Assembly (NCBI GenBank): GCA_943359525.1
Contig: CALRHV010000006.1
Coordinates: 1-54,611 of the forward strand
Reading direction: 5' to 3'
Origin: Candidatus Uhrbacteria bacterium
GTDB taxonomy: Bacteria; Patescibacteriota; Patescibacteriia; UBA9934
DNA length: 54,611 nucleotides
How positions within the stretch are numbered: position 1 is the first letter of the stretch; each line of letters opens with the position of its first letter. The notes under the pieces are model-generated. The model was not told the DNA's origin, did no database searches, and was given only the letters and a program-made list of their open reading frames with translations. A program made the translations under genes and the position numbers. Of the stretch, positions 1 to 54,611 are shown piece after piece.

Positions 1-533
1 TTACGCAACGCCTGGCTCATCAATCGGGCTTGCAGTCCCATGTGCGAGTCACCCATGTCACCTTCAATTTCCGCCTTCGGTACAAGAGCCGCAACAGAGT
101 CGATCACCACCACGTCGATCGCGTTCGACCGAACGAGTGTTTCCACGATTTCTAGCGCCTGTTCTCCAGTATCCGGCTGCGAGATAAACAATTCGTCGAT
201 GTTCACGCCAACTTTTCGTGCGTAGTCTGGATCCATGGCGTGCTCGGCATCCACGAACGCCGCGATGCCGCCCTGCTTCTGGCACTCTGCAATGATGTGT
301 TGTGCGAGCGTGGTTTTTCCAGACGATTCTGGACCGTAGATTTCGACCACACGACCTCGCGGGACGCCAAGCGCGCCGAGTGCAAGATCGAGAGAAAGAC
401 ATCCCGTTGGAATCGCATCGATGTTTGTAGCTTTCTGATCACCAAGTTTCATGATTGACCCTTCCCCAAACCGCTGCTTGATCTGCCCGATGGCCGCATT
501 CGCAGCAGTCATCCTCGCGTTCTCCTTTGCCAT
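1..533 (-). CDS. recA: RecA recombinase, N-terminal part (gene runs off the left edge)
   Basis: Reverse-strand translation [32 protein letters not shown]...[16 protein letters not shown]...[14 protein letters not shown]...[35 protein letters not shown]; Walker A GPESSGKT. Not in the ORF track because truncated. Confidence 0.97.
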
Positions 534-596
534 ACACTTTTATGTAGATGATTCAGCACGTCCGCTCAAAAGCGAACACCTACCGAACAGTCTACA

Positions 597-1319
597 CTAC
601 TTCGAAACGAAGCTCACCTCAGATATCCCCATAACTTCCCCACCGTCTTTCTCGTCAAACACAACTCTGCGATATTCCGTGGCTTTTTGCGAGTAGCGAC
701 GCGTTCCTTCCACGGTGATGACGTTCAGTCCAAGCGAAAGATCCACGGTTGTCGTAAATGTCTTGTCGTCATTCACCACCACCTGGTGCCCGTTCACCAT
801 CAGCATCACGTCGTCATTCTCAACTCTACCGTGAACCGCAACAAGCGCATTGTCTGCCGCAAAACCATCAACAGGGCTTTCGATAACAATATGCGGCGGA
901 CGAAGCATGCCCCCAACCTGCCAAAGAAAATACCCAACGAACAAGGTTCCAATAGCCGCGATGGAAGAAAATTTAAGAAAGGATGCCGACGAAAATAGCC
1001 AGGATCGTTTAACACGCTGCCGAGGCAAGCGATGCGGCGCAAGCAAATCCGTTCGTCCACTTTCTTGTTCGTACAGCTCCAGGAAATACGTTTCATCGGC
1101 GCCGAGCACTCGCGCGTAGGCTCTGATAAAGTTTCGCGTATACAACGGCTCTGGAAGTTCGTCGTATCGACCACGTTCCAGTGCCTCAAGATATCGCTTT
1201 TGAATGTGCGTCGTCTCCTCGAGCATCACAAAACTGATCGCCTGCCCACGCCGAAGCGCCCGGAGCTTTTCTCCGAGCGTTTGCGGGACACGATCGAGCT
1301 TTCTCATGACGAAAACCAT
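597..1319 (-). CDS. RodZ-like HTH (HTH_25) membrane protein
   Basis: N-terminal LGEKLRALRRGQAISFVMLEETTHIQKRYLEALERGRYDELPEPLYTRNFIRAYA, TM segment, C-terminal extracytoplasmic domain. Confidence 0.8.
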   Translation of the reverse strand: MVFVMRKLDRVPQTLGEKLRALRRGQAISFVMLEETTHIQKRYLEALERGRYDELPEPLYTRNFIRAYARVLGADETYFLELYEQESGRTDLLAPHRLPRQRVKRSWLFSSASFLKFSSIAAIGTLFVGYFLWQVGGMLRPPHIVIESPVDGFAADNALVAVHGRVENDDVMLMVNGHQVVVNDDKTFTTTVDLSLGLNVITVEGTRRYSQKATEYRRVVFDEKDGGEVMGISEVSFVSK

Positions 1320-1320
1320 A

Positions 1321-3582
1321 CTAGAGCTTCACTTCTTTATCGACGTCTTCCTCATCTTCTGTGCCAATGTGTGCATTAATCGTTGGCTCGTGATGTTCCT
1401 CCTCGGCAATCTCATCGTCGGCGATTTCTTCGTCCGGAATATCTTCATCGATCTCGGAGCCTGCTGGTGGCCATTCGCTCACAAGAACCTCGCGAGGTTT
1501 TGCGCCGTCTGGCGGACCAACAATACCAAGCTTCTCCATGAGATCGACGATACGCGCAGCACGAGAATACCCCACCTTCATGCGGCGCTGAAGGAACGAT
1601 GTGGAAACTTTTCCGGCGTCGATCGCAATCTCGATGGCATCGTCGAGCAAGGTGTCTTGATCGGCAGCATCGATCGTCACTCCTCCCGATCCCGAACCAC
1701 CTTCCGTAATTTGATAGTTGTAATCTGGTTCACTTTCTTCCTTCAAAAACGCAACAACGCGCTCGATCTCCGATTCTGCGACGTATGCTCCCTGCGCACG
1801 CTTCGGTTTCGATAACTCCGGCGTACTCATCAACATGTCTCCGCGACCGAGCAATTTTTCTGCACCACCAGTATCGAGAATCGTCTTTGAATCCACTTGC
1901 GATGCAACCGCAAACGCCAAACGCGTTGGAATGTTCGCCTTAATGATACCCGTGATGACGTCAACCGATGGGCGCTGAGTTGCAAGGATTAAATGGATAC
2001 CTGCCGCACGAGCCATTTGTGCGATGCGGACAATAACCGCTTCAACATCACGCTTGTTCTGGCTCATCAAATCCGCAAGCTCGTCGATAACGATAACAAT
2101 GCGCGGCATGCGCTCTTTGCTCTTGGCGTTGTACGAATCAATGTCCTTCGCACCAAATTTTGAAAGGTGATCAAGCCTGCGTTCCATTTCGCGCACCGCC
2201 CACTTGAGTGCGTTGATCGCTTCGTCAGCCTTTACGATCGGTGGAATCAAGAGATGCGGAATCCCAGCGTACACCGAAAGCTCAACACGCTTCGGATCCA
2301 CCATGATAAATTTCAGGTCATCAGGACCGTTTTGGTAGAGCAACGAAATAATAATGTCGTTCAAACACACGGATTTTCCGGAACCCGTCGCACCAGCCAC
2401 CAACATGTGTGGCGCACGCTCCACCATCATCATCTGTGTTGCGCCAGTAATATCCTTTCCAAGCGGAACACTAAAGCTCGACTTCCGATGCTTGAACTCC
2501 TTCGATTCCAAAAGCTCTCGAAGACAAACTCGGCCAATCGTCTGATTCGGAACCTCGATTCCGACGAGCGACTTTCCCGGAATTGGTGCCTCGATACGAA
2601 TTGGATGCGCGGCAAGCGCCAACGCCAGATCGTTCTGCAACGCAACGATACGTGCAAGCTTAATTCCCGCTGGTGGTTTAAGCGCGTACTGTGTGACGGT
2701 TGGACCAACACGAACTTCCTCAACCTCAACGTCGATACCAAATTGATGGAGCGTTTTGACGATGAGTTCCGTTCCCCGTTCAAGATCGCCAGATTTTGCC
2801 TCTGAACTCTTCAGCTCAAGAAGTTCAAGCGGAATCTCGATAGTTCGTCGTTCCTTACTCGTCATGACGTGCTCCTGGTTGCCCGTAAAAATCTTTGGAG
2901 CTTTCCTTTTTGTCTCTTCACCATCTTCTTCATCGGTAACCTCTTCATCATCGGACTCCGATTCCACCTCCTGCTCTTCCTCGAGCTTCTTTCGCTCATC
3001 AAACGGAAGATCGTCCTCTTCCTCGTCTTCTTCATCGACCGCCTTACGTTTTACTCCACCAAACAACGTCATCGGAACGTCCAAAATCGACTTCAACGAT
3101 GCATTAAAGAGCAACACGCAAGAAACGGAGAGTAACGCGAGTGCAACGATGAACGCGGCGAACGAGCCCATCGCTCCAACAAGGAACTGCGAAACGAGCA
3201 AACCAACAACGCCACCAGCATTTTTTAGTGCCTCGCCTTTTGTGACGCCATGGGCAAAAAGCATGTTCAGCATGCCGTTGAGTGAAATCAAGAGGAGGAG
3301 GAACGATCCCGCACCACGGAACGTAATCAATTGCTTATCGCGAAGCACCACGTCCGCAGCAACCAAAAAGAAAATCACCGGAACAATGACACGAGCAAAA
3401 CCAAGAAGCGACGCAAGGCTGCCATCGATCCATGCGCCAACGTTGCCAGCAAACCCAAAAAAACTTAACGCGAGCACCGCGCCAAGCGCCGCAAGCACAA
3501 TAGCCATCACACTTTGCCGAACATCGTCGCCCATGAGGGGCTCGTCAATTTCCACCGCAGATTTTTTGTGCTTTTTTGCCAT
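1321..3582 (-). CDS. ftsK: FtsK/SpoIIIE-type DNA translocase
   Basis: GATGSGKSVCLNDIIISLL, DPKRVELSVYAGIPHLL, VIDELADLM, HLILATQRPSVDVITGIIKANIPTR, C-terminal gamma wHTH; N-terminal TM segments and acidic linker. Start chosen at MAKKHKKSAVEIDEP. Confidence 0.95.
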   Translation of the reverse strand: MAKKHKKSAVEIDEPLMGDDVRQSVMAIVLAALGAVLALSFFGFAGNVGAWIDGSLASLLGFARVIVPVIFFLVAADVVLRDKQLITFRGAGSFLLLLISLNGMLNMLFAHGVTKGEALKNAGGVVGLLVSQFLVGAMGSFAAFIVALALLSVSCVLLFNASLKSILDVPMTLFGGVKRKAVDEEDEEEDDLPFDERKKLEEEQEVESESDDEEVTDEEDGEETKRKAPKIFTGNQEHVMTSKERRTIEIPLELLELKSSEAKSGDLERGTELIVKTLHQFGIDVEVEEVRVGPTVTQYALKPPAGIKLARIVALQNDLALALAAHPIRIEAPIPGKSLVGIEVPNQTIGRVCLRELLESKEFKHRKSSFSVPLGKDITGATQMMMVERAPHMLVAGATGSGKSVCLNDIIISLLYQNGPDDLKFIMVDPKRVELSVYAGIPHLLIPPIVKADEAINALKWAVREMERRLDHLSKFGAKDIDSYNAKSKERMPRIVIVIDELADLMSQNKRDVEAVIVRIAQMARAAGIHLILATQRPSVDVITGIIKANIPTRLAFAVASQVDSKTILDTGGAEKLLGRGDMLMSTPELSKPKRAQGAYVAESEIERVVAFLKEESEPDYNYQITEGGSGSGGVTIDAADQDTLLDDAIEIAIDAGKVSTSFLQRRMKVGYSRAARIVDLMEKLGIVGPPDGAKPREVLVSEWPPAGSEIDEDIPDEEIADDEIAEEEHHEPTINAHIGTEDEEDVDKEVKL

Positions 3583-3682
3583 AGCGAAACAGAATGCGGT
3601 TGCAATAGCTCTATTGTACATCAACTCCGTTTCTTTGACTTTTTCCCGTTTTACGCGTTTAATAAGGCACCGGAGGTTCTTC

Positions 3683-4189
3683 ATGGTTCTCACCGCTTCT
3701 CTTCCCTCGGCGTTCGAAGCAGCGCAATTGTTCGCCCGCAACCAGTCCGCGCACGAATTCGCTGGCTGGTCGTCCTTCCTCATCTCGGCACCTCGCCCGA
3801 TCATCCACGGAATCTGGCGGCTTATGTCGCCCGGCATTCAGGTGATGCTCCTGGAAGCGTTCCCCTGCGATGGCAATCCGCCACTGATGCCACTCGTTCG
3901 TCCCATGGGCATTAAACTTCTCAAGGGCAAGTGCGAAACCGGAATCGTCATCACACAGGCACCCGTCTACGGCATGGACTCGGTCATCTCGGCCGGAGAG
4001 ACATCTCTGCTGAAGATCCCCGGAACACACTATCGCATCAACCCGATCGAAGATTCCTGCATCTTCCTCGTCGTGCGATTGCCGCCATTCCCGGAGGCGA
4101 TCGCCTCAAGGCCTCGCCGGATCGAGCAACTCGACCCCAGGAATCTGTCCTTCTTCAAGGGAGTGGCTCAACGGCTCCTCGCAGACTGA
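3683..4189 (+). CDS. Hypothetical protein, 168 aa
   Basis: ATG preceded by ggagg SD; in-frame end of ORF 2756..4189; upstream part is antisense to ftsK. Confidence 0.6.
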   Translation: MVLTASLPSAFEAAQLFARNQSAHEFAGWSSFLISAPRPIIHGIWRLMSPGIQVMLLEAFPCDGNPPLMPLVRPMGIKLLKGKCETGIVITQAPVYGMDSVISAGETSLLKIPGTHYRINPIEDSCIFLVVRLPPFPEAIASRPRRIEQLDPRNLSFFKGVAQRLLAD

Positions 4190-4307
4190 TTTTGATCAAC
4201 GCTCACCGCCACGCCAACGCCGCACGCTCAGCGCCTCACTTCCGAAGCCCGATGCACGATCGGGCGACGAGAATGGGGCGCTGCTGCTTTTCTGCTAGGA
4301 TACACCT

Positions 4308-4949
4308 ATGACCAAAGCGATTCTCATTCACGGATACGCTGTCGGCCTCGAAGCCTCCGTATTTCGCAAACCATTCGGCGAACACGCCGGCTTCATCGCG
4401 TTGGATGCCGAAGTACAATCTGGAACCGCGAAAAGTTTTCGATGGTGTAAAAATACTTCTCTCACGATCGGTGCGTGCGTAAATCCTTTGCAATACTTTC
4501 AGCTCTATCGCGACGAAGAACTTCTCACCGAGTCATCGATTACACAGTTTGCGCTTCGCGAGTTCATCGATCACGCAGATGCGACAACAATCATCTGTCA
4601 TTCACTCGGCTGCAGACTCATGATCGGCGCTATGAACGCACACGGCATTCCGGAATCGATCACGAAGATTATTTTTCTCCAAGGCGACGTGCAATCGAGC
4701 GCAACGATTACGAATCCTGCGATTCGAGATCGGATAACCGACGGAACACTCGTCATCGAAAACTATTTCTGCCCGTGGGATCAGAGCCTTCTCTCATCGG
4801 CGATGCTGCATCGTACGAATCGGATCGGATTAATGGGATGGAACGAGATCGGAGTGACGAATGTGTTTTATCCGCTGCTCAAACCGATGAATCTGCACAC
4901 AAGTCTGTTGAGAGATCGGGAGTTTCTTTGCGGGCTCATTAGCGAATAA
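4308..4949 (+). CDS. Alpha/beta-hydrolase-like protein
   Basis: LIHGYAVG and nucleophile-elbow-like CHSLGCRLM motifs. Confidence 0.55.
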   Translation: MTKAILIHGYAVGLEASVFRKPFGEHAGFIALDAEVQSGTAKSFRWCKNTSLTIGACVNPLQYFQLYRDEELLTESSITQFALREFIDHADATTIICHSLGCRLMIGAMNAHGIPESITKIIFLQGDVQSSATITNPAIRDRITDGTLVIENYFCPWDQSLLSSAMLHRTNRIGLMGWNEIGVTNVFYPLLKPMNLHTSLLRDREFLCGLISE

Positions 4950-4953
4950 CAAG

Positions 4954-4985
4954 TCCCCCAACACCGGAAGATGAAGGGGGATTTG
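4954..4985. terminator. Intrinsic-terminator-like hairpin
   Basis: TCCCCC-N16-GGGGGA between convergent genes. Confidence 0.45.
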
Positions 4986-5002
4986 CGCTGTTCGGAACTT
5001 CG

Positions 5003-5569
5003 CTACTTCGCTACCCGTTCCACGTAATCCCCTGTTTCCGTGTTCACGAGAACGTTGTCGCCTTCTTTTACGAAGATTGGCACACGGATCGTCATGCCGT
5101 TGTCCACGGTGGCGTCTTTGAGGACATTTCCGCTGGCGGTGTCGCCCTTTGTTGCGGGTTCAGTTTGCGTAATGGTGTATTGGATCTTCAATGGAAGTTC
5201 GATAGAGATCGCTTTCTCTCCGTGCATGATAACGTTGACGTCCAGACCTTCTTTCAAAAAACGGATGTCGTCGCCAACCATCTCGTTGCTTAACATCACC
5301 TGGTCGAATGTCTGGCCGTCCATGCAGGTGATGGAGTCGGCATCGCTGTAAATAAACTGCATTTTGCGGTTGTTCACCTGTTCAAAGGTGAGGGTTTCTG
5401 CACTCTTGAAGTTATTTTCGATAACTTTTCCCGTTGCAAGCGACTTAATGCGCGTGCGAACGAAAGAGCTTCCCTTTCCTGGCGATACGCGCTGGAAGCT
5501 GTTGACGACCCAAAGATCGCCGTTGAGATTGATCACTGTGCCTTTCTTGATGTCATTTGGTGATGCCAT
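5003..5569 (-). CDS. efp: Translation elongation factor P
   Basis: KKGTVINLNGDLWVVNSFQRVSPGKGSSFVRTRIKSLATGKVIENNFKS; EF-P fold; Lys in PGKG loop. Confidence 0.95.
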   Translation of the reverse strand: MASPNDIKKGTVINLNGDLWVVNSFQRVSPGKGSSFVRTRIKSLATGKVIENNFKSAETLTFEQVNNRKMQFIYSDADSITCMDGQTFDQVMLSNEMVGDDIRFLKEGLDVNVIMHGEKAISIELPLKIQYTITQTEPATKGDTASGNVLKDATVDNGMTIRVPIFVKEGDNVLVNTETGDYVERVAK

Positions 5570-5577
5570 AAAACCTA

Positions 5578-5617
5578 GATTGCCGCGTCGGATTACCTCC
5601 TCGCAATGACGGAGGAA
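5578..5617. repeat. Intergenic short repeat of the GATTGC...CTCGCAATGA type
   Basis: agattgccgcgtcggattacctcctcgcaatgacgg; resembles a widespread bacterial intergenic repeat (knowledge); only one copy seen here. Confidence 0.35.
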
Positions 5618-5631
5618 ACGGGGCTCGATGA

Positions 5632-6603
5632 TTAATATCTGAGCGATGGTGGGAAAAGGTGAACGCTGTCGATGTCATTCGCTCCGGCCAAAAGCATGAT
5701 CAAGCGATCGACGCCCAGTGCATTGCCGCACGTGGGAGAACGCAAGGATGGTAACGCGGCGAGCAAGCCTTCGTCAATTGGGAATACTTCTTTTTTCGCC
5801 ACCCTTCGCTCTTCAGCTTCTAATCCGAATCTTCGTCGCTGTTCTTCTGCATCAGTAAGTTCTGTAAATCCATTACACATCTCGAGCTCCCCAACAAACG
5901 CTTCAAATCGTTCCGCGTAGCGTCCATCGTCGCTTGTTTTTGATAACGACGCGCACGGAACAGGATATTCGCAGAGCATGAATCGACCATGGGTAACGAT
6001 TGTTGGCCAGACAATCGCCTGGAATAATCGATCGATGATTTCATGGACCGGCTCATCAGTTACCGGGTTGGCGACCTCGAACTTCTTGCACGAATCGATG
6101 AGACGTTCGCGATCGTCGTCATGCGGAACAAATCCGAAAATCTTTTCGAACTCGTCGACGTAACTCACACGAACCCATTCATCCGATCGTCCGAGAACCG
6201 CGTTCATCAACTCCCCCGTCTCTGTCATCAAGTCTCGATAATCCTTTCCCTGGTGATACCACTCCAACATCGTAAACTCGATGCTCCAGCGTTGGCCGGG
6301 CATTTCACGATCACGGAATACGGGAGCAAGAGTGAAAATCTTTTCCATTCCCCCGCCGAGAAGCTTCTTCATACTGTACTCAGGGCTCGTGATCAGACCC
6401 ATTCTCGTGGAGTGCGCATTTGGGCCATCGGTGTGCACATCAACCGCAAGTGGCGAGAGATTCGGCTCCATCCCCGGCGACTTCACCACGATTGGTGTAA
6501 CAACCTCGATGTATCCGCGTGAACGAAAAAACTCCCGAATACGATCGGCGGCCGTGTTCCAAAGCTGCGCACGAAGTTCGAGGTCTGATTTTGATAATGG
6601 CAT
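5632..6603 (-). CDS. epmA: EpmA-like EF-P lysine ligase (class II LysRS paralogue)
   Basis: AADRIREFFRSRGYIEVVTPIVVKSPGMEPNLSPL, TSPEYSMKKLLGGGMEKIFTLAPVFRDREMPGQRWSIEFTMLEWY, CGNALGVDRLIMLLAGA; lacks OB domain; adjacent to efp. Start at MPLSKSDLELR. Confidence 0.85.
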   Translation of the reverse strand: MPLSKSDLELRAQLWNTAADRIREFFRSRGYIEVVTPIVVKSPGMEPNLSPLAVDVHTDGPNAHSTRMGLITSPEYSMKKLLGGGMEKIFTLAPVFRDREMPGQRWSIEFTMLEWYHQGKDYRDLMTETGELMNAVLGRSDEWVRVSYVDEFEKIFGFVPHDDDRERLIDSCKKFEVANPVTDEPVHEIIDRLFQAIVWPTIVTHGRFMLCEYPVPCASLSKTSDDGRYAERFEAFVGELEMCNGFTELTDAEEQRRRFGLEAEERRVAKKEVFPIDEGLLAALPSLRSPTCGNALGVDRLIMLLAGANDIDSVHLFPPSLRY

Positions 6604-6608
6604 AGAGG

Positions 6609-6640
6609 AATGGATCCCCGCCTGCGCGGGGATGACTGAA
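6609..6640. repeat. REP/MITE-like palindromic repeat (the 'VIPAQAGIH' repeat)
   Basis: tggATCCCCGCctGCGCGGGGATgactg palindrome; spurious translation SVIPAQAGIHS is a known signature of this repeat class. Confidence 0.5.
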
Positions 6641-6682
6641 TCAAACAAAAGAATGGCTCATCGCCACTCTCTTGCTGAACTA

Positions 6683-6913
6683 TTACACGATTACGAATGG
6701 GAGAAGAGCGACGATACGAGCACGCTTGATCTCGTTGGACACTTCGCGCTGGTGCTTTGCACACACGCCGCTACGCTTGCTTGCAACGATCTTTCCAAAA
6801 GAGGAAAGGAAACGCTTCAAGATTTCCGTGTTTTTATAATCGATCACGGTGTCGCGATTCACACAGAAGTAACAGTACCGTTCTGCCTTATTGTTTGCGG
6901 TTGGATTTGCCAT
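6683..6913 (-). CDS. rpsR: 30S ribosomal protein S18
   Basis: CYFCVNRDTVIDYKNTEILKRFLSSFGKIVASKRSGVCAKHQREVSNEIKRARIVALLPF. Confidence 0.95.
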   Translation of the reverse strand: MANPTANNKAERYCYFCVNRDTVIDYKNTEILKRFLSSFGKIVASKRSGVCAKHQREVSNEIKRARIVALLPFVIV

Positions 6914-6919
6914 AGTGGT

Positions 6920-7378
6920 TTAAAATGGAATGTCTTCGAGTTTGATTTCGTCGTCTGGATTTGCGGCTGGCTCGTCGGCCATTGCAACAGCCCCCACGCT
7001 CATTGAAACAGCACCGGATGTTGCACCGCCTGCTATCGGACTGCCACCGCGATCCAACATAATCATGTTTTCAGCGACGACTTCCGTGCGATAACGCTTT
7101 ACTCCGTCTTGTCCGTCCCAATCTCGCGTTTGCATGCGACCATCGATGTAGACTTTTTTGCCTTTCACCAAGTACTGACCGCAGATCTCTCCCAATTTTC
7201 CCCATGCAACGATGTTGTGATAGTCCGGTTGATCTTTCTTTTGCCCACTCGCATCGGTATAGACGCGGTTGGTAGCAATGGAGAAGGAACACACAGACTG
7301 CCCAGTCGTCGTTTTGCGCAATTCAGGATCGCGCGTGAGGTTGCCAATGAGCATGGCCTTATTGAGCGAGTTTGCCAT
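6920..7378 (-). CDS. ssb: Single-stranded DNA-binding protein
   Basis: MANSLNKAMLIGNLTRDPELRKTTTGQSVCSFSIATNR...; acidic tip DDEIKLEDIPF. Confidence 0.96.
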   Translation of the reverse strand: MANSLNKAMLIGNLTRDPELRKTTTGQSVCSFSIATNRVYTDASGQKKDQPDYHNIVAWGKLGEICGQYLVKGKKVYIDGRMQTRDWDGQDGVKRYRTEVVAENMIMLDRGGSPIAGGATSGAVSMSVGAVAMADEPAANPDDEIKLEDIPF

Positions 7379-7398
7379 AGAGCGAAATCAACGAGACT

Positions 7399-7890
7399 TT
7401 AGATATTCTTGAGGATATCAGAATCGAGGATTTGGTCGAGCTTGTCGTTGAGCTCAGCGGTGGTGAGCTTTGCTTTTTCAGCGACGGCTACTTCTGCTGG
7501 ACGCTCGGAACGTGTGCGAGGAGCATCTTCACGCTCACCAGCACGGCGACCTTCTGCGTTCAATGGTGGCTGGTACGACGTCATCTTGAACACGGTTGCT
7601 GGAATGCCTTCTGGACGAACGATGATGATGTGGCGGAGCACGTCTTCAGACAATCGGAGATCCTGATCGATCTTTGCAACCTTTTCCTGCAGCGCTTCCA
7701 CGTAGGTAAGGATGTAGGTTCCAAAACGCACTTTGTCGATTGGGTACGCCAACTTAATTTTGCCCAAGTTAGTCGTTTTCTTCACTTCTGCGCCTGCTGC
7801 GGTGAACATTGCTTCGATACCGGTCACCACACCTTCGATCTCAGAATCTGAGAACTTTGGCGGAATAATGGACATGATCTCGTAGATCAT
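7399..7890 (-). CDS. rpsF: 30S ribosomal protein S6
   Basis: MIYEIMSIIPPKFSDSEIEGVVTGIEAMFTAAGAEVKKTTNLGKIKLAYPIDKVRFGTYILTYVEA; rpsF-ssb-rpsR order. Confidence 0.9.
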   Translation of the reverse strand: MIYEIMSIIPPKFSDSEIEGVVTGIEAMFTAAGAEVKKTTNLGKIKLAYPIDKVRFGTYILTYVEALQEKVAKIDQDLRLSEDVLRHIIIVRPEGIPATVFKMTSYQPPLNAEGRRAGEREDAPRTRSERPAEVAVAEKAKLTTAELNDKLDQILDSDILKNI

Positions 7891-8088
7891 AGAGTTTGCT
7901 CGGCCCCGCCGTTCGCGAGCGGCGGGGCGGCCACTAAGGGCCATGGACAAGAATAAGTGCTGGGACTGTAGCCGAGCGAACCCTTTACGTCAAGGTAAAA
8001 AACTGCTAACGTCAGCCCTTCGCTGCGTTCGCCCTTTACGGCTGATGCGCGGCGAATCCAAGAACTCTTTCACATCATGGAGGCCCCA

Positions 8089-9807
8089 ATGGCCGACACC
8101 GAAATCTACACCCCGATGTACACACCCGGCGCTATGCTCGAGAACGGCAAATACCGCCTCGAACGTATGCTCGGCCAAGGAACATACGCAGAGGTCTGGC
8201 TGGCAACCGACACCGCCGACGGCAGTCACGTCGCGATCAAGATCAAAAAGTGGCAGCTCACCGCCGCCATCACCCTTGGTCGTTTCGAGGACGAGAAGAC
8301 GATCGCCATGAAACTCGGTAAGTGCCCGTACATCGTCGCCTCTCGCGGATTTCTCCGCTGGAACGACGGTGCGCGCGAGATGCTCGCCATCGTCTACGAG
8401 TATATCGAGGGCGGCGAAACTCTTCGGGACCGCATCTTCACGCACCTCGCTTCCGAATACGAGGCACTACGCGTAACGAGTGATGTACTCCGGGGCCTTA
8501 TCTTGGCTCATTCCAAGGGGATCATTCATCGGGATCTGAAACCGGAGAACGTACTCCTCAGTCCGGAAACCGATCCTCCGACTGCAATGATTGGCGACTT
8601 CGGCATCGCTGCCGTGTCCAATCACGGTGGCGACCGTCGCACTCGGAGCAAGACCCAGTTCGGCACCCCGCAGTTCACCGCGCCAGAACAATGGTTCGAT
8701 GTTCGGCTCGCCACGCCGCGCTCTGACCTTTTCTCTCTCGGCGTCATGCTCGCAGAGATGCTCGGAGTTCCGTCGCTCGTCACCGACCAAGACAATGTCG
8801 AGGTTATGACGGACGAAGAACAGCGTGGTCCGTGGCTTGCCCGGATCACAAATCCACGGATCCGTGCCGTCGTACAAATGGCGACGGAGAACGATTTCGT
8901 GAACTGGAAGGTGGTGGAACGGCGGTTCTCGTCGGCGAACATCATGCTCGTAGCCGTGGAAGCGGCGATGGCGGAAATCGAAAGGGAACGCAAAGCGGCA
9001 GGGCTCGAAAGCGAGCCGCCGTGGACGTTACGGCAGCAGAGAGAATCTCCAAAAACGGAGGCCCTGCCGCTGGGCGCGACCGCGATTCCCGATGAGTCGG
9101 GAATCGTTCTCGATCAGACTCCGAATCCCGACCCGGCTCCTCGGTACGGCACAATCATCGACCGCAGCCAGGTTATTCCCACCGAGGACGAACCCATTCC
9201 AGAACCGCCCTCGCGGCGGGGATGGATCGGAGTCTTGGCTGGAGTCGTCGGGCTACTGGTGGTTGTGAGTGTGGCAATGGCGTTCTGGCCTAAAGAGAAA
9301 CCTGAAGTACCGGAGGCGCCAATACACGTGGCGCCAAAGGAAGAACCAAAACCTGTGCTCTCGATCGTGACACCGATCCTCAAGGTCGAAAATACTCCGG
9401 TGGTGACTGTGGAGGTAAAGCCGAAGGTCCCACCGAAGCCGGCCGCGAAACCGATCGTCGCAAAGCCAAAACCCGAGAAACCGAAGCTGGAAACGGCCAA
9501 GGTCACGACTGCGTCGGCAACGGTTACATCGTTCCCGAAGCAGGCAAAAGTCGGCGACAGGATCGAGATCGTGGCGAAAGTCATGATTCCCGAAGGGGCG
9601 ACGGTGAAGTCGGTGAAGCTCTACTACAAGGGCGACGCCGGTGCATACCAAAACCTCACGCTGACGCTCGAAGGAACCATGGCCAAGGCAACGCTCCCGA
9701 TCAATGTCGGGTTCGGAGCCAAAGTGGAGTACTACGTCGATGTTCGGATCGAGGGCGACACGGTGCCGCACAAGAGCTCGATCGTCACGACCACGATCGA
9801 TCAGTAA
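8089..9807 (+). CDS. Membrane Ser/Thr protein kinase with extracytoplasmic C-terminal domain
   Basis: GQGTYAEVWLA, VAIKIKKW, HRDLKPENVLL, IGDFGIA, GTPQFTAPEQW; TM GWIGVLAGVVGLLVVVSVAMAFW; Pro/Lys-rich linker. Alternative in-frame ATG at 8077. Confidence 0.92.
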   Translation: MADTEIYTPMYTPGAMLENGKYRLERMLGQGTYAEVWLATDTADGSHVAIKIKKWQLTAAITLGRFEDEKTIAMKLGKCPYIVASRGFLRWNDGAREMLAIVYEYIEGGETLRDRIFTHLASEYEALRVTSDVLRGLILAHSKGIIHRDLKPENVLLSPETDPPTAMIGDFGIAAVSNHGGDRRTRSKTQFGTPQFTAPEQWFDVRLATPRSDLFSLGVMLAEMLGVPSLVTDQDNVEVMTDEEQRGPWLARITNPRIRAVVQMATENDFVNWKVVERRFSSANIMLVAVEAAMAEIERERKAAGLESEPPWTLRQQRESPKTEALPLGATAIPDESGIVLDQTPNPDPAPRYGTIIDRSQVIPTEDEPIPEPPSRRGWIGVLAGVVGLLVVVSVAMAFWPKEKPEVPEAPIHVAPKEEPKPVLSIVTPILKVENTPVVTVEVKPKVPPKPAAKPIVAKPKPEKPKLETAKVTTASATVTSFPKQAKVGDRIEIVAKVMIPEGATVKSVKLYYKGDAGAYQNLTLTLEGTMAKATLPINVGFGAKVEYYVDVRIEGDTVPHKSSIVTTTIDQ

Positions 9808-9816
9808 CGCAGGACG

Positions 9817-9857
9817 GGGCGGTCTGGAGCGAAAGTTCCGGGCCGCCCTCGTGTTTT
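9817..9857 (+). terminator. Intrinsic terminator
   Basis: GGGCGG...CCGCCC hairpin followed by T-rich tract after the STPK stop. Confidence 0.6.
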
Positions 9858-9898
9858 CTCTTTCAATTTTCCTATTTTTCCTCTACACTTCGCGCAAT

Positions 9899-11080
9899 AT
9901 GCAAACTTTCGCCATTCTTGGCAGTCATCCAACACTCTCCCTCGCCGAACTCGCCGTTGTTACCGGCCAAAAACCAACCCAAACCGTTGGCGATGTTGCG
10001 ATTTTTGATGACATGAGCGAAAATCTCGAATCGCTCAATGCCAAGCTTGGCGGCATTCAAAAAATTGGTGTCATCATTGGTTCCGTTCCAAAATGGAGTC
10101 ATATCGATCTCGCCGAATTTCTCGTGAACGATCTCACCAGCGAGTCTGCTGAAGGCAAAATCCATTTTGGAACCAGCGTGTACAGCCTCGGCAACAACAG
10201 CGGCACAGAAAATGCTCGTCGTAACGCGTCAAAACTCGGCATGGAAATAAAGTCCGAGCTTCAGAAAGCAGATCGTCCAGCGCGCTACGTCATCTCGTCA
10301 TCCCCAACTCTTTCATCGGTAGTCATTACCAAGAATCATCTCCTTGAACGCGGTGCAGAGTACTGTTTCTTTGTTGGTCTCACCGAAATTCTTATCGGCA
10401 AGACGGTTGGAGTACAAGACGTTGACGCGTGGGCTGGTCGCGACTTTGGTCGCCCTCGTCGCAATGCAAAGCAAGGAATGCTTCCGCCAAAGCTGGCGCG
10501 AATGATGGTGAATCTTTCTGGTGCCGTCGTTGGATCATCCACTATATTCGATCCATTCTGTGGATCGGGAACAATTCTGATGGAAGCCGCGCTCCTTGGC
10601 GCGCAATCATTGGCTGGGAGCGACATCAGCGCGGAAGCAGTTGCCGATACCAAAGAAAACTTGGAATGGATGCGCAATCAAGGCATGCCGCTACCGCCCT
10701 ACAAGCTCTATCCAAACTCTGCGCAAACCGTCAGCGCGAACATCACGCCGGGATCGATCGACGCGATTGTAACGGAAACATATCTCGGCCGTCCGCGAAA
10801 AGGCACAGAAACGCACCGCGAGGTCGACGACGCAGTTTCGTACGTCGCAAACCTCTACCGCGAGGCATTCTCTGCATTGGCCCCGAGTCTCCGTTCTGGC
10901 GCCGCGGTCCTCATCGCCGCTCCAGTACACACATTCGAAGGGAAGGAAATCGCCTTCGACGCCCGTACCATCCTCGAGCCCATCGGCTATACCCATTCCC
11001 CGCTTCCGTACGAACCGGTGGTCTACCGCCACGAAGGCCAATTGGTCGGGCGGAGAATGTGGCGATTCATCAAAAACTAG
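9899..11080 (+). CDS. Trm11/UPF0020-type RNA (tRNA guanine-N2) methyltransferase
   Basis: FDPFCGSGTILMEAALLGAQSLAGSDIS motif; AIVTETYLG in the catalytic (N/D)PP(F/Y) position. Confidence 0.75.
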   Translation: MQTFAILGSHPTLSLAELAVVTGQKPTQTVGDVAIFDDMSENLESLNAKLGGIQKIGVIIGSVPKWSHIDLAEFLVNDLTSESAEGKIHFGTSVYSLGNNSGTENARRNASKLGMEIKSELQKADRPARYVISSSPTLSSVVITKNHLLERGAEYCFFVGLTEILIGKTVGVQDVDAWAGRDFGRPRRNAKQGMLPPKLARMMVNLSGAVVGSSTIFDPFCGSGTILMEAALLGAQSLAGSDISAEAVADTKENLEWMRNQGMPLPPYKLYPNSAQTVSANITPGSIDAIVTETYLGRPRKGTETHREVDDAVSYVANLYREAFSALAPSLRSGAAVLIAAPVHTFEGKEIAFDARTILEPIGYTHSPLPYEPVVYRHEGQLVGRRMWRFIKN

Positions 11081-11125
11081 CCTGCCTCAAAACGAGCCAA
11101 AATGGCTCGTTTTTGGTGAAAAAGC

Positions 11126-11154
11126 TTGCAAAAAGCTCATTTTTATGCTATACT
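11126..11154 (+). promoter_or_regulatory. Sigma70-like promoter
   Basis: TTGCAA -17 bp- TATACT with TG extended -10 (tatgcTATACT). Confidence 0.65.
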
Positions 11155-11191
11155 AGCCTAGGTAACTTCACTTCAACCCCCGGAGGCAGCT

Positions 11192-11671
11192 GTGCTCAAT
11201 CCTGCTGTTTTTTGCCTCTTCGCACTTCTTCTCATCCTCACCGGCTGTACCGGCACCGAAGCCAAGATCCATGGCCGCGCTTGCTCCGTTGGCGCTGCTC
11301 CTGTCTCGGCGCCTGAGCCGATCGTAGAAGCAACAGTCGCCAACCAAAAGCCGGTCGTCATCACGCAACAGAAAACAATGACCCTTGAGGTCAGCGCGTA
11401 CTCGAGCTCGATCGAAGAGACGGATTCCACGCCGTGCATCGCCGCAGACAACAGCGACATCTGTCGTCGGAAGGCTGCAGGCGAACTGATCTGCGCGAGT
11501 AATGCTTTCCCACTCGGAGCACGGATTCATGTGGACGGTCTCGGCACCTGCGCTGTTGCCGATCGCATGAACTCGCGATACACGTCTCACGTGGACTGGT
11601 ACGTTCTGGACAAAAAGACCGCCCGCAAGATCGGTCGCAAAGCCAGAACGATTACCGTCGTCTCCCGCTAA
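11192..11671 (+). CDS. Lipoprotein with 3D (DPBB-fold) domain
   Basis: Lipobox LLILTGC; VSAYSSSIEETDSTPCIAADNSDICRR...CASNAFPLGARIHVDGLGTCAVADRMNSRYTSHVDWYV. Confidence 0.75.
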   Translation: MLNPAVFCLFALLLILTGCTGTEAKIHGRACSVGAAPVSAPEPIVEATVANQKPVVITQQKTMTLEVSAYSSSIEETDSTPCIAADNSDICRRKAAGELICASNAFPLGARIHVDGLGTCAVADRMNSRYTSHVDWYVLDKKTARKIGRKARTITVVSR

Positions 11672-11673
11672 CG

Positions 11674-11720
11674 CAACGCCCCGTCGGACTCTCTTGAGTT
11701 CGCGGGGCGTTGATCGTTTT
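11674..11720 (+). terminator. Intrinsic terminator
   Basis: CAACGCCCCG...CGGGGCGTTG then atcgtttt. Confidence 0.65.
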
Positions 11721-12063
11721 ATGCGAGCCGAACTTTGAATGCTACAATTCCCTTTTCCATCATCTCCCCCGGCGTGTAGTGGGTCATGAGCTGCTGAATA
11801 AACTCGAGCTCGTTTCCATAATCTCCGATATCGACGAGATCGATATTATCGAGCAGCCGTTGAACATTCGTGAACGGCACCTTCTCCTCGACAATCATCG
11901 GCAAACGATCTTCGAGCTCGGGTCGGCGCATGAAAACAATTTCATCTCCGACTCCGATGCACTTGCGCTTATCATCGTTCAAGCGAACTTCCCAAAGTGT
12001 CTTTCCGGATTTGAGTCGATCGAACGCCTTGCGCTCGGAACGCATGACAACAGAATTAGCCAT
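11719..12063 (-). CDS. ASCH-domain-like protein
   Basis: FDRLKSGKTLWEVRLNDDKRKCIGVGDEIVFMR. Confidence 0.6.
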   Translation of the reverse strand: MANSVVMRSERKAFDRLKSGKTLWEVRLNDDKRKCIGVGDEIVFMRRPELEDRLPMIVEEKVPFTNVQRLLDNIDLVDIGDYGNELEFIQQLMTHYTPGEMMEKGIVAFKVRLA

Positions 12064-12075
12064 AGTCGATATCGA

Positions 12076-13152
12076 TTAGACGTTCACTCTAAAATGACAA
12101 ACATCACCGTCCTGCATAACGTATTCTTTGCCCTCGATACGAAGCTTTCCGACATCACGAGCTCCCGATTCCCCGTTGCAAGTAACAAAGTCATTATACG
12201 CGATCACCTCGGCGCGAATAAAGTTCTTTTCAAAATCCGTGTGAATCACCGCGGCAGCTTGCGGAGCCTTCGTGCCAACCAAAATCGTCCACGCGCGAGT
12301 CTCCTGCACACCGGTCGTAAAATACGTAATGAGATTTAATAGCTTGTAACATTCATGAATCACGCGATCGAGTCCGGATTCCTTCAATCCGATATCTGCC
12401 AAAAACATTTTGGCATCTTCTTCAGAAAGCCCCGCGATCTCTGCTTCGATCTTTACCGAAATTGGAATCGCCATGCGCGTTGGACCAAGTGGCGACACCC
12501 AATCTTCTCGCGTTGCATCAGCCTCGTCTACATTCACCACATACAGAATCGGCTTCGCGGTAAGCAACGACATCGTCTTCATAAACAATGCTTCGTCGTC
12601 GGTGAATTCTACCGATCGTGCAAGCTCGCCCTTCAGCAATGCAGTCTGGAGTTTCTCGAGCGACGATGCTTGTGCAACAAGATCCGCATTCTTTCCCGAC
12701 TTCATCTTCCCTGTAACAGTGGTAAGCATTTTCTCGACCGTTGAAAGATCCGCCATCGCAAGTTCAAGCTCGATCACTTCAACATCACTCTTTGGATCGA
12801 TCTTTCCATCAACGTGGACGACGTTCGAATCTGAAAACGCGCGAACCACATGAACAATCATGTCCGTTTCACGAATGTTCGCAAGAAATTTGTTGCCAAG
12901 ACCCTCGCCTTTGTGTGCGCCTTTGACGAGACCGGCGATATCCACGAATTCGATCGCGGTTGGGATCAGCTTCGTTGTTCCAGAGATCGCTGCAAGCTTG
13001 GCGATACGCTCGTCTGGAACCGAAACAGTTCCAACGTTCGGCTCAATAGTACAGAACGGAAAGTTCGCGCAATCAACTTGCTTCTTGGTGAGCGCCGTAA
13101 ACAAAGTCGATTTCCCTACATTCGGTAGTCCCACGATTCCAACGTTTAGCAT
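12076..13152 (-). CDS. ychF: Redox-regulated ATPase YchF
   Basis: MLNVGIVGLPNVGKSTLFTALTKKQVDCANFPFCTIEPNVGTVSVPDERI...DIAGLVKGAHKGEGLGNKFLANIRE. Confidence 0.96.
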   Translation of the reverse strand: MLNVGIVGLPNVGKSTLFTALTKKQVDCANFPFCTIEPNVGTVSVPDERIAKLAAISGTTKLIPTAIEFVDIAGLVKGAHKGEGLGNKFLANIRETDMIVHVVRAFSDSNVVHVDGKIDPKSDVEVIELELAMADLSTVEKMLTTVTGKMKSGKNADLVAQASSLEKLQTALLKGELARSVEFTDDEALFMKTMSLLTAKPILYVVNVDEADATREDWVSPLGPTRMAIPISVKIEAEIAGLSEEDAKMFLADIGLKESGLDRVIHECYKLLNLITYFTTGVQETRAWTILVGTKAPQAAAVIHTDFEKNFIRAEVIAYNDFVTCNGESGARDVGKLRIEGKEYVMQDGDVCHFRVNV

Positions 13153-13273
13153 AGAAAGAAAAATTACGCGTAGCCTACTCCCAAATTGACCTTTTCGCAA
13201 TTTTCAGCTACGGTTAGCCGTCCCTTTCAAGGGAAATCGCGCACAACAACGTTTCTTTCAGGAGGCGAAAGCC

Positions 13274-14323
13274 ATGCTCATTCTCTCCCTCATCGCTCCG
13301 ACCTTCGCGGCCGATCCCACCATCACCACTCTGCGTCAGACCTCGGAATTGCCGGGGGGAAGCACTATGGCCGTGGTGCTGTGGTGCAAAGATTCCGCCG
13401 ACAGCGCCGCGCTCGTTGCAGCGCTCGAACCACGGAACGACGTACAAACGCTCGTGACGATGAACAATCCCGCTGCGGCCGACGTCGAAACGTGGCTGAA
13501 AAATACGCGGGATGATCTCGGCGGTGAAACCTACCGCGAAATCGTAATCTCCATCGCCTGCCCGGCAACGGGTGGCGATACGGATGAAGAAATACTGAGC
13601 AACGGCTTGGCATTCGCTACGCTCGCTAGCGGCATTGCGCCGCTTGCGCAGAGCAGCGTGTGGCTGTTCGACACGAGCCGCAGCACGTACGGCATCACCG
13701 CCGACGATGCCACCAAGTATCTGCGCGACGTCCTCGCTATCAGCTCCGGTTCGCCGGGGCGGTTCGCGGGCGGTGGACTCATCATGGCCGCTGCAAGCAG
13801 CATCGCGGCGACGCATGGGGCAAAGATGACGCTGGAGGACTTCTACTACCGCGGTATCAAGCCTGGCGCGCCGACGCTCGATCTTTTCACGTCGATGGGG
13901 TTCGTTCCCAACGACGGCTGGAGTGGCAACATGGCGCGTATGGTGTTCGTCGGCAGCACGCCGGTACCTGTCATTGCGAACATCGCACCGCCAATGATGC
14001 CCAAAAAGAATCGGAAGATTCCTGCGGGATGCGTACTGGCGAGCAGCGGTATTCTCGTCATGATCGGCAGTGGTGCCGTGGGGCTTTCGGCAACGGGAAC
14101 CTACGATCAGCTCCTGGCGCTCAACGACGTCGGCGGATCTCAAGCCGATCTCAATGCGGCAGTGAGTGAATACGAAACCGCCACCGGCGTCGCCCTCGGC
14201 CTCGGCATCGCCGGCGCGCTGGCCACCGTTGGAGGCGTAACATTGACGGTCCTCGATGACGGCAACGCGAAGGTCGAAATCGTCCCCGCTGCAACCGGAA
14301 TCAGCGTTCGCGGAAGCTGGTAG
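13274..14323 (+). CDS. Secreted/membrane protein, 349 aa, signal peptide and C-terminal TM hairpin; possible degenerate caspase-like N-domain
   Basis: Strong SD (caggaggcgaaagccATG), MLILSLIAPTFAAD signal, two C-terminal hydrophobic segments. Confidence 0.7.
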   Translation: MLILSLIAPTFAADPTITTLRQTSELPGGSTMAVVLWCKDSADSAALVAALEPRNDVQTLVTMNNPAAADVETWLKNTRDDLGGETYREIVISIACPATGGDTDEEILSNGLAFATLASGIAPLAQSSVWLFDTSRSTYGITADDATKYLRDVLAISSGSPGRFAGGGLIMAAASSIAATHGAKMTLEDFYYRGIKPGAPTLDLFTSMGFVPNDGWSGNMARMVFVGSTPVPVIANIAPPMMPKKNRKIPAGCVLASSGILVMIGSGAVGLSATGTYDQLLALNDVGGSQADLNAAVSEYETATGVALGLGIAGALATVGGVTLTVLDDGNAKVEIVPAATGISVRGSW

Positions 14324-14340
14324 AACGCGACAACGCCACG

Positions 14341-14404
14341 ACGAGGCCGAGGACATCACTCGGCCGCCTGTCATTGCACACGATCCCTCGTGCTCAATGA
14401 CGGG
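14341..14404 (+). promoter_or_regulatory. Two-hairpin intergenic leader, copy 1
   Basis: acgaggccgaggacatcactcggccgcc identical to 16616..16643, followed by second hairpin CCTGTCATTG/CAATGACGGG. Confidence 0.7.
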
Positions 14405-14445
14405 TACCCACTTCACGCCACCACTCCTTCAACCATGGAGTCTCC

Positions 14446-14796
14446 ATGAAAAGCTCACCCACGGTGCCAGAGCACATCCTCAAGGCAATCACCAGCTTCT
14501 ACGAAACAGATACGCCACTGAATCTCGGCCGGCGACGGACGCTAGAGATTCTCTGCGCCAAAAAACGGGGATCCGATCCATCACCAGATGAGACGCAGAT
14601 CCCAATCCTCACCCCACGGGAATTTGAGGTCTTCACGCTTCTGGTCCGCGGCAATTCATCGCGAACCATTGGCGACGAGCTCGGAATCAGCGAACGGACC
14701 GTCGAAGTACACCGACGGAACCTCCTGAAAAAGCTCGGCGTTCGGCAAAGCGCAGGGCTCCTCCTCGCCGCCATCGAATATGGCATCCTCATGTAG
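14446..14796 (+). CDS. Orphan LuxR/GerE-type HTH protein (no receiver domain)
   Basis: LTPREFEVFTLLVRGNSSRTIGDELGISERTVEVHRRNLLKKLGVRQSAGLLLAA. Confidence 0.85.
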   Translation: MKSSPTVPEHILKAITSFYETDTPLNLGRRRTLEILCAKKRGSDPSPDETQIPILTPREFEVFTLLVRGNSSRTIGDELGISERTVEVHRRNLLKKLGVRQSAGLLLAAIEYGILM

Positions 14797-14807
14797 TCAC
14801 GACGCCA

Positions 14808-14850
14808 GCGGCCCGGATCTCCTTGGAGAACCGGGCCGCGACTGTTTTTA
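14808..14850 (+). terminator. Intrinsic terminator, shared family copy 1
   Basis: GCGGCCCGGatctccttggagaaCCGGGCCGCgactgttttta. Confidence 0.8.
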
Positions 14851-15720
14851 TACTCCAATTTTCCATTTTCCCTTTTCTCGAAATGCCTCAATCGTTTGAC
14901 GACGAGCTTTATTTAATAGCGTCGCAAGAGCGATAGTATTGATTTTCCCATATTCATTGAGCGTAATAATTCGCTTCCCCTCCATGTATGCCAAGCGCTT
15001 ATGATAGCTTTCTCGGAGCGCAAGGCCAATAACATTTTCCATGATTGTTGTTGCCCCGGTAGCATCGAATTCTTTAAATGCCTGATAATACACATCTCGC
15101 ACAGCGAAAAGAATCACAATAGGCACAAACCCTTCGCGAAGTAACACATAATTATTCATCGCCCTGCCCATTCGTCCATTGCCATCAATAAACGGATGAA
15201 TGCGTTCAAACGTCAAATGAAAATGCGCGAGACGCTTTACGATATGTGTTGACGACTCCTTCGCATAATCAGTGAGCATTGATGTAAGAAGTGCATCGAT
15301 ATCTTTAGGATTTGCTGCAACATAATTTCCTACACGCACCCATTCTTCAGCATTTCGGAATCTCCCAGCGATATCGTCACGAATATTTGTGAGAAGTACT
15401 TTGTGAAGCAAAAGCATGACATCTTTTGTTAGCGGCTGTTCAGTTGCTCGCTTTTCCATGTATTCAACAACGTGAGCAAGGTTTTTTGCTTCAAAAAGCT
15501 CGCGCTCCGTAATAAATCGATTCAAGTCGATCTTCAACAAAATCTTCTCAGTTTCCTCAAGCGTTAGCGTGCTATTTTCGATAGCGTTTGAGTTGTAAAC
15601 CTGCTCTGAAATCTCGACCTCATTGAGAAGCTGAGCAAGAGACTCTTTCCCGGGAAGCGCCGAAAGATAGCGTTTTCTTAGATTTTCGACCTCTTTAAAG
15701 TAGGATTTTGTTCGAGGCAT
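14848..15720 (-). CDS. Fic family protein with C-terminal wHTH
   Basis: Intact Fic motif HPFIDGNGRMGR; putative inhibitory motif SNAIENSTLT; C-terminal HTH-like IITLNEYGKINTIALATLLNKARRQTIEAF. Confidence 0.92.
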   Translation of the reverse strand: MPRTKSYFKEVENLRKRYLSALPGKESLAQLLNEVEISEQVYNSNAIENSTLTLEETEKILLKIDLNRFITERELFEAKNLAHVVEYMEKRATEQPLTKDVMLLLHKVLLTNIRDDIAGRFRNAEEWVRVGNYVAANPKDIDALLTSMLTDYAKESSTHIVKRLAHFHLTFERIHPFIDGNGRMGRAMNNYVLLREGFVPIVILFAVRDVYYQAFKEFDATGATTIMENVIGLALRESYHKRLAYMEGKRIITLNEYGKINTIALATLLNKARRQTIEAFREKGKWKIGV

Positions 15721-15726
15721 AAAGAT

Positions 15727-15816
15727 AAACGTAAATTATAAGAATATTATACAATAATTTACGTTTATTGTCAATATAACGTAAATTAAAGTATTAATTT
15801 ATGAATATTTACGTTT
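15727..15816. promoter_or_regulatory. Four-site alternating operator array upstream of fic
   Basis: AAACGTAAATT (15727-37), AATTTACGTTT (15756-66), TAACGTAAATT (15777-87), TATTTACGTTT (15806-16). Confidence 0.75.
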
Positions 15817-15843
15817 ATGCTGTTCTCTCAACTCAATATCCCC

Positions 15844-15872
15844 TTCCAAAAAAACCATTTTTATGCTATAGT
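15844..15872 (+). promoter_or_regulatory. Sigma70-like promoter
   Basis: TTCCAA -17 bp- TATAGT with extended TG; atttttatgctata shared with 11140 region. Confidence 0.6.
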
Positions 15873-15930
15873 TACTTGTTACAGTGACTCCCCCAACGGC
15901 CATAAGGCCACAACTCCCGAGGTTTCTGCC

Positions 15931-16605
15931 ATGTTCTTCCCCCTCCTGTTCCTCGCCTGCTCGGAACAGACCGAGGCCGAGGTCGCGCTCGAGATCAATG
16001 CCACTCCGACCAAAACATCTGTCGTCATCAATAACACGTCCATAGAGGCATGGCGGCCGGAAACCACGGTGCAGCTCGATTGTCCTTGGCTCTCGCAAGA
16101 ACGAGACGCCGAGGAATCCACGCTAAACTGCGGACCGACGTCGCTCGTGATGGCTGCCGCGTGCATCAACCGAACCACCCCGAGCTACGAGAACGTGATC
16201 GACCTCATCTCCTGGATGAGCGAAAACGACGAAACGTATTACGAAACCGGAGAAAACTACTCCGGGTCGTATACGAATACCGTGCAGCTCACCAACGCCG
16301 GGAATGAGTACTATAAGCTGAGTGCAGAACGGTTCTACGAAACCGTCATGCTCAACGACATGTACGACGATCTCGCGAGTGGTGTACCGGTGCTCATCGC
16401 GACATACAACCAAGGCGAGAACGCCTCGGACGTGATGGATGGCGGCGGCGGACACTTCATGCTCCTCGTGGGCATGACCTCAACGCACATCATCGTCAAT
16501 GATCCCGGCCCGTACAGCGCCGACCTCGGAGAGAGTCACGAGTACACAATCGACTCCTTCGAAGCGAACTGGCAGAATGCCGGCGTTCGCTTCCTCACAA
16601 AATAA
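15931..16605 (+). CDS. C39-like cysteine peptidase lipoprotein
   Basis: Lipobox-like LLFLAC; CPWLSQ...NCGPTSLVMAA, GGGGHFMLLVGM, VNDPGP: Gln/Cys/His/Asp of C39-like peptidases. Confidence 0.75.
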   Translation: MFFPLLFLACSEQTEAEVALEINATPTKTSVVINNTSIEAWRPETTVQLDCPWLSQERDAEESTLNCGPTSLVMAAACINRTTPSYENVIDLISWMSENDETYYETGENYSGSYTNTVQLTNAGNEYYKLSAERFYETVMLNDMYDDLASGVPVLIATYNQGENASDVMDGGGGHFMLLVGMTSTHIIVNDPGPYSADLGESHEYTIDSFEANWQNAGVRFLTK

Positions 16606-16615
16606 TCAATCCCCC

Positions 16616-16679
16616 ACGAGGCCGAGGACATCACTCGGCCGCCCATCACTGATTGCAATATTTGTCGTCAGTGATGGGC
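16616..16679 (+). promoter_or_regulatory. Two-hairpin intergenic leader, copy 2
   Basis: Same 28-nt hairpin as 14341..14368; second hairpin GCCCATCACTG/CAGTGATGGGC. Confidence 0.7.
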
Positions 16680-16708
16680 ATAATGCCACTTCTTCAAAGG
16701 GAGTCCCC

Positions 16709-16939
16709 GTGAATCTTCAGGAAATCATTCAACGTCTTCTCGCCGGCCACAACGTCAGCTTGCGCCGGAATTATCCCGGCGGCGTCTACAGCATCCTCCG
16801 ATATATTCCCTGGGGTCGCGATCACGACAACAAGCCCCACGGCGTACACTACGAGGTCGATACCTACATTCCCGGCATCGGCTGGGGTGGTGGGAACGCG
16901 GAGCTCACTATGGCGGAGCTTCTCGAGAACGCCGTTTGA
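16709..16939 (+). CDS. Hypothetical 76-aa protein (GTG start)
   Basis: aaagggagtccccGTG; MNLQEIIQRLLAGHNVSLRRNYPGGVYSILRYIPWG... Confidence 0.6.
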   Translation: MNLQEIIQRLLAGHNVSLRRNYPGGVYSILRYIPWGRDHDNKPHGVHYEVDTYIPGIGWGGGNAELTMAELLENAV

Positions 16940-16976
16940 GAAACGAAAACCAAGCAACAAGCACCCCACGACGACA

Positions 16977-17020
16977 GCGGCCCGGTTCTCCGCGAGGAGA
17001 TCCGGGCCGCGATGCGTTTT
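16977..17020 (+). terminator. Intrinsic terminator, shared family copy 2
   Basis: GCGGCCCGGttctccgcgaggagatCCGGGCCGCgatgcgtttt, near-identical to 14808 copy. Confidence 0.8.
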
Positions 17021-19358
17021 AGGGAGTAGCTGGTGCGTCGGGAAGTGTTGGCGATTCTGCTGTTGGTAGCGGTTCAGGAATTGCTGTCGCCGCCGCCTTT
17101 CCCGCTTTTAACTCGTCGATTTTTTTCTGTACCGTGGTGTTTGTCGGATTCAGTTTCATGATGGTCTGAAGTTCGATAATGGCACCGTCAATATCTTTTT
17201 CTTGTTCAAGGACCGAGGCAAGATACCAATGCGCATTTGAGAAATTTGGCGAGATCGAGATAATTCGTTCAAGTTCCTGTTTCGCGACAGCATTTTTTCC
17301 CTGTCGAAGATACAAAAGCGCAAGCTGCAAACCAACACCAACGTCGCTTGGCGCAGAGCCACGAACAATTTCCATGCTCGCGATTGCTTCCGCGAGCTTC
17401 CCTTGTCGTTCCTGAACAAAGGCAAGATAGTAGCGAGCCTCTGCGTAGTCCGACTTTAAAGCGATCGCCTTCATCAGCGCATCGTTTGCGCTTTGCAATG
17501 CAGCATCCTGCGCGGCTTTTGCGTTCTTCGCTCCCTCAACGTCCGTTCCCTTCACCAACGGCGCAAGAAGATCGGCAACCGCCAAAAATCCACGAGCAGA
17601 ATCCACACGGTACCGAGGATTGTTTGGTGCAAGAATAATCGCTTGCTCGTATGAAGCCACCGCGAACTGCGCTGCATCAGCAATAAGCGGTGCAACTTCG
17701 CGATAAATGTCGCCGCGAAGCTCCCAATTTGTGACGTTTGTTGGACCAAGTTCCGTGGCACGAACTCCAGCGTTCACCGCAGCGCCAATCAGCGATTTCA
17801 CAAGATTTGGATCCGCGTGAGCATCTTGCGCAACGAGAATAACCTTCTGAAGCAACGCGCTTCCAAGATTTCGGTAATAAATGTCACTCCAGCGATTCGC
17901 TGTTGCCGCAGCATCAAGTCTTGCAATGACATCGTCAATATTTCCACCTTGTGTATCAGTCGTCACTGCCTGTGCAAACGCAATCTCCGCTCGATATCGT
18001 GAAATGGTAGAAAACGAAACCGTGAGCACAAATACCGCGCAAAGCACAAAGGCGAATGCTGCACCAAACCCCGCGCGCGGTGAGTGCTCAAACGCCAGAG
18101 TTCTCCCTGGCGAAAGCGCAGAACGGAGCATGAGCGCCGTCAATATCCAGATCATCATGACGAGTGTAAAGTTTTGCGGGTACACGAACAATGCAGCGAC
18201 CAACACCAACCACGATGCAATAATCGGAAGCATTTCGGACGGAGCCTGACGAAGATACACACGCAATGTACGAAAACCAAGAAAGAACAGCGATACAACA
18301 AACGCCAACGTTGCAAAAATACCCAACGTTGGAATCATGGTCATGATCGCCGACGACCCGCGATCAAATCGTGTGTCCCAGAATGACGACAGATTAAAAT
18401 CAGCCGAATGATACTTCGCGAAAAGCATAGAGAACGTGCCCGGCCCAGTGCCGAACGCCCAGGACCCATCTGCCCATGCACGTGTGGTGATGTCTAAAGT
18501 ACTTGATGTACTCAACGAAACTTCCGCGGGGAATGGACTGGAAAACACACTTGGTAAGAGCAGAAAAAATACTGAAGCAACGCAAAGCACCATTGGGAGA
18601 ATATATCGCCCTGGGCGAGTGAGAAGCTCAGAACGAACCGCTGCGAGAGCGAAAAGTGCAATGCTTCCTAAAAGTGCTACGCCCCAGAGCACGCCATAAT
18701 CAACTGCAAGCAATGCGATGATTGTCGTCATTGTTGTCACCGTCGTTGCGATGATCAGAAGCAACCGCTCTGAGCGACGATGCGCGGAGTCGGACACGAT
18801 CATCATGCCGCAACCCAAGATGGACATCGCAAGCATGTACACAATGAGTGCGTTTGGCGTCCCAATCAGGTTTGTTGGCAAACGTCCAAACGTTATGCCA
18901 AAAAATGCAGCCATCGCACAGAGTCCCGTAATTGCAGAACCAACAAGCGAGAAGAGAAGAATGCGATGTTGCGAACGACTGTCCAATACATGTACGCCAA
19001 CACATGTCATCCCCAACATAAGCGCAAGAGTGACGGCGCTGGTGTATTCCTGATTTGCTTGTCCAAAAAGGCTTGTATATGCCTCGGCGGACATTCCCGC
19101 CGAAACCGAAACGAGAAGAATAAACGCAAGAAACGGAAGCCAAAGCACATCGGCACGCAACACAATACGACGGGAATACAACGCCTCACCAAGCCACGCC
19201 ACACACATCAGCGCAACAATGCCAAAAAAGAATGTCTGCTTGTTGACGTCGAGAGTATCAACCGTCCAAGGTAATGCGAGGATTGGTGCGATGAGCACTC
19301 CAGCCCCGAAACATCTCCGAACAAGCGTTCGGAGCGCGCGCTCTGCGTCGAAAACCAT
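17019..19358 (-). CDS. O-antigen-ligase-like (Wzy_C) membrane protein with C-terminal TPRs
   Basis: ~12 hydrophobic segments followed by TPR-like repeats (AEARYYLAFVQERQGKLAEAIASME..., SNAHWYLASVLEQEKDIDGAIIELQTIMKLNP). Confidence 0.75.
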   Translation of the reverse strand: MVFDAERALRTLVRRCFGAGVLIAPILALPWTVDTLDVNKQTFFFGIVALMCVAWLGEALYSRRIVLRADVLWLPFLAFILLVSVSAGMSAEAYTSLFGQANQEYTSAVTLALMLGMTCVGVHVLDSRSQHRILLFSLVGSAITGLCAMAAFFGITFGRLPTNLIGTPNALIVYMLAMSILGCGMMIVSDSAHRRSERLLLIIATTVTTMTTIIALLAVDYGVLWGVALLGSIALFALAAVRSELLTRPGRYILPMVLCVASVFFLLLPSVFSSPFPAEVSLSTSSTLDITTRAWADGSWAFGTGPGTFSMLFAKYHSADFNLSSFWDTRFDRGSSAIMTMIPTLGIFATLAFVVSLFFLGFRTLRVYLRQAPSEMLPIIASWLVLVAALFVYPQNFTLVMMIWILTALMLRSALSPGRTLAFEHSPRAGFGAAFAFVLCAVFVLTVSFSTISRYRAEIAFAQAVTTDTQGGNIDDVIARLDAAATANRWSDIYYRNLGSALLQKVILVAQDAHADPNLVKSLIGAAVNAGVRATELGPTNVTNWELRGDIYREVAPLIADAAQFAVASYEQAIILAPNNPRYRVDSARGFLAVADLLAPLVKGTDVEGAKNAKAAQDAALQSANDALMKAIALKSDYAEARYYLAFVQERQGKLAEAIASMEIVRGSAPSDVGVGLQLALLYLRQGKNAVAKQELERIISISPNFSNAHWYLASVLEQEKDIDGAIIELQTIMKLNPTNTTVQKKIDELKAGKAAATAIPEPLPTAESPTLPDAPATP

Positions 19359-19367
19359 AAAAATGCG

Positions 19368-22300
19368 TTACGGCGTTGTTGGCGCCGGTGCTGAGTCTGA
19401 GCCTCCAGAAGATGAGTCCGCAGTTCCCGACGATACCTCTGCGCTATTCGAAGGCTCGGAAACCGCTTCCGGCGCATCTGAAACAACAGTAGCAGATTCT
19501 GCATCAACAGAATCCGGAACATCCACAACAGCATCGGGAACAATGACTGGAGCAACAATCTCTCCTGATACTTCAGGCTCAGATGATGAGGATCCAGAAT
19601 CTGATGGCGCCGAAATGCCTGCATTCGAGTCAGGATCGATGAATACCGAAGGCGCGGCTGGAGCAACGATCATTTCCGATGCCCCTGAGATTGGCGCGTA
19701 GTCGCGGCGCGTAGCAAGAACCAACCAGTCCACAGAAATTCCGTTCGATGCTGCACCCGATTCTACGATAGAGAACCCGTCCACGGTTCGGTTCGTCACA
19801 TACAGTGCCCCGGTTGCTCCGTATGGCGTTACGAGCGCACGATAGGTTGGGTTCACATCAACAATATCAACGAACGACGGATCGATGTCGGCGAAATGGA
19901 CGTCGGCGCGACCGTTCACTAAATTCACGGTTCCAGAAATCTGCACGGTCATCTGCCGCGATGTTGCGGCGTATGTTTCAACGTCGGTGCCCTGCGCGGA
20001 ACGAACAAGCTCGATCAATCGGCCAGACGTAACAATATTTCCATCACGTTCCAAACGCCAGGCTCCACTTGCGCTGCTCATTGACCCAATCGCCAGGAGC
20101 TGACCTCCATTGAAGTTCAATATTCCTGCGGTATCAAAGTTTTCGATATCTTGAGCAAGATGAGAAATTGAATTATTTGCCGCTGGTCCTTCGGCTACAG
20201 GTGCGCCGCTGTAGTACGACACATTTACGTACGCAACGATGCTTCCCATCGACCCCGCGAATGATTCTGCAGCGTATCCAAGAATTGGTCCGGCCTCTGT
20301 GGCCTTCATTGCATAACCAGGATGTGCTGACGTAGTGAGCGGATCACCAATGTTGATCGCACCGTTTTCCGTAGAAACGAACGTTGGCACGCGGCCAGCA
20401 AGCGCAACAGGATAATTACCCGCACTATTGGAGCCGGCCAAGAATCCTGGACGCGTGGAAACGATACCGGCAATAGTTCGACTGTATGTTTCGCCCGTCG
20501 AACGCTTTACTTGCTGACTTCCATCACCGAATACCACAATTTCCCCAGGCATCAATGCGTCGGGTGAAGGGAACATTTCTGCAAAGTCGTACGATCCCGT
20601 TGCCCAACCCGAAGAGTTTGTGCGCATGAAGTCGCCACCAGATCCAGAAGAGCCGTCGTAATAAATATATTTACTGTTTTGCGCCGCACCACGATCCGAT
20701 GGATACAGCTTTCCGGCAATGGCAAGATCGCCGGCGTGGTTTACGGATGCGACTTCGGTTCCCGCGGTGTTCGTTACCGATAGACGATAATCGTTTACGG
20801 CGGTCACGACAGTGTTCAACGACATTCCCACTGTTTGTGCGGAGCCCCCAGACCACGCTGATCCGCGAAGCGACAAGGACGCAGAATCAACAGCTGTCAA
20901 CGATGCGGTCGCTGCTGTGGTTGTTGCGATCGCCAAACTTCCCGCCACCTGCGTTGCAGAACCGGTTGATGTAAGCACATCGCCTCCATACCACTGCGGC
21001 TGCACTAACACACGAATCACCCCGGTCCCTGCAGCAAGCGGCTCCAAAGCAAAACCAACAATACGCGCCGGGCCGTGAAGTTTTGCACCGTATCCACTCA
21101 TCGTCATTGATGTGGTGATTGCATCACCAACCGCGATCGCGCCTTCTCCTGCGTTCACGAACGTATCAATCTGCCCGACCATACCAATCTTGCGATAGTT
21201 CGGGTCGTTACTCATGTCATACGACGCACCACGGAAGTTATTTCCTACAAATGCAGCATTCGTTGACACAACACCCATCACATACGTTGTGTCCCCAGCG
21301 GAGCACCGATGCACCGCCTCCGACATGCTCGGATCTTGGCACACCACGTGGTATCCACCCAAACCTGCATCCGTTGTTTTGAAATACTCGGCGTAGTCTG
21401 CACCCGTTCCCACAAGCGCACCGTCGGCAAAAACCTCACCGTCACTTTCCACGCGGAACTCCGTGTCTGGCGTGCCGTCTGCGTCGGAGCGGATAATCAT
21501 CACGTTTTCGCTTCCTGACGCTTCGTTCACATCAAGCACCAACGCGTTATTGCCAGTGGCATTCGCTGAATGTGCGCTGAGCGTGTTCTGCACGATCTTC
21601 AAACCAATGCTGTTTCCTGCGCCGCTATTTGTGATACTCAATGCTGTCGCATCACTTGTTGCACTGGTGTTGAGCTGATTGAGCGTTAACACCGTTCCGT
21701 CAAAGTCTGCACCGCCGGCGGCACGCGCAAGCTTCAGCACGGTGCCCGATGTCAAACTGCTCGCCGTCATCGTCGTCGCATCTCCCGCCGCTATAGCAGA
21801 TGTGAACAGAAACTGATCTTCTCCGGTCGTATCACCGAATGATACGTTTCCGCGGTTCTCGATGTCTCCCGACACGTACAACTCACCAGATGCGTTGGCA
21901 TACGTTGGGGTGTCCGCTGTCGAGTCCGCGTCAACCTGCAACTGTGAACCAGTAAAATACCCCGAGTAGTTCGTTGTTCCACCCGACGCATCTGCAAACA
22001 ATCCATAACGATTCGTTCCTGCTGAAACCGCAAGGAATCGTCCTGCATATCCTGTGGTAATCGTTCCTGCGCTCGTCGTCACCTCACCAATGATCGCACT
22101 ACCGCTTGTAATAGTTCCTGCAGCAGATGACACAGTGCCATGCACACCGTACGCCGTCGCTACAGTTGTTGCCGCTGCACTTTGCGAATACTCCGCCTCA
22201 ATAGCAGTAAGATAGCCAAATGTCTGCAAGAGACTTGCGTTCGTTGACGTATTTGTAAGACGATTTCGACTTCCGTACCCTCGTGTTATCGTCGCCGTTG

Positions 22301-23855
22301 CGCCGCTTATTGTAAGGAGGTTGTTGTTTGCACCAACATAGTGGTCCGTATTTACCGCGTTTTCGATTGCAGAATAGGTTGTCGAGCTCCCAACACCATA
22401 CATTTGAATCGTATCCAAAGTCGATCCACTCGTTCCTGAATACGTTGAAACTGCAGAAAGTTCGGTAAGTGCATTTGAAGCAACGGTGGGTAACGTACCC
22501 AGACCCGTAAAAGAAATATTTCCACCAGAAAAATTAAAAATATCTTCATCGGTATAACTCAATGATCCCGTATCTGTTGCATCGGACGCGTAAAACGTCA
22601 GCGTTGGGTCCACAGCATCATTTGCGCCATCACCAATTCGTACAGTGTTCGCACTTTCATCAACAGAAAAAGGCGCAATAATGGATGTCGAGCCAACTGC
22701 AAAGTCATCGCCACCTGTAACATACGCAAGGCCCGACCCGTTCGGTCCAAGAGAAATATTTCCGCTACTCGATGTAATAGCGAGCGCAGCAGTCGATGAA
22801 ATACCACCACCGTTCACTGCAAGGTTGCCCGCTGTGGTAATAAGCCCCGCGCTCGAGATTGACCAATCATCGCCACCAGTCACCGTCACCAATGTTCCCG
22901 CATTCGAATTGCCGATAGCGATAGAATCCGCCGTTGTTGAGTTCGTTGCAATATTTACCGTATTCGCACCGTTTGCTGTTGATCCACCAATATTGATCGT
23001 GCTCGTGACCGCGGAATTGTTCATGTCTAATACCGTCGCAGAAGACGCCATCGTGAGCGTCGTTACGTTCGCATTCAAAAAATTGAAAGACGCAGCAGTC
23101 GACGAAAGGTCTCCGCCATTGATACTTACGTCCCCTGTAAAGAAACCATCACCTTCCCCGTCTACAATAAATTGAGCCGTTCCACTCACGGCAATGCCAA
23201 GAAGTATCTCATTTGCCGCCACAACTCCGGTTGCCGGATTAATGTACAACGACCCCTGACTCACACCGCTTCCCTGCGGCGAACCAGTGATGACAAGGTT
23301 TCCTGTGACGTCTGTAACAGGAACGATTGACGATGTTCCACCGATGGTTGATGAGCTGTAGCCGTCGAGAGTATCGGCATTCATAGCGTATGGCGCAGCA
23401 AGCATGGCCTTGCGCGGCGTAAGTGTTTCGCCGGCAACAACCACCTCAAGATACACCGACGCGTTGTCCGCAAAAACGGTTGCGGCGATAGCGGCATATG
23501 GCGTGCTCGCCGTAGTATCGCCAAGGGCTTCGGAAAAAAGTCCGGACGTCAATGTAACGGTACGAGCAACAACCGATGTACACGTCGCGGAGTTATTGGA
23601 CCATAAGCAGGTTCCAGCTGTCGCGGCGTCGTACAGCGCAAAGGAAATAGAGGCAGTGCTATCAGAAACCGGAACGCCGTTGCTATTTAACAATCGACCT
23701 TGATACATGAGTATTCTTGGTGGAGCAACAGCCGCAAATACTCGAGCAAATCCTGTGTATCCCGTTCCAACAAGTACACATGCAAACACAAAGCTCGCAA
23801 AGAATCGCTTTGCGAGTGACGAGAATCCATAAGGCGCACGAATGTCCCTCCTCAT
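19368..23855 (-). CDS. Very large secreted surface protein (1495 aa) with two related C-terminal domains
   Basis: Signal peptide; Ser/Thr/Ala/Gly-rich beta-repeat body; two ADYAEYF/YDFAEMF-type domains. Confidence 0.8.
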   Translation of the reverse strand: MRRDIRAPYGFSSLAKRFFASFVFACVLVGTGYTGFARVFAAVAPPRILMYQGRLLNSNGVPVSDSTASISFALYDAATAGTCLWSNNSATCTSVVARTVTLTSGLFSEALGDTTASTPYAAIAATVFADNASVYLEVVVAGETLTPRKAMLAAPYAMNADTLDGYSSSTIGGTSSIVPVTDVTGNLVITGSPQGSGVSQGSLYINPATGVVAANEILLGIAVSGTAQFIVDGEGDGFFTGDVSINGGDLSSTAASFNFLNANVTTLTMASSATVLDMNNSAVTSTINIGGSTANGANTVNIATNSTTADSIAIGNSNAGTLVTVTGGDDWSISSAGLITTAGNLAVNGGGISSTAALAITSSSGNISLGPNGSGLAYVTGGDDFAVGSTSIIAPFSVDESANTVRIGDGANDAVDPTLTFYASDATDTGSLSYTDEDIFNFSGGNISFTGLGTLPTVASNALTELSAVSTYSGTSGSTLDTIQMYGVGSSTTYSAIENAVNTDHYVGANNNLLTISGATATITRGYGSRNRLTNTSTNASLLQTFGYLTAIEAEYSQSAAATTVATAYGVHGTVSSAAGTITSGSAIIGEVTTSAGTITTGYAGRFLAVSAGTNRYGLFADASGGTTNYSGYFTGSQLQVDADSTADTPTYANASGELYVSGDIENRGNVSFGDTTGEDQFLFTSAIAAGDATTMTASSLTSGTVLKLARAAGGADFDGTVLTLNQLNTSATSDATALSITNSGAGNSIGLKIVQNTLSAHSANATGNNALVLDVNEASGSENVMIIRSDADGTPDTEFRVESDGEVFADGALVGTGADYAEYFKTTDAGLGGYHVVCQDPSMSEAVHRCSAGDTTYVMGVVSTNAAFVGNNFRGASYDMSNDPNYRKIGMVGQIDTFVNAGEGAIAVGDAITTSMTMSGYGAKLHGPARIVGFALEPLAAGTGVIRVLVQPQWYGGDVLTSTGSATQVAGSLAIATTTAATASLTAVDSASLSLRGSAWSGGSAQTVGMSLNTVVTAVNDYRLSVTNTAGTEVASVNHAGDLAIAGKLYPSDRGAAQNSKYIYYDGSSGSGGDFMRTNSSGWATGSYDFAEMFPSPDALMPGEIVVFGDGSQQVKRSTGETYSRTIAGIVSTRPGFLAGSNSAGNYPVALAGRVPTFVSTENGAINIGDPLTTSAHPGYAMKATEAGPILGYAAESFAGSMGSIVAYVNVSYYSGAPVAEGPAANNSISHLAQDIENFDTAGILNFNGGQLLAIGSMSSASGAWRLERDGNIVTSGRLIELVRSAQGTDVETYAATSRQMTVQISGTVNLVNGRADVHFADIDPSFVDIVDVNPTYRALVTPYGATGALYVTNRTVDGFSIVESGAASNGISVDWLVLATRRDYAPISGASEMIVAPAAPSVFIDPDSNAGISAPSDSGSSSSEPEVSGEIVAPVIVPDAVVDVPDSVDAESATVVSDAPEAVSEPSNSAEVSSGTADSSSGGSDSAPAPTTP

Positions 23856-25951
23856 ACAGGCTTTGTCGGCGAAAGAGGAACGTCGATAGCAATTGCTTCG
23901 GGCTCCACTTTTTGTCGGTAGTCGATTGGCCGCACGATGTTTTGGTCGTATCCCTCTTTGTCTGTTCGAACGAAATACTCGTTTGGTCCAACAAGGAAGC
24001 TATAACGCCCAAGCGTATCGGTCAGCGTCGTTTCAACGAGCTTATTATACTTCGGTTCGAACAACCGAACGACGGCGTTGCCCACAGGCTTGCGGTTCGA
24101 TGTATCGAAAACAATTCCCCATCCTCGCGGACGACGCGGCTGCGCCAGGCGCCAGAAGAGCAAGAACACAACGACTTGCATAATCGCGAGCGCCATCGTG
24201 AAAATCGATGGAGAGAAGAACCACACACCGAACGAAATGACCACGCCAGAAAGCGAAAGTCCGAGCTGAAGCTTTCGGAGCAATCGCGTTCGTTGAATAC
24301 CTTTTTGCGTGTGCTGTGCTCCGGTTTCTGCAGGATCGAGCGGAATATTCGCCGCAATCGTTGCGTCTTTTTGCGAAACGTCGATCGCTTGGCCTGTATA
24401 CACATCAAGGAATACTCCGTCATCCTTCATCTCGTGCAGATACACGCTTGGAAACACAAATCCATTTTTTGTAACAGTGATGCGATACTGGCCAGGGCTC
24501 GCGATGAAGAAATATTTTCCAAGCGCGTCGGTAACCATCGATCGTACAAGTCTGTTATTTGTGACGTCGTACAAACGAACCGTCGCAAGATCGATTGCGA
24601 CCTTTGTAATGGAGTTGTACACAATACCGAACGCCTTGCGCTTTCTTCGAGCAAAAAAGAGAAGTGGCGAAGTGAAGAGATACTGCAAATACGGCAACAA
24701 GCTAAACGACGAAGCGAGAACAACGGCCGTTGTTGCCGCAGCTGCCGCAGCAACAGGAATCGCGACATCAACGGCCTGCTGAACCTCAGGAAGCGCACGA
24801 ATTTCTTCAATCGCCGCGACGACATCTTCAACGGTACGCGCAAAACTTCCCATTGCCGCTACGGGCGCAGGCTTCGTTGTGGGCTTCAATGGCGCAGTCG
24901 TTGCTGGGACTGTTGATGGTGCTGAAGGAGTGGTCGAAGAATCCGTCGGCGATTCCGGCAATGTTGGTGACCCTTCTTCTTCTGGAACGTTAATACCATC
25001 CTCATCTGTTGCTGAGTCTTCTTCTGCAGACGGAACAGCTGGAGCACTCCCTCCGGAGCTTGGCGTCGATGGCGCCGAGCCATAACCTGACGTCGCGCCC
25101 CCACTCGTTGTTCCACCAGTATCAGTTTCCGTCCCAGTATCTGCATCAGCACCAGCATCCGTGCCTGTATCAGTTCCCGTATCGGTTCCGACGTCCGTGT
25201 CAGTATCCGGGTCCGTATCAGTGTCGGGATCAGTGTCGGGGTCAGTGTCCGTATCAGCATCCGGATCAACGTCAGTGTCAGGATCGGTATCCAAATCGGT
25301 GTCAGCGTCAATCTCGGGATCGGGAGCCGATGGCGTACTCGACGATCCGCCGCCACCACCTCCGCCACCACCTCCGCCCGACGATGATGATGGGATTGTT
25401 GCGCTTACGGATGCGCCGCTATTTGTTGATGTTGCAAGAATCACCGAGCCCGAATTTCCACTCGTTCCAGTAAGATTTACAAACCACGATCCTACAGTAG
25501 AAGGGTTGGTGATCTGATACGATCCAGTGCCTGACGACGAAGCGTTGACCCCTATTTCTATCGTCACCACGCTTGCGCTTGCGATTGCGCCGCCATCTCC
25601 CGAGCAAATGGTCAGCGTCACCGTCTGCCCAGAAATGGAAACCGATGCGTGATCGGATCCGCCGCAATTCGCTTCCGTAAGTAAATCCACTCCATCATCG
25701 GCGATATCAACATCGTTCTCCGTAATAGTGGAGAGAACGAAGCCTGTTGGAAAAACAAACTGCATAGTTTCTCCTTCTGAAAACGCATCACTGAGTGTGA
25801 GAATAAATTTATGGTTCGACGCAACAGCAATTTGCGTCGTTGAAACCTGGTCGGTCAGATCAGTAACCGTTGTTGCAAGGGTCAGTAATGGAAAAAACGC
25901 CGTAAACACGACAAAACCGAAAGTAAAAAAGTTTCGCAAAATTCTTTTCAT
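23852..25951 (-). CDS. Secreted/membrane protein with Asp-Thr/Asp-Pro repeats and two carboxypeptidase-regulatory-like domains
   Basis: MKRILRNFFTFGFVVFTAFFPLLTLA; GGGGGGGGGGG then DTDLDTDPDTDVDPDADTDTDPDTDP...; FGIVYNSITKVAIDLATVRLYDVTNNRLVRSMVTDALGKYFFIASPGQYRITVTK and a second copy near the C-terminus. Confidence 0.75.
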   Translation of the reverse strand: MKRILRNFFTFGFVVFTAFFPLLTLATTVTDLTDQVSTTQIAVASNHKFILTLSDAFSEGETMQFVFPTGFVLSTITENDVDIADDGVDLLTEANCGGSDHASVSISGQTVTLTICSGDGGAIASASVVTIEIGVNASSSGTGSYQITNPSTVGSWFVNLTGTSGNSGSVILATSTNSGASVSATIPSSSSGGGGGGGGGGGSSSTPSAPDPEIDADTDLDTDPDTDVDPDADTDTDPDTDPDTDTDPDTDTDVGTDTGTDTGTDAGADADTGTETDTGGTTSGGATSGYGSAPSTPSSGGSAPAVPSAEEDSATDEDGINVPEEEGSPTLPESPTDSSTTPSAPSTVPATTAPLKPTTKPAPVAAMGSFARTVEDVVAAIEEIRALPEVQQAVDVAIPVAAAAAATTAVVLASSFSLLPYLQYLFTSPLLFFARRKRKAFGIVYNSITKVAIDLATVRLYDVTNNRLVRSMVTDALGKYFFIASPGQYRITVTKNGFVFPSVYLHEMKDDGVFLDVYTGQAIDVSQKDATIAANIPLDPAETGAQHTQKGIQRTRLLRKLQLGLSLSGVVISFGVWFFSPSIFTMALAIMQVVVFLLFWRLAQPRRPRGWGIVFDTSNRKPVGNAVVRLFEPKYNKLVETTLTDTLGRYSFLVGPNEYFVRTDKEGYDQNIVRPIDYRQKVEPEAIAIDVPLSPTKPV

Positions 25952-26790
25952 GAAATGCGTCGTCGAATGAACAATATTCCTACACCAAATATTCCAATGC
26001 CGATGCCAAGCAACGGAAACCAACGCACGCCAGTATCAATATCCACACATGGGCGCTCGGCAAGCTGAGCGTCGTCAACAACGTAGGAAAGCGGACCAAA
26101 AGCCCACCACGGAACTGGCGGCAGGGGAACCTGCCACGTTCGGGATTGCCCCGATGGAATCCGATGAAATAACGGATTGCTCGGCGCTGTTCCCAAACGA
26201 ATACCAAACATCCCGCGAAGAACAATTGTACCGCTGTCGTATAGTATACCGCTCCCGTCGTTGGCGAGAGAAAGATCAGCAAGATCTATAGAGCGCTGAA
26301 TGAATGCCGTACAGGAACCACGCGGAGAAACATCTCCAACGGTTATAAACACGAGAGTCGCAGAGCCATGAAGTACAGAAATATCGCCCGCAAGCTTTTC
26401 CGCGACAGCAACGGCAACGACAAGCGCTTGCGGCATAACCGAATCTGGCGGCCGCACAGTGAGAACTACTGACGATGTTGCATCGGGAGCTATCGTCATC
26501 GATGATGCAGAAAGTGAAATCCACGACGTGATATCCAAAGGAAGTTTTTGAAGTTGTGGCTGTTCGACCCCGGGAATAAACGTAGCAGAAAGCAGAAAAG
26601 CTGAATAATCTCGGCTCACTGCGCCAGAATTAACTATTGGAATTTCAATCGTTTCCTGCTCGCCCGGAAAAACTATAACGTCTCGCGTCGCTGGAAGCGC
26701 GGCAGCAAAAAGCGACGATGGCACAAAAGTCATCATCATCGCAACACCGAAGAGAATTCGAAAAACCATTGTGTATGCAAAAGTATGCAT
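25948..26790 (-). CDS. Secreted membrane-anchored protein (C-terminal TM)
   Basis: Signal-like N-terminus, Ig-like DVIVFPGEQETIEIPIVNSG..., C-terminal TM + RRRIS; stop overlaps downstream start by 4 nt. Confidence 0.7.
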   Translation of the reverse strand: MHTFAYTMVFRILFGVAMMMTFVPSSLFAAALPATRDVIVFPGEQETIEIPIVNSGAVSRDYSAFLLSATFIPGVEQPQLQKLPLDITSWISLSASSMTIAPDATSSVVLTVRPPDSVMPQALVVAVAVAEKLAGDISVLHGSATLVFITVGDVSPRGSCTAFIQRSIDLADLSLANDGSGILYDSGTIVLRGMFGIRLGTAPSNPLFHRIPSGQSRTWQVPLPPVPWWAFGPLSYVVDDAQLAERPCVDIDTGVRWFPLLGIGIGIFGVGILFIRRRIS

Positions 26791-26844
26791 GATGATATTG
26801 TACCTGAAACGCTATTCGTATGTCCTCGCGTGAGTCAAAACGGT

Positions 26845-27765
26845 CTAGTAGTCGCCAACAAAAATCGTCGTCAGCGTTTGTGCATAGCTTCCACCAATTT
26901 GCGACGAGGAAATAGATGCCTTCAGCGTCAAAAAACCGCTGTTAGAAAATGACGCCGCCGATGTACTCCCAACTAATGCAGGATTGGTCGAAAAAGCACT
27001 GTCCTGAGTATCAAATGTAGACGTTGCAAGTGTTGTGTCGGAAGAACGGGCTCCGTATTCGCTATCACCAGCCGTCACGGCGCCATCCAGCACAGCGGCA
27101 AGCGTGTCCGATCCAGACCGCAGCGTGCCATCAACAAACGCATACACTCCGAAACCCTGCGAAACATCTGCTGAAGCAACCCAACCAATGATCTGCGTTG
27201 TTACCACCGAAGACGCGAGTGTTCCCAAAGCATTTGTCGCAATCTGCGACATGCGATATGCCATATCATTTGATCCGTCGATCGTTGGTGTGCTTCCAGA
27301 ATATGAAGAACGGATAGTGATGTTGGCACCAGAAATTCCAGTGATCTCACCCATCAATGCGACTTGCGACGCGCCCTCGTCCTGAATGACCACCATCCAG
27401 TCTCCCACGGAAAATCCGGCTGCCGTTGTGACGGTGACCGTATTTGCCGAAAAAGCTGTTGCGGCGACCTGAGTGGCCCGATCTTCGACGTATGGAATAA
27501 AATTGACGACCGCGTCGTACGTGCCAGCACGGAACCCTTGATCCACCTTATAGCTCGTAGATGTTGCACGTGAATTCGATGCTGTGCCGCCGGCACTGTC
27601 CCGAAGCCCATAAGAAGCGGAAGAACTATTTCCGCCACCCGAGGAAAACTCGTCCCACTGGATCTGATAGTTGGTCGACGACATCGCCGCGAGGGCTAAT
27701 TCGAGATGTAAACCAAAAGAAACCGCTAACATTAAACAAAAAATGCTTACTTTTGCCTGTTTCAT
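26845..27765 (-). CDS. Secreted protein, 306 aa
   Basis: Signal peptide MKQAKVSIFCLMLAVSFGLHLELALA; MSSTNYQIQWDEFSSGGGNSSSASYGLRDSAGGTAS. Confidence 0.75.
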   Translation of the reverse strand: MKQAKVSIFCLMLAVSFGLHLELALAAMSSTNYQIQWDEFSSGGGNSSSASYGLRDSAGGTASNSRATSTSYKVDQGFRAGTYDAVVNFIPYVEDRATQVAATAFSANTVTVTTAAGFSVGDWMVVIQDEGASQVALMGEITGISGANITIRSSYSGSTPTIDGSNDMAYRMSQIATNALGTLASSVVTTQIIGWVASADVSQGFGVYAFVDGTLRSGSDTLAAVLDGAVTAGDSEYGARSSDTTLATSTFDTQDSAFSTNPALVGSTSAASFSNSGFLTLKASISSSQIGGSYAQTLTTIFVGDY

Positions 27766-27839
27766 ACAGAATGATTATACCATGGTGAACACTAAAAGTA
27801 GTCAGGAAGGGCTCAAAAACTTGGCTAACTTTGATGAAC

Positions 27840-27848
27840 TGTGGATAA
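27840..27848 (-). promoter_or_regulatory. DnaA box (TTATCCACA on minus strand)
   Basis: TGTGGATAA exact consensus; degenerate TTATCAACA at 27942-27950. Confidence 0.6.
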
Positions 27849-27966
27849 ATACGGGATAACCCTGTTTATAAACTGCGTATTTCAGATTCTGTACATTATG
27901 CGTAGTCTGATGTAGACAAATATGCAATCTCGAAACATCGGTTATCAACACCCGATACCGTTAAAA

Positions 27967-27990
27967 AAATTGTTTCACGTGAAACAATTT
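27967..27990. promoter_or_regulatory. parS: parS site 1
   Basis: AAATTGTTTCACGTGAAACAATTT, containing consensus TGTTTCACGTGAAACA (27971-27986). Confidence 0.9.
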
Positions 27991-28023
27991 GCAGAATAGA
28001 GACCGGAACTGAACAAAACACTG

Positions 28024-28066
28024 TCATTTTAGGCTAGTTTCGGTGCGCCAGGGGCAAGGTTCGCGA
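28024..28066. repeat. Truncated arm of the long-hairpin element family (remnant)
   Basis: cattttaggctagtttcggtgcg..agg resembles reverse complement of the right arm of the 41895 element. Confidence 0.45.
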
Positions 28067-28083
28067 TATAAGTCTGGATATAC

Positions 28084-28206
28084 AAAACGCCGTCATTTGC
28101 GACGAGTTTGGGTGCATGGCAAGCAAATCTTTTGAGACGTACTTCATGGTACGTTGAAAAAGTTTGCGATGCCATAAGCCCAAAATCGGCCAAATGCCGG
28201 CGTTTT
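28084..28206. repeat. Long-hairpin element A
   Basis: AAAACGCCgtCATTTG...CGTACttcatgGTACG...CAAATGccGGCGTTTT. Confidence 0.85.
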
Positions 28207-28207
28207 G

Positions 28208-28283
28208 TGGTGGACCTGAGCGGATTCGAACCGCTGACCTCTGCAATGCGAATGCAGCACTCTACCAACTGAGCTACAAGCCC
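28208..28283 (-). tRNA. tRNA-Ala (anticodon CGC), CCA encoded
   Basis: GGGCTTGTAGCTCAGTTGGTAGAGTGCTGCATTCGCATTGCAGAGGTCAGCGGTTCGAATCCGCTCAGGTCCACCA. Confidence 0.93.
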
Positions 28284-28409
28284 TAGAATTTCCTCAATTG
28301 GCCGATTTTGAACTTGCAACTACACAAACTTGCTCAACGTACCATGAAGTACGCCTCGCAGGCTTTGTTTGTTGCGCGTCCAAACTCGTCTCAATTGAGA
28401 AAATCCTAG
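28283..28409. repeat. Long-hairpin element B
   Basis: CTAGaATTTcCTCAATTG...aaCGTACcatgaaGTACGcc...CAATTGAGaAAATcCTAG. Confidence 0.85.
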
Positions 28410-28419
28410 ATCAGTTTCA

Positions 28420-28443
28420 AAATTGTTTCACGTGAAACAATTT
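28420..28443. promoter_or_regulatory. parS: parS site 2
   Basis: AAATTGTTTCACGTGAAACAATTT, identical to site 1. Confidence 0.9.
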
Positions 28444-28456
28444 GCCACACATAAAT

Positions 28457-28581
28457 ACCAATGGTCATTTAAATTGCGAAATGCTAGGAGTTGCGAGGAC
28501 CAAAGTGAGCCGTACTACAGCGTACGGAGAACGAGGACCGGAGCAACGACAACGCAGTTCGCGATTTAAATGACCATTGGT
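28457..28581. repeat. Long-hairpin element C
   Basis: Perfect 18-bp terminal stem ACCAATGGTCATTTAAAT/ATTTAAATGACCATTGGT; core CCGTACtacagcGTACGG; overlaps ACCA 3' end of tRNA-Arg. Confidence 0.88.
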
Positions 28582-28654
28582 GATCTCGGCGGGAGTTGAA
28601 CCTGCAACCTTGTCCTTAGGACGGACCTGCTCTATCCAGTTGAGCTACGAGATC
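28578..28654 (-). tRNA. tRNA-Arg (anticodon CCT), CCA encoded
   Basis: GATCTCGTAGCTCAACTGGATAGAGCAGGTCCGTCCTAAGGACAAGGTTGCAGGTTCAACTCCCGCCGAGATCACCA. Confidence 0.92.
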
Positions 28655-28657
28655 ATA

Positions 28658-28784
28658 CTGAAACTCCCACATTTGGTCTATTTCCGGCTCACGTCATCGC
28701 AAATTTCCTCAACGTACCATGAAGTACGCCTCGGAAAATTTGCTCAACGTTCACCGAAACTAGCCTCAAATGTGAAAGTTTCAG
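28658..28784. repeat. Long-hairpin element D
   Basis: CTGAAACTcccaCATTTG...aaCGTACcatgaaGTACGcc...CAAATGtgaaAGTTTCAG. Confidence 0.85.
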
Positions 28785-28970
28785 ATTCACCAAACAATAA
28801 ATCTAAAGTCGAAACTAACCCAAATTATATATATTTCGTTAGTTCGAGCCGAACGGACTTCGAACCTCTCGGAAGTCACATGTGTCGTAAAATATACATC
28901 TCTTTCATGATATACTGTATCGACGCGAGAGAAGTATACGTATCGCCGCAACTACGCGTCAATAAAAACT

Positions 28971-30086
28971 ATGGATACATCCACCATTTTCGTTCTCATT
29001 GTCGGCTTCGGTGCAGTTATAGGAACGCTTTTTATGTTTCAAAAACGCAACTCCGGTGATTCTGTGGCGTCGCAAAATCTTCTGACCGAAATCACCCGCA
29101 TTCGCGAGGAATTATTGCGCGCAACAACAGAACAGCGGCAAGAGGTTCAAATGAAGCTCGATCGCGTGAACGATCAGCTATACCGCGGACTTGCTGATTC
29201 TCAAAAAACCATTCAAGGACAATTCGAGCAGACATCCCGCATTATTCAAGAAGTCACAACAAAACTCACCACACTCGACGCAACGAACAAGCAAGTTCTC
29301 GACTTCTCGTCACAGCTCAGAAGCCTACAGGACATCTTAAAAAATCCAAAGCATCGCGGCATTCTTGGTGAATATTATCTCGAAACCCTCCTGAAGAACG
29401 CAATGGAACCAGGAAGCTACGCGATGCAGTATCGATTGGGTAAGGATGAAAATGATAAAGACCTCATTCCCGATGCTGTCGTCTTCGTCAAAGAAAAAAT
29501 TATTCCGATCGACTCGAAGTTTTCACTCGAAAACTACAATCGCATCACAGAAACAGAAGATCCAGCCGAACGAGAACGTCTTGAAAAACTTTTTGTCAAC
29601 GATCTCAAGAATCGTATCCTCGAAACATCAAAATACATCCAACCAGGAAAGGGAACGATGGATTTTGCTTTTATGTTCATTCCGCATGAAGCAATTTATT
29701 ACGATCTTCTCGTAAATAAAATCGGCTCTACGCAGGAGGATAATGAAAATCTTATCCAGCGTGCAGCGAGCAAATACCACGTCATCATCGTCTCGCCAAC
29801 GTCGTTCCTCGCATATCTCCAAACCGTACTCCAAGCTCTCCACGCGATGAAAATCGAAGAAAAGGCACAAGACATCATTAAACGCGTTTCCGATCTTGGA
29901 AAGCATTTCCGGACGTATGCGGAGTATCACGGAAAGCTCGGCAATGCAGTAAGCACAGTTGTCAATCAATTCAACTTCTCGAGCGCGGAGCTCAGAAAGA
30001 TGAGTAAAGACGTTGTAAAGCTCACCGATGGACCCGCAGACGATATTATCGAAACTTCAATCCTCGAGCGGCCGATCATCGAATAA
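28971..30086 (+). CDS. rmuC: DNA recombination protein RmuC homologue
   Basis: KNPKHRGILGEYYLETLLKNAM...DAVVFVKEKIIPIDSKFSLENY...VIIVSPTSFLAYLQTVLQAL. Confidence 0.92.
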   Translation: MDTSTIFVLIVGFGAVIGTLFMFQKRNSGDSVASQNLLTEITRIREELLRATTEQRQEVQMKLDRVNDQLYRGLADSQKTIQGQFEQTSRIIQEVTTKLTTLDATNKQVLDFSSQLRSLQDILKNPKHRGILGEYYLETLLKNAMEPGSYAMQYRLGKDENDKDLIPDAVVFVKEKIIPIDSKFSLENYNRITETEDPAERERLEKLFVNDLKNRILETSKYIQPGKGTMDFAFMFIPHEAIYYDLLVNKIGSTQEDNENLIQRAASKYHVIIVSPTSFLAYLQTVLQALHAMKIEEKAQDIIKRVSDLGKHFRTYAEYHGKLGNAVSTVVNQFNFSSAELRKMSKDVVKLTDGPADDIIETSILERPIIE

Positions 30087-30126
30087 AAAAATCACCCCAC
30101 CGTTCGCAAACGGTGGGGTGATTTTC
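30085..30126. terminator. Bidirectional terminator
   Basis: AAAAAAATCACCCCACCGTTcgcaAACGGTGGGGTGATTTT. Confidence 0.85.
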
Positions 30127-30128
30127 AT

Positions 30129-30431
30129 TTACTTTGTTTTCTTTGCAACGACCTCTTTCTTTGGCGCTACTGCGGCCTTGTTCAGGGCGAGCATGGCACG
30201 GGACTTCACACGAGCTGCGGTGTTTGCTTTGAAGACATGCTTCGTGACAGCCTTGTCCATTGCCTGGTCCAGCTCACGAACCAACTTTTGTGCGTCTTCG
30301 ATCTTTCCAGCTTCCAAAAGCTTACGGAACGAGCGGCGCATCGTGTCGATATGGCCCTTCACGTTTGCATTGCGAACGCGACGAACGTCACTTTGTTTCA
30401 TGGCTTTCTTGGCGTTTCGAAGATTTGGCAT
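30129..30431 (-). CDS. rpsT: 30S ribosomal protein S20
   Basis: MPNLRNAKKAMKQSDVRRVRNANVKGHIDTMRRSFRKLLEAG...NTAARVKSRAMLALNKA. Confidence 0.93.
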   Translation of the reverse strand: MPNLRNAKKAMKQSDVRRVRNANVKGHIDTMRRSFRKLLEAGKIEDAQKLVRELDQAMDKAVTKHVFKANTAARVKSRAMLALNKAAVAPKKEVVAKKTK

Positions 30432-30481
30432 AATTCCGTGAGGAAAGTTTCAATAAGAATACGCGAATGTTAGCGGAATCT

Positions 30482-31462
30482 TCATTTTGCGTCAAGCATT
30501 GCAGCAACCAATCGATCTACCGCAACATCCGCCGCAAGGCCTCGTTTCATTGCAAAATCGAGATCAAAGGCCAATTCATGCCATTGCTTCATTCGCTCGA
30601 AGGATCGTCGACGAGCTTCGCCAAGCACTTTTTGAGCCACAAACGGGTGTAAACCCAATGCATTCGCTACATCCTGCTTTCCAACATTTGGCAACTCATC
30701 GCACAGTGATCGAACCTGAAGCAGTAGTCGAATTTGCCGCATCAGCATTCCAAAAAGAGGAAATTCATCTGCACCAGCAACCCGTTCTTCATGAAGCTTT
30801 CGCAAGGCAAACGAGGCACGATCTGCGCTCATCGCATCCATGAATGCGAAAATATCCTCACGATATTCACTTGAAACAAGTTTTCCGATCATTTCTTCAG
30901 TAATCGGCGCATCGCCAGCATATGCGGCGAGCTTCCCGATCTCCGTTTCCAATCTCCACGAATTATTGCCAACGCGATCAATGAGGGCCCCGATGACAGC
31001 TGGAACAATTACAGCGCCATGCATTTTCGCTCGATTCGTGATCCATACTTGAAGCTCCGAACCCGAAAGCGCCGGTAACGGATAGCTATGGATTTCCTTC
31101 ATCATCGAAACACGCTTCCAAAGCTCGGTCTTCTCAACTTTTTCTTTTGACGATGCGTCAACAAGAACCAAAATCGTGGACCCTGGAACGCGTTCGAGCA
31201 TCGCAACCCACGGTTCCGCGTCTGGTTTTGTTGTCACCGTCGAAAAAATACCGTCAACGCGAACCATGCGCTTGGTCGACAAGAATGGCGACGATGCAAT
31301 GGCCTCAGACACTTTTTGAATACTCACGTCATCCTTTTTCCCGAAGACAAACTCATCAATATTCATCCGCGTTGGATCGAATTTCTCCGCAAACTTGTTC
31401 ACAAATTCTCGGGACCGCTCTTTCACGCGAAAGGCATCGTCACCATACACGAGCAAGATCAT
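30482..31462 (-). CDS. holA: DNA polymerase III subunit delta
   Basis: MILLVYGDDAFRVKERSREFVNKF...; domain layout and position typical of HolA near rpsT. Confidence 0.85.
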   Translation of the reverse strand: MILLVYGDDAFRVKERSREFVNKFAEKFDPTRMNIDEFVFGKKDDVSIQKVSEAIASSPFLSTKRMVRVDGIFSTVTTKPDAEPWVAMLERVPGSTILVLVDASSKEKVEKTELWKRVSMMKEIHSYPLPALSGSELQVWITNRAKMHGAVIVPAVIGALIDRVGNNSWRLETEIGKLAAYAGDAPITEEMIGKLVSSEYREDIFAFMDAMSADRASFALRKLHEERVAGADEFPLFGMLMRQIRLLLQVRSLCDELPNVGKQDVANALGLHPFVAQKVLGEARRRSFERMKQWHELAFDLDFAMKRGLAADVAVDRLVAAMLDAK

Positions 31463-31465
31463 AAA

Positions 31466-34078
31466 TTATTCCATGTCACCCCAGGAATCAGCGGTGTCGA
31501 CATCAACCACAAGCGGAACATCAAATTCCGCGATCGATCCCATGATCGACCGGACATGCTTTCCGAGCTCTTCTGCATCAGACTTCTTCACTTCAAACAC
31601 AAGCTCATCGTGAACCTGCGCAATCATCCGTGCGTCGAGCTTGGATGATTGAAGGTATTCCGCAACCGCATTCATTGCCATCTTGATGATGTCGGCTTGC
31701 GTGGCCTGAATTGGCATATTGATCGCCATCCGTTCTGCTGAGGCGACGAGTTGCGGCATGCCGGAATTCACATCCGGTAAATACCGTCGACGCCCAAAAA
31801 GGGAAGTCACGAATCCATCGGCATGCACCTGAAGTTTTGTTGCATCAAGATACGATCGAATTCCTGGGTGTACTACAAAGTAGCGATCGATAAATTCCTT
31901 CGCTTCCTCAAAACGAACGTTCGCACTTTTCGCCAGCGCTCGAGCTCCAATTCCGTAGAGAATGCCGAAATTAATCGCTTTCGCGGCATAGCGCTGTTCT
32001 TTCGTTACGTCCTTTTCATCGATTCCCCACATTTCCGCCGCAGTGCGCTTATGAATGTCGGCCCCATCTTTAAACGCCTCAATAAATGATCGATCTTTCG
32101 CTATCGATGCCGCAAGCCGAAGTTCAATCTGCGAATAGTCGGCGCTCAACAATACGCAATCCGGCGCAGCAACGAACGCTTTGCGAATTTCACGACCGAG
32201 ATCAGATCGAATTGGAATGTTTTGTAAATTCGGATCCGATCCCGACAACCGCCCCGTCGCTGCAACACATTGATTGAATCGCGCATGGATTCGGCCATCA
32301 GCCTGAACGAGCCTCGGCAATGCATCGGCATACGTGCCCTTCAGCTTTGCGAGTTCACGATATTCGGAGATTCGATTAACAATCGGATGTACCTCCGCGA
32401 TCTTCTCAAGTTCAGGTGCAGCGGTCGAGAATCCGCTTTTTGTTTTCTTTATTCCTTTCGTGGGGACTGCAAGATCGACGAACAGAACATCGGCAAGTTG
32501 CGATGGGGAATTGATGTTAAATTCTCGGCCAGCATCTGCGTAAATCGATTTCGTCAGCTCCTGCAATCGATCATCAAACTTCTTCGACAATGTTCCAAGA
32601 TGATCAGAATCCACAGCAAAACCATTCTTCTCCATGGTAAATAATACCGAGATCAATGGCATTTCAACGTCATCAGCGAGCTTCTTCATTCCTTCATCGG
32701 AAAGTCTCCGATCGAGCACCGTTGCCAATGGAAGTAGTGCTCCGATCATTTCCTGTGCAGATGCGTCATCTGCAAACGAAACGCCCAGCGATGATCGAAC
32801 AACATCGGCATAAGCAAATTCACGATCGCCAGACGCAAGAAGATATGCGGCGACTCGCGTATCAAAGCATCGTTGACGAAGCACACCGGAAAGATCAATG
32901 CCAAGATCATCGAGAATGTGCAGAATCATCTTTACATCATGCATCACCAATAGCTTCGCGCTCACGATCGACGTAACAACTTTTCGCAAATCATTAGTTG
33001 ACGGATCTTTCATTACGACGATATTCCTTCCATCAGTAATCGCGATCGACGCGATGCTCCCGCCAAAAAGATCTTTTTCTTTTGTTTGAACAACAATACC
33101 AATACGATCGAGCTCGAGATTATTGAGCGATCCCGCAGGAAGGGAAGCTGTTCGACGGGTTTGGCTCGATGAAGTCTTTACGACCTCTCTTTTTTCTTCC
33201 TTACCCTCGTACTTTCTCAAAATTGTTCTGAACTCGAAATCCCGGAGCATCGGCAATAAGGTTTCGAGATTCGGTTCGTGCAACACCGACGCCTCACGAG
33301 AGAAACCAGGAAGAGGCACATCACGAACAACCGTCACCATTCTCTTCATCTGCGCGGCATGCGTTTCTTGATCCTCAAATTTCTTTACAAACTTTTCTGG
33401 AAGCTCGTTCCGATGTAATGCCGCAAAGATTCCATCAACGGTTTTGTATTCGTTGATCAACGCGACCGCACCCTTCTCGCCAATCCCGCGAATGCCAGGA
33501 AGATTATCCGATGTATCACCAACCAACGTCTTATAATCAATGAGTTGCGATGGCACCAAGCCGTAGCGTTCTTTTACCGCAGCCTCATCGTACAATTTTG
33601 TTTGCGATAAGCCTTTTACGAAAAAGAGGACATGCGTCATTGGTGTAACGAGCTGAAGCGCATCAAGATCACCAGTAACAATAAGCGTCCTAATCCCTTC
33701 TACTTCATTCATTGCACTAATCGTTCCCAAAATATCGTCTCCTTCAAAGCCAGGAGCTGAAAGTGATGGGATCCCATATGGTTTCAAAAGCTCTTGAATC
33801 ATTGGGATCTGATCGTAAAGTTCCTGCGATTTCTTTTCTCGCTGCGCTTTGTACTCCGCGTATTCCTCATGTCGGAACGTCCCACCAGGCAAATCCCACG
33901 CCACAGCCATGAAATCCGGCTTCAACTCAGAGCGCATCTTCTCGATAACCATCGCAAAACCATACACCGCGTTCACCACACGACCATCCTGCGTCGTCAA
34001 AGGAGGAATTGCGTGCCACGCCCGATGCAAAAGTGCATTACCATCCAAGATTAAAAAGGTCTTTTGCGCAGTCGTCAT
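31466..34078 (-). CDS. polA: DNA polymerase I
   Basis: MTTAQKTFLILDGNALLHRAWHAIPPL; GDTSDNLPGIRGIGEKGA; SADYSQIELRLAASIA; FGILYGIGARALAKSANV; AQVHDELVFEV. Confidence 0.96.
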   Translation of the reverse strand: MTTAQKTFLILDGNALLHRAWHAIPPLTTQDGRVVNAVYGFAMVIEKMRSELKPDFMAVAWDLPGGTFRHEEYAEYKAQREKKSQELYDQIPMIQELLKPYGIPSLSAPGFEGDDILGTISAMNEVEGIRTLIVTGDLDALQLVTPMTHVLFFVKGLSQTKLYDEAAVKERYGLVPSQLIDYKTLVGDTSDNLPGIRGIGEKGAVALINEYKTVDGIFAALHRNELPEKFVKKFEDQETHAAQMKRMVTVVRDVPLPGFSREASVLHEPNLETLLPMLRDFEFRTILRKYEGKEEKREVVKTSSSQTRRTASLPAGSLNNLELDRIGIVVQTKEKDLFGGSIASIAITDGRNIVVMKDPSTNDLRKVVTSIVSAKLLVMHDVKMILHILDDLGIDLSGVLRQRCFDTRVAAYLLASGDREFAYADVVRSSLGVSFADDASAQEMIGALLPLATVLDRRLSDEGMKKLADDVEMPLISVLFTMEKNGFAVDSDHLGTLSKKFDDRLQELTKSIYADAGREFNINSPSQLADVLFVDLAVPTKGIKKTKSGFSTAAPELEKIAEVHPIVNRISEYRELAKLKGTYADALPRLVQADGRIHARFNQCVAATGRLSGSDPNLQNIPIRSDLGREIRKAFVAAPDCVLLSADYSQIELRLAASIAKDRSFIEAFKDGADIHKRTAAEMWGIDEKDVTKEQRYAAKAINFGILYGIGARALAKSANVRFEEAKEFIDRYFVVHPGIRSYLDATKLQVHADGFVTSLFGRRRYLPDVNSGMPQLVASAERMAINMPIQATQADIIKMAMNAVAEYLQSSKLDARMIAQVHDELVFEVKKSDAEELGKHVRSIMGSIAEFDVPLVVDVDTADSWGDME

Positions 34079-34200
34079 ATTGTCCAAAGTGTATCGGAAA
34101 TTGACTCAGACGCCAAAAAACCATCAAGGATTAGCCAAATAATACTTTTCAAACTTTCATATTTCTGCTAAAGTTCTCTGGTATTTCTGTGCAGAACCGC

Positions 34201-34277
34201 GCTCCGATAGCTCAGTTGGATAGAGCAGGGGACTTCTAAGCCCAAGGTCGGTGGTTCGATTCCACCTCGGAGCACCA
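34201..34277 (+). tRNA. tRNA-Arg (anticodon TCT), CCA encoded
   Basis: GCTCCGATAGCTCAGTTGGATAGAGCAGGGGACTTCTAAGCCCAAGGTCGGTGGTTCGATTCCACCTCGGAGCACCA. Confidence 0.95.
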
Positions 34278-34325
34278 TTCTTTGCAGAAACAAACAAAAA
34301 ACCTCCCGAAAGGGAGATTTTTTGA

Positions 34326-34400
34326 TGGGGCGATTAACGGGGATCGAACCCGTGTAGCCGGGACCACAACCCGGTGCTCTACCATTGAGCTATAACCGCC
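34326..34400 (-). tRNA. tRNA-His (anticodon GTG) with G-1:C73
   Basis: GGCGGTTATAGCTCAATGGTAGAGCACCGGGTTGTGGTCCCGGCTACACGGGTTCGATCCCCGTTAATCGCCCCA. Confidence 0.95.
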
Positions 34401-34448
34401 ATGGTTTCTGCCGAACGGACAGTAAAATACCACGTCAAGACCCTTTCA

Positions 34449-35228
34449 TCAAGCAGGTGATGCATTTTCCCATAATGAGGCGAATACACTCCCAAGCATC
34501 TGCACCACATACTCATCTTCAATCAACATAGCAAGCGGCGCCTTTGGCTGCCAAATGATCACCTTGTTCGCGTACAGCATAAAGCCCGTCACCATTGGTG
34601 CGCCCTTAAACAGCCGCGTGGTGCGCATTTCTTCATCGTCACGTGTGTTCAGAGTAAATGCATCATTTCCCGGAGTAAGGAGAACGTTGATATGAATATT
34701 CTTCTTCATGCGCTCTTTGATCCACTCATTCTCGACCTCCCACGAAATCATATTGATGAACGCATCCGCAGAACCAAAGAAACTCATCGTCCCCCTTGCT
34801 TCCTCAAGCGTCTGGAAAAATAGCTTCAGCCACTGTTCCTTTCCATCGAAGAGCTTCACTTTTGTTGGTGTTTCACCCTGGTGATACATCGCCAAGAGAT
34901 CCGGCATGGATCCGACGAGCGTCTGGTCGAGACGTGCAACAGCTTCCCGTTTCACCCGGAGCTTTTCCAAGACTACGGTTGGCGATTCCACAACAAATGT
35001 TCGCGCATGGCGTTTCCGTTCTGAAAACTTCGCCAATCCCAGTGTCTCTAAACTCGCAATAACCTTATAGACATTCGGTCTTGGCATTTGGAGATGCTCC
35101 GCCAACGCAACAATCGACGCCGGCCCCAACGACAATGAAGTGACATAAAGATTCGCCTCCCCCTCGGTTGCCCCCAGCTCTTTCAACGAACTGTACAGAT
35201 TTTGCTTCACGTCTTTTTCTGAATTCAT
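34449..35228 (-). CDS. TrmB-family transcriptional regulator 1
   Basis: LKELGATEGEANLYVTSLSLGPASIVALAEHLQMPRPNVYKVIASLETLGLAKFSERKR; effector domain with W-rich C-terminus. Confidence 0.8.
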   Translation of the reverse strand: MNSEKDVKQNLYSSLKELGATEGEANLYVTSLSLGPASIVALAEHLQMPRPNVYKVIASLETLGLAKFSERKRHARTFVVESPTVVLEKLRVKREAVARLDQTLVGSMPDLLAMYHQGETPTKVKLFDGKEQWLKLFFQTLEEARGTMSFFGSADAFINMISWEVENEWIKERMKKNIHINVLLTPGNDAFTLNTRDDEEMRTTRLFKGAPMVTGFMLYANKVIIWQPKAPLAMLIEDEYVVQMLGSVFASLWENASPA

Positions 35229-35255
35229 ACGATTTTACTGACTTTCTGGTTTCTC

Positions 35256-35276
35256 ATGTATATTTATATTATACAT
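35256..35276. promoter_or_regulatory. Operator-like palindrome between TrmB-1 and the divergent phosphatase gene
   Basis: ATGTATAttTATatTATACAT. Confidence 0.5.
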
Positions 35277-35301
35277 ACCTATATTCTATATCGTCAAACG
35301 C

Positions 35302-35330
35302 TTGCATTCTCTGTATAATTATGCTATAGT
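35302..35330 (+). promoter_or_regulatory. Sigma70-like promoter
   Basis: TTGCAT -17 bp- TATAGT with extended TG. Confidence 0.65.
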
Positions 35331-35401
35331 ACTTTGTCGAGGTGATCGAAGGGGCTTCTCCCGCATCACCAAAGACAAAACCCAAGCACTCGGAGCACTC
35401 A

Positions 35402-35983
35402 ATGCGCACTGTCACCCTGTTCCTCCTCCGCCACGGCCAGAAGTCCGGCGATTCCAACACCACGTTCGGTCTGGAGCAGCTCGCCGCCACCAACGACGCC
35501 CACCTCGCCGGCGTCACCATCGACTGGATCTACTGCTCGGACATGAAGCGCACGATGCAGGCCGCGAAGCACATCCTCGCTCACCGCAACAACCCCGAAG
35601 ACAGCGGGAACATCATCGAGCACCCGGCGTTCTTCGTCGGCTTCCTCTCGAGCCCGGAGCACATGGAGGAGTCCGTGCGCATCGACAAGCTCCTGGGCGA
35701 GCACGGCGGCACCCGGGACTGGCAGGAGAACTGGAAGGAGGCGCCGTCCATCACCGAAGGCATCATCACGGCGATGAAGGAGATGGCCGAGCTCGCACCC
35801 GACGGCGGCAACGTGCTCGTCTGCAACCACTCTCCGCTGTGCGGACTGGCTGCGCTCGACGACATGGCGCCGATCGGCCTGGCCGACGTGGTGAAGTACG
35901 TGATGGTGGACGACGGCAGCGGCTGGCGGATCGAATCCTCCACACTCCTCCCGTGCCCCCTCAAGGTACCCGCAGCAGCGTAG
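35402..35983 (+). CDS. Histidine phosphatase superfamily protein
   Basis: [13 protein letters not shown]-terminal RHG motif; [23 protein letters not shown]. Confidence 0.8.
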
Positions 35984-36122
35984 CGTTCCCGACAGAGACG
36001 TTTGGTTGGTAACCGTTTCGAAAACCAACCCACGAGGCGATCTGATGCTCACGCTCAGATCGCCACCTCGCAGAGCTATCGACAATGTCGATCATTCTGC
36101 AAGAATGCTAAACGCATCATGT

Positions 36123-37568
36123 ATGAAATCCATTTCGCCGATTGATCCCACAAAAGAACTTCTTCGCTGGGGACCGGTCCCGGGAAAGTTTTTTTATATG
36201 TCGGAGTTTAATGATGCGTGTTTCACACGATTCGCCGCACGATTCCCTGGAAAGGGCGTGCCAGACGCATTGCTCGTATTCCATGAAGGACGGTTTTTGT
36301 ACGTGCAAGAACTCGCTCCTTTTCGTGCCGCGTGCAAAACCATGTTTACAGAGATCATGATGAATGACTCTCTTCGATCGTCGCTTTTTCAAGAATGGGA
36401 AGATGCGATTGTCGAACAACTGATCATTCAAGAAACCATCGACCGTACAAATATTCCGTTACTCTCTGGGAATGATTTTCGAGCGCTCTGGGACTCTTTC
36501 TACGAAAAGACAATCCAATTTTGGCTGCCGACTGTCGCGGCTGAATTTGGTAACTATGGATCCGATCAGCTTCTTGAAGAGGCGCTTGCTTTGCATATTG
36601 CCAACAAGGCAGATATTGCTTCGGCGATGGAAATCCTCACCGCACCGGAAGCGTTATCGTTTTATCAGGAGGAAGAAATTCATCTATCTGAGACATCAGA
36701 TATTGAAGCTCATCAACAGAAATATTACTGGTTAAAAAATAGTTACGCTGGATCGCAAGTACTTCCAGTTCAGTTTTTCATTGATCGAAAATACGAGCTT
36801 TCTAAAAATATTCGCGCGCAACAAAATCAGCGTCTCGCGGATGTGAAGACGAAGAAAACCGAGCTTATCGCTCGCTATCAGATCCCTTCTGATATCGTAA
36901 AGATTGCCGATGTTCTCCGTATGGCTATTGAATGGCAAGACGAGCGAAAGAAATACATTTTCCAAACACTACACTATAAAGACATCCTTCTGAAGCATGC
37001 AGCGGGACGGTTTGGATATGATTATCACACATTGCTCAATTACGATTTTCACGAAATCGAGCGATTTGTTTTTGGACAAACACATAATGACACCCACACT
37101 GAACGCAATACTGGATGCGCTGCATCAATCGTCCGCACATCGCCAACCACATACACCATCGATATCTCCACATTAGCCACCGAACACGTTGCCGACGCGT
37201 GGAAAAAATACCTCTCCGAAGATATCGCGCTAGAAACCCGAGAGTTCAAAGGATCTATCGCGTGCATTGGAAATGGAACGCCCGTCCGTGGCGTAGTTCG
37301 CGTTCTTCTTGATCCAAATCAGTCCCAAGAATTCAAACCCGGAGAAATCCTCGTTGCTCCAATGACGAGTCCGGAATATGTTTTTGTGATGAAAATCGCT
37401 TCCGCAATCCTCACCGATACCGGCGGACTCACGTCACACGCAGCAATCGTCTCTCGAGAACTCAACGTTCCGTGTCTTGTCGGCACAAAAGTTGCAACAC
37501 ATCTCCTCAAAGATGGAGATGTTGTAGAAGTTGACGCGCGAAATGGAACGGTGAGGATTCTTTCGTAA
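36123..37568 (+). CDS. Protein with C-terminal PEP-utilising (phosphohistidine swivel) domain and novel N-terminal region
   Basis: [66 protein letters not shown]. No ATP-grasp or PEP-barrel recognised. Start uncertain (36105 also possible). Confidence 0.75.
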
Positions 37569-37588
37569 CTACTGTTCATTTACCAAGC

Positions 37589-37620
37589 ACCCTCCAAGTC
37601 AGGGGGTGCTATATTTTGAA
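37589..37620. terminator. Intrinsic terminator between convergent genes
   Basis: AGCACCCTCcaagtcaGGGGGTGCTatatttt. Confidence 0.65.
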
Positions 37621-37626
37621 ATCTCT

Positions 37627-38364
37627 TTACTCCGGCAGATGATCAAATGCGAAAAGGAAAAATTTCAAAAAAGCCTCTGCGATAGTTGGGGATTCCAAAA
37701 TAACGGAATACGTCATCCCCTCCCGCAAGGAGAAAAAAACGATTTTATTTCCATAAATATCCATTGCGCATTGGAATAGGTATGGTTCAGGCATGAACCG
37801 GACTTGTCGATTATGCCCTTCATAAAATGCCCTTCGATCTCTGGAAGATTCCGGGAGAATCATTTTTGTTGTAACGCCCAACTCTTCTCGTCGTTTTACC
37901 CACGAGTGGTAATACTTGGGCAAAGCGTCCATCACATCTGGAAATGCTGCAGCATACAGAATGCGTTGATCCTCCTTTTCCAACGTATCAAGAATGTCCT
38001 CAAAGGCAAGTTTCATTCCCTGCGTTCCCGTAAACATCTTCACGGATGGCTGAACATCGGTCCCCATCGATAACGCCTGAAGCGTAGGCAATAATTCATT
38101 CAATATCTCTTCTTTATGCTTAAGCATCGTTAGAATCTGCTTTGGATTTTCTGGCGTGAAGTATTGCACGTTATTCTTTCGAAATGCCGTGACAAGACCT
38201 TGAGCTTTGAGCAACTCCAAAGTGGCATACGTTGTTGTTCGTGGGATTTCTGCTCGTTTTGCGATTTGAAACACCGTTCCCTCGAGCATCTTCAGGAGAA
38301 CCACGTAGATCTTCGCTTCATTTTCTGAAAACCCAAGTTTTGCCAATGTTGTTGCTATATTCAT
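37627..38364 (-). CDS. TrmB-family transcriptional regulator 2
   Basis: TLAKLGFSENEAKIYVVLLKMLEGTVFQIAKRAEIPRTTTYATLELLKAQGLVTAFRKNNVQYFTPENPKQIL. Confidence 0.85.
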   Translation of the reverse strand: MNIATTLAKLGFSENEAKIYVVLLKMLEGTVFQIAKRAEIPRTTTYATLELLKAQGLVTAFRKNNVQYFTPENPKQILTMLKHKEEILNELLPTLQALSMGTDVQPSVKMFTGTQGMKLAFEDILDTLEKEDQRILYAAAFPDVMDALPKYYHSWVKRREELGVTTKMILPESSRDRRAFYEGHNRQVRFMPEPYLFQCAMDIYGNKIVFFSLREGMTYSVILESPTIAEAFLKFFLFAFDHLPE

Positions 38365-38365
38365 A

Positions 38366-38384
38366 TTGTCCTCTTTTCGGACAA
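38366..38384. promoter_or_regulatory. Operator-like inverted repeat
   Basis: TTGTCC-N7-GGACAA; related GGACaatcGTCC at 38456-38467. Confidence 0.5.
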
Positions 38385-38570
38385 CAGTAGTATAGCATAA
38401 ATATCATGTACAGCAAGCTATTTCCAATTCCTACGTTTTTTGTGTCTGTTTATCCGGACAATCGTCCATTTTTCCCTTATGATAGTTACAGCCTGAGACA
38501 AACGTCAAAGGTAAAGAATTCAAAGCCCCTTCACAATATGCTCTTTCACGAAACCAACGGAGAAACGCAC

Positions 38571-39596
38571 ATGAGCGCCATCGAACAGAAAGAAGGTCTC
38601 TACGCCAACGTCGAGATGAAGGTGGAGGCAACCAACGTCTGCAAGGAAGGCCGATGCCGCTTCTGCAGCCCCATGTTCCGACCGTGGGTCCGCGAGGCCA
38701 GTACGCGTGTGTTCTTGGAGAATTTCGAGAAGAACCTCAGCGCATACCTCGACGGCGGTGGTCGAAAGGTCATTCTCACCGGCGGCGGCGAGCCCACCAA
38801 TGCTCCCGCAAAGCTCTTCGGAGCACTGCGGATCATCAGGAAGGCCACCGAAAGCAGGAAGATCGAACTCGAACTACTGACTGTGTACACCAACGGCGTC
38901 AACCTCCTAAAACCGATCATTCCGCGCGCAAGCCAGACGGTTCTGGACAAACTCGTAAGTCTCGGACTGAAGGACATCAACCTCTCGGTCCACGGAAATA
39001 CCTACGAACAAAGGGACTACATCAGCGGCGAACACATGGCGAGCGTAAACTTCGAACAACTCATCCCGCTGTGCGTCAAAAAAGGGATTCGAGTCATGAC
39101 GAGGACGGCTCTAGCCACTGGCGGCATCGATTCCATTCAAGAGATCGAACGTTTCGTGGGCTGGGCCGGGAACCTCGGTGTGAACATCGCCTACTTCTCC
39201 GACCTTTTCTCGTTGCCCATTCGCAACAAGGAGACGGTTCCCGGAAGCCAGGAAGTGCTCGCGTGGACAGACGAACATCGGGTTCCGTACAGCAAGCTCT
39301 TGACGGATGTGGGTGGGAATTCCTCATTCACCCTTCGCGCTGAGTACTCGCGTCATAACAACCAGGGGAAGACCCTCGAATTCACGCATCGCGACAGCGG
39401 AATGCGGGTGATGTTCGGAGACCTGGTGATTGGGAACGAGTCGGACGAGATTCCGACGTACGCCTACATGAAACCCGATGGCTCCATGGACTTGCACAAC
39501 AACGCCAGAGCCAAGGAGAAGCGACGGTTCGTCGCGCCGGGAAAACTGAAGGCATACCTCCAGAAATGTCGCCCTGGGCGAGACGATCTGGAGTAG
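38571..39596 (+). CDS. Radical SAM protein with atypical CX4CX2C cluster motif
   Basis: EATNVCKEGRCRFCSPMFRP; VILTGGGEPTNAPAK (GGEP); LKDINLSVHG; start by SD cggagaaacgcacATG. Confidence 0.82.
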   Translation: MSAIEQKEGLYANVEMKVEATNVCKEGRCRFCSPMFRPWVREASTRVFLENFEKNLSAYLDGGGRKVILTGGGEPTNAPAKLFGALRIIRKATESRKIELELLTVYTNGVNLLKPIIPRASQTVLDKLVSLGLKDINLSVHGNTYEQRDYISGEHMASVNFEQLIPLCVKKGIRVMTRTALATGGIDSIQEIERFVGWAGNLGVNIAYFSDLFSLPIRNKETVPGSQEVLAWTDEHRVPYSKLLTDVGGNSSFTLRAEYSRHNNQGKTLEFTHRDSGMRVMFGDLVIGNESDEIPTYAYMKPDGSMDLHNNARAKEKRRFVAPGKLKAYLQKCRPGRDDLE

Positions 39597-39628
39597 GATC
39601 CGGGAAGTAGGCACAGTCGACCGTGCTC

Positions 39629-39665
39629 GAGGGCTCTGCGCCGCACCGCGCAGAGCCCTCATTAC
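39629..39665 (+). terminator. Intrinsic-terminator-like hairpin
   Basis: GAGGGCTCTGCGccgcaccGCGCAGAGCCCTCatt. Confidence 0.6.
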
Positions 39666-39751
39666 TTCAGAACACGATGCTTACAGACTAGAAACAGTAA
39701 TATAACTCCACAATATCGAGGGCTCTAGACAAGCCCGAAAAGGAAAATCAG

Positions 39752-39979
39752 ATGCACAAGAAACTACGTGTTGTTATCGTCGAGAGTGATCCCATCCAGC
39801 AGGAAGCCGCAAAGAGCCATGTTGGCGAAAAACACAATCTCACATTCGTAGAAACTCACAGCCAGGCCATGAGGATGCTCGGCTCCTGCGACATCATCCT
39901 CGCAGACGTCATCATGCCTCCCGAAATCATGAATGGGATCAAGCGCTGGGATCTCCTGCTTAAAGACCTGGTTGGATAA
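39752..39979 (+). CDS. 75-aa truncated receiver-like protein
   Basis: LRVVIVESDPIQQEAAKSHV...CDIILADVIMPPEIMNG: beta1 to beta3 of a REC domain only. Confidence 0.55.
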   Translation: MHKKLRVVIVESDPIQQEAAKSHVGEKHNLTFVETHSQAMRMLGSCDIILADVIMPPEIMNGIKRWDLLLKDLVG

Positions 39980-39999
39980 AGAAAAACTCACACTCCGTT

Positions 40000-40040
40000 G
40001 CCCCGGTTCTACGCTCGCACGACGTAGGCCGGGGCCTTTT
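40000..40040 (+). terminator. Intrinsic terminator
   Basis: GCCCCGGttctacgctcgcacgacgtaggCCGGGGCctttt. Confidence 0.75.
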
Positions 40041-40069
40041 CTTCAAAGATCTGATAAATAATAAATTTT

Positions 40070-40468
40070 CTATCCTTTCGAAAGCAAAATCTCCAACAAA
40101 TTCCCATCCGGATCCAGGAAATTCGTAATCGTCCCGTAACTCATCTCTTTCGCTTCGTTCACAATCGGAACTCCCTGCTCTTTGAGATGAGCTGTCATCG
40201 CATCGAACTGTGCGCGATTTTCGGCAGCGAACTGAATCAGAACAGGATTTTCTTTTCGATACTCAACGTTCGCGTAATTCGCCCGATTCGTCATCGGTTC
40301 AATTGCGAATGTGAGACCACTTCCGGCGGAGAATCCGAACCAATGATCGTCATTGTCCTCGATTGGCTCTGCTGGTCCCATTCCAAGAACATCTCGATAA
40401 AACGAAACGAGCCGTTGCTGATCGTTCGAGTACAGATTCACGAAAGAGATGCGAGAAAAAAGCGACAT
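40070..40468 (-). CDS. VOC/glyoxalase-fold protein
   Basis: ISFVNLYSNDQQRLVSFYRDVLGMGPAEPIEDNDDHWFGFSAGSGLTFAIEP...NFLDPDGNLLEILLSKG. Confidence 0.85.
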   Translation of the reverse strand: MSLFSRISFVNLYSNDQQRLVSFYRDVLGMGPAEPIEDNDDHWFGFSAGSGLTFAIEPMTNRANYANVEYRKENPVLIQFAAENRAQFDAMTAHLKEQGVPIVNEAKEMSYGTITNFLDPDGNLLEILLSKG

Positions 40469-40469
40469 A

Positions 40470-41396
40470 TTATTCTTTTGATGGTTTTCCGTGAAACTTT
40501 GAGTATACGCGTTTCAATTCCTTATCGGTAATGTGCGTATACACCTGTGTCGTCGTAATCGATTCATGTCCGAGGAGTGACTGAACGGATCGGATATCTG
40601 CGCCGTTGCGAAGGAGGTCGGTAGCGAAGGTGTGACGAAGCGTATGTGGAGTGACGGCCTTTGTGATTCCGGCGAGGCGAGCGTAGCGATCAACGATACG
40701 CTGAACGGATCGCGGAGTAAGCGGGGCAGGGGATTCAACATTATGACGCGCACGATCATGGCGAACAAAAAGATAATCGGAAACATCGCGACGCCTTTCG
40801 AGATACGATTTCAAAGCCCGTTTTGCATCATCTGCCAGAAAAACCACACGATGCTTGCTGCCTTTTCCCTTCACCGTGAACTCCTCGCGCTTCAAATTCA
40901 CTTGGTCGATGCGGAGTCCGGCGCATTCCGATACTCGAAGACCGGTCGAGAACAACAACTCCAAGATCGCTTTATCGCGTAGTCCGACCAACGAATCGTC
41001 ACCATCGGGACCCGTAAGAAATCGCGTCAGCTCTTCCGGCTCAAGGAACGTGACATGCCGCGTGCCCTGTTTTGCGAGCTCGATCTTATCAGCAGATAGC
41101 GTCTTGATATCGCGCTTCGCCAAATATTTCAAAAATGCCCGCAAGGCGATGAGGTGATAATTTTGTGTGTTCTTTTGTAACGACTCCTCATCTCGCCCCG
41201 CAATGTCGCGATTCAGATGCAATCGATACTTTCGCACCATTTCCAGTTCAATCTCCCCCGGATTCGGCCACTTTGCCCATTCCGCGAAGCGATGAAGGTA
41301 AAAATTATAATTTTTCGTCGTTTTATCGCTCCTTCCCCGCTCAATCTCAAGATACTCACAAAACTCCCTCATCAAATCCTTCAACACCTTTGCCAT
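40470..41396 (-). CDS. Tyrosine recombinase, XerC/XerD type
   Basis: ELLFSTGLRVSECAGLRIDQVNL, TPHTLRHTFATDLLRNGADIRSVQSLLGHESITTTQVYTHI. Confidence 0.93.
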   Translation of the reverse strand: MAKVLKDLMREFCEYLEIERGRSDKTTKNYNFYLHRFAEWAKWPNPGEIELEMVRKYRLHLNRDIAGRDEESLQKNTQNYHLIALRAFLKYLAKRDIKTLSADKIELAKQGTRHVTFLEPEELTRFLTGPDGDDSLVGLRDKAILELLFSTGLRVSECAGLRIDQVNLKREEFTVKGKGSKHRVVFLADDAKRALKSYLERRRDVSDYLFVRHDRARHNVESPAPLTPRSVQRIVDRYARLAGITKAVTPHTLRHTFATDLLRNGADIRSVQSLLGHESITTTQVYTHITDKELKRVYSKFHGKPSKE

Positions 41397-41560
41397 ATTC
41401 GAGGAGTATAGCAAATTTTTGCGACACATGAGACATCACAAAGAAACATAGCTAATCCTAGACAAAAAGCGAGAAAACTGCTATAATTTCTCGTCACCCA
41501 ATTTGCGCGTGGCCCGTAGCTGGAGAGCTGTTTTTCGCACCTTTGGAGGTTTCCATACGG

Positions 41561-41815
41561 ATGTTCATCCGTCTCTGCTTCTACGCTCTCAGCCTGACGT
41601 TGCGTGCCGGAGCGATGTGTCTCGGCTCCACCCTGTTCCAGCTCTCCGTAACGAACCACGAGGAGGAGATCTCGAGCATTCTGCTCTTCTGGTTCTTCGC
41701 GGTCGTGATGATGTCGCTGGACCTCATGGCACGGCTCCTTCGTGGGGTTTGGGGAGAGAAAAAACAGAGCCTTCTGAAGGCTCTCCGCGAAGAAATCGGG
41801 GACGAAGACAAGTAG
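41561..41815 (+). CDS. Small two-TM membrane protein, 84 aa
   Basis: tttggagg SD 10 nt before ATG; MFIRLCFYALSLTLRAGAMCLGSTLFQ...ILLFWFFAVVMMSLDLMARLLRG. Confidence 0.5.
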   Translation: MFIRLCFYALSLTLRAGAMCLGSTLFQLSVTNHEEEISSILLFWFFAVVMMSLDLMARLLRGVWGEKKQSLLKALREEIGDEDK

Positions 41816-41894
41816 GTCGACCCCAGATCTCCGACGCCGCGCGTCCGTTCCGCTGAAGCCGCCCTGGCCTCACGGTCCGGACGCGCTTCTGCTT

Positions 41895-42020
41895 TGAGAA
41901 CTTCCTTATTTTGTCTATTTTTGGCTTGCTTCGTCGTAAATTCGCTCACCGTACCGCGTAGTACGCCTCGCGAATGTACTCCTCACGCACCAAAACTAGC
42001 CTAAAATAAGAAAGTTCTCA
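41895..42020. repeat. Long-hairpin element E
   Basis: TGAGAACTTcCTTATTTT...cCGTACcgcgtaGTACGcc...TAAAATAAGaAAGTTCTCA. Confidence 0.85.
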
Positions 42021-42145
42021 TTATCCATAATCTTGCCTTTTTCCCTTACTTCAGGTACACTTCTCCCCGTTAATACCCTCCGTTTTTCGTGGTTTCGGGG
42101 CTGAGCTCCCATTACTCCGATCAATCGGCTAACTATTTCAAGTCT

Positions 42146-42412
42146 ATGCTCGACAAGTCCTCGAAGGAGAAGCTCATTAAAAAGTTCCGAACACACGATT
42201 CGGACACCGGTTCACCACAGGTGCAGATCGCCATTTTGTCTACCGAAGTGAAGGAGCTCACGAAGCACCTCAAAACCCACCGCAAGGACTTTAGCTCCCG
42301 CCGTGGATTGGTGAAGAAAGTTGCAGAACGCCGACGTTTGCTGAAGTACTTGGAGCGCGAAAACGCTACCGCGTACGCAGAACTCATCGAGGCACTCGGT
42401 CTCAAGAAGTAA
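42146..42412 (+). CDS. rpsO: 30S ribosomal protein S15
   Basis: KFRTHDSDTGSPQVQIAILSTEVKELTKHLKTHRKDFSSRRGLVKKVAERRRLLKYLERENATAYAELIEALGLKK. Confidence 0.97.
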   Translation: MLDKSSKEKLIKKFRTHDSDTGSPQVQIAILSTEVKELTKHLKTHRKDFSSRRGLVKKVAERRRLLKYLERENATAYAELIEALGLKK

Positions 42413-42417
42413 CAACA

Positions 42418-42540
42418 AGAACTTCCTCATTTGGCCTATTTTCGACTCACATCGTCGCAAAATCGCTCAACGTACCAAGAAGTACGCCTCGCGAATTTTG
42501 CTCCTCGTTCATCGAAACTAGTCTCAAATGTGAAAGTTCT
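42418..42540. repeat. Long-hairpin element F
   Basis: AGAACTTcctCATTTG...aaCGTACcaagaaGTACGcc...CAAATGtgaAAGTTCT. Confidence 0.87.
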
Positions 42541-42628
42541 ATAGACATCCCGTGCACCGCATCGTGATACGATGTCGGTACACGGGATTTTCACTATTTA
42601 TCCGCGGCCCATTTTTCGCCGCCAATCT

Positions 42629-43456
42629 ATGGCACTCATCGACACATCAACACGCCGCGTCGGCGTTTTCATCGACGTTCAGAACATGTACTACAGTGCG
42701 CGCAACATTTACGGCGCAAAAGTAAACTTCGGCGCTATCGTCAAAGCCGCCGTCGGTAATCAGAAACTTATTCGTGCAATCGCATATACAATCTCGACCA
42801 AAACTGGAGAGGAGCGTCCATTCTTCGAAGCGCTTCAGGCGATGGGAATCGAACTCAACACGAAAGAACTCCTCGAATACGATAGCGGACACAAAAAAGG
42901 GGACTGGGACGTGGGCATCACCATCGACGTTGTTCGTATGCTCGACATGGTGGACGTTGTCGTGATGGTTTCCGGCGACGGCGACTACTGCGCACTCGCC
43001 GATTATGTGAAGAGTCGTGGCCGTATTTTCCACGTTGTCTCCTTCCGCGAGTCCACATCCGGCAAGCTCGTTGAAGTCGCCGACATCTACACAAACCTTT
43101 CGCAAGATAAAAAGGCGTTCCTCATCGGCAACACCGATCGACATCACACCCCGCAACATCATCTTTCTTCAACAACCGACACCTTCGACGATGTCATAGC
43201 CGAGCAAGTTGCGAACAAGGCAATCGAAGTGCCAAAAAAGGAGCAGCCTGAACGCGTCGCACCGAAACACGCGGCGCCAAAACAAATGAACATTCCGGCA
43301 GCACCAGCAGCATCATCGACGGCGCCAATGCCAATCGCACCGATGCGATTCAACAAAAAGCCTGAGACGCCAGCACAACAAAAGCCACAAGGCCGCGGTC
43401 GGCCACGAAAACAAGGGCCAAATCCAAACGTTCCACAGCTTCCGATGAATGCGTAA
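42629..43456 (+). CDS. NYN-domain (LabA/DUF88-like) putative RNase with disordered C-terminus
   Basis: VGVFIDVQNMYYSARNIYG...KKGDWDVGITIDVVRM...VVMVSGDGDYCALADYVKSRGRIFHVVSF; Pro/Ala/Lys-rich tail. Confidence 0.88.
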   Translation: MALIDTSTRRVGVFIDVQNMYYSARNIYGAKVNFGAIVKAAVGNQKLIRAIAYTISTKTGEERPFFEALQAMGIELNTKELLEYDSGHKKGDWDVGITIDVVRMLDMVDVVVMVSGDGDYCALADYVKSRGRIFHVVSFRESTSGKLVEVADIYTNLSQDKKAFLIGNTDRHHTPQHHLSSTTDTFDDVIAEQVANKAIEVPKKEQPERVAPKHAAPKQMNIPAAPAASSTAPMPIAPMRFNKKPETPAQQKPQGRGRPRKQGPNPNVPQLPMNA

Positions 43457-43587
43457 TCAAGGTGGTCGACCTCCCGTCGACCTCCACCATCACTCATTCA
43501 TAACCGAGTTTCGGCGTCGAACATCGAGCACTTCATCGCAATGTTGCGATCGAGTCCTTTTGTTTTGCGCCGTACTCATCATTCACT

Positions 43588-45777
43588 ATGGACACGCCAA
43601 CATTTCAGATGGAGATTGGAGGAAAGACACTCAAAGTTCAGGTCGGAAAGTACGCGCAGGCCGCAAACGGGAGCTGTACCGTGCAATACGGAAACACCGT
43701 CGTGCTTGCAACAGCTGTTATGAGCAAGGAAGCTCGTCCAGGAATGGGATATTTCCCACTCATGGTGGACTTCGAAGAGAAGCTTTACGCCGCTGGTCGT
43801 ATTAAAGGATCGCGATTCATCAAACGCGAAGGCCGTCCAACCGACGAAGCGGTGCTTGTTGCGCGCTTCATCGACCGCGCGATTCGTCCATTATTCGACG
43901 CTCGCATTGAAAATGATGTTCAGGTGATTCTCTCTGTCCTCGCCTTCGATGGTGAAAACGACGCCGATATTCCGGCACTCATTGGCGCATCACTCGCGCT
44001 TCATATTTCCGACATCCCGTGGAACGGTCCAATTGCGTCTGCTCGTGTAAACGATGTTGAGGGAAAGCTCGTCATCAACGGAACGTACGCACAGCGTGAA
44101 ACCGCAAACTTCGACATCGACGTTGCCGGAACGCCGGAGAAGCTCATCATGATGGAGGCTGCTGCAATGCAAACGCCGGAAGCAGATGTTCTCGCCGCAA
44201 TTCAATTCGGCCAGGAGTCTCTTGGCCCAGTGATCGCATTCATCGAAAAAATTCGATCTGAGATTGGAAAAGCAAAAATCGATCTCTTCACACCAAAAAA
44301 TGATGAGCAGAAAGCTGCCGTCGCGCGCAAAATTGAAATCACCAATCGTGCGAATGCCATCATGAAGCCTCTGATGCAGGAGCTCTTCCTCGACGCACCA
44401 AAGGCGACAAAGACCGACCGTGCCGTCGCGAAAGATGCGATGAAGAAGCGACTCGTCGAAACATGTAAGGCGGAAGGAATGGAGGATATGGACATCGCAA
44501 TCGCGAAGTCTGCATTGTACCCATTTATTGATTCAGAAATTACACGATTAATCCTCGACGACGGCAAACGCATCGACGGTCGCGCGATCAACGAAGTGCG
44601 AACAATCGTGTCCGAAGCTGGAGTTTTGCCGTGCGTTCACGGCAGCGGACATTTCATGCGCGGCGAAACACAGGTGCTTTCAATCACCACACTCGGCGCT
44701 CCAGGCGACAAGCAAACGCTCGACGGTATGGAACTCGTTGGTGAAAAGAGCTTCATGCATCACTACAACTTCCCACCGTTCTCCGTTGGTGAAGCAAAGC
44801 CGCTTCGTGGCGCTGGTCGTCGCGAAATTGGTCACGGCGCGCTTGCCGAAAAGGCGATCGAACCAGTGCTGCCGAAACTCGAGGACTTCCCATACTCGAT
44901 TCGTGTAGTCTCCGAAGTGCTCGGATCAAACGGCTCCAGTTCAATGGGATCAACGTGTGGAACAAGCTTGGCGCTTATGGATGCTGGAGTTCCGATTACT
45001 GCCCCGGTTGCTGGCGTTGCGATGGGCATGGCGAGCGACGGCAAGCGCTATCGCGTCATTACCGACTTGCAAGATCTTGAAGACGGCGAAGGCGGCATGG
45101 ACTTCAAGGTGACCGGAACCTCCAATGGAATCACCGCAATCCAGCTCGATACCAAAACCGACGGACTTCCTCACGATGTTGTCGTCGAGGCAATCACTGG
45201 CGCACGCATTGCTCGGCTGCAGATTCTCGAGGTGATGAAGAACGCAATTGCTGCTCCTCGTGCTGAACTTTCACCAACCGCTCCTCGCATCTTGAAGCTC
45301 CGAATTAATCCAGAACTCATTCGCGTCGTTATCGGCAGCGGCGGAAAGACTATCAACGAAATCATTGCAAAGACCGGCGTTACCGCGATCGACATCGAAG
45401 ACGATGGACTTGTCATGATCACCGCGGTGAATGGGGAAAGTGGAAAGGCTGCATTCGACTGGGTCACAAACCTCACTCGCGAGGTGAAGGCTGGTGAAAC
45501 ATTCGATGGGGAAGTCGTCCGATTGATGGACTTTGGTGCATTCGTCCAAATTCTTCCAGGAAAGGACGGAATGGTGCACGTTTCTGAACTTGCGCCTTGG
45601 CGCGTCGAGAAAGTCTCCGATGTGGTGAACGTTGGTGACAAAGTGAAAGTCATCGTAAATGAAATCGATGAAAAGGGCCGCATCAATCTCTCCATGAAGA
45701 AAGCTGAAGGTAACGTGTACACCGACGAAATGCGCGCAAAGGCGTCTACTTCAGCACCAAAGCCACGTAGCTCCTAG
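43588..45777 (+). CDS. pnp: Polyribonucleotide nucleotidyltransferase
   Basis: Two RNase PH domains, GSNGSSSMGSTCGTSLALMDAGVP, KH domain RVVIGSGGKTINEIIAKTG, S1 domain. Confidence 0.97.
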   Translation: MDTPTFQMEIGGKTLKVQVGKYAQAANGSCTVQYGNTVVLATAVMSKEARPGMGYFPLMVDFEEKLYAAGRIKGSRFIKREGRPTDEAVLVARFIDRAIRPLFDARIENDVQVILSVLAFDGENDADIPALIGASLALHISDIPWNGPIASARVNDVEGKLVINGTYAQRETANFDIDVAGTPEKLIMMEAAAMQTPEADVLAAIQFGQESLGPVIAFIEKIRSEIGKAKIDLFTPKNDEQKAAVARKIEITNRANAIMKPLMQELFLDAPKATKTDRAVAKDAMKKRLVETCKAEGMEDMDIAIAKSALYPFIDSEITRLILDDGKRIDGRAINEVRTIVSEAGVLPCVHGSGHFMRGETQVLSITTLGAPGDKQTLDGMELVGEKSFMHHYNFPPFSVGEAKPLRGAGRREIGHGALAEKAIEPVLPKLEDFPYSIRVVSEVLGSNGSSSMGSTCGTSLALMDAGVPITAPVAGVAMGMASDGKRYRVITDLQDLEDGEGGMDFKVTGTSNGITAIQLDTKTDGLPHDVVVEAITGARIARLQILEVMKNAIAAPRAELSPTAPRILKLRINPELIRVVIGSGGKTINEIIAKTGVTAIDIEDDGLVMITAVNGESGKAAFDWVTNLTREVKAGETFDGEVVRLMDFGAFVQILPGKDGMVHVSELAPWRVEKVSDVVNVGDKVKVIVNEIDEKGRINLSMKKAEGNVYTDEMRAKASTSAPKPRSS

Positions 45778-45779
45778 GC

Positions 45780-47015
45780 ATGGAAATCGCACTCAACATT
45801 CCCATGAGTGCCAACCCCACCCGCCAGAAAATCTGGCGGGTGTTGCGCGTTGTGGGGATTCTCTTTGCCGCATGGAGCGTTGTTACAAGCGCTCGTCAAC
45901 TCGCCTTCGAATTCAGCGCGGTCCTTCCGCCGAGCGACGCCGTCGCCATTCGACTCATTCGCAACAACAGCACAGTCGCGCACCTCCGATCGCTCACAAA
46001 GGGAATGAATGTGGTTCCCGGCATCCCAATTTCACTTGCCGATGCTTTGAATGGCACCAGTCGCACACTACACATCTGGTTTTCCGCTAACGAAACCGTC
46101 ACGATGATTCTCGATCGTAAATTCAGCGATGATGAAGTGGCTGCAATAACGTCGTTTGGTGCGATAGTTTCTCGTGAAGGAAGCCTCACGATCATCTCAA
46201 ACAAAAAGATGGCCATACCAATCAATCAAAGCGTTCTCAAAAATATTCTTCCAACGTTGTTTTCTAGGGATTCCGCAACGCTTGCGCTCGGTGATAATCG
46301 AACAGACGTTTCGATCGAACAGGGAACAATCACACTCCACGGCACCGCCTTTCTTGCGGCGCCGAATATCGACGAGCCCACAACCATTCACACCGTCTTC
46401 GCTGCAGACATTCCTGCTTCAGACATCAATGCACTCGTTCCAAGAGCATTCACGCAAAACACGCCAGGTTTTTCATCGCTCTTCATGCTCGCTGCACAAA
46501 ATGGAGTCTCCGCACACATCAATCGTGATAGCGATTCTGCTACATACACACTCGCGATTCCGCTTACCGTCGAAACACAAGCCTTCGCAAACGAAAATTC
46601 ACTCACACAAATCGCAAAAGAACTCGTCGAGGTTCCAACAATCGACGGCGTCACCGCGTTTTTAGACGACGGCAGCGAAACAGTCGCCCTCCGATCTCGC
46701 GAGGAGGCGAATGTTCTTGTGCGAGACGAAGCACCGTACCGATTCATCACCGCAACGTCGTCGTATGGCACCGCATACATCACACAAACTCCAACGCTGC
46801 TCACCGTGAGCAATCATGTACAAAACACCAATGCCGCACAATCTCGTGCAGCGTCATGTCTTTCTGGCACAATCGCTTTTGCTCAGCCAAAACACCTTTT
46901 CACATCGCTCCAAACGAATACGTTTTATCAGTCCTCTCTTCTCTCGAACCTTCTCTGGCACGCTGATGAAATCGCGAGCACACTTTCTACAACGCGTATC
47001 TGCATTGGAAAATAA
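45780..47015 (+). CDS. Hypothetical membrane-anchored protein, 411 aa
   Basis: Single N-terminal TM (IWRVLRVVGILFAAWSVVTSARQLAF), extracytoplasmic remainder; immediately downstream of pnp. Confidence 0.65.
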   Translation: MEIALNIPMSANPTRQKIWRVLRVVGILFAAWSVVTSARQLAFEFSAVLPPSDAVAIRLIRNNSTVAHLRSLTKGMNVVPGIPISLADALNGTSRTLHIWFSANETVTMILDRKFSDDEVAAITSFGAIVSREGSLTIISNKKMAIPINQSVLKNILPTLFSRDSATLALGDNRTDVSIEQGTITLHGTAFLAAPNIDEPTTIHTVFAADIPASDINALVPRAFTQNTPGFSSLFMLAAQNGVSAHINRDSDSATYTLAIPLTVETQAFANENSLTQIAKELVEVPTIDGVTAFLDDGSETVALRSREEANVLVRDEAPYRFITATSSYGTAYITQTPTLLTVSNHVQNTNAAQSRAASCLSGTIAFAQPKHLFTSLQTNTFYQSSLLSNLLWHADEIASTLSTTRICIGK

Positions 47016-47468
47016 TTCATGATATAGTTTACACAGTTCTTTCCACAATTCCTTTGCCACTTGGGAGATCGTTTTCCGAAACCCCACAAACTCGTTTCGG
47101 AAGACATCTCACTGCTGTACGGAGTGCAAAAGCATTAGGGCGTCCATGGATTGAAACAGGAATGTACGTTGAAACCATGCCAGCCCACACCCAAGTAGAG
47201 CAGATTCGCATATTGGAACATCCATCGCACAATGTCCGTGTGGTATTGCGTTCTCGTGGTCACCATTATCGTGGCCACAAGAATCCAATGCCCCATTGTC
47301 GGCTGAGTCTCGATGGTTCCTTCCCTTGAGGGCGTACCCGGGACGAAACTCTGCTCTAATGCACAGCTATAGCCCGAAGGACGCCCTCTTGCTATTTTCG
47401 CCTTCTTTCTCTATCCTCGAACGAACCGAGCGAAGGTCTCTCATTTCGCCTTCCCATCAAACTATTGT

Positions 47469-47837
47469 ATGAAAAAAGCATTCCTCACAGAAATGGAGGC
47501 TCGCCTCCGAGCAGAACGAGAAAAGATTGTTGGAGAGCTTGTTCGCGTGTCGCCACATGTTTCCGCCGGTGACGCCTTTGACGCAGACTACACCACACTT
47601 GGCGACAAAGAAGACGAGAGTGCCGATAAAGCCGCAGAAATCGGCGACAACCTTTCTCTTGAGAATGAGCTCTCCTCTGCGGTTCGCGATATCGACAGCG
47701 CGCTCAAGGCAATCGAGGTTGGCACATACGGCACCTGCAAGTACTGCAAGCAGCTTATTGACGAAGCACGCCTTCAAGTTCGTCCAACATCTACATCCTG
47801 CGTTGCGTGTAAAAAGACACTTACCCAAGAGATGTAA
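47469..47837 (+). CDS. DksA/TraR-type C4 zinc-finger protein
   Basis: CKYCKQLIDEARLQVRPTSTSCVACK; N-terminal coiled coil. Confidence 0.88.
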   Translation: MKKAFLTEMEARLRAEREKIVGELVRVSPHVSAGDAFDADYTTLGDKEDESADKAAEIGDNLSLENELSSAVRDIDSALKAIEVGTYGTCKYCKQLIDEARLQVRPTSTSCVACKKTLTQEM

Positions 47838-47845
47838 TATCCGCA

Positions 47846-48418
47846 TTGAGCTTCGGCTCGATGTTTGGTTTTATGCGAAAGCCGGGTCTGACTATCGGTA
47901 CCATCGGAATCCTCGCGCTTGGCGTAGCTGATTGGGCAATGAAGCAATTCGCGATCACATATTTCGCCGACGGTCATTCAGCACATCTGCTTCCATTCAT
48001 CGATGTTGTCCTCCATCGGAATCCAGGCATTACTTTCGACATTCCGATTCCAATTTCGATCATCGCGATACTCACGATTGGAATCCTTCTTTTTCTCCTC
48101 GATCGTGTGTCGGTATCGTATAAAACCGATCTCGCGGTCACACTCGGCGCAGTCGCTGTGATTATTGGCGCAACGAACAATCTCGTCGACCGTCTCGTGA
48201 ATGGATTCACCACGGACTACCTCATGTTTTTCAATACGTCGATCATCAACGGATCAGATGTGCTTATCGTGCTAGGAGTCGGAAGCATTTTCTGGTACAC
48301 TCGAAGCAATCCCCACGCGCTGCGCAACTTTATTCAGCCGTCCCCGCCAAATTATGGCGTCATTTCGCGTCTGTTCTGCAGCATTGTTCGGTTTATCCGC
48401 AACTCCCGTCACCGTTGA
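47846..48418 (+). CDS. lspA: Signal peptidase II
   Basis: RNPGITFDIP, ATNNLVDRLVNGFTTDYLMF, NGSDVLIVLG; four TM segments. Start may be ATG 47861 or 47873. Confidence 0.8.
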   Translation: MSFGSMFGFMRKPGLTIGTIGILALGVADWAMKQFAITYFADGHSAHLLPFIDVVLHRNPGITFDIPIPISIIAILTIGILLFLLDRVSVSYKTDLAVTLGAVAVIIGATNNLVDRLVNGFTTDYLMFFNTSIINGSDVLIVLGVGSIFWYTRSNPHALRNFIQPSPPNYGVISRLFCSIVRFIRNSRHR

Positions 48419-49883
48419 GGCAGATGTTTCTTCAGGTCTTCCGCGCTTCCAAATTGTCGGCCTACCCGACGCCGCGGTGAGCGAAGCAAAAGACCGCGTT
48501 CGTGCAGCAATTAAGAATTCAGGGTTTCCGTTTCCTCGTACAAACGTCACAATCAATCTCGCGCCAGCCGACACACGGAAACAGGGTCCGCTCTACGACC
48601 TTGCGATCGCCCTCGCCATTCTTGGCGCGCAAGGCACGATCATCAATCCGAAAGTGCTCGACGGAACCGTTGTCATCGGCGAACTCAGCCTGGACGGAAC
48701 CATTCGGCCTGCACGCGGCGTGCTCCTCGCGTCGAGCATGGCAAAACGCGAAGGATATTCTGGAGTACTTGTCGCCGAGGAAAATATCAATGAAGCCAGG
48801 CTCGTCGAACCGCTCCAGATATCATCTGCACGATCATTAAAAGACTGTATCGATCAGATCGAAATAGGGAAATGGCGAGCGCTGCCTGTGATTATCGATC
48901 TCGACAATGCGCCATCAATCGCGCCAGTGCACGATCGCGGCGATGATTTCGCGCTCATCGCTGGCCAGCTCCACGCAAAACGCGCGCTCGAAATTGCCGC
49001 AGCCGGCGGACACAATATTCTCCTTTCTGGTCCGCCAGGAAGCGGAAAGACAATGCTCGCTCGCGCATTCGCGACGCTCCTTCCGCCGCCAACCGTGGAT
49101 GAATCGATCGAAATCACATCGATTCACTCTATCGCCGGCCTTCTCCACGGAAAGCGTATCACCAACCGTCCGTTCCGCGCTCCTCATCATACGAGTAGCG
49201 GCATCGCGCTTGTTGGTGGCGGGACACAGCCGAGGCCGGGCGAAATCTCCCTCGCGCATCGTGGCGTTCTCTTTCTCGACGAATTCCCAGAATTCTCTCG
49301 ATCGGTCCTTGAAAATCTCCGTCAGCCACTTGAAGACGGAACAATCGTTGTATCAAGAGCCTCTGGGAGCGTCATGTTTCCGGCGCGATTTATGCTTGTT
49401 GCGTCAATGAATCCGTGCCCATGTGGGTTCATCAGTGATCCGGGCATTGCATGCACATGCACTCCAGGAAATATTCTGAAGTATCAACAAAAAATCTCCG
49501 GACCACTTTTAGACAGAATCGATCTGCGGGTGGAGGTTCCCCGCGTCGCATTCGACGATCTGTCGTCGGTAACACCGGGAGAGTCCTCCGCGGCAATCTG
49601 CAAACGAGTAACCGACGTGCGCAATGTTACGCAACACCGTTACGCCGCATTTGGCATATTCACGAATGCCGAGCTCAAGCCCGCGCTCATGAAAAAATGG
49701 TGCACGCTCACAAATGACGGCATGGCGCTGCTCAAATCTGCGGTTGATCGATTGCACATGTCAGCACGATCGTACGGACGTATTCTCAAAGTTGCACGCA
49801 CCATCGCCGATCTTGCTCAGGAGGAGGCAATCTCAGCCGCACATCTTGCCGAAGCACTTCAATATCGAATCCGGAACGCTTAA
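48354..49883 (+). CDS. comM: YifB/ComM Mg-chelatase-like AAA+ ATPase
   Basis: VEADVSSGLPRFQIVGLPDAAVSEAKDRVRAAIKNSGFPFP; GGHNILLSGPPGSGKTMLARAFATLLPP; FRAPHHTSSGIALVGGG; HRGVLFLDEFPEF; MNPCPCG. Confidence 0.95.
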   Translation: MASFRVCSAALFGLSATPVTVEADVSSGLPRFQIVGLPDAAVSEAKDRVRAAIKNSGFPFPRTNVTINLAPADTRKQGPLYDLAIALAILGAQGTIINPKVLDGTVVIGELSLDGTIRPARGVLLASSMAKREGYSGVLVAEENINEARLVEPLQISSARSLKDCIDQIEIGKWRALPVIIDLDNAPSIAPVHDRGDDFALIAGQLHAKRALEIAAAGGHNILLSGPPGSGKTMLARAFATLLPPPTVDESIEITSIHSIAGLLHGKRITNRPFRAPHHTSSGIALVGGGTQPRPGEISLAHRGVLFLDEFPEFSRSVLENLRQPLEDGTIVVSRASGSVMFPARFMLVASMNPCPCGFISDPGIACTCTPGNILKYQQKISGPLLDRIDLRVEVPRVAFDDLSSVTPGESSAAICKRVTDVRNVTQHRYAAFGIFTNAELKPALMKKWCTLTNDGMALLKSAVDRLHMSARSYGRILKVARTIADLAQEEAISAAHLAEALQYRIRNA

Positions 49884-51265
49884 CGAATGTACTCCAATGG
49901 ATTGCGGTAGTCCTTTGATCCCCTCGAGCCAATCACCTCAAAGTGCAAATGTGTTCCGGTCGAGTTTCCTGTTGAACCGCAGCGACCGATTGGCGTTCCT
50001 GCCGTCACCTGCTGTCCAGCTTTTACGTAAATCGAGTAGTTGTGGCCATACCGCGTTGAAAGACCGTTGCCATGGTCAACAATAACGAGGTTCCCGTATC
50101 CGCCGGCATACCCACTAAACCGAGGTCCAGCAAACGTCACAATGCCATCGGCCGCAGCGTAGTTGTCGTCTGTTGATGAGCCGTTTGAATGGCCGTTGCA
50201 GTCAATGTCAACGCCTGTATGAAACCAGCTCAAACCGCGAACAATGCTGTGACCGTCTGAAGGCCAGATCATGCGCGAGCTGCTCGAAACCGCAGTGCCG
50301 GTCTTGTTTGGTGCTGGCGAAAAAATTGACGCAACAGATGTGGTCCGTTTCACCGGCACTGGCGTTGGCGGCGTACCACCAGGAATCATCAGCTTTTGGC
50401 CAATCGTGATTGCGCTCGAATCGGCAAGCTTGTTCGCACTCAAAATACGCTCCGCATCACCATTGTATGTTTTAGCGATCTTGATCAGCGTATCGCCGCT
50501 CTTCACTGCGTACACCACTCCAGACTCCGGGAGAATGGACAGTGATTGTCCAAGTTTCAGCACGCTCTTCACGCTCAAATTATTCGCCCAAAGCACGGTG
50601 TTCACAGAAATGCCAAAGCGCACCGCAATCGTCGAGAGTGTGTCGCCTTCAGCAACAACGTATGTCTCGATACCGTCACGAGGCGCAACGCTCGCGCTCG
50701 AGCCAGAAAGGACCGGCACTGCAAGTGCGCCACCACCAGCAAGCGACGTCGTGTTTACAAACTGCGAATCTTGGCCATCCGTCGCACCAAGCGCCGGAGA
50801 GAGTGAGCCTTCTGAAAGATAGCTCGTCACATCGCCACGCAGTGCAGCAACATCCATGTCGGCATATTCTTCGACAAGCGGAGATTCTTCTTGAGTAATC
50901 ACCGCATACGCCAAACTCTTATTGAACGCGTCGAGCGTTTCGGCTCGCACCGTATCCATACTGAGGTTAATCACTGCCGTTCCGCCAACTACACCAAGAA
51001 TCGCCACGTGCATCATGGCGCGATTCGTCACAAAGAACATGAATCTGCTCTTTGCCGGGCGATACCAGTGAACAATACGCCGACGAGACGCGAAACCCGC
51101 ACGGTAGATTGGCACGAAAACGATTGAGAGAACTCCTCTCGTTAGCGGACGAATCGCCGTGGCAAAAAGCCGGGCAACACGAAAAAGGATTGCCTTCGCT
51201 GCTAAAAGCAGGCGAACAATAGCAAGGCCCAATCGCACAATACTACGAGAAAAAGAGGTGCTCAC
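49880..51265 (-). CDS. Membrane-anchored LysM-M23 peptidase
   Basis: Two LysM motifs (YVVAEGDTLSTIAVRFG, YAVKSGDTLIKIAKTYN); M23 HTGVDID, GYGNLVIVDHGNGLSTRYGH, GTHLHFEV. Confidence 0.92.
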   Translation of the reverse strand: MSTSFSRSIVRLGLAIVRLLLAAKAILFRVARLFATAIRPLTRGVLSIVFVPIYRAGFASRRRIVHWYRPAKSRFMFFVTNRAMMHVAILGVVGGTAVINLSMDTVRAETLDAFNKSLAYAVITQEESPLVEEYADMDVAALRGDVTSYLSEGSLSPALGATDGQDSQFVNTTSLAGGGALAVPVLSGSSASVAPRDGIETYVVAEGDTLSTIAVRFGISVNTVLWANNLSVKSVLKLGQSLSILPESGVVYAVKSGDTLIKIAKTYNGDAERILSANKLADSSAITIGQKLMIPGGTPPTPVPVKRTTSVASIFSPAPNKTGTAVSSSSRMIWPSDGHSIVRGLSWFHTGVDIDCNGHSNGSSTDDNYAAADGIVTFAGPRFSGYAGGYGNLVIVDHGNGLSTRYGHNYSIYVKAGQQVTAGTPIGRCGSTGNSTGTHLHFEVIGSRGSKDYRNPLEYIR

Positions 51266-51393
51266 AGTGATCCTAGCATAGCAATTTCCCGGGGTTGTTA
51301 CAATAAAAATACCAGTTTTTTGGCTAATCTTCGCAGGATTATTGACGCCAATTCCACGACAGATATACTACTCAAACTTCATCTGATTTCCCT

Positions 51394-52683
51394 ATGTCGC
51401 ACACCATCGAACAGGTCGCCGATAACCAAATCAAAATCACCGTTGTCGTTCCAAAGGACAAGGTCCTTGCGGAAATGCATATTGCGGCAGACGAACTGTC
51501 TCGCGTCATGAATTTTCCAGGATTCCGCCCAGGAGCAGCGGGTTATGACGTGGTAAAGCAGCGTGTTGGGGAAATGAAAATTCTTGAGGAAGCGACGGAA
51601 GAGCTCATCCGCGCATCTCTTGCCGCAGCACTCCTTGAGGAGGACCTCGATATCGTTGGCGCTCCGCATTTCGCGATGGACGTGATGATCCCTGGAGAAG
51701 ATCTCATCTACAGCGCCGACATCGCGCTCATGCCAAAGGTAAAAAAACTTGCAGACTACACCAAACTTTCCGTTGAAAAGAAGCCAACTGAACCAACGCC
51801 AGAAATCATCGACACCGCAAAAAAGGATCTTGCTCGCATGCAGACGAAAGAAACTCGCGCCACAACCGGAAAGAAACTTGAGCAAGGCGACAAGGCCGTT
51901 GTGAATTTAACCATGAAAAAGGAAGGCGTCGTTCTTGAAGGCGGCGAAAGCCAGAACCACGGCGTGTACACCACGGAAGCGCACTACATCGACGGATTCG
52001 TGATGCAAATCCTTGGTCTTGCGGAAGGCGAAATAAAAACATTCACACTCAAGTTTCCAAAGGATCACTATCAAAAGCATCTTGCGGATAGCGATGTGGA
52101 CTTCACCGTTCGTTTAAATGAAATCTTCACCATCGAAACACCAGAAATTGACGACGAGTTTGCAAAACGCCTCGGATTCGAGGGCGCCGCGATGCTCGAA
52201 GAGAAACTGAAAGAGAATCTCGCAGCAGAAAGCATCGTCGAAGAGCGTCGTCGTCAGGAACGCGAGTGCCTTGATCTTCTGGCAAAAAAGTCCGAATTCG
52301 ATGTCATCCCTGATATCCTCGTGAATCAGGAACTTGAGCGCATGCTCCGTGAGCTTGAACACTCTGTCGGGGAAAACGGAATGGAACTGAAGGACTATCT
52401 CAAGTCGATCAACAAAACCGTTGCAGAAACCAAGCTCGACTTCACCCCAACCGCATTAACTCGCGTAAAAGTCGCGCTTCTTATTCGCGAAATCGGGAAG
52501 AAAGAAAATATCGATGTCGATTCAGCAAAAGTCGACGCTGAACTCGATATCATTGCAGATCGTCTTGGCGAAGACAGCGAGCATCGTGCCCGCGTGTACG
52601 AACCAGAATATCGTGATTTCGTAGAATCCCAAATGCGCAATCGCGCCGTCGTCGACCACATCATGGGAGTAATGGTGAAGTAA
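51394..52683 (+). CDS. tig: Trigger factor
   Basis: RVMNFPGFRPGAAGYDVVKQRVG; PPIase-like EQGDKAVVNLTMKKEG; C-terminal helical domain. Confidence 0.9.
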   Translation: MSHTIEQVADNQIKITVVVPKDKVLAEMHIAADELSRVMNFPGFRPGAAGYDVVKQRVGEMKILEEATEELIRASLAAALLEEDLDIVGAPHFAMDVMIPGEDLIYSADIALMPKVKKLADYTKLSVEKKPTEPTPEIIDTAKKDLARMQTKETRATTGKKLEQGDKAVVNLTMKKEGVVLEGGESQNHGVYTTEAHYIDGFVMQILGLAEGEIKTFTLKFPKDHYQKHLADSDVDFTVRLNEIFTIETPEIDDEFAKRLGFEGAAMLEEKLKENLAAESIVEERRRQERECLDLLAKKSEFDVIPDILVNQELERMLRELEHSVGENGMELKDYLKSINKTVAETKLDFTPTALTRVKVALLIREIGKKENIDVDSAKVDAELDIIADRLGEDSEHRARVYEPEYRDFVESQMRNRAVVDHIMGVMVK

Positions 52684-52694
52684 TTTCATCGACC

Positions 52695-52725
52695 AAAAAA
52701 CGGAATCACGTCGATTCCGTTTTTG
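52695..52725 (+). terminator. Intrinsic terminator
   Basis: AAAAAACGGAATCacgtcGATTCCGTTTTT. Confidence 0.85.
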
Positions 52726-52737
52726 ATTTACACCAAC

Positions 52738-52825
52738 TTCAGTCATCCTGAGTGCAACGAAGGATCTCTCGTAGGTTATCAGAATATCTGCGAAAGATCC
52801 TTCACATTCGTTCAGGATGACTGAA
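52738..52825. repeat. Imperfect palindromic intergenic repeat (CAGTCATCCTGAGTG..GAAGGATCT type)
   Basis: TTCAGTCATCCTGAgtgcaacGAAGGATCT...AGATCCTTCacattcgtTCAGGATGACTGAA. Confidence 0.7.
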
Positions 52826-53728
52826 AATACGCTTCCTTCCTCGTCCAGTCTTCAAATTCGTATACTTTCGAAACTCGCAACCAATTCCTTCCCAATTCTC
52901 CGCCGACAACCGAATCGGCACGCCGTCGATCGTGATTCCGGAATCGAAAGGAATCGATATGAGCTTCACAGCGACATCGACGGGATCCGACTTCGCATCG
53001 ATCATCTTCATCGTCGGCATCGATCCTGGACCAATAGGGAATCGACCGAAGAGATTGATGCGATCAGGATATTGATACGCAACATCAATAAGCACTTCGG
53101 TCCAAAGAAAATTCAGATTGAATCCAAACATCGGCAGAATTCTCGCCACGCCATCGATCACCGACATCGATTCCCACGTTTCAATCTCGCCGGCGATCTT
53201 TTGCACAACCGACGGCAAATATTCGCAGATGAATCGCTCTCTATTCGGCGTAGCACTTTTCTGGATCGTCGAGATCGGAAACACATACGGCGTACCATAG
53301 CGCGGCCGCGATGACGCCATGAGCCGATCGTAGAGCTCACGATTCCTTTCGGGATCGAATGAAAGCAGACCGACGTTTTCGATTGTTTCTGGCCGCGCCA
53401 CCATGCGGCAATAAAACATGTTCAACAGCCACAATGCGAAATCATCGCGCAGCGGATTGAGCATCGTATGAATCGCGATTGTTTGTTTATCGAATTCTCG
53501 AAAGACATTGCAGAAGCGATACTTCTGCAAAATTGGATCACTCGTATACGGCATCGGTGATCCTGAAATCTTTTTCTTCCAAATGAACAATCGCTCGTGC
53601 GCGAAAGCACAAACCTCCTGAATCACAGACGTCTCAGAAAGGGTTGGGTCGCTTATTATCGGTTTTTGATCGCCAATATGCCTATCCCAATGTCGGTACA
53701 GGTCTCGAATGTGGTGGGGGAGTTCCAT
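52802..53728 (-). CDS. Homologue of the 5-hmdU DNA kinase helical domain / alpha-glutamyl-putrescinyl-thymine pyrophosphorylase family
   Basis: FAHERLFIWKKKISGSPMPYTSDPILQKYRFCNVFREFDKQTIAIH matches remembered family pattern (DPILxxYRFxNVxRExDxxT); start MELPHHIRDLYRHW; long upstream ORF extension rejected. Confidence 0.6.
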   Translation of the reverse strand: MELPHHIRDLYRHWDRHIGDQKPIISDPTLSETSVIQEVCAFAHERLFIWKKKISGSPMPYTSDPILQKYRFCNVFREFDKQTIAIHTMLNPLRDDFALWLLNMFYCRMVARPETIENVGLLSFDPERNRELYDRLMASSRPRYGTPYVFPISTIQKSATPNRERFICEYLPSVVQKIAGEIETWESMSVIDGVARILPMFGFNLNFLWTEVLIDVAYQYPDRINLFGRFPIGPGSMPTMKMIDAKSDPVDVAVKLISIPFDSGITIDGVPIRLSAENWEGIGCEFRKYTNLKTGRGRKRIFSHPERM

Positions 53729-53888
53729 AAAAAAAAGTATAGCGACGATCCCAGAAAAACTCGAATGCTTAGCGCAGTCTTGCCACGTAGAACACACGAT
53801 ATTGCTCCAACAATTCGGAAAACTCCGAACGATTTCCGCCAGTTTTTCCACAACACCACCAAACCCCACGCTGCTACTATCGTTCCAT

Positions 53889-54404
53889 ATGACATTATCA
53901 CCACTTCTTCCAACAGAAATCATTGAGAATCGAATTTATGTGTTTCGTGGGCAAAAAGTGATGCTCGATCGCGACCTGGCAAGGCTCTACGAAGTCGAAA
54001 TTCGTTTTCTGAACCAGGCTGTTCGAAGAAATATTGATCGTTTTCCTCCAAACTTCTGTTTTCAACTTACAGATGACGAATGGAAAATGTTAAGATCACA
54101 ATTTGTGATCTTAAAGCCCGGTCGTGGTGGCAAGGGATTTTGTCCGCTCGTATTCACCGAGCACGGCATCGCAATGCTCTCTGGCGTTCTCAAAAGCAAA
54201 CGCGCGATCGCTATCAACATTCAAATCATCAACGCCTTCATTGCTCTCCGCAATATGGCTATCGAACATTCCGATCTCCGCCTCCGCGTCGACTTCCTCG
54301 AGAAACAATACGACGCACAATTCAAAATCGTGTTCGACGCACTTCGACAAACGATTGATAACGATTCGAAAAAAAGCGAGATTGGATTTAGGGAGAAGAA
54401 ATAG
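53889..54404 (+). CDS. ORF6N-domain protein
   Basis: IENRIYVFRGQKVMLDRDLARLYEVEIRFLNQAVRRNIDRFPPNFCFQLTDDEWKMLRSQFVI...PLVFTEHGIAMLSGVLKSKRAIAINIQIINAFIALR. Confidence 0.9.
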   Translation: MTLSPLLPTEIIENRIYVFRGQKVMLDRDLARLYEVEIRFLNQAVRRNIDRFPPNFCFQLTDDEWKMLRSQFVILKPGRGGKGFCPLVFTEHGIAMLSGVLKSKRAIAINIQIINAFIALRNMAIEHSDLRLRVDFLEKQYDAQFKIVFDALRQTIDNDSKKSEIGFREKK

Positions 54405-54420
54405 GCTACACTTTCTTCAT

Positions 54421-54611
54421 ATGCGCTTTGGAGCTCACGTGTCAGCCGCTGGGGGACTATGGAAAGCCGGGCCGGCTGGCAAACTTTTAGGATGTGAAGT
54501 CATCCAAATCTTTTCGCGTTCTCCGCAAATGTTCGCGGCGAAACCGATAAGCGATGAGGATGCGGCGAAGTTTAAAGAATCGATGAAAGAAAACGACATC
54601 AAGGACGTGTA
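54421..54611 (+). CDS. nfo: Endonuclease IV, N-terminal part (runs off right edge)
   Basis: MRFGAHVSAAGGLWKAGPAGKLLGCEVIQIFSRSPQMFAAKPI. Confidence 0.85.
   Translation, partial: MRFGAHVSAAGGLWKAGPAGKLLGCEVIQIFSRSPQMFAAKPISDEDAAKFKESMKENDIKDV

Follow-up and report, generated by a model that had tools for sequence, protein, structure and literature searches.

Oriented tRNA-adjoining hairpin elements with variable ends and a conserved fold in Candidatus Uhrbacteria and related bacteria

Elements A to D, four consecutive imperfect palindromes around two tRNA genes of a Candidatus Uhrbacteria genome, appear to represent a so far uncatalogued family of mobile, non-autonomous hairpins in Uhrbacteria and their relatives with oriented, tRNA-directed insertion, a reading that we hold, from sequence comparison, at about even confidence. 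As to the overall kind of element, an undescribed, non-autonomous mobile hairpin resembling ERIC and the Rickettsia palindromic elements (RPE) is the best reading, and a host RNA-processing role is its main rival. The window, i.e. the whole stretch of DNA that was analyzed, comprises 54,611 nucleotides, and the genome under study (G000; Uhrbacteria, CPR/Patescibacteria) contains 864,550 bases on 23 contigs. Its assignment follows from RmuC relatives with 83-90% identity, which carry the name Candidatus Uhrbacteria.

The tip CGTAC-N6-GTACG occurred six times in the window (at 28138, 28338, 28511, 28713, 41950 and 42471) compared to 0.09 expected occurrences. The four elements and the arms quoted in the initial annotation were present in the sequence at the places given there, and the proposed core CGTAC-N5/6-GTACG could be narrowed, since the tip is found in A to D with a loop of 6 nt in all four and of 5 nt in none. 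Folding of each element over its whole length, also claimed previously, was borne out with z-scores of -6.4 to -11 relative to dinucleotide shuffles on either strand, while 0 of 200 shuffles folded as well. The outer arms are indeed self-complementary though they differ between copies (94% for A, 28082-28099/28191-28208; 93% for C, 28457-28484/28554-28581). Grouping all four elements into a single family was appropriate for A, B and D, which occur in mixed orientation (aligned as inverted repeats, A and D share 77% over 112 nt) and scored 123-135 bits with the family covariance model, but less so for C with 39.9 bits. C is a divergent relative or subfamily, which was also present at the corresponding tRNA in the congeners G003 and G004.

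Table 1. Family elements and tRNA genes in the window (structured strand, CTTC strand; bits, score with the family covariance model)
Feature	Position	Strand	Description
Element A	28082..28208	+	structured (CTTC) strand +; 133.2 bits; 3' end of structured strand flush with 3' (CCA) end of tRNA-Ala; antisense to tRNA-Ala; outer stem AAAACGCC/GGCGTTTT, terminator-like
tRNA-Ala (CGC)	28208..28283	-	flanked by elements A and B
Element B	28281..28409	-	structured strand -; 122.8 bits; structured-strand 3' end flush with tRNA-Ala 5' end; sense to tRNA-Ala
Element C	28457..28581	+	structured strand +; divergent subfamily; 39.9 bits; structured-strand 3' end flush with tRNA-Arg 3' end
tRNA-Arg (CCT)	28578..28654	-	flanked by elements C and D
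Element D	28656..28784	-	structured strand -; 135.2 bits; structured-strand 3' end 3 nt from tRNA-Arg 5' end; sense to tRNA-Arg
Further family copy	41893..42020	-	between small genes; 121 bits
Further family copy	42414..42542	-	directly after stop codon, upstream of NYN-domain gene; 129.6 bits

The covariance-model search suggested in the initial annotation, carried out with a model built from 33 copies, yielded 37 primary matches in the genome under study, which together with C amount to 38 elements (at least 37 copies) of approximately 128 nt each, as well as copies in congeners, family and order. Exact tips were found 35 times in the whole genome and the reversed control pattern 0 times. 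Within the genus the copy number was roughly 20-60 per genome, with many copies in four congeners and about 60 in G004, and the same structure with different letters was observed in the genus and, sporadically, in the family and order. The family was thin elsewhere in the phylum (copies in 7 of 191 other phylum genomes), and the tip motif GAGRCGUAC..GUACGNYGA was also encountered in further classes of the phylum. A phage search for the family returned no match, and the four IMG/VR contigs that contain the tip motif did not match the family model. No description of the family was found in the open-licence literature, and one may exist elsewhere. The ends vary while the fold is kept, unlike in the usual small palindromic repeats, which are recognised by conserved ends; distant members would therefore be missed by sequence-based repeat finders and require a covariance model.

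The fold that the alignments predict is a helix of ~55 bp with tandem G·A mismatches at fixed places and a short closing tip. Among the 33 aligned copies of the genome under study, 95.6% of the base-pair cells were paired, two-sided changes affected 31 of 49 pairs, and the covariation score was 0.502 compared to 0.180 for shuffled alignments; with slid partners it did not exceed 0.094. Across genera (38 matches, nearly all from other genera or families, fitted to the model and including one row that is an opposite-strand match), 92.5% of the cells were paired and two-sided compensatory changes were present in 45 of 49 pairs, with a score of 0.756 versus 0.226 after shuffling. The compensatory-change signal was reached in 0 of 500 shuffles. 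Selection on structure, as the initial annotation had suggested, is thus supported by covariation far beyond shuffles and slid controls, also between copies at one orthologous site: 15 same-site pairs between G000 and its congeners contained 62 double changes from one Watson-Crick pair to another, and the compensatory pattern recurred in those pairs that share 84-92% identity (A, D, Leu-CAA, Arg-GCG and C16:5423). Some of the low-identity same-site pairs may be replacements or independent insertions. Single changes at the same sites comprised 24 from Watson-Crick to G-U versus 12 from Watson-Crick to A-C, which is only suggestive (two-sided p 0.065).

Closer examination of unpaired columns revealed that columns 41-42/89-90 and 54-55/76-77, in which GA opposes GA, are invariant or nearly so, and unpaired G26·A106 and G34·A98 are also among the least variable columns. 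G-U cells outnumbered A-C cells (136 versus 17, or 34 versus 15 when the four columns with G-U as the rule are set aside), and in A, B and D the CTTC strand was favored by both RNA folding energy (difference 9-22 kcal/mol) and DNA folding energy. The conserved unpaired G·A tandems and the one-strand G-U bias are signs that the functional unit is one single folded strand with the tip CGTAC-TTCNNG-GTACG, selected as RNA or ssDNA. A mutational artefact could mimic compensation without selection if template-switch quasi-palindrome correction copied one arm into the other, which would yield two-sided changes at fixed sites. However, the mismatch columns and certain G-U pairs have escaped correction and are among the most conserved, and the orientation toward tRNAs described below would be unexplained; since conserved mismatches remain unrepaired, we consider this explanation very unlikely.

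Conservation rises toward the tip, and the ends are the least conserved part. In 52 of 81 copies the arms nevertheless stayed paired up to a common end point (within 4 nt), so the loss of outer-stem complementarity in other copies, which the initial annotation named as a possible refutation, was not what we found. Away from terminator sites this end is defined by a sharp stop of pairing, often at the consensus AGAACTTTCTC/GAGGAAGTTCT, with AGAACTTTCTC present in part of the family copies, and the 5' flank alone carries a weak A/T-rich motif. In front of coding sequences (e.g. the mreB-like gene at C2:95200) the arm at this end gives a GAGGAAG stretch, which appears Shine-Dalgarno-like. A DDE-type MITE, ERIC/RPE-like, moved via terminal inverted repeats whose ends have drifted since, would be in line with the element length, the intergenic placement and the defined end with its consensus in many copies. 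Yet the ends are least and the tip is most conserved, and no significant target-site duplication (TSD) signal was apparent beyond a small excess of flush direct repeats of 2-3 nt (12 of 81 copies versus about 6 expected, none longer), which leaves this origin improbable.

Orthologous sites were occupied or empty in different congeners, indicating that copies come and go, and this presence/absence pattern agrees with the mobility of a repeat family that had been proposed. The locus rmuC/tRNA-Arg/tRNA-Ala ranged from four elements down to none across ten genomes. The rpsG-fusA spacer measured 141 nt in G000 and 157 nt in G004, in both of which it contains an element, and 18 nt in G003 and 5 nt in G005, while G014 harbored a separate copy of the sister-genus type. 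The copy at 42414 was absent from the NYN site of the congener G002, the flanks being contiguous there, and decaying copies with deleted cores were detected at rpsL-rpsG of G003 and at the C16:11145 site of G004. Comparison of these sites suggests that family copies are both gained and lost. The G002 orthologue of D (L088:2722-2905) contained two extra inserted palindromes, the perfect TTCACCCCGCTTCTCGCGAGAAGCGGGGTGAA and the nearly perfect TCACGTCGTTCGTGAACGACGTGA, hinting at other small palindrome families.

Family copies lay flush with tRNA genes (0-8 nt gap) far above chance. In the genome under study 14 of 38 elements were located within 7 nt of a tRNA compared to about 0.3 expected in intergenic DNA, assuming an intergenic fraction of 8-15%; eight of these adjoined the tRNA 5' end (sense) and six the 3' end (antisense). 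The 3' end of the CTTC strand faced the tRNA in 14/14 cases in G000, in 17/17 in G004, where the opposite end of one copy lies 7 nt from another tRNA, and in 4/4 in other genera. After orthologous sites were merged, 25 distinct tRNA ends remained, all with one orientation (p 3e-8). In the Gly-Thr spacer the element was reversed between G000 and G004, its 3' end abutting Gly in one and Thr in the other. This flush, oriented placement against tRNA genes is new here, and neither the fixed orientation nor the conserved tandem G·A loops and the one-strand bias had been anticipated by the initial annotation. The mirrored rule would be predicted by a role at the DNA level or by insertion in a set direction, but neither by a sense-RNA role nor by random palindrome insertion. 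It provides a sharp, testable constraint on either an insertion mechanism or a tRNA-linked function in CPR bacteria, about whose mobile elements and RNA processing little is known.

Several additional features were noted. Whole tRNA transcription units (tRNA-Met, tRNA-Leu+Val and tRNA-Lys), with palindromic terminators or elements at their ends, were inverted in place between two congeners with flanking gene order kept; such inversion was rejected as the cause of the orientation rule, as units do flip but flipping creates no fixed facing end. Exact parS-type sites (TGTTTCACGTGAAACA) were located at 27971-27986 and 28424-28439 of the window and occurred around tRNA-Arg/tRNA-Ala/rmuC in all five genus members (2, 3, 3, 3 and 10 copies) and in none of five sister-genus loci; the cluster is probably a ParB loading zone near the origin. 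The sister-genus loci exhibited a different array of nested palindromes (CGAGCTCAGCTCG...) 3' of tRNA-Ala, and positions 26845-27765 of the window gave a weak match, scoring under the family cut-off, to the CPR-type pilus protein PamT.

Compensatory change at fixed sites exceeds the expectation for an inert selfish insert, and a host role may therefore exist. According to this possible but less favored explanation, tRNA leaders and operon transcripts would include the hairpin, which would govern RNA processing or stability (e.g. via RNase P, RNase III or exonucleases) and be retained by host selection. This would agree with the preservation of structure at orthologous sites, with GA internal loops conserved as in protein-binding RNAs and with a shared -10-like GATATCCTC box that precedes the element at tRNA-Lys and tRNA-Met and would place it in the leader. 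On the other hand, the transcript runs opposite to the structured strand at tRNA 3' ends and in the rpsG-fusA spacer, most tRNAs are without an element, and the occupied sites vary between congeners.

The relationship between outer stems and tRNA terminators was apparent from a comparison of plain and occupied sites. Most tRNAs of the genome under study end in a plain palindromic terminator beginning directly after CCA. Behind tRNA-Ala, G003 has the plain terminator CAAAACATCGGC-loop-GCCGATGTTTTG, whereas G000 and G004 have CAAAACGCCGGC[core]CGGCGTTTTG; similarly, tRNA-Val-GAC is followed by a plain terminator in G004 and by a core within the corresponding stem in G000. The variable outer stem at these sites is thus the terminator, and sharing a stem with the terminator would be one of the causes of outer stems that vary from site to site but always pair. 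At tRNA 3' ends the copies have a stem followed by a T-run (A: GGCGTTTT; Val: CGGTGCTTT), which is missing from most other copies. The terminator role put forward in the initial annotation finds support in part, at the copies adjoining tRNA 3' ends and not at most others, and an explanation by terminators only was rejected for most copies, since tRNA leaders and the rpsL-rpsG-fusA operon also contain elements. Either the core may have inserted into the terminator, or the outer stem may have given rise to the terminator, and plain terminators could be core-deleted elements instead of ancestral empty sites. The comparison suggests a possible route by which a repeat takes over the loop of a tRNA terminator without killing the terminator.

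The involvement of a single-strand Y1 (RAYT-like) transposase, which would make the family a REP/REPIN-type element, was raised by the initial annotation and is in keeping with the strand-asymmetric hairpin, the weak motif restricted to the 5' flank and the presence of one Y1 gene near rpsL in the genome under study (C10:19096-19671, 191 aa; weak REP-associated-transposase match). However, no Y1 gene was detected in the copy-rich G002 and G011, Y1 presence did not follow copy number over 60 genomes (Spearman rho 0.06), no family element directly flanks the Y1 gene, and the elements measure 128 nt instead of 20-40 nt, making this alternative quite unlikely. The tyrosine recombinase in the window (40470-41429) could be typed only to Pfam Phage_integrase.

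For the mobile hairpin that we favor, a putative enzyme encoded elsewhere would recognise the folded strand (ssDNA or RNA) and insert it with its 3' end adjoining a tRNA gene or the end of some other gene. Stem sequence would be free and structure would not, so that stems drift with compensation, and at tRNA 3' ends the outermost stem would be captured from, or recruited as, the intrinsic terminator of the tRNA. Only tentatively, the family might constitute a new class of mobile element, distributed through a candidate phylum and defined not by sequence but by a folded single strand with tandem G·A mismatches along the hairpin; its putative enzyme would read tRNA genes symmetrically from both sides and always set the 3' end of the strand against the tRNA or inside the terminator hairpin next to it.

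Among known systems, Rfam structured RNAs share a covarying conserved single-strand structure with the family, but no Rfam family reached threshold on A to D (gathering threshold and E<=1), the best sub-threshold match being a miRNA family with 26 of 90 bits. Integron-type attC boxes (RYYYAAC/GTTRRRY) were not found at the base, where the consensus is NNARAC/GTYYT with G in 70% at the position that needs a pyrimidine in attC; conservation is concentrated in the tip. As in MITEs, there are multiple copies and insertion polymorphism, while shared terminal inverted repeats are not, the arms pairing within a copy and differing between copies. REP/REPIN elements with RAYT are likewise strand-asymmetric hairpins with many intergenic copies; the family differs in length, in showing no dedicated Y1 partner by co-occurrence and in having just the weak 5' foot motif where a GTAG or CGTC tag was looked for. 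Intrinsic tRNA terminators correspond in layout and position to the outer stem at tRNA 3' ends, but the family has a structured core of ~100 nt replacing the short loop and most of its copies elsewhere. RPEs are palindromes of similar length (105-146 bp) in small genomes of dependent bacteria and are known for insertion inside genes (PMC2229807), unlike the intergenic, often tRNA-flush copies described here. ERIC/IRU, the enterobacterial 127-bp imperfect palindromes, have TA termini and TSD (PMC2229807), of which none were seen here, and they differ in sequence, element A having no match in 20,395 E. coli records (blastn, word 11). The reviews consulted (PMC2229807, PMC10969869) do not mention tRNA genes. 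With ERIC/IRU the family shares its length, the imperfect palindrome, the intergenic location and tens of copies in numbers varying between relatives.
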